Shown: positions 1 through 64,000 of the stretch, piece by piece
How positions within the stretch are numbered: position 1 is the stretch's first letter
How the letters are laid out: every line of letters begins with the position of its first letter
Source of the DNA: Vandiemenella viatica
Lineage: Eukaryota > Arthropoda > Insecta > Orthoptera > Morabidae
NCBI GenBank assembly: GCA_031002005.1
Contig: CM061919.1
Location: 19,725,687-19,789,686, forward strand
Direction of reading: 5' to 3'
Length of the DNA: 64,000 nucleotides
Position numbers and translations under genes: made by a program
The notes under the pieces: model-generated
Database searches by the model: none
Seen by the model: the letters and a program-made list of their open reading frames with translations, nothing else
What the model was told of the DNA's origin: nothing

Positions 1-669
1 ATTCCTAATGAGATGAAACCATCAGCCTCAAGAGCGATTCATTCCTCTTTGTTTGCATTTAGAGGTGACATTAGAATGGTGAGTTATGTTCCCAAAAAGA
101 AAAAGTCTGTAGTTCTCATTAGCACAATGCATCACGACAGAAACATTGATGAAACTCATGCAAAAAAGAAACCAGATATAATAAAGTTCTATAACTCTAC
201 GAAGGGTGGAGTAGATCAAATGGACCAGAAAATTCGTTATTACACTTGCAAGAGACAAACAAGAAGATGGCCATTTGCATTATGGATGAATATGATGGAC
301 GTTACAGCAATGAACAGTGAAATTTTATTTTCCGCCCAACATCTGACATACCATAGTGGAAGAAGTGATAAAAGGCGTTTGTTCCTAAGAGATTTAGCAG
401 AGGAAATGGTAAGACCACTAATGGCACTTCGTATTCAGATCCCTAATCTTCCAAAGAAAATCGTTGATGCCATGCAAAGATGTGGTGTTCAGAAAGATGT
501 CATATTGCCGAACCAACTACCTGTTTCAGGAAAAAGAAGAAGATGCAATTATTGTCCATATAAGAAACACAGGAAAAGTGCTATGACATGCATTAAATGT
601 AAAACCAACATTTGTAAGGAACATAGTGGCGTTCTTTGTGCTTCTTGTTTGTCACATGTTGAAAACTAA
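1..669 (+). CDS. piggyBac transposase, C-terminal part (5' end outside window)
   Basis: The frame is open from base 1 to the stop at 667-669, so the ATG at 13 is probably internal. Near residue 65 (counted from that ATG) the protein has the GGVDQMDQ block that carries the third catalytic aspartate of the piggyBac DDD transposase, followed by RRWPFALWMNMMDV, typical of the DDE_Tnp_1_7 domain. The C-terminus (about residues 175-215) is a cysteine-rich zinc-binding region: CNYC, then CIKC, a C/H pair (CKEH) and CASC. This end domain binds the transposon ends in the family. The visible part has no stop or frameshift, so the copy may be young or domesticated. It is followed by a plausible polyadenylation region and the element's right end. 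Confidence 0.85.
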   Translation: MPNEMKPSASRAIHSSLFAFRGDIRMVSYVPKKKKSVVLISTMHHDRNIDETHAKKKPDIIKFYNSTKGGVDQMDQKIRYYTCKRQTRRWPFALWMNMMDVTAMNSEILFSAQHLTYHSGRSDKRRLFLRDLAEEMVRPLMALRIQIPNLPKKIVDAMQRCGVQKDVILPNQLPVSGKRRRCNYCPYKKHRKSAMTCIKCKTNICKEHSGVLCASCLSHVEN

Positions 670-1018
670 GAAAAATGCAATTTTATGTGAACAATGAATA
701 ATAACTTTTTGTCAAAATATTGCCTATATACATAATATTGTGAATAATTGTATGTTATTAATTGAAGAAATTGGTTGTAATAAATGCTATAAAATGTAAA
801 CTGCAACTTATAAGTGAATTAATTAATAAAATGTTGATCAGGCCCACCAGATCCTGTTACTGTATCTTAGTAATCTTTCAATATGACAGTAAATTTGACA
901 GAAATAAATTTAACTCCAAAAAATGATTATATGAAAAGACGAAAATTTAAAATTAGGCAGGGCCTTGGAGGCCCTGCATATGCATTCATGTGTGTTTCCG
1001 GCACCATGCATCCTAGGG
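1..1018 (+). mobile_element. piggyBac-type DNA transposon, 3' part
   Basis: The block holds the 3' part of a piggyBac transposase, about 350 bases of AT-rich non-coding sequence, and a right end that finishes in CTAGGG directly before TTAA (1019-1022). TTAA is the obligatory piggyBac target site and the ends of that superfamily start or stop with CCC/GGG. A GC-rich imperfect palindrome near 955-977 (gcagggcct...aggccctgc) fits the subterminal inverted repeats of this superfamily. The left half of the element lies outside the window, so the left TTAA cannot be checked. Confidence 0.8.
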
Positions 1019-1022
1019 TTAA
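1019..1022. other. TTAA target site of the piggyBac element
   Basis: TTAA directly follows the terminal GGG of the piggyBac right end. Jockey-type LINE sequence starts immediately beyond it. Confidence 0.7.
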
Positions 1023-1066
1023 ATCTGTCTTCGAGCATTGGTAGTTTTGGTGCTTCGTGGATGGCT

Positions 1067-3555
1067 TCAGTGGAGAATCTGCAGTTTTTGGTGTAGGGCT
1101 CTCTTCAGGGCTCGGTTCTGGATGGTTTGTAGTCTGTTGAGTTTAGTCCTGGCTGTGTTTCCCCCTACGGGGCTGGCATATTCAAGTACTAGCCTTACCA
1201 GTGTACAGTATATTCGTACACCTATGGGTTCGGAGAGCTTGCTGCCCCAGTTTGGCAAGGGGTACAGTGCTTGTAGTCTGGCGTTGGCTCGTTTACGCAG
1301 GTCTTCAATGTGCCCCCTCCAAGTAAGCCTGGAATCCAGTGTTACTACAAGGTATCGTACAGATTATCTCCAGGGTATTCTGCTGTCATATAATTTAAGG
1401 TCCTGGTCTGTCTGTTGACGCAGACGTGGTCCGTTCCTTCTTGTTAGAATGATGGCTTGGGTTTTTTCTGGGTGTATTTCTATACGCCACCGCTTCTCCC
1501 AGGCCTCTGCCTTGTGAAGAATCTCTTGCAGGCGCCGGATAACAATCGCCTTGCTGAAACTGTGGGTGAAGTAGGCAGTGTCGTCCGCGTAGGTTGAAGT
1601 GGATACCCTCTCTTGTGCTGGTACATTGGCCATATAGAGGAAATATAGCACTGGACCAAGGGCCGAACCATGCGGTACTCTGGCCTGGATTCTTCATTGG
1701 TCGAGAGGGTGTTTCCTACACTGACACTGAAGTTGCGGGCTTCTAGATATGATTTCAGTAGTTTAACATTTTGTCCTGGAAATCCTTGCTCGTATAGCCG
1801 TAGCAGGAGTCCGGAGTGCCAAACTGAATCGAAGGCCCTGGAGATATGTAAGGGTCTAGTCCACAGTACTCCCTGTAGCTGAAGGCTCTTGTAGCAGTTT
1901 CGACCACCCTCATCAGCTGTTGGGTGATCGAGAGTCCTCTGCGGAAACCTAGTTGGTGGTTGGGAAGAATATTTTTTACGTCTATGTGTATATTCAGATA
2001 CTTACGCAGGAGTCGTTCAAACACCTTGCTGACAGCAGGTAGTAAACTAATAGGCCGGTTGTTTTGTGGAATTGAGGGATTCTTTCTACTTTTGTGGATC
2101 GCAACTATCTCAACCTGTTTCTACCCGATGGGATAAGTCTTGGTGTTAATGATGGTGTTGAAGAGCTTGGCGAGGTGATTGACCGCCGTAGGTGGAAGAT
2201 TGCGCAGGCAGATGTTACCTATTTTATCTTTGGATGTAAATGTGTAACGCAGCTATAGACTTCTTGGGGGGGAGAAATGCTCAGTATAATGGTCCTCGTC
2301 ATCTTTTGCTTCCAGGCGACGGTTTACAGCTTCTACTATTTCCTGATCACCTGGAGCTGGATGGAAGTTTCTTTCGAAAACGTCAGCCCAGGCGTTGGCC
2401 TTGTCCTTTGGGCGGTAAAGATTGGTTCGCTTCCCTAGGAGTGGAGGAATATGGTTTTCTTCTTCGTGAACTATCTTGTCTGGTTCCATAAAGAGCCGTC
2501 TTCAGGTTGCAACATTGCTAGACATGCCTCCCATTATCGATTGCGGTGTTCAGTAAGAGAAACTTTCAGCTCCCTTTGTAATTGGTTAAGAAGTTTCCTG
2601 GTGATCGGGTTCGTAGAGAGCCTCCACTCCTTAGCGATCCTTTTTTTGTGCCTGATGGCGGCCAGCAGGCGCGGTGGAAGCTGTGATGATTGGTTTCTAC
2701 TCCTTTCCATTGAGGTGGTGGCTGATATGGCATTTGATACTGCGTTTTCAAAGACGTCAAGGATTGTGTCTGGGTTACTGTCGGCTGAAGGATCGGCTAG
2801 AGCTACCGTTACTAGTTCTTTGTATCTTCTCCAGTTAGTTGTTCCAAACTCGTAATTTGGCCAGTCTTTAGGTTGCCCAACCTGGAAAATGACTGACAGG
2901 TGGTCTGATGATAGAACGTTGACAGTCGAAGTTGTGATGAACCGTCTGACGTTCTTCGTTATTAACACTCGAGGATGTCGGGTCTGCTTCTGTTGTATGG
3001 CTAATGTGTAGGCTCGTCTGGAGCCCACACACACATGTTGTGCCTGTTTGTAATTCAGCTTAGTATTTTGCCTGCTTGGTTTAGATTCCTGCAGTGCCAG
3101 TCCGGATGTTTTGAGTTTAGGTCCCCACCAATGATGAGTTTGCCAGTTGTTGAAGCCGAGGCTACTGCTTCGGCTTCTGGGAAGGGGCCTCTTGGTGAAC
3201 AGTAGGCAGAGATTACATTTATGTCTCCGTTGGCTATGTGTAGTTGGATGGCGACTGCCTCGAAGTTTTGAAGCGTTAGTAATGGTATTTCATGGTGTGG
3301 AAGTCCCATTTTTATATTTATGGTCTCTCCTCCACCGGCGGTGAGTCGATCAGTTCTGTAACAGTAACAGTTCACGACTAAGGCACGAAGGCCTGGTTTG
3401 AGGTAGGTCTCACAGACTAGACCCACATCAGTATTATGTTCAGCCATGAACTGTCTAAATTCTCCAATTTGTGAGAATAGCCCGTTTGTATTCCAAACGC
3501 AAATGGAGAGACCATGTATGTGTGGTCTTCTAGCCATGGTTAGATGATTTAGCAC
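1067..3555 (-). pseudogene. Jockey-type pol: endonuclease-reverse transcriptase pseudogene
   Basis: The minus-strand pieces in order are: 3055-3555, apurinic-type endonuclease start (VWNTNGLFSQ, ETYLKPG, RTDRLTAGGG, GGDLNSKHPDW); 2534-3034, endonuclease end with SSDHLSV and the linker to RT; 2253-2489, linker; 1755-2024, RT fingers (LLRKYLNIHI, NHQLGFRRG); 1364-1651, palm with STYADDTAYF (catalytic YADD); 1067-1258, thumb/connection (LVRLVLEYASPV, RLQTIQNRAL). The enzyme would nick target DNA and copy the LINE RNA there. The pieces lie in different frames and are separated by stops. The family assignment rests on the endonuclease and the RT tail, and other jockey-superfamily clades are possible. 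Confidence 0.8.
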
Positions 3556-3639
3556 GGGTGGTAGTAGTCGAGGCTGCCGTCATTGCTGCCTGTATTTCTG
3601 CAGGCAAATGATTCATCATTTCGACGAGGCTCAATAAAG

Positions 3640-4950
3640 TGTTGAGGACTTTATTCATCATGTTAAAGAGCCTGCCGAGTCCTATATTCTGTTCAGGTCC
3701 ACCGAGGGCCGATTACGGCGACGGTTGCGAGTTCTGGTAGCGGGAGGGCGTTGTCCCGGATCTGGAAGCTTTTCGGTGTGGTTCTTCTTCGGCGTGTCAG
3801 GTGTAATCAGTGGTTGTGGTTGAGGTCTTGGAGGCTGTTGCTTTAGCGGAGGTGAGATGATCGTCTCCAGTAGTGACTGCATGGGTATTTTCGTCTATGT
3901 GTTGGTTAGGCTGTATCACGGTTTCACTCTTTTTTGTCACCTGTATTGACTTGTGGGAGGTAGCTGGTGCTATGTCTGTTGGTTGAGGTGTATTCCCAGC
4001 TTCCCTATTGGAGTCTGGTGATTTCTTCTCTTATTCCTTCTCTTTGAAATGGGAGGTTCGGTTGCCTCTCTGTCGGTCGCGAGGCATCTTGTATGCGATG
4101 CAACCTGTGTAGCTCGCAACGTGGTTCCCTCCGCAGTGGCTATATTTGGTTGCGTCGTGGCACTTCTGGGTATTGCAGTCATTGGAGTCGTGTGCTCCTG
4201 CTCATTTAACACAGACAGGTTTGGATACACGGCCGAAAAACTGACATTTGTAGCATTGCGCTGTACTTGAGGTCGACTTTAACGTCTCAGTTGAGATCTT
4301 TAGCTGGTATATGTTTCTAAGTAAAAAAATTCGCCTGTTCTCTGGCGTGTCAGCTGCAACAACCAAGAAAAGGGGTATGACTGCATTTGTTTCTGGTCTC
4401 TTAAGTTGTGCCACAGTCTGTACATTAAAACCCAAATCCAAGAGTTCTTCTTTAAGATCACTGGAAGGACGACTTCAGTAACTTCACGGGCCCTGTGGGG
4501 AAGATGTAGTAGGGGGTATTGTTTTCTGTGAGTAGATTAGTAACATTGCCATAGTCCTCAGCCGTCGTGAAGGTGAATTTAATTTTATGCCCTCCGGCGG
4601 TCTTAGCAGTGAATGGATTTTTTTACGACACTGTTCACCCAGTCATGTAGCTTTTTGTAGCTATCATCAAATTGTACCATGATTGGAGGTATGTTGATGC
4701 TTCTTTTTAGTGGTTGAGGCTGAAACTGGTTAGACAGTTTGATGGTTTGGTCCTGGTCTGGAGCTGAAGAAATTTAGTAGTTCGGCTCGGGTAGATGAAA
4801 CCTTCTTCGTCTGGCACGTTGGGTTCTGGGCGGCGCCCATCGTTTTCCAGCATGGGGTTTCTTTCTTCATCTCTTGTGGTAGGGGTTTGCTCAGTGGCTT
4901 CGTCAGGTCCGGTAGAAATGAGCCTGTTGAACATTTGTCGGCTATGTGGA
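3640..4950 (-). pseudogene. Jockey-type ORF1 (gag-like) pseudogene
   Basis: Minus-strand fragments at 4707-4934, 4202-4441, 3970-4230 and 3682-3882 lie upstream of the endonuclease. The 4202-4441 piece ends in CYKCQFFGRVSK, which matches the first zinc knuckle of a jockey-type ORF1 nucleic-acid-binding region. The later pieces are rich in P, T, R and Q, as ORF1 tails often are. Several frameshifts break the frame. The assignment rests on one knuckle and on position, so it is moderately sure. Confidence 0.55.
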
Positions 4951-4984
4951 GCATTACATTTCCTGTCAATTTTTGTCAGTTTAC

Positions 4985-5640
4985 TGAATCAAATACCAAG
5001 CTCATACAAAAAGGTGTTCCCAAACGTCACTCAAAATTACAGAGATCATTTTTGGTTTAGCGAACGAGCTATAGTATCTGCCAAAAAACACGGATGTAAA
5101 TGAAATTAATTTCAAAATTCAAAATGAAATTGCCTGTGTATTAAGGACATAAAAATCAGTTGATAGCGCATCTAACCAAGATGATGTCATCAACTATTCA
5201 CCATAATTATTGAACTCACTGGATTTTCCAGGATTTCCGCCTCATAATCTTCAATGGAAAACAGAATTGGTGGTCATAATGTTGCAAAATATCAACTATT
5301 TGTAATGACACACGGCTAGCAGTGAAAAATTACTGAACAATGTAATAGAAGCAACCATTCTAAAGAGAAAATATAACGGAGAAGATGTTTTGATACCTTG
5401 GATCACAATGGTATCAACTGACGTAACATTTGAATTTAAACGACTACAATTTTCAGTGCGGCTTGCTTTCACTACGACCGTAAATAAATCCCATGGTCGG
5501 CCGTTGAGTGTATGCGGCGTTAATCTTGAAAACCCATGCTTCTCTCATCGACAGTATTATGTTACCTGCTCCCGCGTTGGAGAACCGTCAACGCAAGGAA
5601 ATCAAACAAAAAAATATCGTGTAGCATGAAGCATTACAAT
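4985..5640 (+). pseudogene. Helitron Pif1-type helicase fragment
   Basis: Plus-strand pieces resemble the C-terminal part of the Pif1-like helicase in Helitron Rep-helicase proteins. From 4992 the frame reads KKVFPNVTQNYRDHFWFSER followed by AIVSAKKHG, the region before helicase motif V. From 5390 it reads PWITMVSTDVTFEFKRLQFS, then TTVNKSHGRPLSVCGVNLEN and CFSHRQYYVTCSR, the standard C-terminal helicase blocks. The middle (5100-5390) is frameshifted. No Rep domain is visible, because the jockey-type LINE and the piggyBac end occupy the upstream side. A cellular Pif1 gene is unlikely given the decay and TE context. Confidence 0.7.
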
Positions 5641-7080
5641 AAAAGTATCGTCACATTATTACTAATGTCTTGCAGTGTACGAAATAGAAAACTTATTTTT
5701 GTAAGTAATCGTTGTTTATTATTGAGACATTAAAACAATAAATAAAGTGATCACTCTCAAATACGTTTTATTTTTTTATTTTTTGGACTACGACAGGCCA
5801 ATAACTTTTCACAGAAAGAAGTCCCTCGGTGGCAGCTAGATATGAATGAAAATATATTGGACTATTCAAATTTTTAATGTTTCTTTACATAATTTCTATA
5901 AAAAATGCGTAAGATCCTAAGTAATGCTGTGAAGCTGATACATATTCAATTTATCTTAGTGCAATGGACATAAATCATTTCATATGGCGAATACTGAATT
6001 TTGCGGACTTTGCTAGAACCGTGTTCTTCGAGGAGACGATAACCCGAGGAAACCATTAGAAACTCGCGAATCTGTGTCGCCGCCAAACAAAAGGAGCGGT
6101 GTGGGTGGTTTTACCTACGACGACACATCCGGGAGCCTTGAGAGATATTCCAATGGGCGGTAGTCAACAAGAGGCAGGTCAATGCACCTGGCGGGAAAAA
6201 GCGCGACTCATTCGGCTAACAGTATAACCCACCGACAATCTACGAGTCACCTCGAAAGTAGTGTAACCCACGCAGGTTGTGCGATCACGAATAAAATCTC
6301 AGGAATATCACGTGACATCAGGATTCTCGGTCCACCATCCTATCAAAATGAACATGTGGCTGAAATTTCTTGATTTTACTGTTCATCATATATCTACGCG
6401 ACCAAGATGCAGAGCCAACTTATACTTGAGTGATGGAAGACGCTACAAGACTCATTCTGTTACACACGATGTTCACAGGTTTTCGGCTCTGATATGGGAC
6501 GGTGTTCCCGAAGATTCTATCTCTGGCTTCTGATCCTGACTTCTGGTATTGGTCGGATGCTACTCATCCTGAATTTCATACTGAATGGAATGGTGACGTG
6601 ACATCAGACTGCGACTAGGTCCGTAACGCTAATATTAGCATTACCTGGCTGAGCTTGATTACCGCTGCCTTGTGAAGCACAGGTCTCACATTCCGTTGGT
6701 CCAACTTCGACCACCGCTGGCCACAGACGCAGCTGCTATGGTAACGTGTTACTTCACCAAGCCCGGTGTTTGTGCATTCTATGAAACTGATTGCGACCCT
6801 TAAGCGTCCCTGAAAAAAAGAGGTTTCGGTTCTCATTTTCATAATAAAATCCTACTGAGCTAACGGCACAATTTTTCAGAACGGTACGAGTTGCTAGAAA
6901 GGCACTTTGTTTTTCAGGGCTATGTTGGTCCATTCTAGTACAATTTCAAATGGTATATTTATTCCATTCATAGCGTCCAAGGTCATTCTTATTGTTTATG
7001 TCGCAGCATCATTGAGGGCTATGTCTGAGATCATATTTTTTTATGTACATTGGTTTTGCGTGTCATTCTTTCAGATATAT
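5641..7080. other. Non-coding stretch, no recognised gene
   Basis: After the Helitron fragment the sequence is AT-rich. Short open frames at 6182-6373 and 6279-6533 overlap in different frames and resemble nothing I recognise. 6200-6790 is more GC-rich than its surroundings and may be a relic of another element. Confidence 0.4.
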
Positions 7081-7147
7081 TGATTGCTAGCAGTTACCCG
7101 CGACTTCGTCTGCGCGGAAGAGTGATGTAATAAAAGATTTTCTTGAG

Positions 7148-7425
7148 AGGTCTGGTCGCTCAGTGGTTAGGGCGTCTAACTGTAGATGGAAAAGTCCCCA
7201 GCTTGTATCCTAGTCTCGGAGAGGATTTTCATAGGTCCTTAGCTCGACCTTCACCTCTTGCATAGGATGATGTGTGATGTGAAGTACGCCAGAATCCTCA
7301 TCTGGTTCTGATTCCAGGTTGAACTGTGGGTCCTATATGGCCGGTACGATTACTGGGGTAAGTTAAGCGGCTACGAAATGGGCTGATTGCTCAAACGAAA
7401 GGAACCCTTGTCACCAGGCCAATAC
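7148..7425 (+). mobile_element. tRNA-derived SINE nested in the Helitron remnant
   Basis: The head GGTCGCTCAGTGGTTAGGGC is a tRNA-like A box and is followed about 35 bases on by a decayed B box (agcttgtatcctag). The body runs to about 7425 and has no clean A tail. A related head, in better shape, is on the minus strand at 37835-37992. Confidence 0.5.
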
Positions 7426-7619
7426 GACCATACAATTTATTTTAGAGCTATTTTTATTTGTAATAGTAGTAATAAATATTGCAAAAATTTATTCATGTTC
7501 CAAACAACCTCATGGAACTTTTAAAACAATAAAAATATTCTGTATGTTAGGAGTAATTTCAGGTTAATGCATCGGTATATACAATATTGTAGGACTTGTT
7601 ACTTTCTGAAAAAAACATG

Positions 7620-8150
7620 TAAATTTTTTGCACTTGTTACCCGCGAGCAGGCAACATAAAATGGACAATGGGAAAAGCAGGAAATATCCAAAGGTATTCC
7701 CACCACTTTTAACGTCTGACCCTGCGATTTATTAATTGTCATTAAAAATGCAATTTTTAATGGGAATATTTTAATGTTTTAAATTGAAAGGGAATATTAC
7801 TGGGAATAAATGGGATACGCGGAATTATAACGGCTTCCCCTTTAGATGCACCGGTAAGAATTGTTTCTTCCTAGTTCTGTAATGCGTAACCTGTTGCCAT
7901 TGCAATATCTTCGGGAGCCGAGATTACGGCGCATCAGGAGAAGTGGAGCGCCAACCTTAAGCTCGAGTTTGTGGGACGGCACCCCAGATAACTCCAGGGA
8001 ATTTAAAAACTCAACGGGGTAGGTAGCAGCATCGTCAGTTGACATTGCTGTATCGATGAAAGAGGTTGTTGTTACTTCCTCTAATATTTTTTTAAACTTA
8101 TTTAACTCCAGAATCATTTTTCGGTGCAAGTATTGTCCTCTCATTTAACC
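7620..8150 (-). pseudogene. Helitron Pif1-type helicase C-terminal pseudogene
   Basis: The minus-strand frame 7842-8144 contains TYPVEFLNSLELSGVPSHKL, then ELKVGAPLLLMRRNLGSRRY and CNGNRLRI, the conserved late helicase blocks of Helitron Rep-helicase. Further downstream (7620-7840) shifted frames give [21 protein letters not shown] sequence. Stops and frameshifts separate the parts. It is oriented opposite to the 4985-5640 fragment, so the two are different insertions. Confidence 0.7.
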
Positions 8151-8172
8151 AGTTTTCATCATTAACATTTAG

Positions 8173-8560
8173 TTGAATGCTCGGGAAAACATTAGTAATG
8201 AGCTCGCGTTTATTCAGGTGTTTCAGCAACTCGTTGCAATGTCAAATATGCTGCGTATTGTTGTTGTCGTCTTTTTGTTTGCTTCGGTGTTTCAGCAGTT
8301 CTTGAGATCGATTTCCATTCCGCTTGCTCTTTGCACAGACTTCACGTTTTTCCCGCTGTCTCGGCAGATCGTCCCGACACCAAGTGTTCAGTTTGCTGTC
8401 GTCGCCCAACTTGCGACTGCTCCAGCAATTCAGCATCTGCAGAAGTTCCAAGAACTGCTCAACCCTTTGAAGCTCTGCTTGAAGATTAGTTCCTGGGTTT
8501 TGGCTGTTTTCATAGCAGTAGTTTTCTTACATTTATTTGCAAATTTGACTTTCGTTTAAC
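8173..8560 (-). pseudogene. Basic region upstream of the Helitron helicase fragment
   Basis: The minus-strand frame 8242-8451 is rich in R, K and E with repeats such as RQREKREVCAKSKRNGNRSQ and QELLKHRSKQK. Similar basic tracts occur in the N-terminal part of insect Helitron proteins, and the position upstream of the helicase fits. A plus-strand frame (8173-8559) spans the same stretch but is hydrophobic and looks like a shadow. Confidence 0.35.
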
Positions 8561-9930
8561 CGGCATCTCTTAAAATTACTAAAGTCTTGCGAATAAAAAA
8601 GATATTGTTTTAATTAATGGAAACTCAAAACGTCAAAATATGATGAAATCATCTAAATATCCATAAAAATACTAACATTCAAAGAGAAAATAAATACCCA
8701 AGTGGCCCAAGGACATTCATTTCCGTTAAAAAAGTGCGAAACTAAAAATGAATATTTTGATTTGGGCTGAATATCTGAAAATTACAGATTTTTTTTTTTT
8801 TAATGTACTTCATTTGCTCTTTGAATTTTGATTTTGTTTTTAGGATATGTGGGTTACATCAATTAATTCTGCGTTAAAACATAAATTTACGTGTTATAGT
8901 AATAATTGATTCTTTTGTTCATAATGATCAGTCTTAATGTTGGTTTGTCTATCTGTATACTAGTTTATTATAGTTCGTTCGATTCGATCCATTAATTCTG
9001 CTCTAAAATATAAATTTCAATGTTGAAGTAGTAATTGATTCTTTCTTCACAATCGGTTTCTCAATCCGCAAACAGAATTGAATGTCTACCGGCAAATTAC
9101 CACTCTGCTCTGACACTCCAATATCTGAATAAAACATTTATAAATTTCAGAAATTTACTCGGGAAATGCCGCGTGTTCTGCTAAGTCATCCAAGCTTATT
9201 ATAGATCTTTTGATACAATATCAGTATGTTGCAATATATGACATCACTAAAATAGCGCTCTTGAAAGAAGCTTAAAAAACTAATAATGTTTCAGTTATCA
9301 TTCTGGCCCAGGCTGAATTTCACCCAAGTCACAAACACCGCTAATATTACTGCTGGAAAATCAAAGCTTCAATTACTCGCGCATTAATACATTCACTATA
9401 TTGCATGATAGTGACGTCATGAATGGCGAAATAAGCTTTACTTATTATTTCAGATCACCATACTAAATGAACACGAATAATGACGCTGGCAATGTGGCAC
9501 TCACAAAAGGGCAGTAAATTAAATACTGAATACATCTGAAACATTCAGCGGCATGAACTGTGTCGTCAGCATCATGACAATTATTGCAGTAACGAAATTT
9601 AAAAAATTATACTAAAATGCTTGTAACTAACCGTGTACAACGGAAAGCCCACAATTCTCAACTTTCATTAATATTGCTGGTTAAGTTTACATCGCTATAA
9701 AGTCAGTTACTGCTCGTGATTTAGTAAGGTGTAGAATGAAATTAATTGTGATAGTAATTTATCTTAAACTTATTAGGAATCTTGATATAGAAAATTCTGT
9801 TACTACTCGAAATACAGTTGCAATGCATTTAATGTGCTGAGGTGTGTTTGTGTCGTTTGATTTGGTAAGGTTGAAATGCTGCCTGGACCAGAATGTTTAT
9901 GCTACAGCATAAGGCAGAAGGAACTTAGTT
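8561..9930. other. AT-rich stretch without recognised features
   Basis: No credible coding frame is present. Two short similar passages (about 8845-8910 and 8980-9050, sharing atcaattaattctgc/atccattaattctgc and aataattgattctttt) look like a weak direct repeat. Confidence 0.35.
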
Positions 9931-9938
9931 ATTATTAA
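9931..9938. repeat. Left 8-bp TSD of the hAT element (ATTATTAA)
   Basis: Identical to 11877-11884 and directly abuts the left terminus of the element. Confidence 0.85.
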
Positions 9939-10228
9939 TAGTGATGTGCCGGATATCCGTATCCGTATCCGTATCCGTATCCGTATCCGTATTCGCGGAT
10001 ATCCGAGGGGAAAAAAAGATCTGTATCCATATCCGTATCCGTTACTTTTTTAGCGGATCTTTAACGGATCTTTTGTAAAGAATTTCACTAAGCACGTATA
10101 TAAAATTTTAAAGATATCTAGCAATGAAATACTATCCATTCCATTCCATTTACTTCATATTTCTTAAAATATCATATCTGGTACATTTATATTGCAAAAA
10201 TTAATTATTTAAACATATATTTTACTAC

Positions 10229-10390
10229 AATGAAGTCTTCACGGGTGTACCGCCTTCCTCTTCAGATGTGGAAACATCCGCACTGGTCGGCTAACCCTTA
10301 GATACCCTATCTGTGAAGATGACGGAGCTAGTCGTCGAAATATCGTGTTTTCACAACATAATAAGGCGGTGCACCCATGAAGTCTTCATT
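10229..10390. repeat. Foldback segment with 28-bp inverted arms inside the hAT element
   Basis: 10229-10256 and 10363-10390 are inverted copies with 3 mismatches in 28 bases. Between them lies a hairpin GATGAC-ggagcta-GTCGTC (10318-10336) followed by GAAA. A relative of this block, without the left arm, occurs at 38590-38690. Confidence 0.7.
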
Positions 10391-10511
10391 GCAGTCGTAC
10401 GCCGGAAAAGTCTTCGTTCTTATATTTATTTTACTAGTTTAACAAAGGTAACTGGTAACTTACCACTGTAGTAAGTTTTAAGGTATTATTTTAACTATCT
10501 TTATAGTGAGA

Positions 10512-11377
10512 TCAGGCCTCTATTCTTTGTGATTTTCTAGCTGAAATTATGTTTAAGGTACTACTAAAATAATCACTTTTACAGAAACTTATAAACATAA
10601 ATGTTATATTTAACATTAAGTTTGGTAAATTGTAAAAGAGAAAATTGGCAGTTTTGTCACCCAAAAGTCTATTACGATGATAATCATATATTTTTCCTGC
10701 TGCACAGAAAAACTGCTCACTTGGAACCCTTGTTACAGGTGATGATAAATATGTGCGACCCATTTATTTACTATTATTGCTAACAGGTTTTTTTTAACAA
10801 TCAGGTGCAGCTGATGTGCTGCACAATCAATATTATCTACGTCAGATAAAGTGTAGGAACTCTTCATGTTGGATTCTCCATCTCTTACCACGCAATGCAC
10901 ATTTTGTTTGGGATTCCCCACCCTTCAAACATATTTTGAAATATTTCCGAAATGTAATCTCCCGTTTGGCGTTCTTCAAGTATCTCCGCATTTAAAACGA
11001 TATTTTACTTTATAAAATCTTTTGAAATTATATGGATACCAATGAAACACCTTACCAAAAAGTCTACCAGATATAGGATGTGAAGGAAACTCTCTCAAAA
11101 TCCTTCAACACGTCTTTATTTTCGATCCTAAAATTCACTGCAGATAAATTCCGTAAAATATTTCCTGCCTTTTAGAACATAATTTGCAATAACATTATCC
11201 AGCAATCGTCGGAACCCAAAATCTTCTACGTGTTGAGAAGGTAATCCAGATAAAGCTATCATTTCTGCAATTAAATAGTTTTAAATAATTGTTATTATCC
11301 CACATTTTGACTTTTTCTATGTATTCGTTAAAAATGTGTTTCTGAATTCTCTTTTTACCGTTTTTAAAGACGTTCAC
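10512..11377 (-). pseudogene. hAT transposase remnant
   Basis: The minus-strand frame 10733-10921 reads VVRDGESNMKSSYTLSDVDN, then IDCAAHQLHLIVKKNLL. This corresponds to the hAT block holding a catalytic aspartate followed by the C-A-H-x-L-x-L motif. Pieces at 11195-11377 and 10512-10763 may be further parts but are not recognisable alone. The BED finger and C-terminal dimerisation region are not evident and the frame is broken. The element would need a transposase from elsewhere to move. Confidence 0.65.
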
Positions 11378-11876
11378 TGCTGAATGTGTTCGCCGGCAAT
11401 CTTCTTAGCGGAGTCTTCTTTTAAGAATAACTCATATTTTTGTGGGTGTTTCGTCTGAAGATGAATTTTTAAGAAAGTTTTACATTCATGGGAATACATT
11501 ATTTCACAGAGTTTGTATTTAGCAGATTCGTCATTTACTATAGTAAAATATTTCCATATTACACTACTATACTTTTTTGTATAAATTATTATTACCTTAA
11601 TTTAACTTATAACTTCCCAAAAAACATAAACGTATATAATCTACGCAATCCTATGTCATCCTAAAATATAAACATAAACACGCACAGTACAAGGTCAAAA
11701 CACTTCGCGTAAGCTGGACGCTAGTGGATAATATATCGTATTTGACGACTTCTCCACTGTCGGTCCAAGTTGAGAAAGTTGAGATCCGTATCTATATTCG
11801 CGGATCTAGACAATAATGATCCGTATCTGTATCCGTATCCGCGGATATACATTTTTAACGATCCGGCACGTCACTA

Positions 11877-11884
11877 ATTATTAA
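11877..11884. repeat. Right 8-bp TSD of the hAT element (ATTATTAA)
   Basis: Identical to 9931-9938 and directly abuts the right terminus. Confidence 0.85.
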
Positions 11885-14593
11885 TAATAAATAAGCAGCT
11901 TTCCTAAGCTAAGGTGTATCGTGTTGTAAACGATTTCAAATGTTGCTTCATGAAACAATAAGTTTCGACATTAGGCCATTGAAAACATTTGTTTTAAGTG
12001 AAGGATTTATTAGATATTTGTAGAAATTGAACAGTAAGTAAAAAGCACTGTTTCGTTAATCATAGTCTACTATTTGTACTAATTTCTGCAAAAATTTTGA
12101 AAAAAAAATAATTAATGATTATTTATGTTTTAAATGTTCTCAAAAATAATTTGTAATATTACAGAGACTGTATAGTAGCAAAAAAGAAGACACACAGAAA
12201 ATAAATTGAACCAAGATAGAATGGAATCCATTACATTTTTAAAATACAATGACATTTCAGGCACGGCCATTTGCAATCTTAGTGAACCAACTTTCGTGCT
12301 GGTATACTCATAGCATTTTAAGTTCTTTTTTCCAAACTTTGATTTTTCAGATATATTATGACGCATATGTAACGAACGAAATTATGGTGTAATATTTGAG
12401 ATGTCATACTATTTCATGTACAAAACTGAAGACATCTCTTTGCGAACTTACCAACAGTACAAAGGATTTTTATTTTTAATTTAAGGTTAAGTAAAGATTT
12501 ATATTTCCCACTTCCATTATTTGTCTAGTGCTTCGGTTTTATGGCTTTTAAACTAAATACAAACTTGTATATGTCTGAAGGTTTTTTTTTTTTTTCTTTT
12601 TTTTTTTTTTGAAATGTAGTGTTTGGAATTTGCGTATAAGGCAAAGAGTAAATATGGCAATGCCGTCTGCGAAGCAGGAAACTTTGTTGTTTGCGAATTG
12701 ATATTAATGGTAATTTCTAAAATAACTATGCGCTTTAGCGGGATAAAAACTATCCTATGTCACTTCGAATACAATTAACTAACTTCATGCCAAATTTCAT
12801 TTAAATATATTGAGTTATTAAGGCGTGATTAATGACGGAGCTACATCCAAACATATATCCAAACTTTCTCATTTATAGAGATATAGATTTAATCTTAATT
12901 TCTAAGTAAATTTGTTTTTTTAATCAAGGCTGAATGTTGCTATATTATTTTGTGCTATCATGTACTAACGTTAACGGTAAAATCATCTGAATATGTAATT
13001 CCCAATTGAAACTAAATAAATATCATATTGTGACAGCTTTCCTGTACTCCCGAGAGCATCAAGATACTTGCTGAATTTATATTTGCATTCCCTCCTAAAA
13101 ATTATATATCATTATTAATTATCAGTTATAAAAATGATAAAATAAAAATTAATTCCATTCCACAAAGAACCCCCCACTACAGAACATACAGAACATTGGC
13201 TTGAGATATGACCATAACATGTTCTTGAATTTGTTTTGAACGCATGAACATATAAAATCGAGAAATCGAAACGTCAACTGTCATGATGGCAGCCTCAACG
13301 AAGAACATATAAGTAAAACATTAAAATATTTTATGGAAAAAAAACCCTGATTTTCTATCACTACAACTAATAAAAGCTACTTGAAAATTAACGAAATAAA
13401 AAAGATATTTGTATAACCAAAAGTCACACTTTCACAAAAGTCGATTAGTTGTTGGTTCAATTTGAACTGAAACATAGAATAAATTAGAAATCAGGCAATC
13501 ATAAATACTAATACTACACTGAGAAACAATAGGTTCTGAGTTGTTGATACCTGAACTTCTGTCTTCGTTATCACATGCTGACTCTGAGGGTGACCCCGAA
13601 AATTCAGTGACTTAAGTTCCATGCGTAGGCGGTACGAGACGGTCATTAGTTTAATAAAGTATTATAGTCTTCTTATGTTTCTCGTACAGTGGGACAGTAA
13701 AACCTTATCATCCACCGATTAAAAAGTTAAAATAACATATTGCTGACTGTATCGACTATATAGACTAAGTAATGTGTATTTAATTCGTTGTTATTTTATA
13801 TTTGAGTTTGTAATACGTCTGATAGCTTTTAAAGTAGGCATGGATGATTAACTAACAAGGAACAAAAGCGAATTTGGTCACAGTCAAAAACAATGAACAA
13901 TTCCCCATTCGCACGAGTTATTTTGGGTAGTTAAATCTGGATGGATGGACCGTGAATTGATAAAATTTACCACCCAGTGCTAGTGACACACTGCGTCTAG
14001 CGTCTTATTCCTCAACTATTTGGCATACAAAAGCTTCTACAAATTTACTGACAAACACATAAAAAAGTGGAGCAAAAAATTTTAAATGATAACTGAAACA
14101 TGAATACACAAACTGATTCCGTAAAGGAAATAAATGTTTTTACCCCCATATTATAAATAATAAATCGCAGCAGTATGGGGAAGTTAATTCACAGATCTTA
14201 TTGTTTTAAACTTTTAATGAAGAATGTTATAGATGATTTGAAAAACAAGGACGTCGTTCCTATTATAGATTTATTATGTAAGTTTAAAAATGCGGTATAT
14301 ATGTGTTAAAAAATGTAATACTCGAATTTATGCTGCAATTCAACACTTTTTTTTTAGGATTTTTTTTTTATTATCTCTCACATCAAGACAGATTTTTTAT
14401 TCATATACATATGTGTGAACCGCGATTTATAAATTGACCCCTCAAGTAAACTAAACAGAATAACTTGGGAAAGTAAGCTACAGCTACTTGCTATCAGTGT
14501 TACTTAACGCAATTGCTGTACTCTTCCCTACCTCGAAAGAGTAAAAAAAAATTGAAGTTCTACAAAAAAAGGAGAAAACCTGTGAAAAAACTG
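11885..14593. other. AT-rich non-coding stretch
   Basis: I see no credible gene. Long T tracts lie at 12580-12611. A minus-strand open frame at 12130-12366 is short and featureless. Confidence 0.4.
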
Positions 14594-14599
14594 TACTAT
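14594..14599. repeat. Left 6-bp TSD (TACTAT) of the Polinton-like element
   Basis: TACTAT precedes the left terminus AGTAGTGTC and is repeated at 22095-22100 after the right terminus. Six-base duplications are the Polinton/Maverick signature. Confidence 0.8.
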
Positions 14600-15169
14600 A
14601 GTAGTGTCTGAAGGCGGGTGCGTTGCCAGTTTTTTCCCCATGTATTTCTTATGGGCGCGGGTGCGTTGCCAGTTTTCCCTTATGGACGCCGGTGTGAGCC
14701 CAGGACCACCCACGTCGCAACGGACGCAGGTGTGAGCCTGGCCACGTGCCACGCAAGTGTGCGCCTCTGCCACGTGCCACGCAGGTGCGCTCTAGTCATA
14801 ATTCGTCTAAATGTCACGCGGTCAGAGTACTAAACCTCAAATTCAATTCGAAATGCGGTAAAATATTCACTTTTTCTTTTTATCGGTTCAATACTAGTGT
14901 TGTGACGTATCGATTAGTATCTAAATTTTCTCACTATTATAATGGAGTTTATTTAATTTAATTTGGAGAACTGGTTCAGAAGATACAGAATTTACCATTT
15001 TAGCTGACTAGGCCCGCGTGGTGGAAAGTAAATTAACCCGCGACCCCTCATTAATCAGCTGCCGCGCCGACACGCGCAGGCCCGAGGGAGGTGGTACCTA
15101 TTAATCAGCCGTGACACCTGCACCCGGAAGACATTATTCAACCTCCACGGTATTTTACGATTGCGGGCG

Positions 15170-15385
15170 CAGTTTTCCCACACAAGCGTGTATATAAATC
15201 TAAAACATTTAGAAATGGAGATTAATGCCGCAAAGCACTGCGTTCCCACACCAAATGCTTCCCACGCTAGCAGAGGCTAACATTTTAATGGAGATTAATG
15301 TCGCAAAGCGTGTGTTCCCACGCCAGGAAGATTCCAAGCGTGTATAAATAGGGCTGAGATCCCCCTTGTGTTATCCAGTCTTCTC
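15170..15385 (+). promoter_or_regulatory. Duplicated promoter module with TATA box, left arm
   Basis: TATAAATA lies at 15343-15350, about 70 bases before the ATG at 15419. A TCCAGTCTTC initiator-like stretch follows about 30 bases downstream. Upstream, ATGGAGATTAATG(C/T)CGCAAAGC occurs twice (15215 and 15288), each followed by GTTCCCAC. A second TATA-like TATATAAAT stands at about 15191. The mirrored module is present in the right arm. Confidence 0.6.
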
Positions 15386-15418
15386 TGAGTCGCCGAGCTG
15401 AACACAACGATCATCTCA

Positions 15419-17293
15419 ATGTCGTCTGAGGATCTTGGAGGAATGAGCTTACTCAGCGATATTGGAAAGTAAATTATTGTTATTTAACTTGTTTTCTGGC
15501 TGTTTTAAATTCTTTCACATATACTGATGGGTTTCTTTTCTGCTTCAGACATTCAAGAAATTATCGCTGAGGGCCAGGATGATTTCGGAAATGATAATTT
15601 TTTTAACGTAACTAGATTTATGAAAATGTATAATGCTGAAGCAGTAGTCTATATTATTAATTTATTTGTTCGCAGGTGATTTGGATATTTCCTGCAGCGA
15701 CCTTTTTTTATTTCAGTATGTATTTATCTATAGATTATTTTTTTTCCATGTCTTTATAACTATTGCTAATACATTTTTTTTTTAGATGAACCATCACGCC
15801 CAGAGAAGCGTAAGGGTAATTCTTCTCAGGAATTAAGTAGCCCAAAAAGAGCTAATATCAGACCTGGCGATTGCTCTAACCCAATGATTGAGCCACAGAG
15901 CAGTATGCTGCCAACTCCACCACTACAATGGGTTCTTCCGCAACCAACAGCACACTGGAATATCGGTAAGTCCAGTACATCAGTAATTTACATATATTAT
16001 TTTATGCTTACAAAATTATGTTTTTCATGATACTAAAACATTTTTTCTTCTTTTTTTATGTTTCAGAGGGGGCGGTCGGCCGCCCGGCCAACGAGGCAGT
16101 TCCGACACCAATATGTCGACCATGGGAGAGATCAGCCACAGTCGGACCTAGCCGAACGCCCGCCACAGCAGCAGCAGCAGCCGGGCCCACCAGCCCATCG
16201 CCCGGGTCCAGCCGCCACTTCACCAGCCCATCGTCAGGATCCAGCCGCCACTTCAACAGCCCATCGCCCAGGCCAAGTCGACAGTATGCGCGACCCATCG
16301 CCGGGACCCAGCCGACAGTATGCCGGTCCATCAGCCGGGTCAAGCCGACAGTATGCAGGTCCATCGCCCGGGTCCAGCCACCAGTTCAACAGCCCATCGC
16401 CGCGGCCCAGCCGACAGTATACCGGTCCATCCGCCGGGTCAAGCCTCCAGCTCACCGGTCCTTTGCCAGGGCCAAGTCGGCAGATCGTCGGTTCAGGGAC
16501 GCCATCATGCAGTCATAATAAGGCAGCAACGATGGGTGAGTAAGCAGTATCTCGCTAAGTCCTTGAAGACAGGCTTAGTGCATTTAAAAAAAAAGAATTT
16601 AATCCGGGACAATTTCAAATTCTCCAAATTTCATTCATCCAATGAATTTCATTGACGCTTGCTTTAAACTTGTTACCGGTAAAATTCGCGAAATTGTGGA
16701 TAATCAGTCCTCCCCATCCGTAAAGGTGCAGGTTGGACTGATTAACACATATAAAATACAGAAGGAAATGATTTTAGATACCGCCCGTATGTGCTTTTTA
16801 ACTAAAATGCGTGAGGTCACAACCAGCATTTGCCGGTCGGATTGGTTTGAATAATATGTGAAGTCGGAGCTCAGAGTAAAATTGTGTGAGTTTCAAGAAA
16901 GGATAAGTGGCAAAACTCTCGATAGGATAGAATCCCTCGACATTAGCATTTCTAATTTTCAACCTTTCTATCAGGGGTCTTCCTATATCGCTCTGCCAAT
17001 TGATATCTGTAGAAAAAAAGGCCGTCATCAATGTTGAAAACAATAATGACGAGTTGTGCTTTCTATGGACAATTCTTGCTTATCACGTAAAGGCGCTAAA
17101 AAAAACCTACAACGGTTAGCATATATAAGAAAGTACGTTCACTCTACCCCCTCGATTTATCAGGTATTGAGTTTCCGGTAAAACTCTCAGAAATTTCTAA
17201 ATTTGAGAGGCAAAATCCAGACTATTCTGTAAATGTTTTCGGTCTAGATGAAATTAAAGGTAAACATGTAGTTTCCGGGGCCCTCCATCACAC
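15419..17293 (+). pseudogene. Left-arm copy of the 5' half of the PolB-linked gene, with putative introns
   Basis: A short first exon starts at the ATG 15419-15421. Likely splice signals follow: donor GTAAAT at 15469, acceptor ...TTCAG at 15548, acceptor TTCGCAG near 15676, donor GTATGT near 15717, acceptor TTTTAG near 15785, donor GTAAGT near 15966, acceptor TTTCAG near 16066. The exon at about 15786-15965 reads EPSRPEKRKGNSSQELSS, with a basic nuclear-localisation-like patch. The next exon is a proline, serine and glutamine-rich repeat region (PGPSRQYAGPS-like units). From 16642 follows a segment starting NFIDACFKLV, then the amino-terminal part of the polymerase protein, with stops. Exon phases do not all join cleanly. 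The copy stops at 17293, where the core begins. Confidence 0.55.
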
Positions 17294-20200
17294 GGTGCTA
17301 TTCCCAGACGTGTCGAACTCCTCCCTGTTGCGTCGCATCACTTCATATGGATCACAGTTCCGCACCAAGTAGATGAAGCTGTCTGTATCCATATATAGCA
17401 ATTTAGGGCTTCTAAACTGTGGAATGGCAAATTCATAATAAAATCTGTACATCCTCAGTTTAGACAGGTCAAGAAAGCACATTCCGACATACACAGGTTT
17501 ATTAAAAACTATCCTAGTTTTCGCCATCTCCATGGCCATAAAGTTCTTGTTGAAAACTGTAACTTGCTTAAAGTGTGGTGAAGCTATGTGTTTGTGGGCA
17601 CCGCGCCGCCCACCTATGCTGTACACAATTTCACGTAGCGGTGTTTTCGAATGTTCTACATAGTTTTACCGAAAATTGAATTGTTAATTAATTTATAAAA
17701 ATCTCTCTCGAAATCTGTTTTGGCGTCACGGCGAGACCACGTATTGAGAGATATGTATTCGTTCAACCACGGTGACTGGTTGAAAGATATTACCCGGTGT
17801 ATTTCGGTCACCCGCAGCCCCAAGCCTACACATTGCTGGAGGACTCGGTAATGGAGAACATACCGTACCTTGTTCTCCAGTGTGGTCATCAGCTTGGGAA
17901 GGGTAGAACCTTCTGGGGCTTAGTGGTCTGGACATGGCGGCATGTCTGCTAAAACGTCGGGTTTATCCTGAGGAATCGTAAGGTCTACCTCCAATACGAA
18001 CCCCCTATGTGAGTCAGCTGCAACGCTCATGAAATTTATGCTAGCAATCTCTTTAGCCGATAGCCATTGAAACCCACTAGAGGGTAGATACTCCGACATG
18101 GCCCAGCCGTAAAGATTGTTTACGTCGAAGTACATTATAAAATCTTCAGACGCCTCGCGGTTGTACTCCGGCATGTACCGGATATTTTCCTTCGCATACC
18201 TGTGAACACACTGGCAAATACCTCCGCGAATACCTCGTTCGAAAAAGAGCAGCATGTCGATATCCGTCAGAAGGTCCAGTTCGACACGCGTGCTCCTTAA
18301 CATAGCCTGCCACGAAATGCCTGGGGATGTGAAATAGTTTGCGGGGTCCAGGGTGTACTTCCCAAAACATACACTCCTAAATTTCTCAAACAGATGTGCA
18401 AGTAACCACACATCTGTGTCCATGTACAGACTTGCATATTCGCCCAAAGTCTTGATCTGGAATGTTCGCAATACCTTTGTCGCGTGTTCGTAGTCTTCAT
18501 CAGAAATGTGTGACTCCGACAACGAACTGTAGAATTTTGATTTTGGAGGAAGCGTGGCCTCGGTGAGCTTATCCCACGAATCCATGTATTCGTAAGGGAA
18601 GACCCCTTTCCGTTTAACTAATTGGAACATCTCGGGGTAGGTGAAATGAGCACTAGTAATGCGCATGTCGCCGTCCTCAAGGGTTCCAACCAGTTTATCT
18701 AATGGGAGCTGCATGAACCGGTATGAGTCCAGAAACCTTAACGTTATTGAAGTGTATTCGATCTTTTTCGAAAAAGAAATATAACGTTCTGTGTTGATGG
18801 GAAGCACGACCATCCCTTCGGAATCGAGTTTCGATAAAGCCATAACAATGAAATGAGCATCATACCCAGATAGATTGTGAAAGAAAATGGGTATGTACTT
18901 TTTAGTCTTATACTGCAAATTGCAATCATTATGTGCAGCGCCCCAAAATTCACCTGTGATATGACAATGATCGCGGACCTTGACGGTCCCCGGTTCAAAT
19001 TCTTTCTCGCAGATGTGGCATACCGTAGCATCAACAAACTTTGCTTTTTACCCACCATCATTACAAGAGGAATGCACTTCTTGTAAATTTTATCAACATT
19101 CCTGGCAAGTTTGACGAGATCGTCCACAAGCCATTTTTCAGGATTTTTTCCCGTGAAGGAGTTGAAACGCGACAGACTAGGTACGCGTGGACAAACGACC
19201 TGGTATGCGGCAGCGAACGGGACATGTTTCTGGACAAAAGTAGTGTGAGAGGCGTTGGGTGGAGGACTGCAAGAATCATAAGGTTGCAATAAACTTTCAA
19301 AGTCCGCGTAAACGACGACGGGTACACGCTGCTAGTGCACAAAATCCTTAAACTTCAAGGTTTTATCGTCGTCGCCAGGTAAATCCACTCTTACAAGATC
19401 TACCCTTGCACAGTCAATCTCGTGACGGTCCAGGAGATCTTTGCGTCAGAAATGTTGCAGACATCTGTCACAAATAAAAATTGCACTCTTATGCAAACTT
19501 AAAGAAGAACTGACTAACGCCGACAAGTTGTGAATCCAACAGTAATGGAATTTTTTCCCACTGCCGTCGGTAATCAACAACATGTTTATGTGGTGAACGC
19601 GTTTGTCTGCAGTGTGATGGAGGGTCCCGGAAACTACATGTTTACCTTTAACTTCATCCAGACCGAAAACATTTACAGAATAGTCTGGATTTTGCCTCTC
19701 AAATTTAGAAATTTCTGAGAGTTTTAATGGAAACTCAATACCTGATAAATAGAGGAGGTAGAGTGAACGTACTTTCTTATACATGCTAACCCGTTTAGGT
19801 ATTTTTTAGCGCCTTTACGTTATATGCAAGAATTGTCCATAGAAAGCACAACTCGTCATTCTTGTTTCAACATTGATGACGGCATTCTTTCTACAGATAT
19901 CAAGTGGCAGAGCGACATAGGAAGACCCCCGATAGAAAGGTTGAAAATTAGAAATGCTAATGTCGAGGGATTCTATCCTATCGAGAGTTTTGCCACTTGT
20001 CCTTTTTTGAAACTCACACAATTTTACTTTGAGCTCCGACTTCACATATTTTTTCATACCAATCAGACAGGCAAGTGGTGGTTGTGCCCTCACGCATTTT
20101 AGTTAAAAAGCTCATACGGGCGGTTTCTAAAATCATTTCCTTCTGTATTTTATATGTGTTAATCAGTCCAACCTGCACCTTTACAGATGGGGACGACCGA

Positions 20201-21347
20201 TTATCCACAATTTCGCGAAGTTTACCGGCAACAAGTTTAAAGCAAGCGTCAATGAATTTCATTGGATGAATGAAATTTGGAGAATTTGAAATTGTCCCGG
20301 AATAAATTCTTTTCTTAAATGCACTAAGCCCGGCCGATGGACCGGCATACTGTCGGCTGGGTCCCGGGTGTGGGCTGTTGAACTGGCGGCTGGACCCGGG
20401 CGATGGACCGGCATACTGTTTGCTTGACCCGGCTGATGGACCGGAATACTGTCGGCTGTGTCCCGGCGATGGGTCGGCATACTGTCGATTTGAGCCGGGC
20501 GATGTGCTGTTGAAGTGGCGGCTGGAGCCGGGCGATGGGGTGGTGAATTTTCGGCCGGACCCGGGCGATGGGCTGGTAGGCCCGGCTGCTGCTGCAGCTG
20601 TGGCGGGTGGTCGGCTAGGTCCGACTGTGGCTGACGTCTACCATGGTCGCCATATTGGTGCGGAACTGCCTCGTTGGCCGGGCGTCCATCCACCCCCTCT
20701 GAAACATAAGAAAAGAAGAAAAAATGTTTTAGTATCATGAAAAACATAATTTTGTAAGCATAAAATAATATAGGTATATTACTGATGTACTTGACTTGCC
20801 GATATTCCAGTGTGCTGGTGGTTGCGGAAGAACCCTTTGTGGTGGTGGAGTTGGCAGCATACTGCTCTGCGGCTCATTCATTGGGTTAGAGCAATCGCCA
20901 GGGCTGATATTAGCTCTTTTTGGGCTACTTAATTCCTGAGAAGAATTACAATTACGCTTCTCTGGGCGTGATGGTTCATCTGTAAAAAAAAATGTATTAG
21001 CAATAGTTATAAAGACATTGAAAAAAAATGATCTATAGATAAATACGTACTGAAATAAAAAAGGTCGATGCAGGAAATATCCAAATCACCTGCGAACAAA
21101 TAAATTAATAATATAGACTACTGCTTCAGCACTAAACATTTTCATAAATCTAGTTACGTCAAAAAAATTATCATTACCGATATCATCCTGGCCCTCAGCG
21201 AGAATTTCTTCAATGTCTGAAGCAGAAAAAAAAACCCATCAGTATATGTGAAAGAATTTAAAACAGCCAGAAAACAAGTTAAATAACAATAATTTACTTT
21301 TCAATATCGCTGAATAAGCTCATTCCTCCAAGATCCACAGACGACAT
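17288..21347 (-). pseudogene. Protein-primed family B DNA polymerase pseudogene (Polinton/adintovirus type)
   Basis: Read on the minus strand, a promoter and spliced proline-rich 5' part (21347 to about 20280) lead into the polymerase. Motifs seen: exonuclease I YADFES (about 19310-19293), a CHIC zinc-knuckle-like pair near 19020, exonuclease II NLSGYD (18876-18859), an exonuclease III-like YMDTD (about 18426), motif A DVNNLYG (18129-18106), motif [11 protein letters not shown] (17694-17665) and motif C YMDTDS (17395-17378). The metal-binding residues are present, but the gene is broken: stops at 19446-19448, 19332-19334, 17920-17922 and 17656-17658, frame changes near 20080, 19045 and 17640. 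The C-terminus is missing because the left inverted arm begins about 85 bases after motif C. The product would have copied the element's linear DNA from protein-primed ends. Confidence 0.85.
20259..20747 (-). pseudogene. Proline-rich repeat exon, right arm
   Basis: This exon-like frame has repeated short units such as HRPGPAATS and PVHQPGQANS, followed by a frame change into the KFIDACFKLV segment. Its acceptor AG lies at the start of EGVDGRPANEAV. The equivalent left-arm exon (16067-16543) has an extra base that moves the second part into another frame. Low-complexity P/Q/S-rich extensions suggest a flexible linker. I do not recognise a family. Confidence 0.5.
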
Positions 21348-21394
21348 TGCGATGATTGTTGTGTTCAGCTCGGCGGCTTAGAGAAGACTGGATA

Positions 21395-21600
21395 ACACAA
21401 GGGGGATCTCAGTCCTATTTATACACGCTTGGAATCTCCCTGGCGTGGGAACACACGCTTTGCGACATTAATCTCCATTAAAATGTTAGCCTTTGCTAGC
21501 GTGGGAAGCGTTTGGTGTGGCAACGATATGCCTTGCGGCATTAATCTCCATTTCTAAATGTTTTAGATTTATATACACGCTCGCGTGGGAAAATGGCGCC
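21395..21600 (-). promoter_or_regulatory. Promoter module with TATA box, right arm
   Basis: Inverted copy of the left-arm module: TATAAATA reads on the minus strand at about 21417-21424, upstream of an ATG whose first base is 21347. Confidence 0.6.
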
Positions 21601-22094
21601 CGCAATCGTAAAATACCGTGTAGGTTTAATAATGTCTTCCGGGTGCAGGTGTCACGGCTGATTAATAGGTACCGCCTCCCTCGGGCCTGCGCGTATCGGC
21701 GCGGCGGCTGATTAATGCGGGGTCGCGTCTCATTTACATTCCACCACGCGGGCCTAGTCAGCTAAAATGTTAAATTCTGTATCTTCTGAACCAGTACTCC
21801 GAATTAAATGAAATAAACGCCATTATAATAGTGAGAAAATTTAGATACTAATCGATACGTCACACCCCTTGTATTGAACTGATAAAAAGAAAAAGTGAAT
21901 ATTATACCGCATTTCGAATTGAATTTGAGGTTTAGTACTCTGACCGCGTGACATTTAGACGAATTATGACTAGAGCGCACCTGCGTGGCACGTGGCCACG
22001 CGCACACCTGCGTCCGCTGCGACGTGGGTGGTCCTGGGCTCACACCGGCGTCCATAAGGGAAAACTGGCAACGCACCCGCCTTCAGACACTTCT

Positions 22095-22100
22095 TACTAT
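22095..22100. repeat. Right 6-bp TSD (TACTAT) of the Polinton-like element
   Basis: Identical to 14594-14599 and directly abuts the right terminus GACACTTCT. Confidence 0.8.
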
Positions 22101-23740
22101 CATGTTTAAAGCGTACGACATTTTGTAATTTTCTTCTCAACATCATAAAAATGATTAACACACTCTGTACCAGGAATTATCATCACCATAATCATTCTTT
22201 TACGATCTCTCTTTTTTTTTGGAATTTCCTATTTCCAGAGCCTTGTGTTTATTTTGAAAGCATATTTTCCAGAGAGTCTAGTGGTTTACCAAACGTGTCG
22301 TACTCTTGTAGAAAACGGATGTGTAGACATCTACCTGTGTAATATGTGGACTGAGCATTCGGCTTGATGAGGACGGCCTTTGCGCGGAGACCACGACTCG
22401 GTCCTAGTACTAGATCCAATGTGGTGATGCACTAACGCCTCCAGCCACGCTGGTGAGCCTGATGTCTGCTTAACAGTACTATCAAGACCAAATTTTTTAA
22501 CAAGATTTGTATGCAGGTATTTTTTTTTTTTTTTTTTTTTAGATTCGCAAATAGAAGTTGTAGAAAGCAAACTTTCAGGACGTCGACGTACGGTTTGGTC
22601 ATGGTATCTGCATGCTATATAAAGCGTCCCTTTCCTAACCTATATCAGCAATGAAACAATCTGTTACGAGAGAGTTAGCTTCCCCCTATATACCTAAAAG
22701 TGAGGAGCTAGAATTTGACAAAATTCGTAAATATACCTCCAGCAAAAACAAAGTTGCGGTTCATGCAAATGTATCAATAATCAATGTTTTTTGTTCTACC
22801 ATATGAACAAATGAAGATCAACATAACTAATTTAAAACCATTCATGCCTTATGCGCCGCACTCACCTGCTATGCGAGCCATTGTGCTTGACGCTGACAAA
22901 GGTCAGCTATGCAGGCAAAAGTCGCAACGTTCTCTTTACATTTTTTGTTTAGCCTGCATAGTGCTTAGGAAATTAAGTTGAATGTGATCTATTTCACTGC
23001 GTTTCAAACGGCAGCGAAGTTATTGATACCCAAAAAACTATTTTATTGTATAAGGTCATTAGTTTATACGAGTATTAAAATACACTGCGTGATGTTAGGA
23101 AGCGGAAACTACGAACTGCAAATTACTCTCTGGTATTTACTCTTGTAATATAAATTATCGCTGTGTGTCATAAATAACATGCTATTGTCAGAACCATATT
23201 TCAGCTCTCGTTAAAACTGATATGTTTTATGAATCAGCTGGTATATACAATTTTATATCGCATGAAAAAGAAATAAAAATTATGCTAAATTTATCACACA
23301 CAAGTCACTCCGACAATTTAGCAAATATCATAAGTACATGTGCTTCCAAACGAGAGCCTTTAATGAATATCTTATATTTCACAACAACCAATACTAATTG
23401 AGAGTTAAAATTCTACAGGCGTAACACCACATTGATGTCTTGGAAAGCCAAGTTATGATGATGGTCAGAGCCTGAGAAACGCGTTAAACTTGCCGAGCAA
23501 GAGACTGTCACTAAACACTATACTCGTTGTTTGGTTCGACTTGATTGGGTTAATATGATAGTGCGAACGATCCCACACCGTTTACTGGGAAGGTAGAACT
23601 CATCGAATTGCGATGTCAGCAGACTGGTATTTGGAAGCCTGCAGCTGCGTCACATTGATGTAGGTGTCTGTCTTGGCATTTTGAGAACCCATGTGTTGTT
23701 CCGCGGAGTCTCCACCACGCAATGATCAGCGGCGATTGCT
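22101..23740. other. Non-coding stretch between elements
   Basis: No recognised gene. A 22-base T tract at about 22520-22541 adjoins a more GC-rich 200-base segment (22340-22500), which on the minus strand could be a small retroposed piece with an A tract. The family is unknown. Confidence 0.35.
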
Positions 23741-23753
23741 TATAGAGCAATAA

Positions 23754-24275
23754 ATAAAGCATACGACATATCCAAACAAGCACACACACAGGGTAACAAA
23801 TATATTCAAAAAACAAGGGATAAACATTGCTCTCAAAACAGACAGCTCAATACAAAAACAAATAAGAACACAATCACAAACAAACAAATCCAATAACTCT
23901 GGCATATACCAACTGACATGTCAGAATTGTGAGGCAGTTTACATCGGCCAAACAAGGAGACAATTCCAGACAAGATATAAGGAACACATGCGAGCCTTAA
24001 AGTATAGCAGTCATTCAACTTTTGCTGAACACCTCTTAGACAATAATCATCTCCCCACAAATTTAAATATAGACATGAAAATCCTAACAACAAACAACAC
24101 AAAACACAATATTTTAACTCTGCAAGAAAATAATCAAATTCCAAAAGCAATAGTCTCAGGAAAACACGTACTTAATGACCATGTTAACCTAACCAACCAA
24201 ACCTTGTTTAAACTAATAAAAATCGATACTGACGTAAAGCAACATCAAACACACAAAACACCACCACAACAGTAA
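23754..24275 (+). CDS. GIY-YIG endonuclease domain of a Penelope-like element (5'-truncated)
   Basis: The frame is open from just after the stop at 23751-23753. It contains NNSGIYQLTCQNCEAVYIGQ (about 23889-23950), in which GIY and YIG are the domain's namesake motifs and the CxxC between them is typical of Penelope-like enzymes. TRRQFQTRYKEHMRALKYSS follows with the conserved arginine and the E-H pair, then STFAEHLLDNNH. The tail is lysine- and threonine-rich and ends at a TAA at 24273-24275. The domain nicks target DNA for retrotransposition. It is only the C-terminal part of the element's single protein, with no RT in frame upstream. The ATG at 23988 is internal to the domain. Confidence 0.75.
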   Translation: MKHTTYPNKHTHRVTNIFKKQGINIALKTDSSIQKQIRTQSQTNKSNNSGIYQLTCQNCEAVYIGQTRRQFQTRYKEHMRALKYSSHSTFAEHLLDNNHLPTNLNIDMKILTTNNTKHNILTLQENNQIPKAIVSGKHVLNDHVNLTNQTLFKLIKIDTDVKQHQTHKTPPQQ

Positions 24276-24803
24276 TATAATACCACGTTGCGTCTCCACC
24301 ATCCACCACACATGCACATTTAGCTAAAACAAAGCAAACACACATACACAAATTCAATTACGAAATTCAAACTCGCCGCTCACTAGACTACCGATAGAGC
24401 ACCGTCAAGAAAACAGCAGAACAACAAAAGCGCACACATAAAGTTTGATAATGTCGTGCATTGAAAACAATGCCTCAAAATTGATTGCTAGTCAAGTCAC
24501 GAGAGCAAACTATACCAAGTGCAATAGTGTAAAAAACAACATGCTGGTTGAGGTCGCAGGCGAGCAACGACCACACTTCAAAATGCAAATGTAAAATGTA
24601 AGTTACAATATAAAACATATCCTAGTATTCTTATGTAAACAAAACGTCTTGCATGATAATCCAAAACGGATATAAAAATATTAGTAATCAAACTGTTATA
24701 TGAATAAAAGTAATATTATGTTGCCTATATAAGAATAATTATGGTAAATCTAAAAATCATTGTATTCAAAAGTCAATAACAAATCACATATTACAGCAAA
24801 ACT

Positions 24804-24846
24804 GTACGCTGAAGACCTCGGCGAGAGGCGAAACGCGTCCGGAAAA
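24804..24846 (+). ncRNA. Hammerhead-ribozyme-like motif, copy 1
   Basis: Core CTGAAGA (24809-24815), stem II CCTC/GAGG (24816-24819 with 24825-24828), then C and GAAA, a two-pair stem III in ACGCGT (24833-24838), and C at the cleavage position. Stem I has only two clear pairs, so this copy is probably decayed. Confidence 0.55.
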
Positions 24847-24889
24847 TAAAAACAATATCCAACAGTTGTAATGGCGTATTATTAAACAA

Positions 24890-25110
24890 CAAATACTAAT
24901 AAACCAAAAAAGTTGTTTATATATGTTCCAAAGAGTGTACATATACGGGAAAAGTGGTTAAAACTTGCAAGAATGGAGGAGGCTCATATTTTATCTGCAG
25001 ATTCAAGAATCTATTTTTGTGAAGATCATTTTGATGTAAGTGCACACTATATTTCTAAATCTAAAGCAAAACTGTTGAATTTTGCAAAACCACTACTTTT
25101 GAAGAACTAA
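24890..25110 (+). pseudogene. THAP-type zinc finger fragment
   Basis: The frame reads FIYVPKSVHIREKWLKLARM, then SADSRIYFCEDHFDVSAHYI and ends at the stop 25108-25110. P-K...R..W and C-x2-HF with a preceding S-R-I are THAP-domain hallmarks. The first cysteine pair is not visible. THAP domains bind DNA in P-element-type transposases and in cellular factors. It could be one exon of either. Confidence 0.5.
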
Positions 25111-25788
25111 CAACATAATACGGTATGAGTTGAAGTTGTTTTATTTTAGGATTTATAATCTTTCTTTAGTGTTACGTTAATATAATAAACACACTCTGGC
25201 AGCACACTATCATTACCGTGGTGCAACAATGTGATGATAGATTCTTATACAGTCCGATGAAACAAATAAAAATAAAAAAAATATTTTCTTAAATATCTTT
25301 CATGGTTCTCGAGATATCATAACTAAAACGTGATGTTGTTAGGCTGATACGACGCTTAGAGCAGACTGGAAATTGGCAGTGCCATAGCTTTAAAATTTGA
25401 AGATATACTTTTCTAGAAAAGGTGTATATAAAAGCAAAAAGAAACATACCTTAGACGTGATGCAACCGAAAACGTTAGGCTACGATACTGGCACGGCACA
25501 AAAATAATAGTACCTACCAACAACCATATCCAATGACATTATTCACGCCAAAGATAGTATCGCAGCGAAGAATGAAATCTTTTGTTATTTCTCTTAGGTC
25601 TTCCTTCTGGTGTAGCTATTTACAAAACGTGTTTTAAGCAATAGAGTTGTTTACAAAACTGAAATAATGCTATTTAAGTTTATAATGCATAATTGACACT
25701 TGTATACTTGCGGAATCCCGAGACCAAAAGTCAATGTTTGACGCGAAAAATCTGCCAAGTGTTACAACGTCAATTTTGGGCAAATTGC
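25111..25788. other. AT-rich stretch without recognised features
   Basis: No credible frame. Short palindromes only. Confidence 0.3.
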
Positions 25789-25900
25789 TACTGTTTGCTT
25801 TGCTAATTCCTGGTTCCTTAGCGAATTACACTACTCTTTCAGCATATAACTGAGTACAACTGTATTAACGTGACAAAAGTTCCCACTAACGAATAATTTA
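25789..25900 (+). repeat. Direct repeat, copy A
   Basis: About 110 bases (gctactgtttgctttgctaa ... ctaacgaataattta) recur at 26149-26257 with roughly ten differences. Confidence 0.75.
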
Positions 25901-26148
25901 CCAAGTAACCTGTTCTGTTCCTAAAATGTCAATAACAATTTTGGTGTCTCAGGTGGTGTGACGCAATGCTTCCTCTTTGGCGTTCGTAGTCACGTGACTG
26001 AAAGACCTATTTTGCCGAGTTGATTTTCTGTAAATAATAATAATCCTTATCTTTTATAATAAATAATTTTCTTTTTTGTTATCTCCTTAGCATGATTAAT
26101 CATTAAAAACTGATATGCGTCGGATTTATTCTTAATGGACACATGCTA

Positions 26149-26257
26149 CTGTTTGCTTTGCTAAATTCTGGTTCCTTAGCGTATTACACTTGTCTTTCAG
26201 CATATAACTGAGTACAATTGTATTAACGTTGCAAAAGTTCCTACTAACGAATAATTT
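26149..26257 (+). repeat. Direct repeat, copy B
   Basis: Second copy of the 25789-25900 sequence. It abuts the 3' end of the older LINE. Confidence 0.75.
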
Positions 26258-26996
26258 AATTTAATTGCAATGGAGCACAGGCTCCGGTGGCAATTTCCCT
26301 ACACACCCATCTTCCCCCTATCCTGCACCTACCTACATTTGCCCTCTACAAATTTTATCTTTAAATTGCTTCAAAGTTTTCGGTAAATTATTCATCATTT
26401 CTCTTGGTAACTCATTCCAATCCCTGACACCCTTACCTAAAAAAGAAATCTTCCCACACCTTTGTGCCTGAAATCGAGTGCCATCTTGTGGTCATGGTCA
26501 TCTTTTCCCTTTCATGCACTACTTTTCATACCTATTGCAATATATTTCCATGCCTCATCGCCAGTATATGCCCTGTACACTCCCATGACCCTCCTCATCC
26601 TCCTCCTGTCTTGCAATGAATCCCATTCCAGCTCCTTTATCATATCCGTCACTGATTGCATTCTGCGATAATTTCCAGAAACAAATCTAGCAGCCCTTCT
26701 TTGCACCCTCTCCAACTCCTGTATTTGATACGTAAAATGAGGGTCCCATACTACACTACCATATTCGAGCAATGGTCTGACCAAAGTTTTGTAACCCAAT
26801 TCCTTGACTTCTCTCGTACATCCCCTCATCACTCTCTCCAACAAGTGCAGAACTTTGAAACTTTTCCTACCACCTGTTCTATGTGTCCTGCCCAGTTAAG
26901 TTTGTTATCAAAAGTAATTCCAAGATATTTACATTACAAGTCTTCAGCAAGCAATTCTATCCCCACTTTATATTCATAATTAACCTTTTGTTTTTT
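26258..26996 (-). mobile_element. Older LINE, 3' part (split by the CR1-type LINE)
   Basis: On the minus strand the segment gives the RT tail: KCKYLGIT-like sequence near 26930, then VKELGYKTLVRPLLEYGSVV, ELERVQRRAARFVSGNYRRM and, after a frame change, WNELPREMMNN, the usual end of these LINE proteins. It continues the fragment at 32188-32690: joining 32188 to 26996 restores the LINE's order across an A run. Confidence 0.8.
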
Positions 26997-26997
26997 C

Positions 26998-27022
26998 TAC
27001 ATCTACATCTACATCTACATCT
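26998..27022 (-). repeat. 3' microsatellite tail of the CR1-type LINE
   Basis: Four successive copies of ACATCT and a partial one on the plus strand (AGATGT on the LINE's own strand) at the 3' terminus instead of a poly(A) tail. Confidence 0.8.
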
Positions 27023-27075
27023 ATACTCTGCAAACCACAAATACTGTGGGTGGCAGAGGGTGCTAAGCACCAATC

Positions 27076-28701
27076 CTAATTCTGCGCATTCCAATCCCGA
27101 ACAGATCGAGGAAAGAAGGAATACATAAATGAATCAGTACGGCATCTTATTTCTCTAATCTTATCCCTCCTGTCATTGCGACCTAAATAGGTTGGCGGAA
27201 GAAGTATTTCGTTGCACTCGTAACTTAAAGATTTTCGCATATTCTCCAGCAAATTCAAACGAAAACGACGTCGTCTGTCCGCCAAACAATCCCAGCCCAA
27301 CCCACGAATTAGCTCTGTGACACTTACGTAAGGACTGTAACTAGCAGCCACGAATCGAGCTGCTCTTCTCTGTACTTTCTCTAATGTATCAATCAATCCC
27401 CTGCGATACGGATCCCAAATTCCACAACAGTATTCCAAATGCGGACGCACTAGTGTTTTGTACGCTATTTCCTTTGTATAAGCATTACAACTTCTCAAAA
27501 TACGTCCTATGAATCGTAGTTTGGAATTAGCTTTTCCTACAACGGAAGTTATGTGCAAGTCCCATTTCATGTTGCTTTGTACTGTTACGTCTAGATACTT
27601 CAGGGAATCGACAGTGTCAACAACTGAATTGTTAACTTTGTACTCCTGAGCAAGCGGGGTCTTTTTATTACTTATGTGCATTGCCTTGCACTTTTTACAG
27701 TTAAGTGTAAGCTGCCATTCACGGCACCATTCCGAAATAACATCCAGATCGCGCTGAATTTCTAAGCAATCGTCGGAGCACCTCACTTCCCAATAAATAA
27801 GTGTATCATCAGCAAAAAATTGCATCCTGCAATTAACGTTGTCACCGAGATCGTTTATAAAAATTAAGAAAAGAAGTGGTCCTATTACACTTCCTTGAGG
27901 AACGCCTGAAGTAATATCTAGTTTAGAAGAGGCTTCCCCGTCTACAACGACATACTGTGACCGACCAGTCAGAAAATCGCGTATCCATTCGCAAATCTGA
28001 TCAGATATACCGTACGCTCGGATCTTCGCTAAGAGTCGGTTGTGTGGTACAGAGTCAAAAGCTTTCTGAAAATCCAAGAAAATAGCATCAACTTGTGATC
28101 CCGCATCAATAACTTTCATTACATCATGCGAAAATAGAGCCAGTTGCGTTTCACATGATCGGTTCTTCCGAAATCCGTGTTGGTATGCTGTAAGTAGCTC
28201 GTTTTCATCAAGAAACTTCATAACGTTAGAGCATATGACATGCTCCAGAATTCTACTGCAAACAGATTTTAGCGATATCGGACGATAATTCCTAGGATCT
28301 CTCCGATCTCCTTTCTTGAAAACGGGAATCACCTGCGCAATTTTCCAGTCAGAAGGTACTTTTCTTTCCTCTAAAGATTTACGAAATATATCTGACAGAA
28401 ATGGTTCTATTTCTTGCGCGTATTCCGAAAATACTCTTACTGGTACACCATCGGGACCCGGCGCTTTCCCCCACTTCGGGAGCTTTAATTGTTTTATGAT
28501 ACCTATTCTATCAATTTGTACTGGATTCATTTCAAATTTAACACGCCGTGGAAAAACGGGAATGTTTTCGTCAGTGAAGGAATTTTTAAATTCGGCGTTA
28601 AATACGGTAGCCTTGTCGCGGCTGTCATCAACTTCCCGACCGTCGTTTAGTAGAACTGGCATATTGTTGTCACAACCACCTATTTTTTTACATACAACCA
28701 A
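27076..28701 (-). CDS. Reverse transcriptase of the CR1-type LINE
   Basis: An open frame of 541 residues. Motifs include KAPGPDGVPV (79-88), VIPVFKKGD (124-132), NYRPISL (138-144), AIFLDFQKAFDSVPHNRLL with catalytic Asp 210 (206-224), TSGVPQGSVIGPLLF (264-278), QFFADDT with FADD at 296-299, KCKAMHIS, LKYLDVTVQSNMKW and the thumb/tail VQRRAARFVAASYSPY. The frame lacks its own beginning: the endonuclease-RT linker lies in other frames at 28680-28949 and 29009-29905, so the ATG is not the native start. It would reverse-transcribe the LINE RNA at a nicked target. All catalytic residues are intact. Confidence 0.9.
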   Translation of the reverse strand: MVVCKKIGGCDNNMPVLLNDGREVDDSRDKATVFNAEFKNSFTDENIPVFPRRVKFEMNPVQIDRIGIIKQLKLPKWGKAPGPDGVPVRVFSEYAQEIEPFLSDIFRKSLEERKVPSDWKIAQVIPVFKKGDRRDPRNYRPISLKSVCSRILEHVICSNVMKFLDENELLTAYQHGFRKNRSCETQLALFSHDVMKVIDAGSQVDAIFLDFQKAFDSVPHNRLLAKIRAYGISDQICEWIRDFLTGRSQYVVVDGEASSKLDITSGVPQGSVIGPLLFLIFINDLGDNVNCRMQFFADDTLIYWEVRCSDDCLEIQRDLDVISEWCREWQLTLNCKKCKAMHISNKKTPLAQEYKVNNSVVDTVDSLKYLDVTVQSNMKWDLHITSVVGKANSKLRFIGRILRSCNAYTKEIAYKTLVRPHLEYCCGIWDPYRRGLIDTLEKVQRRAARFVAASYSPYVSVTELIRGLGWDCLADRRRRFRLNLLENMRKSLSYECNEILLPPTYLGRNDRRDKIREIRCRTDSFMYSFFPRSVRDWNAQN

Positions 28702-28949
28702 AATTTCTTTGGATTTTCAATAAGGCTCTTGGAAAGTGAGTTGCATCGAAAGTCATTGAAGGCTTCGCGCATCGCATTCTTGACCTGTCCTCTTGTCTCA
28801 GCTAGTTTTTCTAAATCACTCCTATACATCGTCCTTCTTGAGCGTGCATGAATCTTCCTTTGCTTTTTAAGTAACCTTTTAACTTCACGCGTATACCACG
28901 GGGGATCGTTCCCGTCCCTGATTGTCCTTTTCGGTATATGTAAGTCCAT
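28680..28949 (-). pseudogene. Endonuclease-RT linker of the CR1-type LINE (shifted frame)
   Basis: MDLHIPKRTIRDGNDPPWYT and EVKRLLKKQRKIHARSRRTM are typical of the linker that follows the endonuclease (the P-P-W-Y/F-T motif). It joins the RT by a frame change near 28690 and the endonuclease by one near 28960. Confidence 0.75.
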
Positions 28950-29008
28950 ACCTTACCTGACTATATTTATGAACCGTAGCCACATCTCTTCAACCGAGCC
29001 TCTTCCTT

Positions 29009-29905
29009 CTATAAAGACGTTCTCAAAAACGTTCTTAAACTCTCCTTTGGGGCCTTTTCGAACCTGTAAATAACCCTTTCTTTTTTCTTTTTGCGCTCGA
29101 CTGTTAATTTTACTGTAGCAATTACAGCTTTATGATCACTTATTCCCGTGGTGGTAGAAATGTCCGTAAATAATTCAGGCCTATTTGTAACGAGAGTATC
29201 TAAAATGTTTTCGTTTTCGTTTTCGTTGTCGCACCGCGTTGGTTCAGCGACGAGCTGCTCAAGATTAAGATCTGAGAAAAGGTCGAGAATAATCTCACAG
29301 GATATTTTATCCCTGCCACCAGTAACGTGGACGTAATTATTCCAGTCGATATACGGAAAGTTGAAGTCACCTCCTAGTATTATTGCATGATCTGGAAATT
29401 GACGAGCTATATTACTTACATTAGTTCTTAAGGCCTCAGCAATAGATACATCTGCATCTGGTGGACGATAGAAAGACCCTAATACAAGTTTTGTCCTAGC
29501 TACTTTTAGTCTAATCCATAGGATTTCACAGACCGTATCGATATTTATTTCGCTACACGACAGGTGTTTACTAACAGCTATAAATACACCGCCTCCATTG
29601 GAGTTCAACCTATCCTTACGGAAAACATTCATTCTATCGTTAAATATTTCTGCTGAACTTATATCCGGTTTTAACCAGCTTTCAGTACCTAATACAATAT
29701 CTGCTTCTGTACTACTAATAATGCTTTCAAGCTCAGGCTGCTTATTACAAACACTTCTACAGTTAATAACGAGTACTTTTAATGGTCGAGACTGATTTAC
29801 GCTACTCCTAACATATGGTGCCGAATTTGATTGGGCTGCCCGTAACTGTGATCCCAGTTTCGGGTCTTCCTGCCTCAGCCTAAAAAATCCCCCAATGCAC
29901 TCCAC
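29009..29905 (-). CDS. Apurinic-type endonuclease of the CR1-type LINE
   Basis: A 298-residue frame. VLVINCRSVCNKQPELESII holds the catalytic Asn region, DIVLGTESWLKPDISS the catalytic Glu, GGGVFIAVS a structural block, LGSFYRPPDA the tyrosine block, ILGGDFNFPYIDW the D-x-N motif, and TGISDHKAVIATVK the final SDH. The enzyme nicks target DNA to prime reverse transcription. The frame runs past its C-terminus into a frameshift near 29000. It overlaps the end of the ORF1 segment by about 30 bases. Confidence 0.85.
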   Translation of the reverse strand: MECIGGFFRLRQEDPKLGSQLRAAQSNSAPYVRSSVNQSRPLKVLVINCRSVCNKQPELESIISSTEADIVLGTESWLKPDISSAEIFNDRMNVFRKDRLNSNGGGVFIAVSKHLSCSEINIDTVCEILWIRLKVARTKLVLGSFYRPPDADVSIAEALRTNVSNIARQFPDHAIILGGDFNFPYIDWNNYVHVTGGRDKISCEIILDLFSDLNLEQLVAEPTRCDNENENENILDTLVTNRPELFTDISTTTGISDHKAVIATVKLTVERKKKKERVIYRFEKAPKESLRTFLRTSL

Positions 29906-30866
29906 ACGGCCCCTGCCACCCGTGTAGCCGATTCACGTGTGTAGTGCACTCCTGATCTATCCAAGGGAACCCTACACGACTCGACCACATGGCGAAGATC
30001 TAGGAATCTGCATCCATGATTATCGCAGAAACGCCGCAGTCTCTGGTTTAGACCCTCGACTCGGCTCTGAACCAGAGGTCCACAGTCGGTTCTATCGACA
30101 ATGCTGCAGATAGTTAACTCAGCCGAAATCTTGCGGTCATCAACCACAGAGCTCACCCTTTGAGCAAGCCGCCGGAAGAGAGATAGTCTCTGACCCAGAA
30201 GCATCGTTTGACAATCCGCAGCTGGCTACACCTCGTCCGATCAATGGCATCCGGGATGGCCTGATCCACATCTTGGATCAGACCTCCCGGAATACACAAT
30301 GAATGGACACAGGACTTCATCCCAGACCTATTCGCCAAGTCCCTAAGGGGTTCAATAAAACGCCTAACGTTGGAGCTACCTATCACCAAAATCCCCTTCT
30401 GTGGTCGCTCAGGCCTTGCGGGCAGGGGGGCTGGCAACTCGCTGTTTGACGATTGTGGATCTGAACCAGACCCAGACAATACATCAAACCTGTTGGACAG
30501 TGGTACAAGCTGTCCTCCTGGGATTCAGACTTGCACAACTGCCCCCGCATGCGGCGTCGACGCCCGGAAACCACACGCCAGACACCGTCAGGTGACTGCC
30601 GCACAGGCTCCAAGGTCTCAGCCTGGACTACAGGTACGATGCTGGGAACAGGAGAACCTGCGATAGCACTAGCTTCAGCGGAGTCTCCCATAGCACATCT
30701 GCTGCAGTCGCCTACGGCAGCTTCCAGCCTTGTAACTTTCGTTAGCAAAGCTGCAAGGCTGAGCGCGAAGATCAGCCACCTCAGACCGCGCCTGCACACA
30801 GCAATCACAGTCCCTACACATATTATTACTAAACAAAAGTTACGGAGAAGACGAAAGATGAACTAA
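29875..30866 (-). pseudogene. ORF1 of the CR1-type LINE, SGNH-hydrolase-like
   Basis: Three frames succeed each other on the minus strand. The first (30808-30383) is a basic and cysteine-containing N-terminus. The second (30479-30153) has KGILVIGSSNVRRFIEPLRD, resembling block I of SGNH esterases with its catalytic serine. The third (30204-29875) has LNQRLRRFCDNHGCRFLDLR and ends DRSGVHYTRESATRVA, resembling block V with the catalytic Asp/His. CR1- and L2-type ORF1 proteins carry such esterase domains. Two frameshifts (near 30470 and 30170) inactivate it. Confidence 0.7.
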
Positions 30867-30947
30867 CCGAGTAATCCAAATAAACTGTTCACTACTTACA
30901 AACAACCGATAGACACAACTGGAAAAAAAAACCTAAATTTACAAAGG

Positions 30948-32187
30948 ACTTCCTCGCGTAACGGTTACAGATGACCAACTGACTACTGGCGCTGATTAAA
31001 CAAATAAGCAAAGATGGGCAAAAGCTATCTACACACTTTAAATTAAACTAAACACAGAAGGCACTTCCTGTCGTGACGGTTGCTGAAGACCAACTGTCTA
31101 CTGGCGCTGTTAAATAAGCAAAGATTAACCAAAAGCTATCTACACACTTTAAATTAAACTAAACACAGAGAGCACTTCCTGGCGTGACGGTTGCTGGAGA
31201 CCAACTGTCTACTGGCGCTGTTAAATAAGCAAATGTTAAACAAAAGCTATCTACAAACTTTAACGAAACTAAACACAGTACTTCCTGGCGTGACGGTTGC
31301 TGAAGACCAACTGACTACTGGCGCTGTTAAATAAGCAAAGATTAAACAAAAGCTATCTACACACTTTAAATTAAACTAAACACAGAGAGCACTTCCTGGC
31401 GTGACGGTTGCTGAAGACCAACTGACTACTGGCGCTGTTAAATAAGCAAAGATTAAACAAAAGCTATCTACACACTTTAAATTAAACTAAACACAGAGAG
31501 CACTTCCTGGCGTGACGGTTGCTGAAGACCAACTGTCTACTGGCGCTGTTAAATAAGCAAATTAAACAAAAGCTATCTACACACTTTAAATTAAACTAAA
31601 CACAGAGAGCACTTCCTGGCGTGACGGTTGCTGAAGACCAACTGACTACTGGCGCTGTTAAATAAGCAAAGATTAAACAAAAGCTATCTACACACTTTAA
31701 ATTAAACTAAACACAGAGAGCACTTCCTGGCGTGACGGTTGCTGAAGACCAACTGTCTACTGGCGCTGTTAAATAAGCAAAGATTAACAAAAGCTATCTA
31801 CACACTTTAAATTAAACTAAACACAGAGAGCACTTCCTGGCGTGACGGTTGCTGAAGACCAACTGTCTACTGGCGCTGTTAAATAAGCAAAGATTAAACA
31901 AAAGCTATCTACACACTTTAAATTAAACTAAACACAGAGAGCACTTCCTGGCGTGACGGTTGCTGAAGACCAACTGACTACTGGCGCTGTTAAATAAGCA
32001 AAGATTAAACAAAAGCTATCTACACACTTTAAATTAAACTAAACACAGAGAGCACTTCCTGGCGTGACGGTTGCTGAAGACCAACTGACTACTGGCGCTG
32101 TTAAATAAGCAAAGATTAACAAAAGCTATCTACACACTTTAAATTAAACTAAACACAGAGAGCACTTCCTGGCGTGACGGTTGCTTT
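30948..32187 (-). repeat. Tandem array, ~111-bp monomers, 5' UTR of the CR1-type LINE
   Basis: The plus-strand landmark acttcctggcgtgacgg recurs at 30948, 31063, 31174, 31280, 31391, 31502, 31611, 31722, 31832, 31943, 32054 and 32164, mostly every 109-111 bases. There are eleven full units and a 24-base partial unit at the outer edge. Units differ by small changes (for example gactactgg versus tctactgg). The unit next to ORF1 is the most diverged. The array ends exactly at the junction with the older LINE, so it belongs to the inserted LINE. Confidence 0.9.
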
Positions 32188-32690
32188 TTATTTGTGTATC
32201 TAATAAGCTGACTCTTCTTTGCATTTATCTTCATTCCATGTTTACCAACCCAATTAGATATCCTGTCCTGATCACCCTGCAACTGTTTACAATCCTCTAT
32301 CGTTTTGATTCTTTTATACAGTATTATGCCATCTGCAAACAATCTAATTTCAGATAGTAAACAATCAACACAATTATTCATTAGAATAATGAATAGCAAT
32401 GGTCCCAATACGCTACCCTGTGGCACACCCATTTTTACTTCCACTTCTTTTGATACTACATTTCGTACCCCAACTTTCTGTTTTCTACCTTTTAAAAATT
32501 CTTCTACCCAGCAAATGACTTTCTTATCCACTCCAATGATTTTTACCTTATTTACTACCACTTTATGGCTTACTCTGTCAAACGCCTTAGACAGATCTAG
32601 TGCTACGCTATCAATTTGGCCCCCTTGTCCATTCCATCTGAAATATCTTACATATATCCCACCTACTGAGATTCGCATGAATATCCTTGC
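32188..32690 (-). mobile_element. Older LINE, 5' fragment (RT palm)
   Basis: The minus-strand frame reads VALDLSKAFDRVSHKVVVNK, GVPQGSVLGPLLFIILMNNC and LFADGIILYKRI. In the catalytic FADD the last aspartate is replaced by glycine, so the copy is dead. The frame ends in IRYTNKK at the insertion point of the CR1-type LINE. Sequence upstream of 32690 is lost. Confidence 0.8.
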
Positions 32691-32699
32691 CTAAAACTA

Positions 32700-33320
32700 T
32701 GTTGCCTGCTTGAAATTCACTTAGGTTCCTAACCTATTCTGTTCCCCGATCGCATCATCTTGCCTGGCAATACACTTTCAGCCATTTCTATCACCACACT
32801 GTTGTTTCTATTTTCACTTTTCCCCCGTGATTTCCGATTATCATCTATTTATTCTCACAGTGTTCTGTTTTAATGATTCGGAATTTCAACTTTCAGAAAA
32901 TGTCGGAATCATTATCGTTACTGAATAACATTGGTATTGGTTCGAGAAAAACATAAAAGCAGCCGCTGTTTAAAGATACTTAATTAACTTGTTTCTAGTG
33001 GATTTCGGAGGAAATAATTCAAGCAATCCTGAGAAGTACTGAAAACGTTAAAACGTTTTAAAGCTCTCTGCCGTAAGATATCGAGAATTTCGTTTTATGG
33101 TAAAAATGTGTTCCAACCAGATTTGCTACTTAATATTGATTACAATCTTGCTACTCAATTTTGATTAAATCTAGTAGCCCCTTAGGATGATTAAGAGTGG
33201 CATGTCTAAAAAAAAAAAAAAATGCCTTACCAAAACTCTTCTTATCACCAATCGTATGCGATCTCTAAAGAAATTCTGAATCTTTACTTGAAGCTTCATT
33301 CCAACACATTTTCTAACTAG
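32700..33320. other. Non-coding stretch
   Basis: No recognised gene. A 15-base A tract at 33208-33222 precedes SINE-like sequence. Confidence 0.3.
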
Positions 33321-33324
33321 CTCA

Positions 33325-33465
33325 TGTTTTTCCCAGATCACACCAGGCGAATGCAGGAAAGCTTCCATCAAAAAGGTCATGGCTAATTCCCTTCCCGTTC
33401 CTTGTCCCCAGTCACATCCCGCCTCTAATGACCTCGACGTCGACGAGGCGTAATACCATAAGTCA
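33325..33465 (+). mobile_element. SINE fragment (3' body only)
   Basis: Sequence such as cagatcacaccaggcgaatg and aattcccttcccgttccttg matches the body shared by the SINEs at 41628-41860, 55165-55395 and 59346-59607. The tRNA-like head is missing or unrecognisable. Confidence 0.6.
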
Positions 33466-33469
33466 AAAA

Positions 33470-35220
33470 AATCAAATTAGCTCCAGGACTACTATAGATT
33501 ATTTGCACTCAATCTAATTTTCTTGCCATACATCTTGGTTATTCGAGTCTTTCAAATCATCTATCCAATTTCATTAAATTATTCCTCATGTATTTATTAC
33601 TTCAGATTCTGGCCCAAACACTGGCGGCCTAAAATTATAAAGCACCATAATTTTTTTAAAACTCTGGTGGATTCGTTATATAATTTATTTTTGAAATCCT
33701 ATATTGACTGAGGACAAAAACTGCACAAAATAATCCCAAGGAGTAAGCCCGTGCATGAAAGAATAATATAGCTTGTACTCAAACTGAATCAAGATCGTAC
33801 GTTCTAACAATTGAAACACTGTGGAAATATGAAAATTTTCTGTAATTTCACCCATTACCTCATTTGATTTTAGATACCAGTTTAACGAGTTACCATCATT
33901 ATATTATCATAAAAAGCGAAACTCCAATACTCAATCCGTAATTTCTTGATTTCAAATTATTTGAGGCGATAAACAAGATAATAAATTGTTTTGCGCCCCT
34001 TTTTTAGATAATTATACAAACTTATAATAACTGTATTTTATAAATTTCCATTATGCTGTATGTAAGATTAATGACACTTGTGCGTGAGCAGTCATGTACT
34101 TCCTCCGCTCTACTCCTCACGAGGACATACTGTGTCTTAGTGAGATGTGTAAACCAGCCTCGCATAACTCCGCATAGAGCATTCAGTGGGCAGTGTCCAT
34201 AGGAGTCTTTGTCTTCCGACATTTACTCCTAGTTTTTATGATGCGTTAAGGTTTCGTTTTAGGTTTGTCTAAGAGTTATGGCGTGGTTTGTTGTGACCAG
34301 AGGTGTTTATTATTTAGTACCTGGGTGACCGATCTTCGCTCGGCATCTTTCGATTTCTGTTCGGTATGAAGATTTCATCATGTTTGTGAGAATTTAATTT
34401 TGTCTGTTTACAAGAGTTACACATGTAATAGTATCATATTCAATAGATTTAATACCTATACAGTATAAAAACCTAACCCAAGGTTGGTTGGTCCTCCAGA
34501 CGGAAACATACTAAGTCGTGAATCAGAGGTAGGACGGGCAGTTCCTTTCCTCTGGGACATACAATTTAGATTTTACATATTTTAATCATTTTTTTGCGAT
34601 TTTAATGAAATTTTCGAGATATATAGGATTTTCATTCTTCTTACTGATACTGTGTATTTTTTCAAAAAATTTTGTTTCTCTTTTGCTCCATGTGATGCTC
34701 GATACATGGTTCTATTTCTCTGACTAGTGCCAGGATATATATATACATATATATGGTGTCCGTGTATGTCACCCATCTTCGTTAAATGCAAACAGCTTTC
34801 CATGTCGAAGTCATCTTCTATGTCGGTATACACTCTGTCATCATCTTTGATCAATAACTCTGAGCTCTATGATGCATACATATGTAGCTGACATGCTCTG
34901 ACTGATCTACCGTTATGGTAAAGTTAAGTGTGTGTTGGCTCTGCGAGTTATTCTAGAGACCACCATGTAAGCTCAAACAGTTAATTCATACAAGTTCCGA
35001 TTTTCGAAAAACATGAACTTACGAAACCAAACAATAAAATATATTTATTCATATGATAGTCACATAGCACTTTATTAGCTAAAATGTCCACAAAATCTGT
35101 ATAGTTTGTTGAAACTAGGTAGCCCCAGTTCTTCTTCTTGACGGCCAAGGCGCCGGTTACTGCGGGCTGCGCGCTGATGAGGTTCCTCCTAAACGAATCA
35201 CCGTTGGTAGGATAATATTT
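33470..35220. other. AT-rich non-coding stretch
   Basis: No recognised gene. A short TA-rich microsatellite lies at 34737-34756. Open frames at 34582-34854 and 34981-35232 (minus) show no known motif. Confidence 0.35.
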
Positions 35221-35224
35221 GGGT

Positions 35225-35335
35225 GAAAACATACTTTTTTCACCCCAGCAACCGTTCGGTAGGATACCGTGTGCGTTAAAAACATACCATTTTCACCTCA
35301 GCAGCCGTTCGGAAGGCGACTGTGTGTTTGCCGCG
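35225..35335 (+). repeat. Imperfect tandem duplication, ~55 bp
   Basis: Two adjacent copies of a block with ttcacc(c/t)cagca(a/g)ccgttcgg and a downstream gtgtg(c/t)gtt. Possibly the edge of an unidentified element. Confidence 0.45.
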
Positions 35336-35769
35336 TGGGACTTCTGTCTGGGCTCAGGCGGTGTTGAATAAGTCGGACACTACGTCCAAACTAGGATTAG
35401 CACGTTTCATTTTTCATGTCAGTGTAAGTCTGGTGCTGTGCGCCACTTGTTTGGGCACCACAATCGGTTTAAAATCATGCTTAGACGATAACTCAGTCAT
35501 AAAACGTTTTGAATTACCAACTTTCAGCTGACACACAGACGAGCACCTGATGGTCCATGTCTGAAGACTGGGAAGAATGTAAGGTTTGGCAGGGGGATAA
35601 ATCGTTTGAATCTTGTCTATGGGAGACCATCTGTCCCTTAATTCATCCCCGTGCTGTGGGAAAATTGGTGCTGGTGTAAGATGTATACAACACATTGGTT
35701 TTCCGGAAGGTGGAACCTTTCTATCACGGAATTGCTGATTATGCAGCATTTAGTTCCGTGGTCATAGTG

Positions 35770-35895
35770 TGAGTAAGAGGTTAGAAGGCTTATAACGATA
35801 GGGTACCGAGGCTGGTTGTTGAGCGGTAACATCCTAGACTCACATTCAGTAAGATGCAGTTTTCGAATCCCCGTCCAACTATCCATATTTCAGGG
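35770..35895 (+). mobile_element. tRNA-derived SINE head, short copy
   Basis: TGTTGAGCGGTAACATCC resembles an A box and TTTTCGAATCC a B box, at tRNA-like spacing. The copy ends in a T-rich run near 35895. Confidence 0.45.
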
Positions 35896-35899
35896 GATT

Positions 35900-37453
35900 T
35901 TTTTTCTTTCTCTCAATAGTTTCTTGAAATAAGTCCAAGCGAATTCCTACTACACACCTTGTCAGAATATGAGGGTAATAGGAATAGATTGATGACCTGA
36001 CAGCTAACTCATGAAATAGTGGAATGTCTGTCTATAGTAGTCAGACCGCGTATTTTTTTATGATCCTTGACACTGGTGTGTACATGTATAAAATGTCAAT
36101 ATTCTGTAAGTCCTAAAGGTATATACTTGGCGCAGTTCATGAAAACTTAAGATATGTACCAATACCCGCCAATATGTATCTGTAACCGCTGTTTCTGGAG
36201 AGAGTGTGCATTCTTCCATTTTCCCACTAAATGTGCTCTAAGCTGCCTTGTGTTGGGATAAGAACTGTCCACATCACGGTGTTCACTATGCGCCCTATGG
36301 GGGTTGTACACGAGATCCGTTTAGACTTCGGAACAGACTCGTACACTGGCACGATGAAAAATTTAAAAAAATGATCTAATATTTTCTACAACATTGAGGA
36401 CGTTATCTCCGGCGAATTCCTGTATTGCGACCGTATGGATTTTAAATCAGTGTAAAGTGAGAGAATTTTTACGCGTTTGACAGTCTGCTAGCTGAAGAGT
36501 GAAGATCAAATGACCCGTCCACAAACACGAAATTGTTTAAGGGCTTCTTTGCCCATCCCGAAACACAATACTGTAGGCTTGTCTGAAATGCTTGTCTAAA
36601 ATGGCTATGAATAAAAAAATCATCCCTTCCTGCCGACAGAAACACCACTAAACGCGTTTTTCGTTGGCAAAGTGATCGCAGTGATTCTAGGCGAAAAATG
36701 GCTATTTGTGTCTAAAGTTCTACTACAACAGATAATAATGTGGAATCGAACCTCCCTCATAACAGTACCGCACGTTAAAAACTAACCCATCATGCGCGTT
36801 ATTTAGGTCAGCATTTAAAACAATAACTCTGAAAGCACGACGAATAACTCCAGCACTCGTCTCTTGTGACTTTTGGGAAACGGAAATAAAACCTGACTGT
36901 AAAATTGTGCTGCATATCCTCGCCAACTATAGATCCGAACGTTACTGCTCACCCACCAGGCTCGGTATTCTATGATCTTCATAGATTTCGACTTCCGACT
37001 CACGTTTCCGATGATAATAACATCGTCACTGTCTTCAACGTTATATAACCAAATAACGTTCAAACTGTTAGAAATAAAAGTGTGTAAAATCTTTCGTAGT
37101 GATCTTAAGAGATATACAGCACGAATATAAATCCCTGTTTGGTAAAGTTTGTAGATTGGTTGATGGAGGAGATATTAATCTAACACCCTTGTTCAGAACT
37201 CACATTGCCGACCTTGTGGTAAGGCATCGTCTCTATGCATTCAATATAACCTACATCTCCGACAACTGCTTATTCATTATTTTGCTTTTAAAACTCACCT
37301 ATCAGGCTAGGTTTTCAGACCGGCATTCAAGAAATAATTTTGAAAAGACGACGAATGGAATGCATTGAAGAGAAAACCCGAGATCACCAGTATGACAGCG
37401 CCGTACATTAAAAATTCACCAACTAGTCTCAAAAATTAAGAATGCATCCTTTT

Positions 37454-37484
<31 letters not shown>

Positions 37485-37825
37485 AGAATTTTAACAATAA
37501 TCTGTTCTTCAAGCCTAACATGCACTTTTAATTTACTGTTAAACAAATAGCGCTTCCTGTTAGTTGATGCACCAAATCCTCACATTTTGTTTCATTCATA
37601 ATTCACTAGAATCAAAATACCTTAATTTTTTATGTCCTTAGTTTTATTTTAATATTCTTAGCCCATTGAGTCGGCTACTCTAATCCACACTACCTTCTAT
37701 TTTCTGACCAGCCATTCACTCGTAGCGCGCACAATTAAAAGTGGAGTAGTTTAAGTTTCTGGTTGAAACCTTACCGAAAGAGATATATTGGAGATAGGGT
37801 GGCTACTTCCTTCTTTCCTTATCTT
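35900..37825. other. Non-coding stretch
   Basis: No recognised gene. A TA microsatellite within T tracts lies at 37450-37484. Short open frames (36723-37063 minus, 37099-37368 plus) have no known motif. Confidence 0.35.
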
Positions 37826-37834
37826 ACTTAAGGG

Positions 37835-37992
37835 CACCTGCAGTATAACGTAGAAAATGAACCATGAATACTTCACAGCAAGCTATGTCTGGTTACATGC
37901 CTATGAGTATCCACCACCGGATACGGAAATTCGAACCGGGGACCTTTCAGTCTCCAGTCAGACGCTTTAACCTCTAAGTCGCTCTGGCACTA
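37835..37992 (-). mobile_element. tRNA-derived SINE (minus strand)
   Basis: On the minus strand the head reads AGAGCGACTTAGAGGTTAAA (A box) and CCCCGGTTCGAATTTCC (B box), the best tRNA-like head in the window. It is related to the copy at 7148. The body is short. Confidence 0.65.
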
Positions 37993-38574
37993 AAAGATCT
38001 GTAATTACGTGAGACGCTTTTATAGTAACAGAAAGTAAATACCATAGGAGTTAAGAAATATCGAGGAATAAAATGGAGACAGTAAAATGAAATCCCCAAT
38101 ATGTAGCTAGTCATAAAAATTCGTCAGAAAGTTTCACCTAGCTATATGATGACTGTGAGGAAAGTTGCACTTTCCTTAAATATATTTTGTACCTTAGAAC
38201 TACGAGATATGAAAGTGAATTTCATTAACTCATTGAAAATACGTGCAGTGTAGTTTAGGTTGGCGTTGTTATCATTATTTTTAATCTCATTCGACTTACG
38301 ACTTCTCAGATCTTTAAATAACTAAACTATGACAGTGTTACTAACTTCGAACGTTCCCACAAACTCTGTCTCCTGGCCGCGAAGCATAAAGCGCAGAGCC
38401 AAGGAAAAACTAAAAGGAATCCAAAGCATGGACGCATTATAACGTTCTTCATTAATTTATGGGGACATTACATATTCTTCACTACTTCTAACAAAGTGAC
38501 ACAAGAAAATCCTTGTTATGCCCTTACATCTGACAGTCCAGTCCAGAGCTGTCTCGGTAGCTGTATGTCAGCAG

Positions 38575-38690
38575 ACCAGTACAGATGTTCTCGCACCTGA
38601 CGAAGACGACGGAGCAAGACGTTGAAACATTTTGTTTTCATAACGAAATCCGGCGGCACACCCGTGAAGACTTTATTGCGAATACAAAAC
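38575..38690 (+). other. Relative of the 10.3 kb foldback block, hammerhead-like core
   Basis: CTGACGA (38597-38603), a short possible stem and GAAAC (38624-38628) are followed by cggcggcacacccgtgaaga, shared with the right arm of the foldback at 10363-10390. Probably the terminal region of a retroelement family. Confidence 0.4.
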
Positions 38691-38699
38691 ATATTTATT

Positions 38700-39960
38700 A
38701 TTTTTTTATATGTGATCCAGTATAGGGCAATTCATTATACAATTATCTAATTCGTATAGGAACTTCGTTTTATAATTCTTCAATAATTGAATTAAAATGG
38801 AAAATAATTTTCTTCCATGTCTTAAAGTGCCCGTATCTACAGTAATCAGAACTTTTAACACATGTATCTACTTTTGCCATGATTCGCTTAGGTTGGTCTG
38901 TACATGTCTCTGATTCGTACTTTGAATATCTGACAAAGAGTCGCCGCCGAGCTGGTCCTGCGAAATCTCACCAAGGGGAAACGGGGGGAGGGGGGGTCAA
39001 CAGAAATCTCACGTGAAGTTGTTTTTTTAATTATTTATTTATTTATTTTAAGTTTACAAAACACGCGAAGGCCGATTAAAGAGGGGTATTTGGGCGAAAA
39101 GTATGAGTGAGACCTTAAAAAAAAGGTCGAAAAAAGTTGCCACGGCGATTTATAAGGGGCTCTCACGGACCAGATCTCATCAGAGGGGGAGGGGCCGAAA
39201 ATCCGGAAAAACATCTCACGTTATTTATGGATGCACCCTCATGATCCGTGGAGAAAAAATAAAGATTAGGTGCAATGTTGTTCAAGGACAAGTTGTAGGT
39301 ATCATTGCAAGCATAAGAAACTTACTTTGCTAAATCGATCGAAGATTTCGGTCACTCTCAAAGGACAATGGTTCATAAATATCCACATTTTAGTGTAGTT
39401 ATCAGGTCAGATAAACTAATATTACGGAGTAATGACGTCTGGAATAACAATGTAGGGGAACGAGGGGCATAACGGGGTACCAAGTGTAAAGTCATTTTTA
39501 AAACTGCAAAAGGATTTATTAAGAGAGTAGCAAATTTTTCTGTACACACATTAAAATGTAGTAATCACAAAAATACAGTAATATTGTGAAAAAACAAGAG
39601 AACAATATTTTTCTTTTTCAAAAACAGAGAGTCATGTAATTTGCTCCTATCTGCCTCGGCATGGGGTAGAACAGGTGGTAACGACAAGTGATTATATATA
39701 CATAAAAAAAAAACTAGCGAAAATGCAGAGAAATAGGTTGGCACTATATTTCATTACTTTTAAGTAATTTTAAATGTTTAACAACAGTTTTCATTGTTTT
39801 GTGTCCTTTTCTTAAATTAATTCCTTCCTTCTTATAATTACAGTAAAATTTTTTTATTAACTCACTTTGGGCTATGTCTGTCCGGGTGGAATTTAATAAT
39901 AGATCTTAAACTAACTCCTGGACGAAATAGAGACTTGACATTTTTACCATAGCTCAGAAC
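38700..39960. other. Non-coding stretch
   Basis: An open frame at 39103-39333 (plus) encodes a basic 76-residue peptide without recognisable motif. The rest is AT-rich. Confidence 0.3.
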
Positions 39961-39969
39961 AGGATGTCA

Positions 39970-40500
39970 ATGCATGAACATGTGAAAAAAATTTGGAAAA
40001 GTTGTCCCGAAAATTTGAAAATTTGGGAAAAATAGGTTTTTTTTATGTTTGTAATAATCGGAATAAGGTTTTTACTTAACGAAAAATTGGAAAAGTTTCC
40101 CGGAAAATTCGGATGAAACTGAAAGTCTTTTTTTCTGTGTACCAATTTATTTAATTTTTAAAATGTTCATAATAGTCTGAATAAGGTTTTTAAAGACAGA
40201 ATAATTGTAAAACTTACCTGGAAAATTCGGGAAAACTTGAAAGTACTTTTTTCTAGGGGCCAATTTAGTTATTTTTAAATATCTTTAACAATCTGAATAA
40301 GGCTTTCAGAGAAAGAAAAATGGAAAAATTGCCCGGAAAATAGGAAAATTCGGTAAAAATTGAAAGTACATTTTCTAGGGACCGGTAAGGCTAATTTTTT
40401 AAAATCATTGCAGTAGTCTGAATAATGTTTTTAGGGAAAGAAACATTGTAAATGCTGCCTGAAGATTTATGACAGAACTAAAAATGCTTTTTTTCTATTG
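39970..40500. repeat. Degenerate satellite, ~118-bp period
   Basis: The landmark gaataagg(t/c)tt recurs at 40061, 40179, 40295 and (mutated) 40420. Each unit also contains ttgcccggaaaattcgg-like and ctagggaccaattt-like passages. About four to five diverged units. Confidence 0.7.
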
Positions 40501-41627
40501 GGCTTTTGTCGGAATTCCAGATCATAACTTATGATTCAAACGATGGATATGCATAATTCTTTTTGTGTTTTGTTCCTATTTCCCCGAAATGGAAATAACT
40601 TAATAAAATGTTTGCTGTTAAAAAAATTGGAATTTGTAGCATGTCTCTGTTACTATGCCATCAAAGTATTTAAAATCTATAGGTGACACCGTCACATCCA
40701 TTCTAGTGCCGATGGTTGTACAGGGAGCTTTACCTTCGTGAATCCTATGGGATGCGTCAGGAGCTGTCGGAACCCCGTGACCTTTACCTTTACCTTACAT
40801 ATAACCCTAAAAAGCAGAAAATAATAATAATAAAATAAAAAATACATTTTAATGTACCATGTTTTTATAACGGACTAAACAGTATATAATTTCCCTAATC
40901 CTTATGAAGGATAAAACCACATACTGATTTCTAACTTCTTCTAAATTATCATCAAAATTTATACTTGAAAAATTTTAATAGCTATTAAAATACTTATAAG
41001 AAAAACTTTGGGTGCATGGAATACATATCTATATGAGTAGTGTTGTAATAAGAGAGCTGGCGCACCGCCAGCTGGAAGCACCGTCGGTGTGGTGGGGTGA
41101 CCTCCGTGATGTCACAAGATGGTGGACCGTTAGTTCCTTGACCGGCCGCCCAGATGGCAGCATCTCCCAAGGGCTTAATTTCTTTGGGTGCAGACATTCC
41201 ACTCACCCAGGAGAGTGAAAGCTATCGGGGAAATTCCACCGCTCTGGGCGTGTTTACACAGGTGCACTAGCCTGCAACTATTTCCTCAAACAAGGGATAT
41301 TGCTGTTCTGGAATGCGGACGTCAGACAAGTTTCTACACGACGTGCTGTAGTAGGGTATCGTGGCGACAAAACTATGGATTCGTCTACAACTGTAGTTCC
41401 TAGTGGCCATTCCACGTGTGTTGCGTATACCAATTCCACCTTTAGCGAGCAACTTATATATAATTAAAGTCTTATCTTCGAGGAGTTTAAATGGACCCAT
41501 TGGTTTAAGTAGAAAATGGACGATTAGTTCATCCATTAATCGGGAAATCGAGTATGAAGGTCTCCATGATGGCCCGATTCCAAATGGCTATTTCGGTTCG
41601 GGAATGCGGAAGTTGCGACAGGTGTCG

Positions 41628-41860
41628 ACTTGCTCGGCTGAGGCATCGGGTGCTCGACTGCCGAGTTCTGGTATCGCCTTCGGGAGGACGGCGGTTCGAA
41701 TCGACATCCAGGCATCCATGGTTTCCCCAAATCACTCCAGGTGAATGCCGGGTGCTTCCTTCAAAAGGACATGGCCGAATTCCTTCCCATTCCTAGCCCC
41801 CCATCCGTTCCCCGTCTCTAAAGACCACATTGTTAGAGAGACGTTAAGCAGTTAAAAAAA
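41628..41860 (+). mobile_element. tRNA-derived SINE in the left arm
   Basis: The head has CTGAGGCATCGGGTGC (A-box-like) and GGCGGTTCGAATCG (B box). The body has ccatggtttccccaaatcac and ggccgaattccttccc, and the copy ends in a run of nine A's. Its inverted copy is at 51176-51410. Confidence 0.7.
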
Positions 41861-43069
41861 AATCGACTGCCGTGTTGCAAAGCATCCCGGTTTCCGGTAG
41901 ATGGCGCGGCATGCATTACTTCTCAACGTGATAGGTATTTACCAATGCTTTTAAGAGAAATATTTCAGGTATTCCTCCCTCCTGTCTGTCTGCTATTATC
42001 GGTATATCAATGTGACAAGTATTTCGAAACCATGGAGTTATTCTCGGCGTGAAGTAACATTATTTCCGTTTGCCCACCGACAAGCAGAGTACATTAGCTC
42101 TTGCGAAAGCTCTGTACACATACTATCGATAGCTAGGTGCAAATATTTCAGCACAGTAAAATATTTTCTTCGGTTCTGTGTCATGATTTTGTGAAATATA
42201 CTTCCATTTGATTAAGCGTGAACCATTGCTATTTTTTACAAAAAACAATAGAAGTCCACATTAGCGGATATTACCTACAGAACATTTCTGTTCCCATGTT
42301 ACCCTGTTATTATAGAGCAAAGCACATACTATTAATCAGTAGGATTACTATACTGTACAGCAATATTTTATATACCTTATTTTCCTCCAACTTAGTGGCC
42401 AAGAATTATAGAATATTTCACACATCTCCAATGATACCTTAAATCACATTTATTAATATATTTTTTTTACATGTGAAGTTACAGTGAGTTTATTCCTTGA
42501 CAGCTTTATCAGTCCCTGGCTTTACCCTCTAATGCCTGATCATAGTCCTCTATCCCCCACCATTTTCTATATAGTGCTCCTAATTAAAAATTCATTCATA
42601 TACCGAAAACATACTCACTTTTGCACATCATATCGGATTCGTTATGAACCAATATAATAGCTAACAGCATTAACGATAGCTCACGAATTTTGGCTAGATT
42701 TCCACATTTTAAAGGATGTATTAAATTAGGTGCAATGAAACAGAGCGAGAACCAACCCAATTTTTAAACTCAGAGGCATTGAAGGGGTTTACAGATGTAT
42801 TTAAGTATAACCTCGATGAATCTTAAGCAAAGTTGTCGATTTGAAAACCAGTTTCTTTCCCTACAGACATTTCTGAAGTGAATACATGTTAATCTCTCCA
42901 CTGATATCAGCCAGTAATTTTTTCCAGCCTGTTTCTCAACCCTGTCTTTGGACAAGAGCCCACTTGAAAATATTTCTGACATGATTAACAAAGCCTATCC
43001 CACACCATGCCTGCAAAAATCAATGTTTCCATTTTGACCATGGCAAAATTCATGGGATGGAACGGAGGA

Positions 43070-43265
43070 AAAAGAATTCATCTAAGCATCAGTACGACAC
43101 CTTATTTCTCTAACTTATCTCTACTGCCTTTGGTATAAAAAATTTCATCACACTCGTAATTTTTTCGAGCAAGTTCAAACATATGTAATCTGTCTACCCA
43201 GATCAATCTATGTATCAATTCTATTATGCTTTCGTAATCAATCACAAATTGAGTGTCCTTAGCTT
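43070..43265 (-). mobile_element. CR1-type LINE 3' fragment, left arm
   Basis: Resembles 27110-27300 of the CR1-type LINE (catcagtacgacaccttatt; ttcatcacactcgtaa). The mirror copy is at about 49765-49960. Confidence 0.6.
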
Positions 43266-43647
43266 TACTTTGTCTAAAAATTCAATCCCTTGTGACACAT
43301 CAGTGATTGAATAGAAACAGAGAGATATACGTTGTGGTATGTACTTACCCACCTTTCAACTGTATTTTACAGCACAGCACGTATGTTCCAGGAAAGAAAT
43401 ACTGTCTGTTAATCTTAACAATTTCACCCCTGTGGAATCCAAGTACGCCAGTACTATGTGACAAAAATCGAGTTAGTGTAAGGCAGTTCTAAGCACAGAA
43501 CCTGCTGATTCGTCATAGAATGCCTGTGGCCAAGGTGTGATATAGAAATTTTTTTCCGCTCCCTTATGGAAGAAATCCAGGGCCGGCTCCTACTGATAAT
43601 CTTTTACGCACTATTCCTAATTCTTTCACCAAGATCCACCCCTAGTC

Positions 43648-44105
43648 TCATCGCCAACATACGTCCAGCACTCCCTCAAACCTCCTTCTGTTTCCCAATG
43701 ATTCCAAATCCAACCCCTGTTCTGTTACTGACAGGGTTACCTTTTGTTCGTGCGTTAAAGTAAACCAAAAATTCAAAATTCGTAGTCTTCTCCTAATCAG
43801 TAGCCAGATACCAAAATGTTCACTTAAGGTGGTTCTATTGCAGTTTTCCAAGAAAATTCTCCCTTTTCCCAGGAAAGTATTTTTCAACCAATCAGGACCC
43901 AGGAGAGTTCTCCATTCGGTTTAAATGTTCCCATCTGACGCCAAAGTTCGGATTCAGGACCAAGTGTGTCATTTGTTTGTAATTGCAAGCTTTGTTCAAG
44001 TAACCACGATAAAGTTACCATAACGCTCTCAGCTATCTTGGTCATCAAACTGATATCATAACCCACATTTTCATAGAAGACCCCCACACATCGACAAGTA
44101 TCCAA
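43648..44105 (-). other. Paired unknown open frames, left arm
   Basis: Two abutting minus-strand frames: 43884-44105 (73 residues) and 43648-43887 (79 residues), overlapping by four bases. The same pair exists in the right arm (48926-49147 and 49144-49383, plus strand) with one residue difference each. They match no family I know. Conservation only reflects recent duplication, so coding status is doubtful. Confidence 0.25.
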
Positions 44106-44397
44106 AAAGTCACCATAGGTGCAGACACTAGTTTTATTACGCCGAAGATAGCACCTACACTTGAACTGTCGTAAATTGTTAGGTCAAGATGGGTGTTTGG
44201 ATATTTTACCCACCTAGGCCTCATCGCCTAAAGTCTAATGCCAGATTGAGGTCATTGCCAACTTAGGCTCCATAGACCACTCAGAATTATTCCACCAATA
44301 TCCATTCTAACAGCATTATACGCCACATACAGCCCCCAACACTCTTCCTATCTTCCAGTGACATCCATCCCAGCTCCTTTATTATGTCGTTTATTGA

Positions 44398-44671
44398 CAA
44401 CAACCAGCCCAATCAAGGCGACGATAAAGTGGGTAGAACCCCCATGGCTCATAACTGACCAAAAATCATCACATCAATATCATCTCATTTATCTCACACT
44501 ACAGACCTCACTACCATCCAGCATCATATGTGCTAGGTACAAAACTGTTCACATCAGCACCGCCACGTCTATCTTTTCTGCCATTCAGTAACATGTACCC
44601 ATGGTACCACGAGTAGCAGTAGACATCTGGTTATCAGACAGATATCATAACTCCCGTATTCATACTAGGTC
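44398..44671 (+). repeat. Second inverted match adjoining the left arm
   Basis: Reverse complement of 47311-47599. The right-side partner is separated from the right arm by about 1 kb that the left side lacks, so the left copy has an internal deletion at 44397/44398. Confidence 0.8.
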
Positions 44672-44689
44672 CCTTCCTCACTCTGGACG

Positions 44690-45020
44690 CGTACATCGTG
44701 TTTTTGTAGGTCAGTATACCGGCACATATTGCCGCCTTGAGCGCAATGAAATTCCGGTCTTCAGTGTGGTCCTAAAAATGCAATACCGGTAATAGGTTCC
44801 GGTCTGAATACTTCGGTAAACCATCCCGGTCCGCGCTTTAGACCGGTGTATTGCGATATTTCTGTCCGCAGTGGGGAATGGAGGCCCCCTCTCGCCCCGC
44901 CCGCCCTCCTGGGAAGGTTGACCCAAAATTTGTCTTTGATGAGCTGCTATTAACAAATGACTTTTCGTCAAACATTGCCAAGTGCTTAGTTCCAGCCACC
45001 AGCTAAACTGATGGCACATT
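44690..45020. other. CCGGT-rich block in the spacer
   Basis: Six (A/T/C)CCGG(T/C) motifs occur within about 130 bases (44718-44848), followed by a GC-rich stretch (44870-44925). It may be the end of an unidentified DNA transposon. Confidence 0.3.
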
Positions 45021-45879
45021 AAAAATCAAGTACGTGTGGTGAGCACTGAGTTGTATTGTAAAGACATGCTATCGTCTGCCTATCATGTAACACCTCAGTG
45101 TGGACGTCGTGTGTCGGATCCCTTTCCTGCAAATACTTGTATATATGTGGTAACTTATCAAATTGTGGTATATGCCTGGACATATGTGTATGTGCGTGTT
45201 CCTGTGTGGTTATGTGTGTAATTATGGTGATAGAAGTCTACTTGAGATTTCTCTATCAGTGGCCACCTATGTAGATGTAATCAGTTGGGTGTGATGATCA
45301 CCGAGATTTGTGGCAAAGAAATGAAACATTTCGCACATCCTGTAACTATTCAGTCGCGACCTAGGGTGTTCAGTCCTTTTCCTCCAGTTACGTCTATGGA
45401 GACTGTGTGTTTGCATGGAGATGTGAGTGTGTGTATGCGTGTCTTTCTATGTGGTTGTGTGTCTATCACGATACGATTATACTCGACTTTGAGATTTCAC
45501 AATGACTGGCTAACTAAATGTTGATGGAACATGTAATTAATTGGGTGTAATGAATAATCCGTATGGGATAAGTACTGAGGTGTATGGCAAAAACATGTCA
45601 TCCTTTGCACACTCTCTACCGCCTGTCTCATGGTTTTTTGGTCAGTTATGTTTGTGTGTGGTGACGTATGGATTAGTGTGTGAGACCTAGTATGAGTATG
45701 GGAGTTATGATATTCGTCTGATGACCATGTGTCTACTGATACTCGTGGTACGTGGGGCAAATATTACTTGTAGTGTCCACACAGAAATGGCCAGCGTGGT
45801 GCGTTTACAAACCAGCTTTGCAGAGGTTGCGCTTTCTTCGGATGAGCACAGTTTTCGTCTCATACAGGCAATTATGCCT

Positions 45880-46290
45880 ACAAGGTGCAATTTTTGTCCA
45901 TATGTGGGGACGAGGTCTGGCGACGAGCACCGCGGCTGGAGTCGGCCCTGTCAGCCGACCCTGCCGTAACACAGATGGCAACGCACAGGTTCCCTGCCCT
46001 TCACTGGAGCTGCAACAGCGTGGGTGGTACTGACCCCCGATACCAGATGGCAAGTGCTGGGGGATGGGCTGAGCAGGCCGTCCCAAGGTCGGCGACTGAG
46101 AGTGGTCGCTGGGGTGACGCATCCCCGGCACTGGAGAGCGAGACGGGAGACGGTTCGGCGGTGGCCATATTGGAGTTATGGACGGAGGAGACCAAGCTGG
46201 GACTGTGAACCGCACACGGCCATCACTGCAGTAAACAACGATTGCGGTAATTCTGCAGCAAATTCGTCGGATGTTCACAATAATTAGCCC
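45880..46290. other. GC-rich island in AT-rich repeats
   Basis: 45905-46215 is strongly GC-rich compared with its surroundings and open in several frames on both strands (for example 45805-46278 minus, 45885-46208 plus). No recognised domain. It could be a CpG-rich exon or promoter carried in from elsewhere, or the 5' end of a retroelement. Confidence 0.4.
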
Positions 46291-47310
46291 GGAACAAACA
46301 CCCTGGTCAACTCATTGCTCGTTCATTGTTTGTATTTTCCAAGTTTTCACTGTAGTAATTAGTAAATAAACTTATCGATTCCCTGTTCTGTTAAAGAGGT
46401 CAATATATGTAAAATCTGAGCTATGCTACCTTTGTTTATTATCAATATATCTTTCATTTCAATTCATGTTAACGTAATCCTGAAAATAACGTGTCATGTT
46501 GACTAATGCTAGAGATCAAGAAACAATTTATTTAAAATACCCAACATTGGTTGTTATATACTGAGTAGCAGAAAAGGCTTGTGGCGTGGGATAGAGGTGG
46601 TGCTGCTCATGTGAACAGTTTTGTACATATTACCAACGATACTGAATGGTAGAGAGGTCTGTAGTGTGGGTTAAATGATATGATGTTGATGTGAGGAGTT
46701 TGGTACTTGAAACACATGTTAATGATGATTTTTTTGTCAGTCTTGAGTCATGGGGGTTCTGTCAAACTTTTTCTTTGCAATGATTGGGCTGGTTGTTGTG
46801 TTGAGCTCGTTGTAGTCATGGAAATATGCGTCTGTGTGCGTCTTTCTCTGTGTCTGTATGCGTAAGTATGGTAATACCTTTCTTAAAACTCGTCTATATG
46901 GATGTATGAATTGTTGTTCTTCCCATATATTTGTGCTTGTGTGGAGACGTATGGATTTGTGGGTGAGACCTAGTATGAAAATGGAGATTATGATATCTGT
47001 CTGATAGACAAGTGTGTGGCGATGAATGGAACTGTGTAAATATATTGACATGTGAGTGTGTGTGTATGTGTGTCTTTCTATGATTTTTGGCCAGTCATGG
47101 GTGTTCTGTTCCACTTTTTCGTTGCCATGATTGGGCTAGTTGTTGAGTCTTGATCGCTATAGGTATAGAAATGTACGTGTGTATGCGTCTCTATCTCTAT
47201 GTTCATTTTATTTATTTTTTCCGTAAATGTGGTGATACCTTCCTTTAACTCGTATGTCTGGATGTATGACACTTAGGCTTGTGTGAGGTGACGTATGGCT
47301 TTGTGTTTGA

Positions 47311-47599
47311 GACCTAGTATGAATATGGGAGTTATGATATCTGTCTGATAACCAGATGTCTACTGCTACTCGTGGTACCATGGGTACATGTTACAGAATT
47401 GCAGAAAAGACTTAGGTGTGGGATAGACGTGGCGGTGCTGATGTAAACAGTTTTGAACCTAGCACACATGATGCTGGATGGTAGTGAGGTCTGTAGTGTG
47501 AGAAAAATGAGATGATATTGATGTAATGATATTTTGGTCAGTTATGAGCCATGGGGGTTCTACCCACTTTATCGTCGCCTTGATTGGGCTGGTTGTTGT
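47311..47599 (-). repeat. Partner of the 44398-44671 inverted match
   Basis: Matches in inverted orientation from gacctagtatgaat to gggctggttgttg. It is also one unit of the decayed tandem repeat of this region. Confidence 0.8.
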
Positions 47600-48483
47600 G
47601 TCTAGCTCGCTTTAGGGATGGAAATGTGAGTGTTTGTGTGTCTCTCTCTTTGTCTGTATGCGTAAATGTGGTGATACCTTCCATAAACATGTCTGTCTGG
47701 AAGTATGATTTTGCTGTCCCACCACTTACGTTTGTTTGTGCTTGTGTATGGAGATGCATGGATTTGTGGCTGAGACCTAGTTTGCATATGTGGGTTATGA
47801 TATATGTCTGATAGTCAAGTGTCTATTGGAACGCATGGTACTTGGGTCACTTTTTACTGAATGGTAGAAAGGGTTGCAGTGTGGGAGAGACATGTTGATG
47901 GTAAATGTAATCAATTTGGTGTGATGAACACTATTTATGGTATAAACACTTAGGTGTATGGTTAAAACATGCCTTCTTTTGCACACCTTCTATCTCACTA
48001 GGCTGATGATATGTAAGGAGACTTCTGTTTCTCAGCCAGTCATGATGCAAGAGAGTACTACACCACTTTTTTGTTTCCATTATTGGTGCCGGTAGTTGTG
48101 CTGAACTCTCTGTAGACTTGGACATGTGTATCTGCGTCTCTCTTTGTGCATGTAAGCGTAAGTTGGTGAAACATTCCTTTAACTCGTCAGTCTGATGATT
48201 TTTGTAACGATAGTTCTGTGCAGTTAATCAGTGGTAACGGCAATTCTGCCCCACTTCATCGTTTCGGCGATGCCTGCTGGTAGTTCTGTCAACCTCGCTG
48301 TATGAATGTACAAGTGTGTGCGTGTGTCATTCCTCTGTGGATTTGAGTCTAAAATATATGGTTATAGAATTATGCTCACCATCAACGTGTGCTTCTGCAG
48401 TTTGTGTTGGCATACGAATTGTGTTTCTCAAGTTTTTCACTACATGTACTTCGGGGTAAAAATCATTTAACAGAGAGGGTGAT

Positions 48484-48744
48484 GAGGGTATGTACCAGAG
48501 AAACGAAGGACTTGGGTACAAACTCACAGTCAGACCATTGCTTCTATATAGAAGTGTAGTATGGAGTCCACATTTTTTGTACATCAAATGCAAGGTGCAA
48601 AGGAGGGCAGCTAGATTTATCAGTGGAAAATATTCAATAAACGACATAATAAAGGAGCTGGGATGGATGTCACTGGAAGATAGGAAGAGTGTTGGGGGCT
48701 GTATGTGGCGTATAATGCTGTTAGAATGGATATTGGTGGAATAA
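48484..48744 (+). pseudogene. LINE RT tail fragment
   Basis: EGLGYKLTVRPLLLYRSVVW, KVQRRAARFISGKYS and DIIKELGWMSLEDRK match the RT tail of the older LINE at 26512-26844. The right inverted arm begins inside this fragment. The left arm holds only its last part. Confidence 0.75.
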
Positions 48745-48925
48745 TTCTGAGTGGTCTATGGAGCCTAAGTTGGCAATGACCTCAATCTGGCATTAGACTT
48801 TAGGCGATGAGGCCTAGGTGGGTAAAATATCCAAACACCCATCTTGACCTAACAATTTACAACAGTTCAAGTGTAGGTGCTATCTTCGGCGTAATAAAAC
48901 TAGTGTCGGCACCTATTGTGACTTT

Positions 48926-49383
48926 TTGGATACTTGTCGATGTGTGGGGGTCTTCTATGAAAATGTGGGTTATGATATCAGTTTGATGACCAAGATAGCT
49001 AAGAGCGTTATGGTAACTTTATCGTGGTTACTTGAACAAAGCTTGCAATTACAAACAAATGACACACTTGGTCCTGAATCCGAACTTTGGCGTCAGATGG
49101 GAACATTTAAACCGAATGGAGAACTCTCCTGGGTCCTGATTGGTTGAAAAATACTTTCCTGGGAAAAGGGAGAATTTTCTTGGAAAACTGCAATAGAACC
49201 ACCTTAAGTGAACATTTTGGTATCTGGCTACTGATTAGGAGAAGACTACGAATTTTGAATTTTTGGTTTACTTTAACGCACGAACAAAAGGTAACCCTGT
49301 CAGTAACAGAACAGGGGTTGGATTTGGAATCATTGGGAAACAGAAGGAGGTTTGAGGGAGTGCTGGGCGTATGTTGGCGATGA
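48926..49383 (+). other. Paired unknown open frames, right arm
   Basis: Mirror copies of the frames at 43648-44105. The first contains GYDISLMTKIAKSVMV, the second RTTLSEHFGIWLLIRRRL. No recognised domain. Confidence 0.25.
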
Positions 49384-49764
49384 GACTAGGGGTGGATCTT
49401 GGTGAAAGAATTAGGAATAGTGCGTAAAAGATTATCAGTAGGAGCCGGCCCTGGATTTCTTCCATAAGGGAGCGGAAAAATTTTCTATATCACACGTTGG
49501 CCACAGGCATTCTATGACGAATCAGCAGGTTCTGTGCTTAGAACTGTCTTACACTAACTCGATTTTTGTCACATAGTACTGGCGTACTTGGATTCCACAG
49601 GGGTGAAATTGTTAAGATTAACAGACAGTATTTCTTTCCTGGAACATACGTGCTGTGCTGTAAAATACAGTTGAAAGGTGGGTAAGTACATACCACAACG
49701 TATATCTCTCTGTTTCTATTCAATCACTGATGTGTCACAAGGGATTGAATTTTTAGACAAAGTA

Positions 49765-49960
49765 AAGCTAAGGACACTCAATTTGTGATTGATTACGAAA
49801 GCATAATAGAATTGATACATAGATTGATCTGGGTAGACAGATTACATATGTATGAACTTGCTCGAAAAAATTACGAGTGTGATGAAATTTTTTATACCAA
49901 AGGCAGCAGAGATAAGTTAGAGAATTAAGGTGTCGTAGTGATGCTTATATGAATTCTTTT
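49765..49960 (+). mobile_element. CR1-type LINE 3' fragment, right arm
   Basis: Inverted counterpart of 43070-43265. Confidence 0.6.
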
Positions 49961-51175
49961 TCCTTCGTTCCATCCCATGAGTTTTGCCATGGTCAAAATG
50001 GAAACATTGATTTTTCCAGGCATGGTGTGGGATAGGCTTTGTTAATCATGTCAGAAATATTTTCAAGTGGGCTCTTGTCCAAAGACAGGGTTGAGAAACA
50101 GGCTGGAAAAAATTACTGGCTGATATCAGTGGAGAGATTAACATGTATTCACTTCAGAAATGTCTGTAGGGAAAGAAACTGGTTTTCAAATCGACAACTT
50201 TGCTTAAGATTCACCGATGTTATACTTAAATACATCAGTAAACCCCTTCAATGCCTCTGAGTTTAAAAATTCGGTTGGTTCTCGCTCTGTTTCATTGCAC
50301 CTAATTTAATACATCCTTTAAAATGTGGAAATCTAGCCAAAATTCGTGAGCTATCGTTAATGCTGTTAGCTATTATATTGGTTCATAACGAATCCGATAT
50401 GATGTGCATAAGTGAGTATGTTTTCGGTATATGAATGAATTTTTAATTAGGAGCACTATATAGAAAATGGTGGGGGATAGAGGACTATGATCAGGCATTA
50501 GAGGGTAAAGCCAGGGACTGATAAAGCTGTCAAGGAATAAACTCACTGTAACTTCACATGTAAAAAAAATAATATTAATAAATGTGATTTAAAGGTATCA
50601 TTGGAGATGTGTGAAATATTCTATAATTCTTGGCCACTAAGTTGGAGGAAAATAAGGTATATAAAATATTGCTGTACAGTATAGTAATCCTACTGATTAA
50701 TAGTATGTGCTTTGCTCTATAATAACAGGGTAACATGGGAACAGAAATGTTCTGTAGGTAATATCCGCTAATGTGGACTTCTATTGTTTTTTGTAAAAAA
50801 TAGCAATGGTTCACGCTTAATCAAATGGAAGTATATTTCACAAAATCATGACACAGAACCGAAGAAAATATTTTACTGTGCTGAAATATTTGCACCTAGC
50901 TATCGATAGTATGTGTACAGAGCTTTCGCAAGAGCTAATGTACTCTGCTTGTCGCTGGGCAAACGGAAATAATGTTACTTCACGCCGAGAATAACTCCAT
51001 GGTTTCGAAATACTTGTCACATTGATATACCGATAATAGCAGACAAACAGGAGGGAGGAATACCTGAAATATTTCTCTTAAAAGCTTGGAAAATACCTAT
51101 CACGTTGAGAAGTAATGCATGCCGCGCCATCTACCGGAAACCGGGATGCTTTGCAACACGGCAGTCGAATTTTTT

Positions 51176-51410
51176 TTAACTGCTTAACGTCTCTCTAACA
51201 ATGTGGTCTTTAGAGACGGGGAACGGATGGGGGGCTAGGAATGGGAAGGAATTCGGCCATGTCCTTTTGAAGGAAGCACCCGGCATTCACCTGGAGTGAT
51301 TTGAGGAAACCATGGATGCCTGGATGTCGATTCGAACCGCCGTCTTCCCGAATGCGATGCCAGAACTCGGCAGTCGAGCGCCCGATGCCTCGGCCGAGCA
51401 AGTCGAAACG
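51176..51410 (-). mobile_element. tRNA-derived SINE in the right arm
   Basis: Inverted copy of 41628-41860 at the mirror position, with a T-run at its left edge, so the SINE was there before the duplication. Confidence 0.7.
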
Positions 51411-52323
51411 TGTCGCAACGTCCGCATTCCAGAACAGAAATAGCCATTTGGATTCGGGCCATCATGGAGACCTTCATACTCGATTTCCCGATTAATGGAT
51501 GAACTAATCGTCCATTTTCTACTTAAACCAATGGATCCATTTAAACTCCTCGAAGATAAGACTTTAATTATATTTAAGTTGCTCACTAAAGGTGGAATTG
51601 GTATACGCAACACACGTGGAATGGCCACTAGGAATTAAAGTGGTAGACGAATCCATAGTTTTGTCGCCACGATACCCTACTACTGCACGTCGTGTAGAAA
51701 CTTGTCTGACGTCCGCATTCCAGAACAGAAATATCCCTTGGTTGAGGAAATAGTTGCAGGCTAGCGCACCTGTGTAAACACGCCCTGAGCGGTGGAATTT
51801 CCCCGCTAGCTTTCACTCTCTTGGGTGAGTGGAATGTCTGCACCCAAAGAAATTAAGCCCGTGGGAGATGCTGCCATCTGGGCGGCCGGTCAAGGAACTA
51901 ACGGTCCACCATCTTGTGACGTCACGGAGGTCCCCCCACCACACCGACGGTGCTGCCACCTGGCGGTGCACCAGCTCTCTTATTACAACACTACTTATAT
52001 GAAGTGTAGAGATTAGTCATCAATGAATGAATTAATTTATCCCTTCACATTATTTGCGGTGCAATAAAATTGTTAGTAGAGCTATTAATGTATCAATTAT
52101 CGGTTGAATGCTCCCAATGTTTGTCGTCACCAATCTTACAAGTATTTTAATAGATATCAAAATTTTCAAGGTATAAATTTTCAGGACAATTTAGAAGAAG
52201 TTAGAAATCTGTATTTGGTTTTACCCTTCATAAGGATTAGGGATATTATTATATACTGTTTAGCCCGTTATAAAAACATGGTACATTAAAAAGTATTTTT
52301 TATTTTATTATTATTATCTATTT

Positions 52324-55160
52324 ATCTTCAGAATTTTTCTTTTTTTTTCTTTGTTAATTTTACTCTCTATCTGAAATAGTCTTATACCTGCTATTTCTTT
52401 TTTGTCAAATTTCTTTTACTCTTTTTTCGTAATAGTGGTTCCCAATTCTTTTTGTATGGTGACACTGTTATTGACTGCGGTTTTCTCCCTCTTCCAGTTC
52501 GTCCTTTCAAACTTCCTTTAACTTTTGCAATAGGCATTCGAATTTCAGGTGAGACAGAGAATGAAGAATCCTGCTGTCAGTTTCATCGAAAAGCATCCCA
52601 AGATCGGGCAGAATTTTTCTCCATTTCGCACCAATGATTCTGCCACAGGACTACGATTTAGGGTAGCTAGGTAAGGTCACTCCAGGAAATACATAAACAA
52701 GCATTTAACTACATGAAATTAAGGTCAATCAAACGTAATGCAAGCATGTAACAACTGTATTAGTAAATTAAAGAAGTATGTACAGTTTACCTTGGTTTCA
52801 AAAATATCAGAATTACAATTCAGAAGATAAAAATCCCACAGCATAATCTTCACACACTGCCTCACGAGAAAAACCAGACTGACATGACTACCTTAGTTGA
52901 GCAGCAATAGGTTGGTCTAGTTCTACTTATTGCCGCTCGGTGACAATACCTCACTGACAACGAAAAACGTCCAATTTCATTCTTCCCCGGTACCCCGTTA
53001 TGCCACGGTTTTTACATATTGCAAGATCAAAACTAATTGCGGTTTTTCTTACTCGTCGTCTTTTCTCATGGTAGTGATAAAAAGATTCTTTCTGAAATTG
53101 TGTTGTGGCCGAAACAAGAGACCTTTAATCACTGTCCACGGTTTTCCTGCAAACGAGCGTATTATGCTCGTTTACCAGGCTCCCTACTGAGTTGTAAAAT
53201 CATTGGAACATTAGACGTTGATTTCTTCTCTTCCAAAGATGTTTTCCGCTTACGTAGGTGGGAGAGTAGTTCTCTTGCGCGTGTGCTGCCTCTCAACAGA
53301 TTCGATACTGCTTTTAAGCTAACAGATAATATGGTGAAAACCTCAACTTCTTGAGGTCATTGCGTTAGATATGTTACTTACGGATTTATACCCGTGTCGT
53401 GTCTTAGGCTGGTAAAGCACGGTGAAGGCTGATAGGCACGAGTTAAGATGGTTGTAGCTTCGATTATGGTGATACAGTTTACCTTCTGTTATTTGGACAA
53501 TTAGTGCTATACAATTTCTCTTCAGCAGGTAGTGCCCGTAAATAATGCGTTAAACATAAAAACTCTCCAAGCGCATTAGTGCCGAGTACGTACGCACTTG
53601 TTGCCATTAGCAAGACTAGACCTTGTCGTGTTTTATTTAGCCTTGCTGTATTTTAAAATAATTTTCTGTTGTATTTTTAAGGATTTGAAATGATTCATCT
53701 ATCAGCAGGAGCACCAAATCGTTTTAAAGTCATTCGGCAGGAACTTTCAGCTTAGTGCTTATTAGTTTCGTCTTTCATATTTGAAATAAACAGTAAAACT
53801 TCTTTGGCTTGATTCCATTTACTAACACGTTATCTAATACTTAAATGATCCGAAGATATGCTTTGCTAGCAGTAACTTTTACAACTCGAAGCGAACACAC
53901 GAAATTTTCTCACGCTCAACCGACATTATTGCCATCCCCTTTCTAAACGTTACTATAGCTACCAATTTCTTTCTCAGAATAATTATTATTCTTTTCTTTA
54001 AGTAATCTGTTATACTACAACCTGAGTGGCAATTCTTGGATTTCACCTTTCATTCTCACAAAGATACTACAGTTAAAGTAATCTACACCTACACAATAGC
54101 TCTACGCTTGCCAGAAAATCAATATGAAACCATCTTAGAGGTAAATTCCGTATTTTTCTAAAGTTTGCGCCAAGAACTGTTGTATCGCTGAACAAATTTT
54201 CAGACACACTTTTGACGGAAAACTGTGTAATTACAATGCTTCGCATTACGTTGGCTCCAATCGGTGGCTGCAGCAAATTGTATTGTACATGACATAGTTA
54301 ACTCGCCACTGAGATCATGCAACGAATCGCATCTGGTACACACGAGGGCTCAGAGCACAAACGCTGCACCCACTCTTTGTACCGTCCGAATGACAAAGAG
54401 GCGGCGGCGAACGATCTACAGAGAAAACTGACAGATGAGCAAACAAAGGCAAGAAACACAGTGCCTAATACAGCGGCCCTTGTCACAACACACAGGCTTC
54501 GTACTAGCAATACATTGGACAGACTGGAGTCGTAACTCTTCTTAAAAGACGAACTTGCAAATATTAATGTTACTTTTACTTTCTCACAACACGAAACGAA
54601 ATTGTGCGTCATTTTCTGTTAACAAGAACATTTTTCAGAAAAACAAAATTTGTACACTACCTCGGCTTCCTGTTGATGGGTGCCATCTACTATGAAATTA
54701 AAAACGTCAAGGTATTTTGTCAGCACTAAGGGCTACTATTTCCTCATTCTCCAAGTATTTGATAAAACATGCCCTCACGCACCTAGTTCCCCACAATAGT
54801 ACTATTTTTTCCGTTAAAGACGCACTACCTTGTGTTAATCACACAACGTTCAAACTTAATCTGTTGCTGTTAAATAATAATCTGTATCATCTACCACATA
54901 CTACTCAGGTAAAAATTAAAAACTGAAGTTTATTTCTAAAACTAACGAAGTAAAATTTCTTTTACGTTAAGATTACATAAAAGTACTAAATACAAAGTTG
55001 TGACGTCAGATTTGCAATTACAAGTTGAAATTGCCAAGTAACTATTAAGACCGTCACTTAGAAAGTACAATTCAATCTGATATAGTTTCCCTATGTATCA
55101 TCCCTAATGAAAATTACCGTTCTCTTTTATGACTATTTACCAAACTCTAAAAAGATTTGT
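52324..55160. other. Non-coding stretch with a few unrecognised frames
   Basis: Open frames at 52930-53354 (plus, two overlapping frames) and 54298-54612 (minus) / 54317-54535 (plus) have no known motif. 54300-54540 is more GC-rich than its surroundings and its plus frame (NDKEAAANDLQRKLTDEQTK) has a hydrophilic, helix-like composition, so it could be an exon. This is unproven. Confidence 0.3.
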
Positions 55161-55164
55161 TCGA

Positions 55165-55395
55165 GGGTGGTGGGTGAGCGGTAACGTTCGGGGCTCGCAT
55201 GCGAGAGTACGCGGGTTTGAATCCACGTCTGGGTATCCAAATTAGGATTTCCATGGTTTCCCCAAATCAGTCCTGGAGAATGCTGGGGTTCTTCCTTCAA
55301 AAGGCAGTGGCCGAATTTCTTCCCGTTCCTTGCCTCCATTGCTTCCCCGCCTGTAATGATCTCCTCGTCGACGAATCCTGAAGCAAAAAAAACAT
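55165..55395 (+). mobile_element. tRNA-derived SINE
   Basis: The head reads GGTGGGTGAGCGGTAACG (A box) and GCGGGTTTGAATCC (B box). The body has ccatggtttccccaaatcag, ggccgaatttcttcccgttc and gtaatgatctcctcgtcgac. An A-rich tail starts at 55384. Probably the most complete member of the family here. Confidence 0.8.
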
Positions 55396-55399
55396 AAAG

Positions 55400-56430
55400 A
55401 AAGCAGCATTTTTTTGAAAATTAAATAGTTTCCTATGTTACTGTAGCAGGGCTGTGCGATAGATTTTCTCAGTCTCTTGGAAGTCCTCTAAAAGCCACCC
55501 TTATAAGTATTTTCTTTTAAATATCGTTGGATTGTGATATTTTTTAAATTGCATAAAATGTAAATGTACTATTTTATTTTGAAAATATAAACTTTGAAAT
55601 AATATCATCAACTCGCAATTACGAAACTCTACTACACCTTTATCCTCCTAACTTTAGCAAGTTCGTTAACTAGGACGTGTGTAGTCAAGAATGGCAGCGA
55701 ATATAGATTAATCTGAAATTAATGTTAGATTTCTGAATTGTGTTTGGCTTGTCGACCTTCTTGTGTATGGGTTTATGAATTTTAAATTGATAAACTTTTT
55801 TTCACACTAGCCATAGAGACAGGGATTGTTAATAAATTTCATATATATACAACAGTATTCAGATTAAAGTAATTAAATTATTTCGGCAGAAATAATAAAA
55901 CATTCAAACGTTTTATTTAATATGGATGCATTCGGGAAATACCACATAATTTTTCTTAAAGATCATTTGCATTTACATCAAATTCATTTTTGACCGAAAG
56001 TATTGACTGGAGATTGGTGCAATAATTTTCTAGCGTTTTATCTCTACTTTACCGTATACGAATGTGGTAGCAATAGTATAATGGACTAGTCGAGTGGTCT
56101 AGCTCCTCTTCTGTGGGCGTAATTTGGAATCGGCAGAGAGTGTCTGGAAACTCAGGTACAAATCTTTATGGAGTTGCTGCTGCTGACCTCCGGCGACCTC
56201 GACTCCACTCTCCAGCTCAGCTGTAAGGGTATTTACTAATATCAGGTTCTGACACCACTGTGGATTAAGGCCACAGACCTGTGTGGTTGATAACATGGAT
56301 TCACCAACTTAGGCTTACTATGGTAACCGGCAGGTTCTCTTATATTTTACCAGTGAGAACACAGCCTAACTGCTGTACGATACTGTTTATTGCTCGTCCT
56401 TGACTGAATACATATCATCCGTTTTGAGGC
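55400..56430. other. AT-rich non-coding stretch
   Basis: No recognised gene. Confidence 0.3.
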
Positions 56431-56439
56431 ATCAACATT

Positions 56440-56826
56440 GCACTGCGAACTGACAACTCACTGCAAAGACAAATTAGACCCCATTCAGACACAAACAAAT
56501 ATCACAATTCAGGCACTTACCAACTCACCTGTCAAAAATGTGAAGCAATGTACATAGGGCAAACACATGAGAGCATTAAAATACAGTAACCATTCCACAT
56601 TTACCGAACACCTAATAGAAAATGACAATTCACCAACAAACATAAACACAGATATGCAAATTCTCACTATAAACAACCACAGATACAACACGTTCACTAC
56701 ACAGGAAAACTTATATATTCAAAAAGCAAAAAATGAAGGCAAACACGTACTAAACGACCAAGTAAACCTCACAAATAAAACGTTCCTCCATCTAATATAC
56801 ACAAACTCGACAGACAAAACAAAATA
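56440..56826 (+). pseudogene. GIY-YIG endonuclease pseudogene of Penelope-like element, copy 2
   Basis: HNSGTYQLTCQKCEAMYIGQ shows the CxxC and YIG motifs, but the first motif is GTY rather than GIY. A deletion of about 32 bases just after YIGQT (near 56566), relative to copy 1, removes the conserved arginine region and shifts the frame. The following frame (56567-56826) continues with MRALKYSNHSTFTEHLIEND and the lysine-rich tail. Inactive. Confidence 0.75.
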
Positions 56827-57241
56827 AACACAAAATGCATTAAAAAAACACACATATGTACATCACACATAATTACAAAATACACTAACAACATCATCAC
56901 GCATATACGCACTTTTCAAAACTCGCGCTATCGGCACGAGACATGTCATACACAAACAAGATAGCTGCAGCAGATAACCGAAGGACGCCAAAGCGCACCA
57001 GAGCCAAGACATAAACAAACCAGCTGGCACAACAGACGAATGATGAGAACGCATAATTGTGTAAATATGATACAGGCAAAACATGCTTTGTATAAGGAAA
57101 CAGAGATGCGCAGCTGCATACCATAATAACAAATGTAAATAGTAAGTAACTATTAGCTATAAAAATATCCCATGCTCATAATTACGTAATAATAGGAAAA
57201 AAATGTATATAAAACGGTATATAATAACTGTAACACAGATT

Positions 57242-57284
57242 CGTCGCTGATGATGTCTCGATGAGAGGTGAAACGCGTACGACG
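57242..57284 (+). ncRNA. Hammerhead ribozyme motif, copy 2
   Basis: Stem I CGTCG (57242-57246) pairs perfectly with CGACG (57280-57284). The core CTGATGA is at 57247-57253, a short stem II (TCTC/GAGA) follows, then GAAA at 57270-57273, a minimal stem III in ACGCGT (57273-57278), and A at the cleavage position (57279). The order and spacing match a type I hammerhead with the very short stem III known from Penelope-like elements. Stem II has extra unpaired bases. Confidence 0.65.
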
Positions 57285-58214
57285 CAACAATAAATAAATT
57301 AATCAGTGTCATTGGCGTTATGATTCAACTGGTAAATAAATAGTGATGATAATTTATAACTTTAATTCTCGGCTTGTGAAATCTGACCAATTCCGTGACA
57401 ATTAGTTTTGTTTCTTCCTCCAATGGATAACAGGAATACATATCTGTGAATAATTATCTTAATTTCTATTCATCCCAAACTTCTATTAAAATTTTACCAG
57501 ATTTTTCCTCAAAATATGACCATATATATTATTGTAATATGACCAAAATGAGGAAAATGGCCTGAATATGCATTTACATGCTATATAAAATACATATGAA
57601 TACAATCAGATATGTTCAATCAGTGTTTAATTCAGAATTGCAGCTCCACAAGAAAAATGATAAGAATTTTCATAAAGACCCGAACCATAAAAATAATTTA
57701 CTAAAATTGCTGTATAAAACAATAATTCCGTTACCCACTGTACTTTCATAAAATAAAAATTGAATTATTTTAAATGCAAAGGGATGCAAGGGTTTGGGAG
57801 AGTCTATATTAGCCTTTTTCAACCAAATGTCAACCTCTCCTTCACGTGGTGCACCCTGTTTGCACGGACGAGGCTCTGGCGACTGAAAGATTCCCGGTAT
57901 AAGGAATCACCCACTGCTTGCCAATGGCCTCCGAAAGGAGGGCGGAAGAGCGGGGAGCGGTCCAGGGCACCCTCTTGCCCTTGGGGTTGGAAACGGCCCC
58001 TAAAGGCGGATGAATCAGAAATGACCAACGGCATGGGGATGCAGAAGGCAACGGGAAACCACTGCATTAAAGACCCAAAGTTTATCCCGAGGACATGTAA
58101 TCCTCTCAAATTACATATATCATGATGGCTTCCTCCTGGGTAAAATATTGCGGAGGTAAAATAGTCCCCCAATCGGATCTCTGGGCGGGGACTCTTCAGG
58201 GAGGAGTCATCAGA

Positions 58215-59345
58215 ATGGATAGAAACATTCTACGAGTTGGAGCGTGGATTGATAGAAGTCTGAATAGGGCAGGTAGGTTAGAAAACTTAAAAAGGGAGTT
58301 GGAACAACATAAGGTAGATGTTGTTCGGATTAGTGAGATTAAATGCAAGGATGCACAGAATTTCTGGTCTGGGAAACACAGGATAATTAGCACACAAGCT
58401 GTCAATGGAGTCACTGGTGAAGGATTTGTAATGAACAAATGAGTAGGGAAACGGGTGAGTTTTTATGAACAGTTTAGTGATAGGATTATTTTGATGAGGT
58501 TAGATACTAACCCCGTCCCAACCACATTAGTACAAGTGTATATACCAACGTCACATGAAGATGACGAAGAAATAGAAAAAATATCCGCTGAAATTGAAGA
58601 ATTAATCCAATATGTGAAGGGGGAGGAAAATCTAATAATCATGGGAGATTGGAATGTAGTAGTGGGAGAAGGAAATGAGGGGATATACCGTAGGAAGTTT
58701 TGTTCTAGGAGAAAGAAATGAACGAGGAAGCAGGTTGCTAGTATTTTGTGAAAGATATAAGCTAGTGGTGGCAAACACACTGTTTAAGTACCATGCAAGA
58801 AAACTATACACCTGGAAACGTCCTGGGGATACAGGCAGATATCAGCTAGATTATACCATGGTCAAACAGAGATTCAGGAATCAAGTTCTAGACTGTAAAG
58901 CGTACCCAGGAGCAGACATAGACTCTGACCATAATTTGATAGTAATGGAGTGCAGGCTGAAATTTAAGCGAATAAGGAAGCAGTATAAGCAGAACAGACT
59001 GGAAGATGAATAAATTGAAACAATCTAGCACGAGAGAAAAATTTGCAGAAATGGTAGACTTAGGTCTAAGAGGTAACTCTGAAAGGAGCTCAACCGAGGA
59101 AGAATGGAATGTATTAAAGACCGAAATAATGAAAGCTGGTAAAGAAACAGTAGGCTTTAGGGTACAAGCTGCCCGAAAACCATCAATCACAGAATTTCTT
59201 TTGGAGCTGATGGATCAGAGGAGAAGGTACAAAAATGCTCAGGATGAAGCAGGAAGAGAGCAGTACAGACAATTTAGAAATCAAATAAATAGGAAATGCA
59301 AAATAGCAAAAGAAAAATGGCCACAAGCAAAGTGTGATGAAGTAG
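58215..59345 (+). pseudogene. RTE-type endonuclease pseudogene
   Basis: Pieces in successive frames: 58215-58442 (ILRVGAWIDRSLNRAGRLEN, VVRISEIKC with the catalytic Glu), 58455-58721 (LVQVYIPTSHEDDEEIEKIS, LIIMGDWNVVVGEGNEG with D-x-N), 58675-59013 (LVVANTLFKYHARKLYTWKR, DIDSDHNLIVMECRL with SDH) and 59006-59345 (linker). Frame changes near 58445, 58690 and 59005. The enzyme would nick target DNA for integration. Confidence 0.75.
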
Positions 59346-59607
59346 AAAAGAATTTTTTTTTTATTAACTGCTTTACTTCTCTCAACAGCGAGGTCTTTAG
59401 AGACGGGAAAGGATGGGGGGCAGGGATCGGGGCAAGGAATGGGAAGGAATTCGGCCATGGCCTTTTGAAGGAAGCATCCCAGCATTTGCCTGGAGTGATT
59501 TGGGAAACCATGGAAAACCCAAATCTGAATGCCCGGACGGGGATTCGAACCGCCGTCCTCCCGAATGCGAGGCGAGAACGCTAACCGTTACACCACCAAG
59601 CTCGGTG
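59346..59607 (-). mobile_element. tRNA-derived SINE inserted in the RTE-type LINE
   Basis: The minus-strand head has GGTGTAACGGTTAGCG (A box) and GGCGGTTCGAATCCCCG (B box). The body matches the other family members and the A-rich tail is the T-run at 59351-59362. Flanking GTAGAAAAG (59341-59349) and GTAGAAAGT (59607-59615) look like the TSD. Confidence 0.8.
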
Positions 59608-59639
59608 TAGAAAGTGAATGGTCGTAGGTAAAGTACATT

Positions 59640-61192
59640 TTTGCTTACAGAAAGATCAAACAGAATTTTGGAGAAATGAAGAAAAGAGGTATGAACATTA
59701 AAGCTGCCGGTGGGAAACCTCTTTTAAGCTCAGAACATGGAGCTAACCGATGGAAAGAATACAATAGTGTAATGGAAAAGGAAGACGATGTCGACATTGA
59801 TGACTTAGGAGATCCTGTTTTGAGGACAGAATTTAATAAAGCACTGAATGATTTGATAGCAAATAAGGCAGTTGGAATTGATGAGATCCCTGCAGAACTT
59901 CTTAAATCCCTAGGAGAGGAAGGAATCGAAAGATTATTCAAGCTGATTTCAAAAAGTTATGAAACAGGAGAAATTCCAACTGATTTTAATAAAAATATCA
60001 TCTTCACACTTCCAAAGAAAGCACAAGCCGACAAATGTGAGAATTATCGCACCATCTGTCTAACATCACATGCTTCAAAATTACTGACCAAAATAATATA
60101 CAGAAGGATGGAAAGGGTAGTAGAAGAGATAGTAGGTGAGGATCAGTTTGGGTTTAGGAAAAATCGCAGTACAAGGGAAGCAATTCTGCCTTTAAGATTA
60201 ATACTTGAAGGGCGGATCAAGAAAAACAAAGATACTTTTATGGCGTTTGTTGATTTAGAAAAAGCATTTGATAATGTTAGGTGGGACAAGAAGTTAAAAA
60301 TTTTAAAGAAGTCAGGTCTAAAGTGTCGAGATAGAAGAATGCTCTATAGACTATATAATAATCAAGTGGCTATAATAAAAGTAGAGAATCATGAGAGACA
60401 TGCATCTGTTAAAAAGGGTGAGACAATGTTGTAGTCTATCCCCGTTATTATTCAACTTGTATGTCGAAGAAGCAATGAAGAAAGTCAAAGAAAAATTTCC
60501 ATGTGGCTTAAGGTTTCAGGGAGAAAAAATCAGTATGCTACGATTTGCTGATGACATTGTATTGTTAGCAGAGAGGGCTGAGGATATTGAGAAGTTACTG
60601 AATGACGTGAACAAAACTGAAGGAAGATTTCGGACTGAATATAGATCAAAGCAAGACAAAAGTGATGAAATGTAGAAAAAATGGTACCAGTACTAGTAGA
60701 TTAAATATAAAAATAGTATCGGATGCGATAGAAGAAGTAACTGAGTTCTGTTACTTGGGAAGTAAAATTACAACCGACGGCAGAAGTAGGAATGATGTTA
60801 AAAGCAGAATAGAACTATCAAAAAAAGCCTTCATGAAAAAGAGATACGTTTTGGTTTCAAATATTGATCTAGGAATCAGAAAGAACTGTTTAAAACTCTA
60901 TGTGTGGAGCACAGCGGTTTATGGTGGCGAAACATGGACTTTAGGAATACCGAAAAGAATGAAAATTGAAGCTTTTGAAATGTGGTGCTACAGAAGAATG
61001 CTAAAAATTAAGTGGACTGACAAAGTAAGAAATGAACGAGTTTTGGAAATGACGGGTGAGGAAAGAAGTTTGCGGAAAAATCTTACAGAAAGAAGAGAGA
61101 GGCTGGTAGATTATATTTTGAGACATGCTGGATTGGTTAATTTGCTGGTGGAGGGAATGGTCGAATGTAAGAACTGTAGAGGAAGCGATTAG
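59640..61192 (+). pseudogene. RTE-type reverse transcriptase pseudogene
   Basis: Frames 59676-60434, 60391-60675 and 60662-61192. Motifs: ANKAVGIDEIPAELLKSLGE, IIFTLPKKAQADKCENYRTI, DQFGFRKNRSTREAI, TFMAFVDLEKAFDNVRW with the first catalytic Asp, CSLSPLLFNLYVEEAM, MLRFADDIVLLAERA with FADD, FCYLGSKITTDGRSRNDV, ETWTLGIPKRMKIEAFEMWC and YRRMLKIKWTDKVRNERVLE. Frame changes near 60430 and 60665 are the only large lesions, so the copy is not very old. Confidence 0.85.
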
Positions 61193-61342
61193 AATATATG
61201 AATCAGATAATTGAGGATGTGGGTTGTAAGGGGTATGTAGAGATGAAGAGGTTAGCACATGAAAGGACGAGATGGAGGATTGCATCAAACCAGTCGAAAG
61301 ACTGACGACGGCCAAAAAAAAATTAAAAAAAAAAAAAAAAAG

Positions 61343-61687
61343 ATTATGGATAGAATGGGAATGAGTGTTCATGCTTCTATGAATACGGATATCACAAGGA
61401 AGTTGAAGAAAATCGAGTGAAACTTCAATAAATTGTAGCAACAGTTTTATTTTCAAGACAGTATGATATTCCACTTTGCGGGAAAATCGATGTGGATTCT
61501 GTTTTGCAGATCTGTTAAATTTTCGAGTTCACTCTGGAAACGAGATTTTGAAAAGAACTTCTTGTATATGTCGCATAAAATTCAAAATGAATTGATAGAA
61601 ATTTGTTGTAATGTTGTGAAAAGCAAACTAATTGAGGAGACGAAGCTATATGTATGTTGTTACATAATATCCCATCACCTAGTTTAT
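61343..61687. other. Non-coding stretch after the RTE-type LINE
   Basis: A short plus-strand frame at 61463-61705 has no recognised motif. Confidence 0.3.
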
Positions 61688-61885
61688 ACTGGGCCTGGTA
61701 TGTGAGCGGTTAACGCTCGTTCCTGGAATTAAAGAGAGCATGGGTTCATATCCTCTTCCCCATCACCACATTTTGAATGCCAGGACGACTACTTCAAAAG
61801 ACCATGACCGAATTCTTTATCCCTATTATTCTTCGGCTATAATGACACCGACGACAAAGTACCGCAAAGAACGAATAAAAAACAG
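61688..61885 (+). mobile_element. tRNA-derived SINE, diverged
   Basis: TATGTGAGCGGTTAACGC (A box) and CATGGGTTCATATCC (decayed B box), with a body related to the other SINEs (ccatcaccacattttgaatg; gaccgaattctttatcccta). Confidence 0.65.
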
Positions 61886-62199
61886 CATTACCTACCATTC
61901 CATACTTGCTACATTTATCCTGTTTCACCATTGGGAACGGAACATGTATACGACAGAAAATAAAAATAGGCTAAAATATTATTGTGCTGTAGCTTATATC
62001 GTTAACTAATAAAGTTTAAATCCATTTCTGTCGTTGCGAAATTGAACTATCCTGTAATCGTACAGCAAAATGAAGACATATACTTTGGTTGGTATCCAAA
62101 GCACAGAATTGTTCAGCGCAATTATAAACAAAACAAACAGTGGGATTCGAATCTAGAGCTGTAAAAGTAAATTCTGTACCCGTATGTATTAGTTACTAA

Positions 62200-62400
62200 A
62201 CCAATCAATATCCGTTACTTTGGAATCGTTACTCGTTACTTTCGGTACAGTAGCTTGAAGCAAGGGTTAACTTCGTTACTATCGTATCGTTTCGTTACTC
62301 GTTACTTTCGGTACAATCGAACACTAGCATGAAGCATTGCATCGCATCGTATCGCATACGGGACTACTTCGTTCGTACTTGGTAAAGTTAAAGTAAATTG
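62200..62400. repeat. GTTACT-rich subterminal-type repeats
   Basis: CGTTACTCGTTACTTTCGGTAC occurs twice in near-identical form (about 62227 and 62293), with further GTTAC and CGTATCG runs. Such arrays are common next to hAT-type ends. No paired terminus was found. Confidence 0.45.
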
Positions 62401-63065
62401 TTTATTTAATAAAATAAGTTTAGCTAAGTTGTACATTCGCATAAAACTTAAAGTCAACTAATAAGCACATGGATCTTACGGAAAACCTCTGAATGTACAC
62501 TTGATTTACTGTAATGAATATTATATACAAAAGAATTTCAAAACAAAAAAAAAAAACACCTGACAGTGACAATAACTAATGACGATTATTTTTTAAAATA
62601 GCCTGCTCAAAACCCTGCATAGAAGCCTGATGTGATAATGGTACATGTATTTAACAAATATTATAATCTCATCAAATTATTTCGTTTATAAATAGGAGGT
62701 TTCATCACTGTCTTCCTTTACGGTTTTCATATAATTTTTTTTTAAAATTGTTCATCTTTTTGCAATAGGTTTGTGAAATAAATGTTGACATACTATCAAA
62801 TCGGGCCTGCAGGCAAAATACTATTGACTCCCGCGTTAATTGTTTCATTTTAAAACTATCAATATTCAAAAACTTTTAAATCAATAACAAAGGTTCAGGA
62901 CTAACTTTCGATTAGATTAATTGTTGTTGCGTCGCGGTTACAACAAACATTAAACATCAAAGCCAAAACCGCATTGATGATTGATCACATGGATCCTGCG
63001 GTAATAATACAATAACTAACACCAAGCAAAAGGAAAAAAGTAATTGTAACTTATTCTTTGTTTAT
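62400..63065. other. AT-rich non-coding stretch
   Basis: No recognised gene. Confidence 0.3.
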
Positions 63066-63069
63066 GGAA

Positions 63070-63138
63070 TTCTGGAACTCCAAAAAAGGGTTGCTAGATT
63101 TGTTTATGGCAATTATCACAGAAAGCAATCAGTAACAG
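63070..63138 (+). pseudogene. Small LINE RT-tail fragment
   Basis: LQKRVARFVYGNYHRKQSVT matches the RT tail of the older LINE (26512-26844) and stops abruptly where the hAT-like end begins. Confidence 0.6.
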
Positions 63139-63310
63139 ACAGAGATGTGACTTATCTAGATAAAAGTATCTGAAATACAGATACAAGATACAGAATACGT
63201 ATTTTTATCTTGTATCTAAGATTCTTTTCTTAATCTTTATCTTGTATCTTGTATTTAGATACTTTTTCTTTGTATCTTTGTATCTTGAAAATACTAAATA
63301 CTATTTCCGC
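63139..63310. mobile_element. hAT-like terminus with GTATCT repeats
   Basis: Starts CAGAGATGTGACTTATC and is packed with (A)GATAC/GTATC(T) hexamers for about 160 bases, the same layout as the hAT ends at 9939 and 11876 but with another hexamer. The LINE fragment ends exactly at its start. The other end is not in the window or is lost. Confidence 0.5.
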
Positions 63311-64000
63311 ATTTTTACGTTACGGCATCATAAAAACAACGGAATACATTCGTAAAATTCATTAACGTATACTAAAAGACAAGGTTATAGGTTGCAATCC
63401 TTCATACCTGTGAACTGTGAAAACCATAAACGAACCATGAAACGATCACCTGGCTGTCTATTGTATGTTGTCTTTGGTCCGCGCCATATTTTACCGTGCC
63501 AAATCGTGTATGGTATGTCGAAATCGAATTTTTAGTGAATCATAATTGAGGACAACGGCATCGAAATGTAAGTAAATAAATAAACGAATAATTTTAATTT
63601 TATTTAAGTAGGTACATACCGGATTAGATTTCACTTGACAGCGACTACGTGATCGTTGGTTGCGTGTGTGAAGGTTGCTCACGCAACTCCGAGTATTTAT
63701 ATTATTACCTATGTTTCATAAACTATTTTTTTTTAAATCTATAAATTTTAAACTAAATTCTTAGGATTATTGCTAGCGAGAAGAAGTATTTATATTTACC
63801 TGTAAAAATAAGTTTCAAATTCGTGCCATTGTTGTAAGCTAGTCTCTTTTCATCACAAAATACAGTATTGCTTTACAAATAGCCGAAAAGCCTTTATTAA
63901 AAATTCTAGTGTAGGGTAACATTGTGGTATAAGTTATTTAACAATTCTAATTTCTTAAATATGGCATGTAATTGAATCTGTTGCCTGAGTTCCGATTGTT
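63311..64000. other. AT-rich non-coding stretch
   Basis: No recognised gene. The open frame at 63491-63682 (minus) is short and featureless. Confidence 0.3.

Follow-up and report, generated by a model that had tools for sequence, protein, structure and literature searches.

A Polinton remnant with one terminus present twice, and a palindromic class of relatives in the genome of Vandiemenella viatica

The element at positions 14600-22094 of the window (the whole stretch of 64,000 nucleotides from Vandiemenella viatica analysed here) is a decayed Polinton remnant that carries one of its termini twice, the two copies mirroring each other, and it is a member of a populous palindromic class rather than a one-off. 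It is probably a dead, non-autonomous Polinton derivative of this class that arose from fold-back replication.

Exact 6-bp target duplications, TACTAT, flank the element at 14594-14599 and 22095-22100, and between them the element begins with AGTAGTGTCTGAAGG and ends with CCTTCAGACACTTCT, termini of the AGTAGTG type. Inverted AG...CT ends and the 6-bp target duplication, both Polinton hallmarks, are present. The borders agree with an earlier reading made from the sequence alone in ends, duplication and coordinates, and TACTAT on both sides bears out its proposal that the element integrated as a unit. The left arm (14600-17293, plus strand) and the right arm (19612-22094, minus strand) are inverted copies of each other. 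Each comprises the terminal repeat, the 5′ portion of the polymerase region and an arm gene, and each carries a 33-bp (11-codon) tandem repeat, at 16188-16483 (plus) and 20329-20577 (minus), respectively. The ten longest ungapped inverted blocks (I1-I10) pair 14657-17293 with 19612-22080 at 89-96% complementarity, and the terminal 34 nt of the arms pair at 97%. Global alignment of the arms yielded 2480 aligned positions with 152 mismatches and 217 gap columns (K2P approximately 0.059, tandem repeat excluded). The inverted arms of 2.7 and 2.5 kb described previously are confirmed and are not due to chance. One terminus is thereby duplicated inversely and the other is absent, which is the arrangement of a snapback genome. 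A tRNA scan of the window found no tRNA.

The core (17294-19611, minus strand) encodes a fragment of a family-B DNA polymerase; the gene lacks its 3′ end and its frame is broken into several pieces. The longest open piece (17920-19047, minus strand, 375 aa) matches PF03175 above the Pfam cut-off (E=1.2e-14), and its named relatives are mostly arthropod proteins among the matches listed; a further PF03175 match at 17656-17919 (E=4e-4) falls under the curated cut-off, as does the match for an endonuclease-VII-like piece that accompanies the polymerase. Pfam searches of ten window frames gave no match to a retroviral-type integrase, a DJR major capsid protein or a packaging ATPase. A PHROGs search yielded matches to polymerase, endonuclease, transposase and proteins of unknown function only. 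The right arm runs uninterrupted into the core, as it does in 19 relatives. At the position of 17294, the inverted left arm starts in the window, whereas relatives L029 and L038 continue to read polymerase beyond it, which upholds the earlier statement that the inverted arm cuts off the polymerase gene.

Two full-length relatives were found in the same 3.72-Gb genome. The copy at C7729:132105431-132119531 (14.1 kb, duplication AGGGAC) has a terminal repeat of approximately 0.6 kb, and the copy at C4538:170768150-170780927 (12.8 kb, duplication TACACA) was read over its first 251 bases at one end, which match the other end. Since both have shorter terminal repeats than the window element, its plan is derived and not normal. 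Long arms as the ordinary design, the outcome that the sequence-only reading had named as speaking against it, are set aside on the strength of the short C7729 repeat and of the 251 bases that match between the two ends of the C4538 copy. Pfam searches of relatives L029, L038 and L039 identified the integrase core (PF00665, E=1e-15 in L039), the DJR capsid (PF21738, E=3e-29 and 3e-72) and a PLA2-like domain, with chromodomain (including that of L039) and ATPase matches under the cut-off. The frame at L029:4631-5023, which we take by its resemblance to be a candidate adenovirus-like protease, has no Pfam match. The assignment of the window element as a Polinton derivative is supported.

Palindromic relatives are frequent. 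Tail-to-tail fold-backs were found in 8 of 12 loci read approximately 10 kb onwards, the loci being picked from matches without a listed partner and the sampling being from the polymerase side of the element. Among 38 core-side matches of a query across the left arm/core junction, close pairs within 8 kb comprise six tail-to-tail, no head-to-head and no direct pairs. Among the first 20 loci, the window alone has its core flanked by an arm on either side at a distance of up to 1.5 kb; the genome holds palindromic relatives larger than the window element, and those read turn before the capsid side. A 1-kb central sequence, X, is joined in the integrase gene in 13 of 20 loci, and E4, E8, E9, E10 and E12 have one central loop in common. 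Sequence related to X also occurs at window positions 34570-34728 (84% match over 161 positions) and, at 75%, in E11. No paper describing palindromic Polintons was found in the literature searched, which covers part of the field. A second palindrome with Polinton-type ends lies in the same window at 41036-51995; a Pfam search with eight of its frames found nothing.

The turning points of two relatives are defined by inverted repeats. E2 turns exactly at the repeat GCTGCAGATGG/CCATCTGCAGC (11 nt, 40-nt loop), which is passed without turning at 41 other places in the fetched loci, each overlapping locus being counted separately. E1 turns exactly at a 16-nt inverted repeat with one mismatch, a 65-nt loop and an exact core of 10 nt; the mismatch is resolved in E1 only, whose two halves both read A, whereas the remaining 39 of 41 matches read G. 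The 1.4 kb containing the turning points holds two inverted repeats of at least 11 nt with a loop of at most 120 nt, against 0.03 in base shuffles, namely that of E2 and a 13-nt repeat at which no palindrome read turns. A turn at a pre-existing inverted repeat marks a strand that has primed its own copying, and since E1 and E2, with different turning points, turn on repeats pre-existing in the linear genome, copy-back is supported for the class. L020, which is closest to E1 in a tree of the core, shows the shared X join, and E1 may therefore descend from an already palindromic genome.

The ends of the palindromes bear on how they entered the chromosome. Exact 6-bp duplications surround six of the ten palindromes read at both ends (the window element, E1, E4, E6, E11 and E12), and no matching duplication was found for E2, E3, E8 and E10, of which E2 is stem-turned and E10 has ends of two different types. 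Wherever both ends of an element were read, the mirror symmetry extends up to its terminus and the flanks differ. Breakage of an integrated Polinton with fold-back of the chromosome end (a fold-back inversion) would have mirrored the host flank too. Such a chromosomal event, or recombination between two inserted copies, has a precedent in the yeast fold-back inversions primed by short hairpins that PMC7467729 describes, and the chimeric, duplication-free E10 would suit it; nevertheless it is improbable for the class, and each of the six exact duplications counts against it for the element concerned. Assembly artefacts, i.e., palindromic read chimeras or misjoined copies, could account for the four palindromes lacking a duplication, one of which lies on a 30-kb contig and has halves that show 2 differing and 8 gap positions out of 6133, and the core copies are often >98% alike. 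This explanation is nonetheless highly improbable, given the stem-defined turning points of E1 and E2 and the matching duplications around the window element and five others; for the window element, palindromic reads were set aside on account of these duplications and of arms that differ by approximately 6%.

Comparison of the halves complicates the account. Across ten palindromes, the halves differ at a mean of 14.8 positions against 29.5 under random pairing (0 of 20000 shuffles), with E2 and E10 deviating. The halves of E2 have 28 base differences, 25 of them alleles present in other copies, and those of E10 have 37, 24 of them such alleles. A strand copied strictly from itself should not yield halves with different haplotypes, and such halves count against fold-back replication as the best explanation. 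They would accord with a pair of separate insertions, oppositely oriented and either nested or side by side, that later lost the sequence in the middle. We hold that origin to be extremely unlikely and set it aside, because the outer duplication matches in six of ten and all six close pairs are tail-to-tail; furthermore, a scan of L021-L051 places the terminus pattern at the outer ends, with weaker matches inside. In the window element, the arms are 5.7% apart (40 of 706), whereas the closest other copies lie 5.1% and 4.6% from them; because each arm thus resembles another copy at least as well as it does its partner, their origin in one event, or as sisters, is not demonstrable. The earlier proposal that the strand switched to its own template is consequently not borne out.

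The same proposal placed the copy-back point at the left arm/core junction, 17293/17294. No inverted repeat was found at this junction, in contrast to E1 and E2, which turn at self-complementary sequence, and by eye its microhomology is at most 1 nt; it is therefore not demonstrably a copy-back point, and copy-back is supported at the turning points of these two relatives. When 40 of 2467 candidates for a 200-base query across it (17194-17393) were scored, the window itself gave the one full-length match, and the other 39 matched one half only. This uniqueness, the anatomy of the element and the fold-back loops of thousands of nucleotides reported for yeast (PMC7467729) would fit a stemless switch in which a strand terminating at 17294 jumped to the position of 19612 and was copied back from there, with 2.3 kb left as the loop. 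We regard this as possible and rather doubtful: E6 and E7, equally stemless with joins overlapping by approximately 1 nt by eye, still hold the central sequence of a palindrome on their long side only. These comparably asymmetric relatives look like palindromes minus their centre, and the window junction more likely represents later loss of a palindrome centre than the fold-back point.

Under the preferred fold-back replication, a strand begun at the polymerase-side end during extrachromosomal, protein-primed replication would halt early, its 3′ end would pair with a short inverted repeat on the same or another displaced strand, and synthesis would copy back to the terminal repeat. Replication of the resulting hairpin would yield a palindrome of double length, identical in terminus at either end, and the integrase of a helper Polinton could insert it with a 6-bp duplication; we infer the extrachromosomal stage, the protein priming and the helper. 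A tentative extension, which we consider doubtful, is that palindromic Polintons constitute a self-sustaining parasite lineage. The elements sharing the central loop would then multiply as palindromes of approximately helper size, keeping the polymerase and borrowing integrase and capsid from a full-length helper, and the similarity of their halves would be maintained by passage of the genome through a single-stranded hairpin (half-genome) form every round. No description of such a cycle for Polintons was found in the literature searched, with its partial coverage.

The Polinton here seems to spawn defective, possibly interfering derivatives, which predominate among the loci sampled, and its large near-perfect palindromes are a hazard to assembly and genome stability. 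To our knowledge, the replication mode of Polintons has so far been inferred from gene content. Integrated fold-backs with stem-defined turns would record strands that began at the terminus, halted and primed themselves, and the replication model therefore becomes testable from sequence. The symmetric recombinants (SYREC) of adenovirus 12 reportedly carry one viral end and foreign DNA as a large palindrome; they resemble the relatives with X in the centre and differ in having arisen in cell culture, whereas the present elements are fixed in a host genome. Polintons/Mavericks (polintoviruses, adintoviruses), as generally described in PMC6431247, share the family-B polymerase and the 6-bp duplication with the window element, and the integrase core, the DJR capsid and, weakly, the chromodomain and ATPase with its relatives in this genome, although the window element has no integrase or capsid match and carries one end twice. 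Snapback genomes of recombinant AAV fold back on internal complementarity, likewise with one end present twice, and their breakpoints cluster, partly at foldable sites (PMC13422874); that virus is, however, a parvovirus with hairpin ends, whereas the elements here are integrated in the host with 6-bp duplications and presumably rely on protein priming. In yeast fold-back inversions, copy-back is similarly primed at short inverted repeats with loops, including a hotspot with a 15-bp stem (PMC7467729), but those events are chromosomal and break-linked, whereas the mirror symmetry of the present elements goes no further than their own terminus.

The Polinton-like element at 14600-22094 carries AGTAGTG-type ends and TACTAT on each side, and its two inverted arms (14600-17293 and 19612-22094) enclose a core (17294-19611, minus strand) that encodes a piece of a family-B DNA polymerase. 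Re-examination of the sequence bore out this anatomy of ends, duplication, inverted arms and polymerase core, which had been described in the sequence-only reading, and the finding is real. The right arm runs uninterrupted into the core; at 17293/17294 the core meets the left arm, which repeats the right arm in inverse orientation. The polymerase gene carries on past this position in two relatives, where the window element instead joins its left arm, confirming that the gene is cut by the inverted arm. An alignment of the two arms shows 152 differences in 2480 positions, so that the mirror image must be old and is no simple read artefact. The polymerase reading frame of the core lies in several broken pieces, and the window copy is dead.

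A search of the source genome (3.72 Gb) with the core yielded, among the 40 scored of 3533 first-look candidates, the window and 39 other full-length matches at 95-96%. Arthropods supply most of the named protein relatives of a 375-aa polymerase piece, headed by a grasshopper protein with 54% identity (among the 120 of 4628 matches listed). Of the 20 loci compared first, each with 1.5 kb of sequence on either side, the window alone has an arm flanking the core on both sides. The genome search for other copies of the 17293/17294 junction, proposed in the earlier reading, gave no second copy among the 40 scored of 2467 candidates; the 200-base query matched over its full length in the window only, and the remaining 39 matched one half.

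Two relatives extend from the polymerase via more Polinton genes to the same terminus, measuring 14.1 and 12.8 kb by end coordinates, with exact duplications AGGGAC and TACACA, respectively. The terminal repeat is approximately 0.6 kb in the 14.1-kb copy, and in the 12.8-kb copy the first 251 bases read at one end match the other end. Reading frames in related loci match an integrase core (L039, with a chromodomain below the curated cut-off), DJR capsid domains together with a phospholipase-A2-like domain (L029) and, below the curated cut-off, an ATPase (L038); a protease candidate frame in L029 had no Pfam match. Arms as long as those of the window element in a full-length relative would have marked its plan as a normal design; neither of the two full-length copies read has them.

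Palindromes are common within the sample read. The regions of E1-E4 were fetched on account of two cores lying tail to tail, and 12 further loci were picked from matches without a listed partner; eight of the latter are fold-backs (E5-E12), two are full length (L029, L038), and two (L035, which contains masked sequence, and L039) have no partner core in approximately 10 kb. Close pairs among the 38 core-side matches of the junction search comprise six tail-to-tail pairs, one of which is E5, and no head-to-head or direct pairs within 8 kb. These counts are not genome-wide frequencies, because the sample was drawn by likeness to the window core or junction, on the polymerase side only.

Exact 6-bp duplications flank six of the ten palindromes with both ends read, namely the window, E1 (ATCATT), E4 (TTCATT), E6 (ATGCTG), E11 (CACCTA) and E12 (TGGTGT), and a matching duplication is absent from the other four (E2, E3, E8, E10); outside these ten, the left end of E9 is masked, E5 has one candidate end, and no end is seen in E7. 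E10 looks like a chimera, since its ends are of different types (one placed by motif only) and its halves differ at 37 of 2309 positions, and E2, E3 and E8 may reflect assembly misjoins or recombination. The missing duplications speak against any simple account, especially since one of the two palindromes that turn at a stem, E2, is among those lacking them.

The short half of E2 stops at GCTGCAGATGG, and its long half turns at CCATCTGCAGC; the two form an inverted repeat of 11 nt around a loop of 40 nt. The same repeat is passed without a turn 41 times in fetched loci outside E2 (overlapping loci tallied separately). E1 turns on GATAAACGGTATATTT/AAATATACCGTTTATC (exact core 10 nt, loop 65 nt), where the normal sequence has one mismatch: 39 of 41 matches, with overlapping loci tallied separately, show a G. 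The remaining two, with the matching A, are E1's own halves, a pattern that copying or correction of the stem would produce. Within the 1.4 kb beyond the core there are two inverted repeats of at least 11 nt with a loop of at most 120 nt, versus 0.03 in base shuffles: that of E2 and a 13-nt one, at which no palindrome read turns. The turning points of E1 and E2 match the prediction of self-primed fold-back. Such copying would be protein-primed and extrachromosomal, judging from the polymerase type and the borders at the terminus.

The halves of the ten palindromes with both cores read differ at a mean of 14.8 positions, versus 29.5 under random pairing, and none of 20000 shuffles gave a mean as low. 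Alleles present in other copies account for 25 of 28 differences between the E2 halves and 24 of 37 in E10, for which copy-back on a different molecule, subsequent gene conversion and recombination would each be a sufficient explanation. The window arms are 5.7% apart, and the distance of each to the closest other copy is 5.1% and 4.6%, values compatible with a common origin of the arms or with none, because the other copies form a young group.

As for palindrome centres, the integrase gene joins a 1-kb sequence, X, at one position in 13 of 20 loci (L033:1536-2541 and the corresponding position in 12 others); those traced further are mostly palindromes. X matches window 34570-34728 at 84% and has a relative, at 75%, in the E11 centre. 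The nearest relative of E1 in the core tree, L020, has this join, and E1 may therefore descend from a genome that was palindromic beforehand. A central loop of about 0.1 kb is common to E4, E8, E9, E10 and E12, its flank being mirrored on one side only in E4; another centre is common to E3, E5 and E7, partially in E7. By end coordinates, E3, E4, E8, E10 and E12 measure 14.1-15.0 kb, near the longer full-length relative (C7729:132105431-132119531, 14.1 kb), and the other palindromes are shorter; a packaging limit would give such sizes.

The copy-back origin proposed in the sequence-only reading gains from the turns of E1 and E2 at inverted repeats and loses at 17293/17294 itself, where no stem was found and the overlap is at most 1 nt by eye. 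Direct stemless copy-back at this site is thus a rather doubtful explanation, the more so as E6 and E7, similarly lopsided and with joins overlapping by approximately 1 nt (by eye), still retain part of a palindrome centre on their long sides. By analogy with E6 and E7, loss of an older palindrome's centre is preferred for the window junction, with about an even chance of being correct. The end of the window's long half (17294) and the start of the E6 short half (L031, ~2349) lie no more than approximately 8 nt apart in the polymerase gene by eye, reflecting either a hot spot or coincidence.

The window also contains a second palindrome at 41036-51995 (10,960 bp), with AGTAGTG...CACTACT ends, a TATATG duplication, arms 98.2% identical over 3369 positions (3.37 kb) and a 4.2-kb loop. 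Its matches to the fetched loci are shorter than 170 bases and confined to flanks, and a Pfam scan of eight of its reading frames was negative; this palindrome suggests that fold-back forms arose also in non-autonomous elements with Polinton-type ends. Elsewhere, a tandem array of a 111-bp unit (30948-32185; 11 copies, 95% matches) lies near putative reverse-transcriptase-like reading frames. The palindromes as a class are fold-back derivatives of Polintons, for which snapback AAV genomes and hairpin-primed fold-back inversions provide mechanistic precedents.
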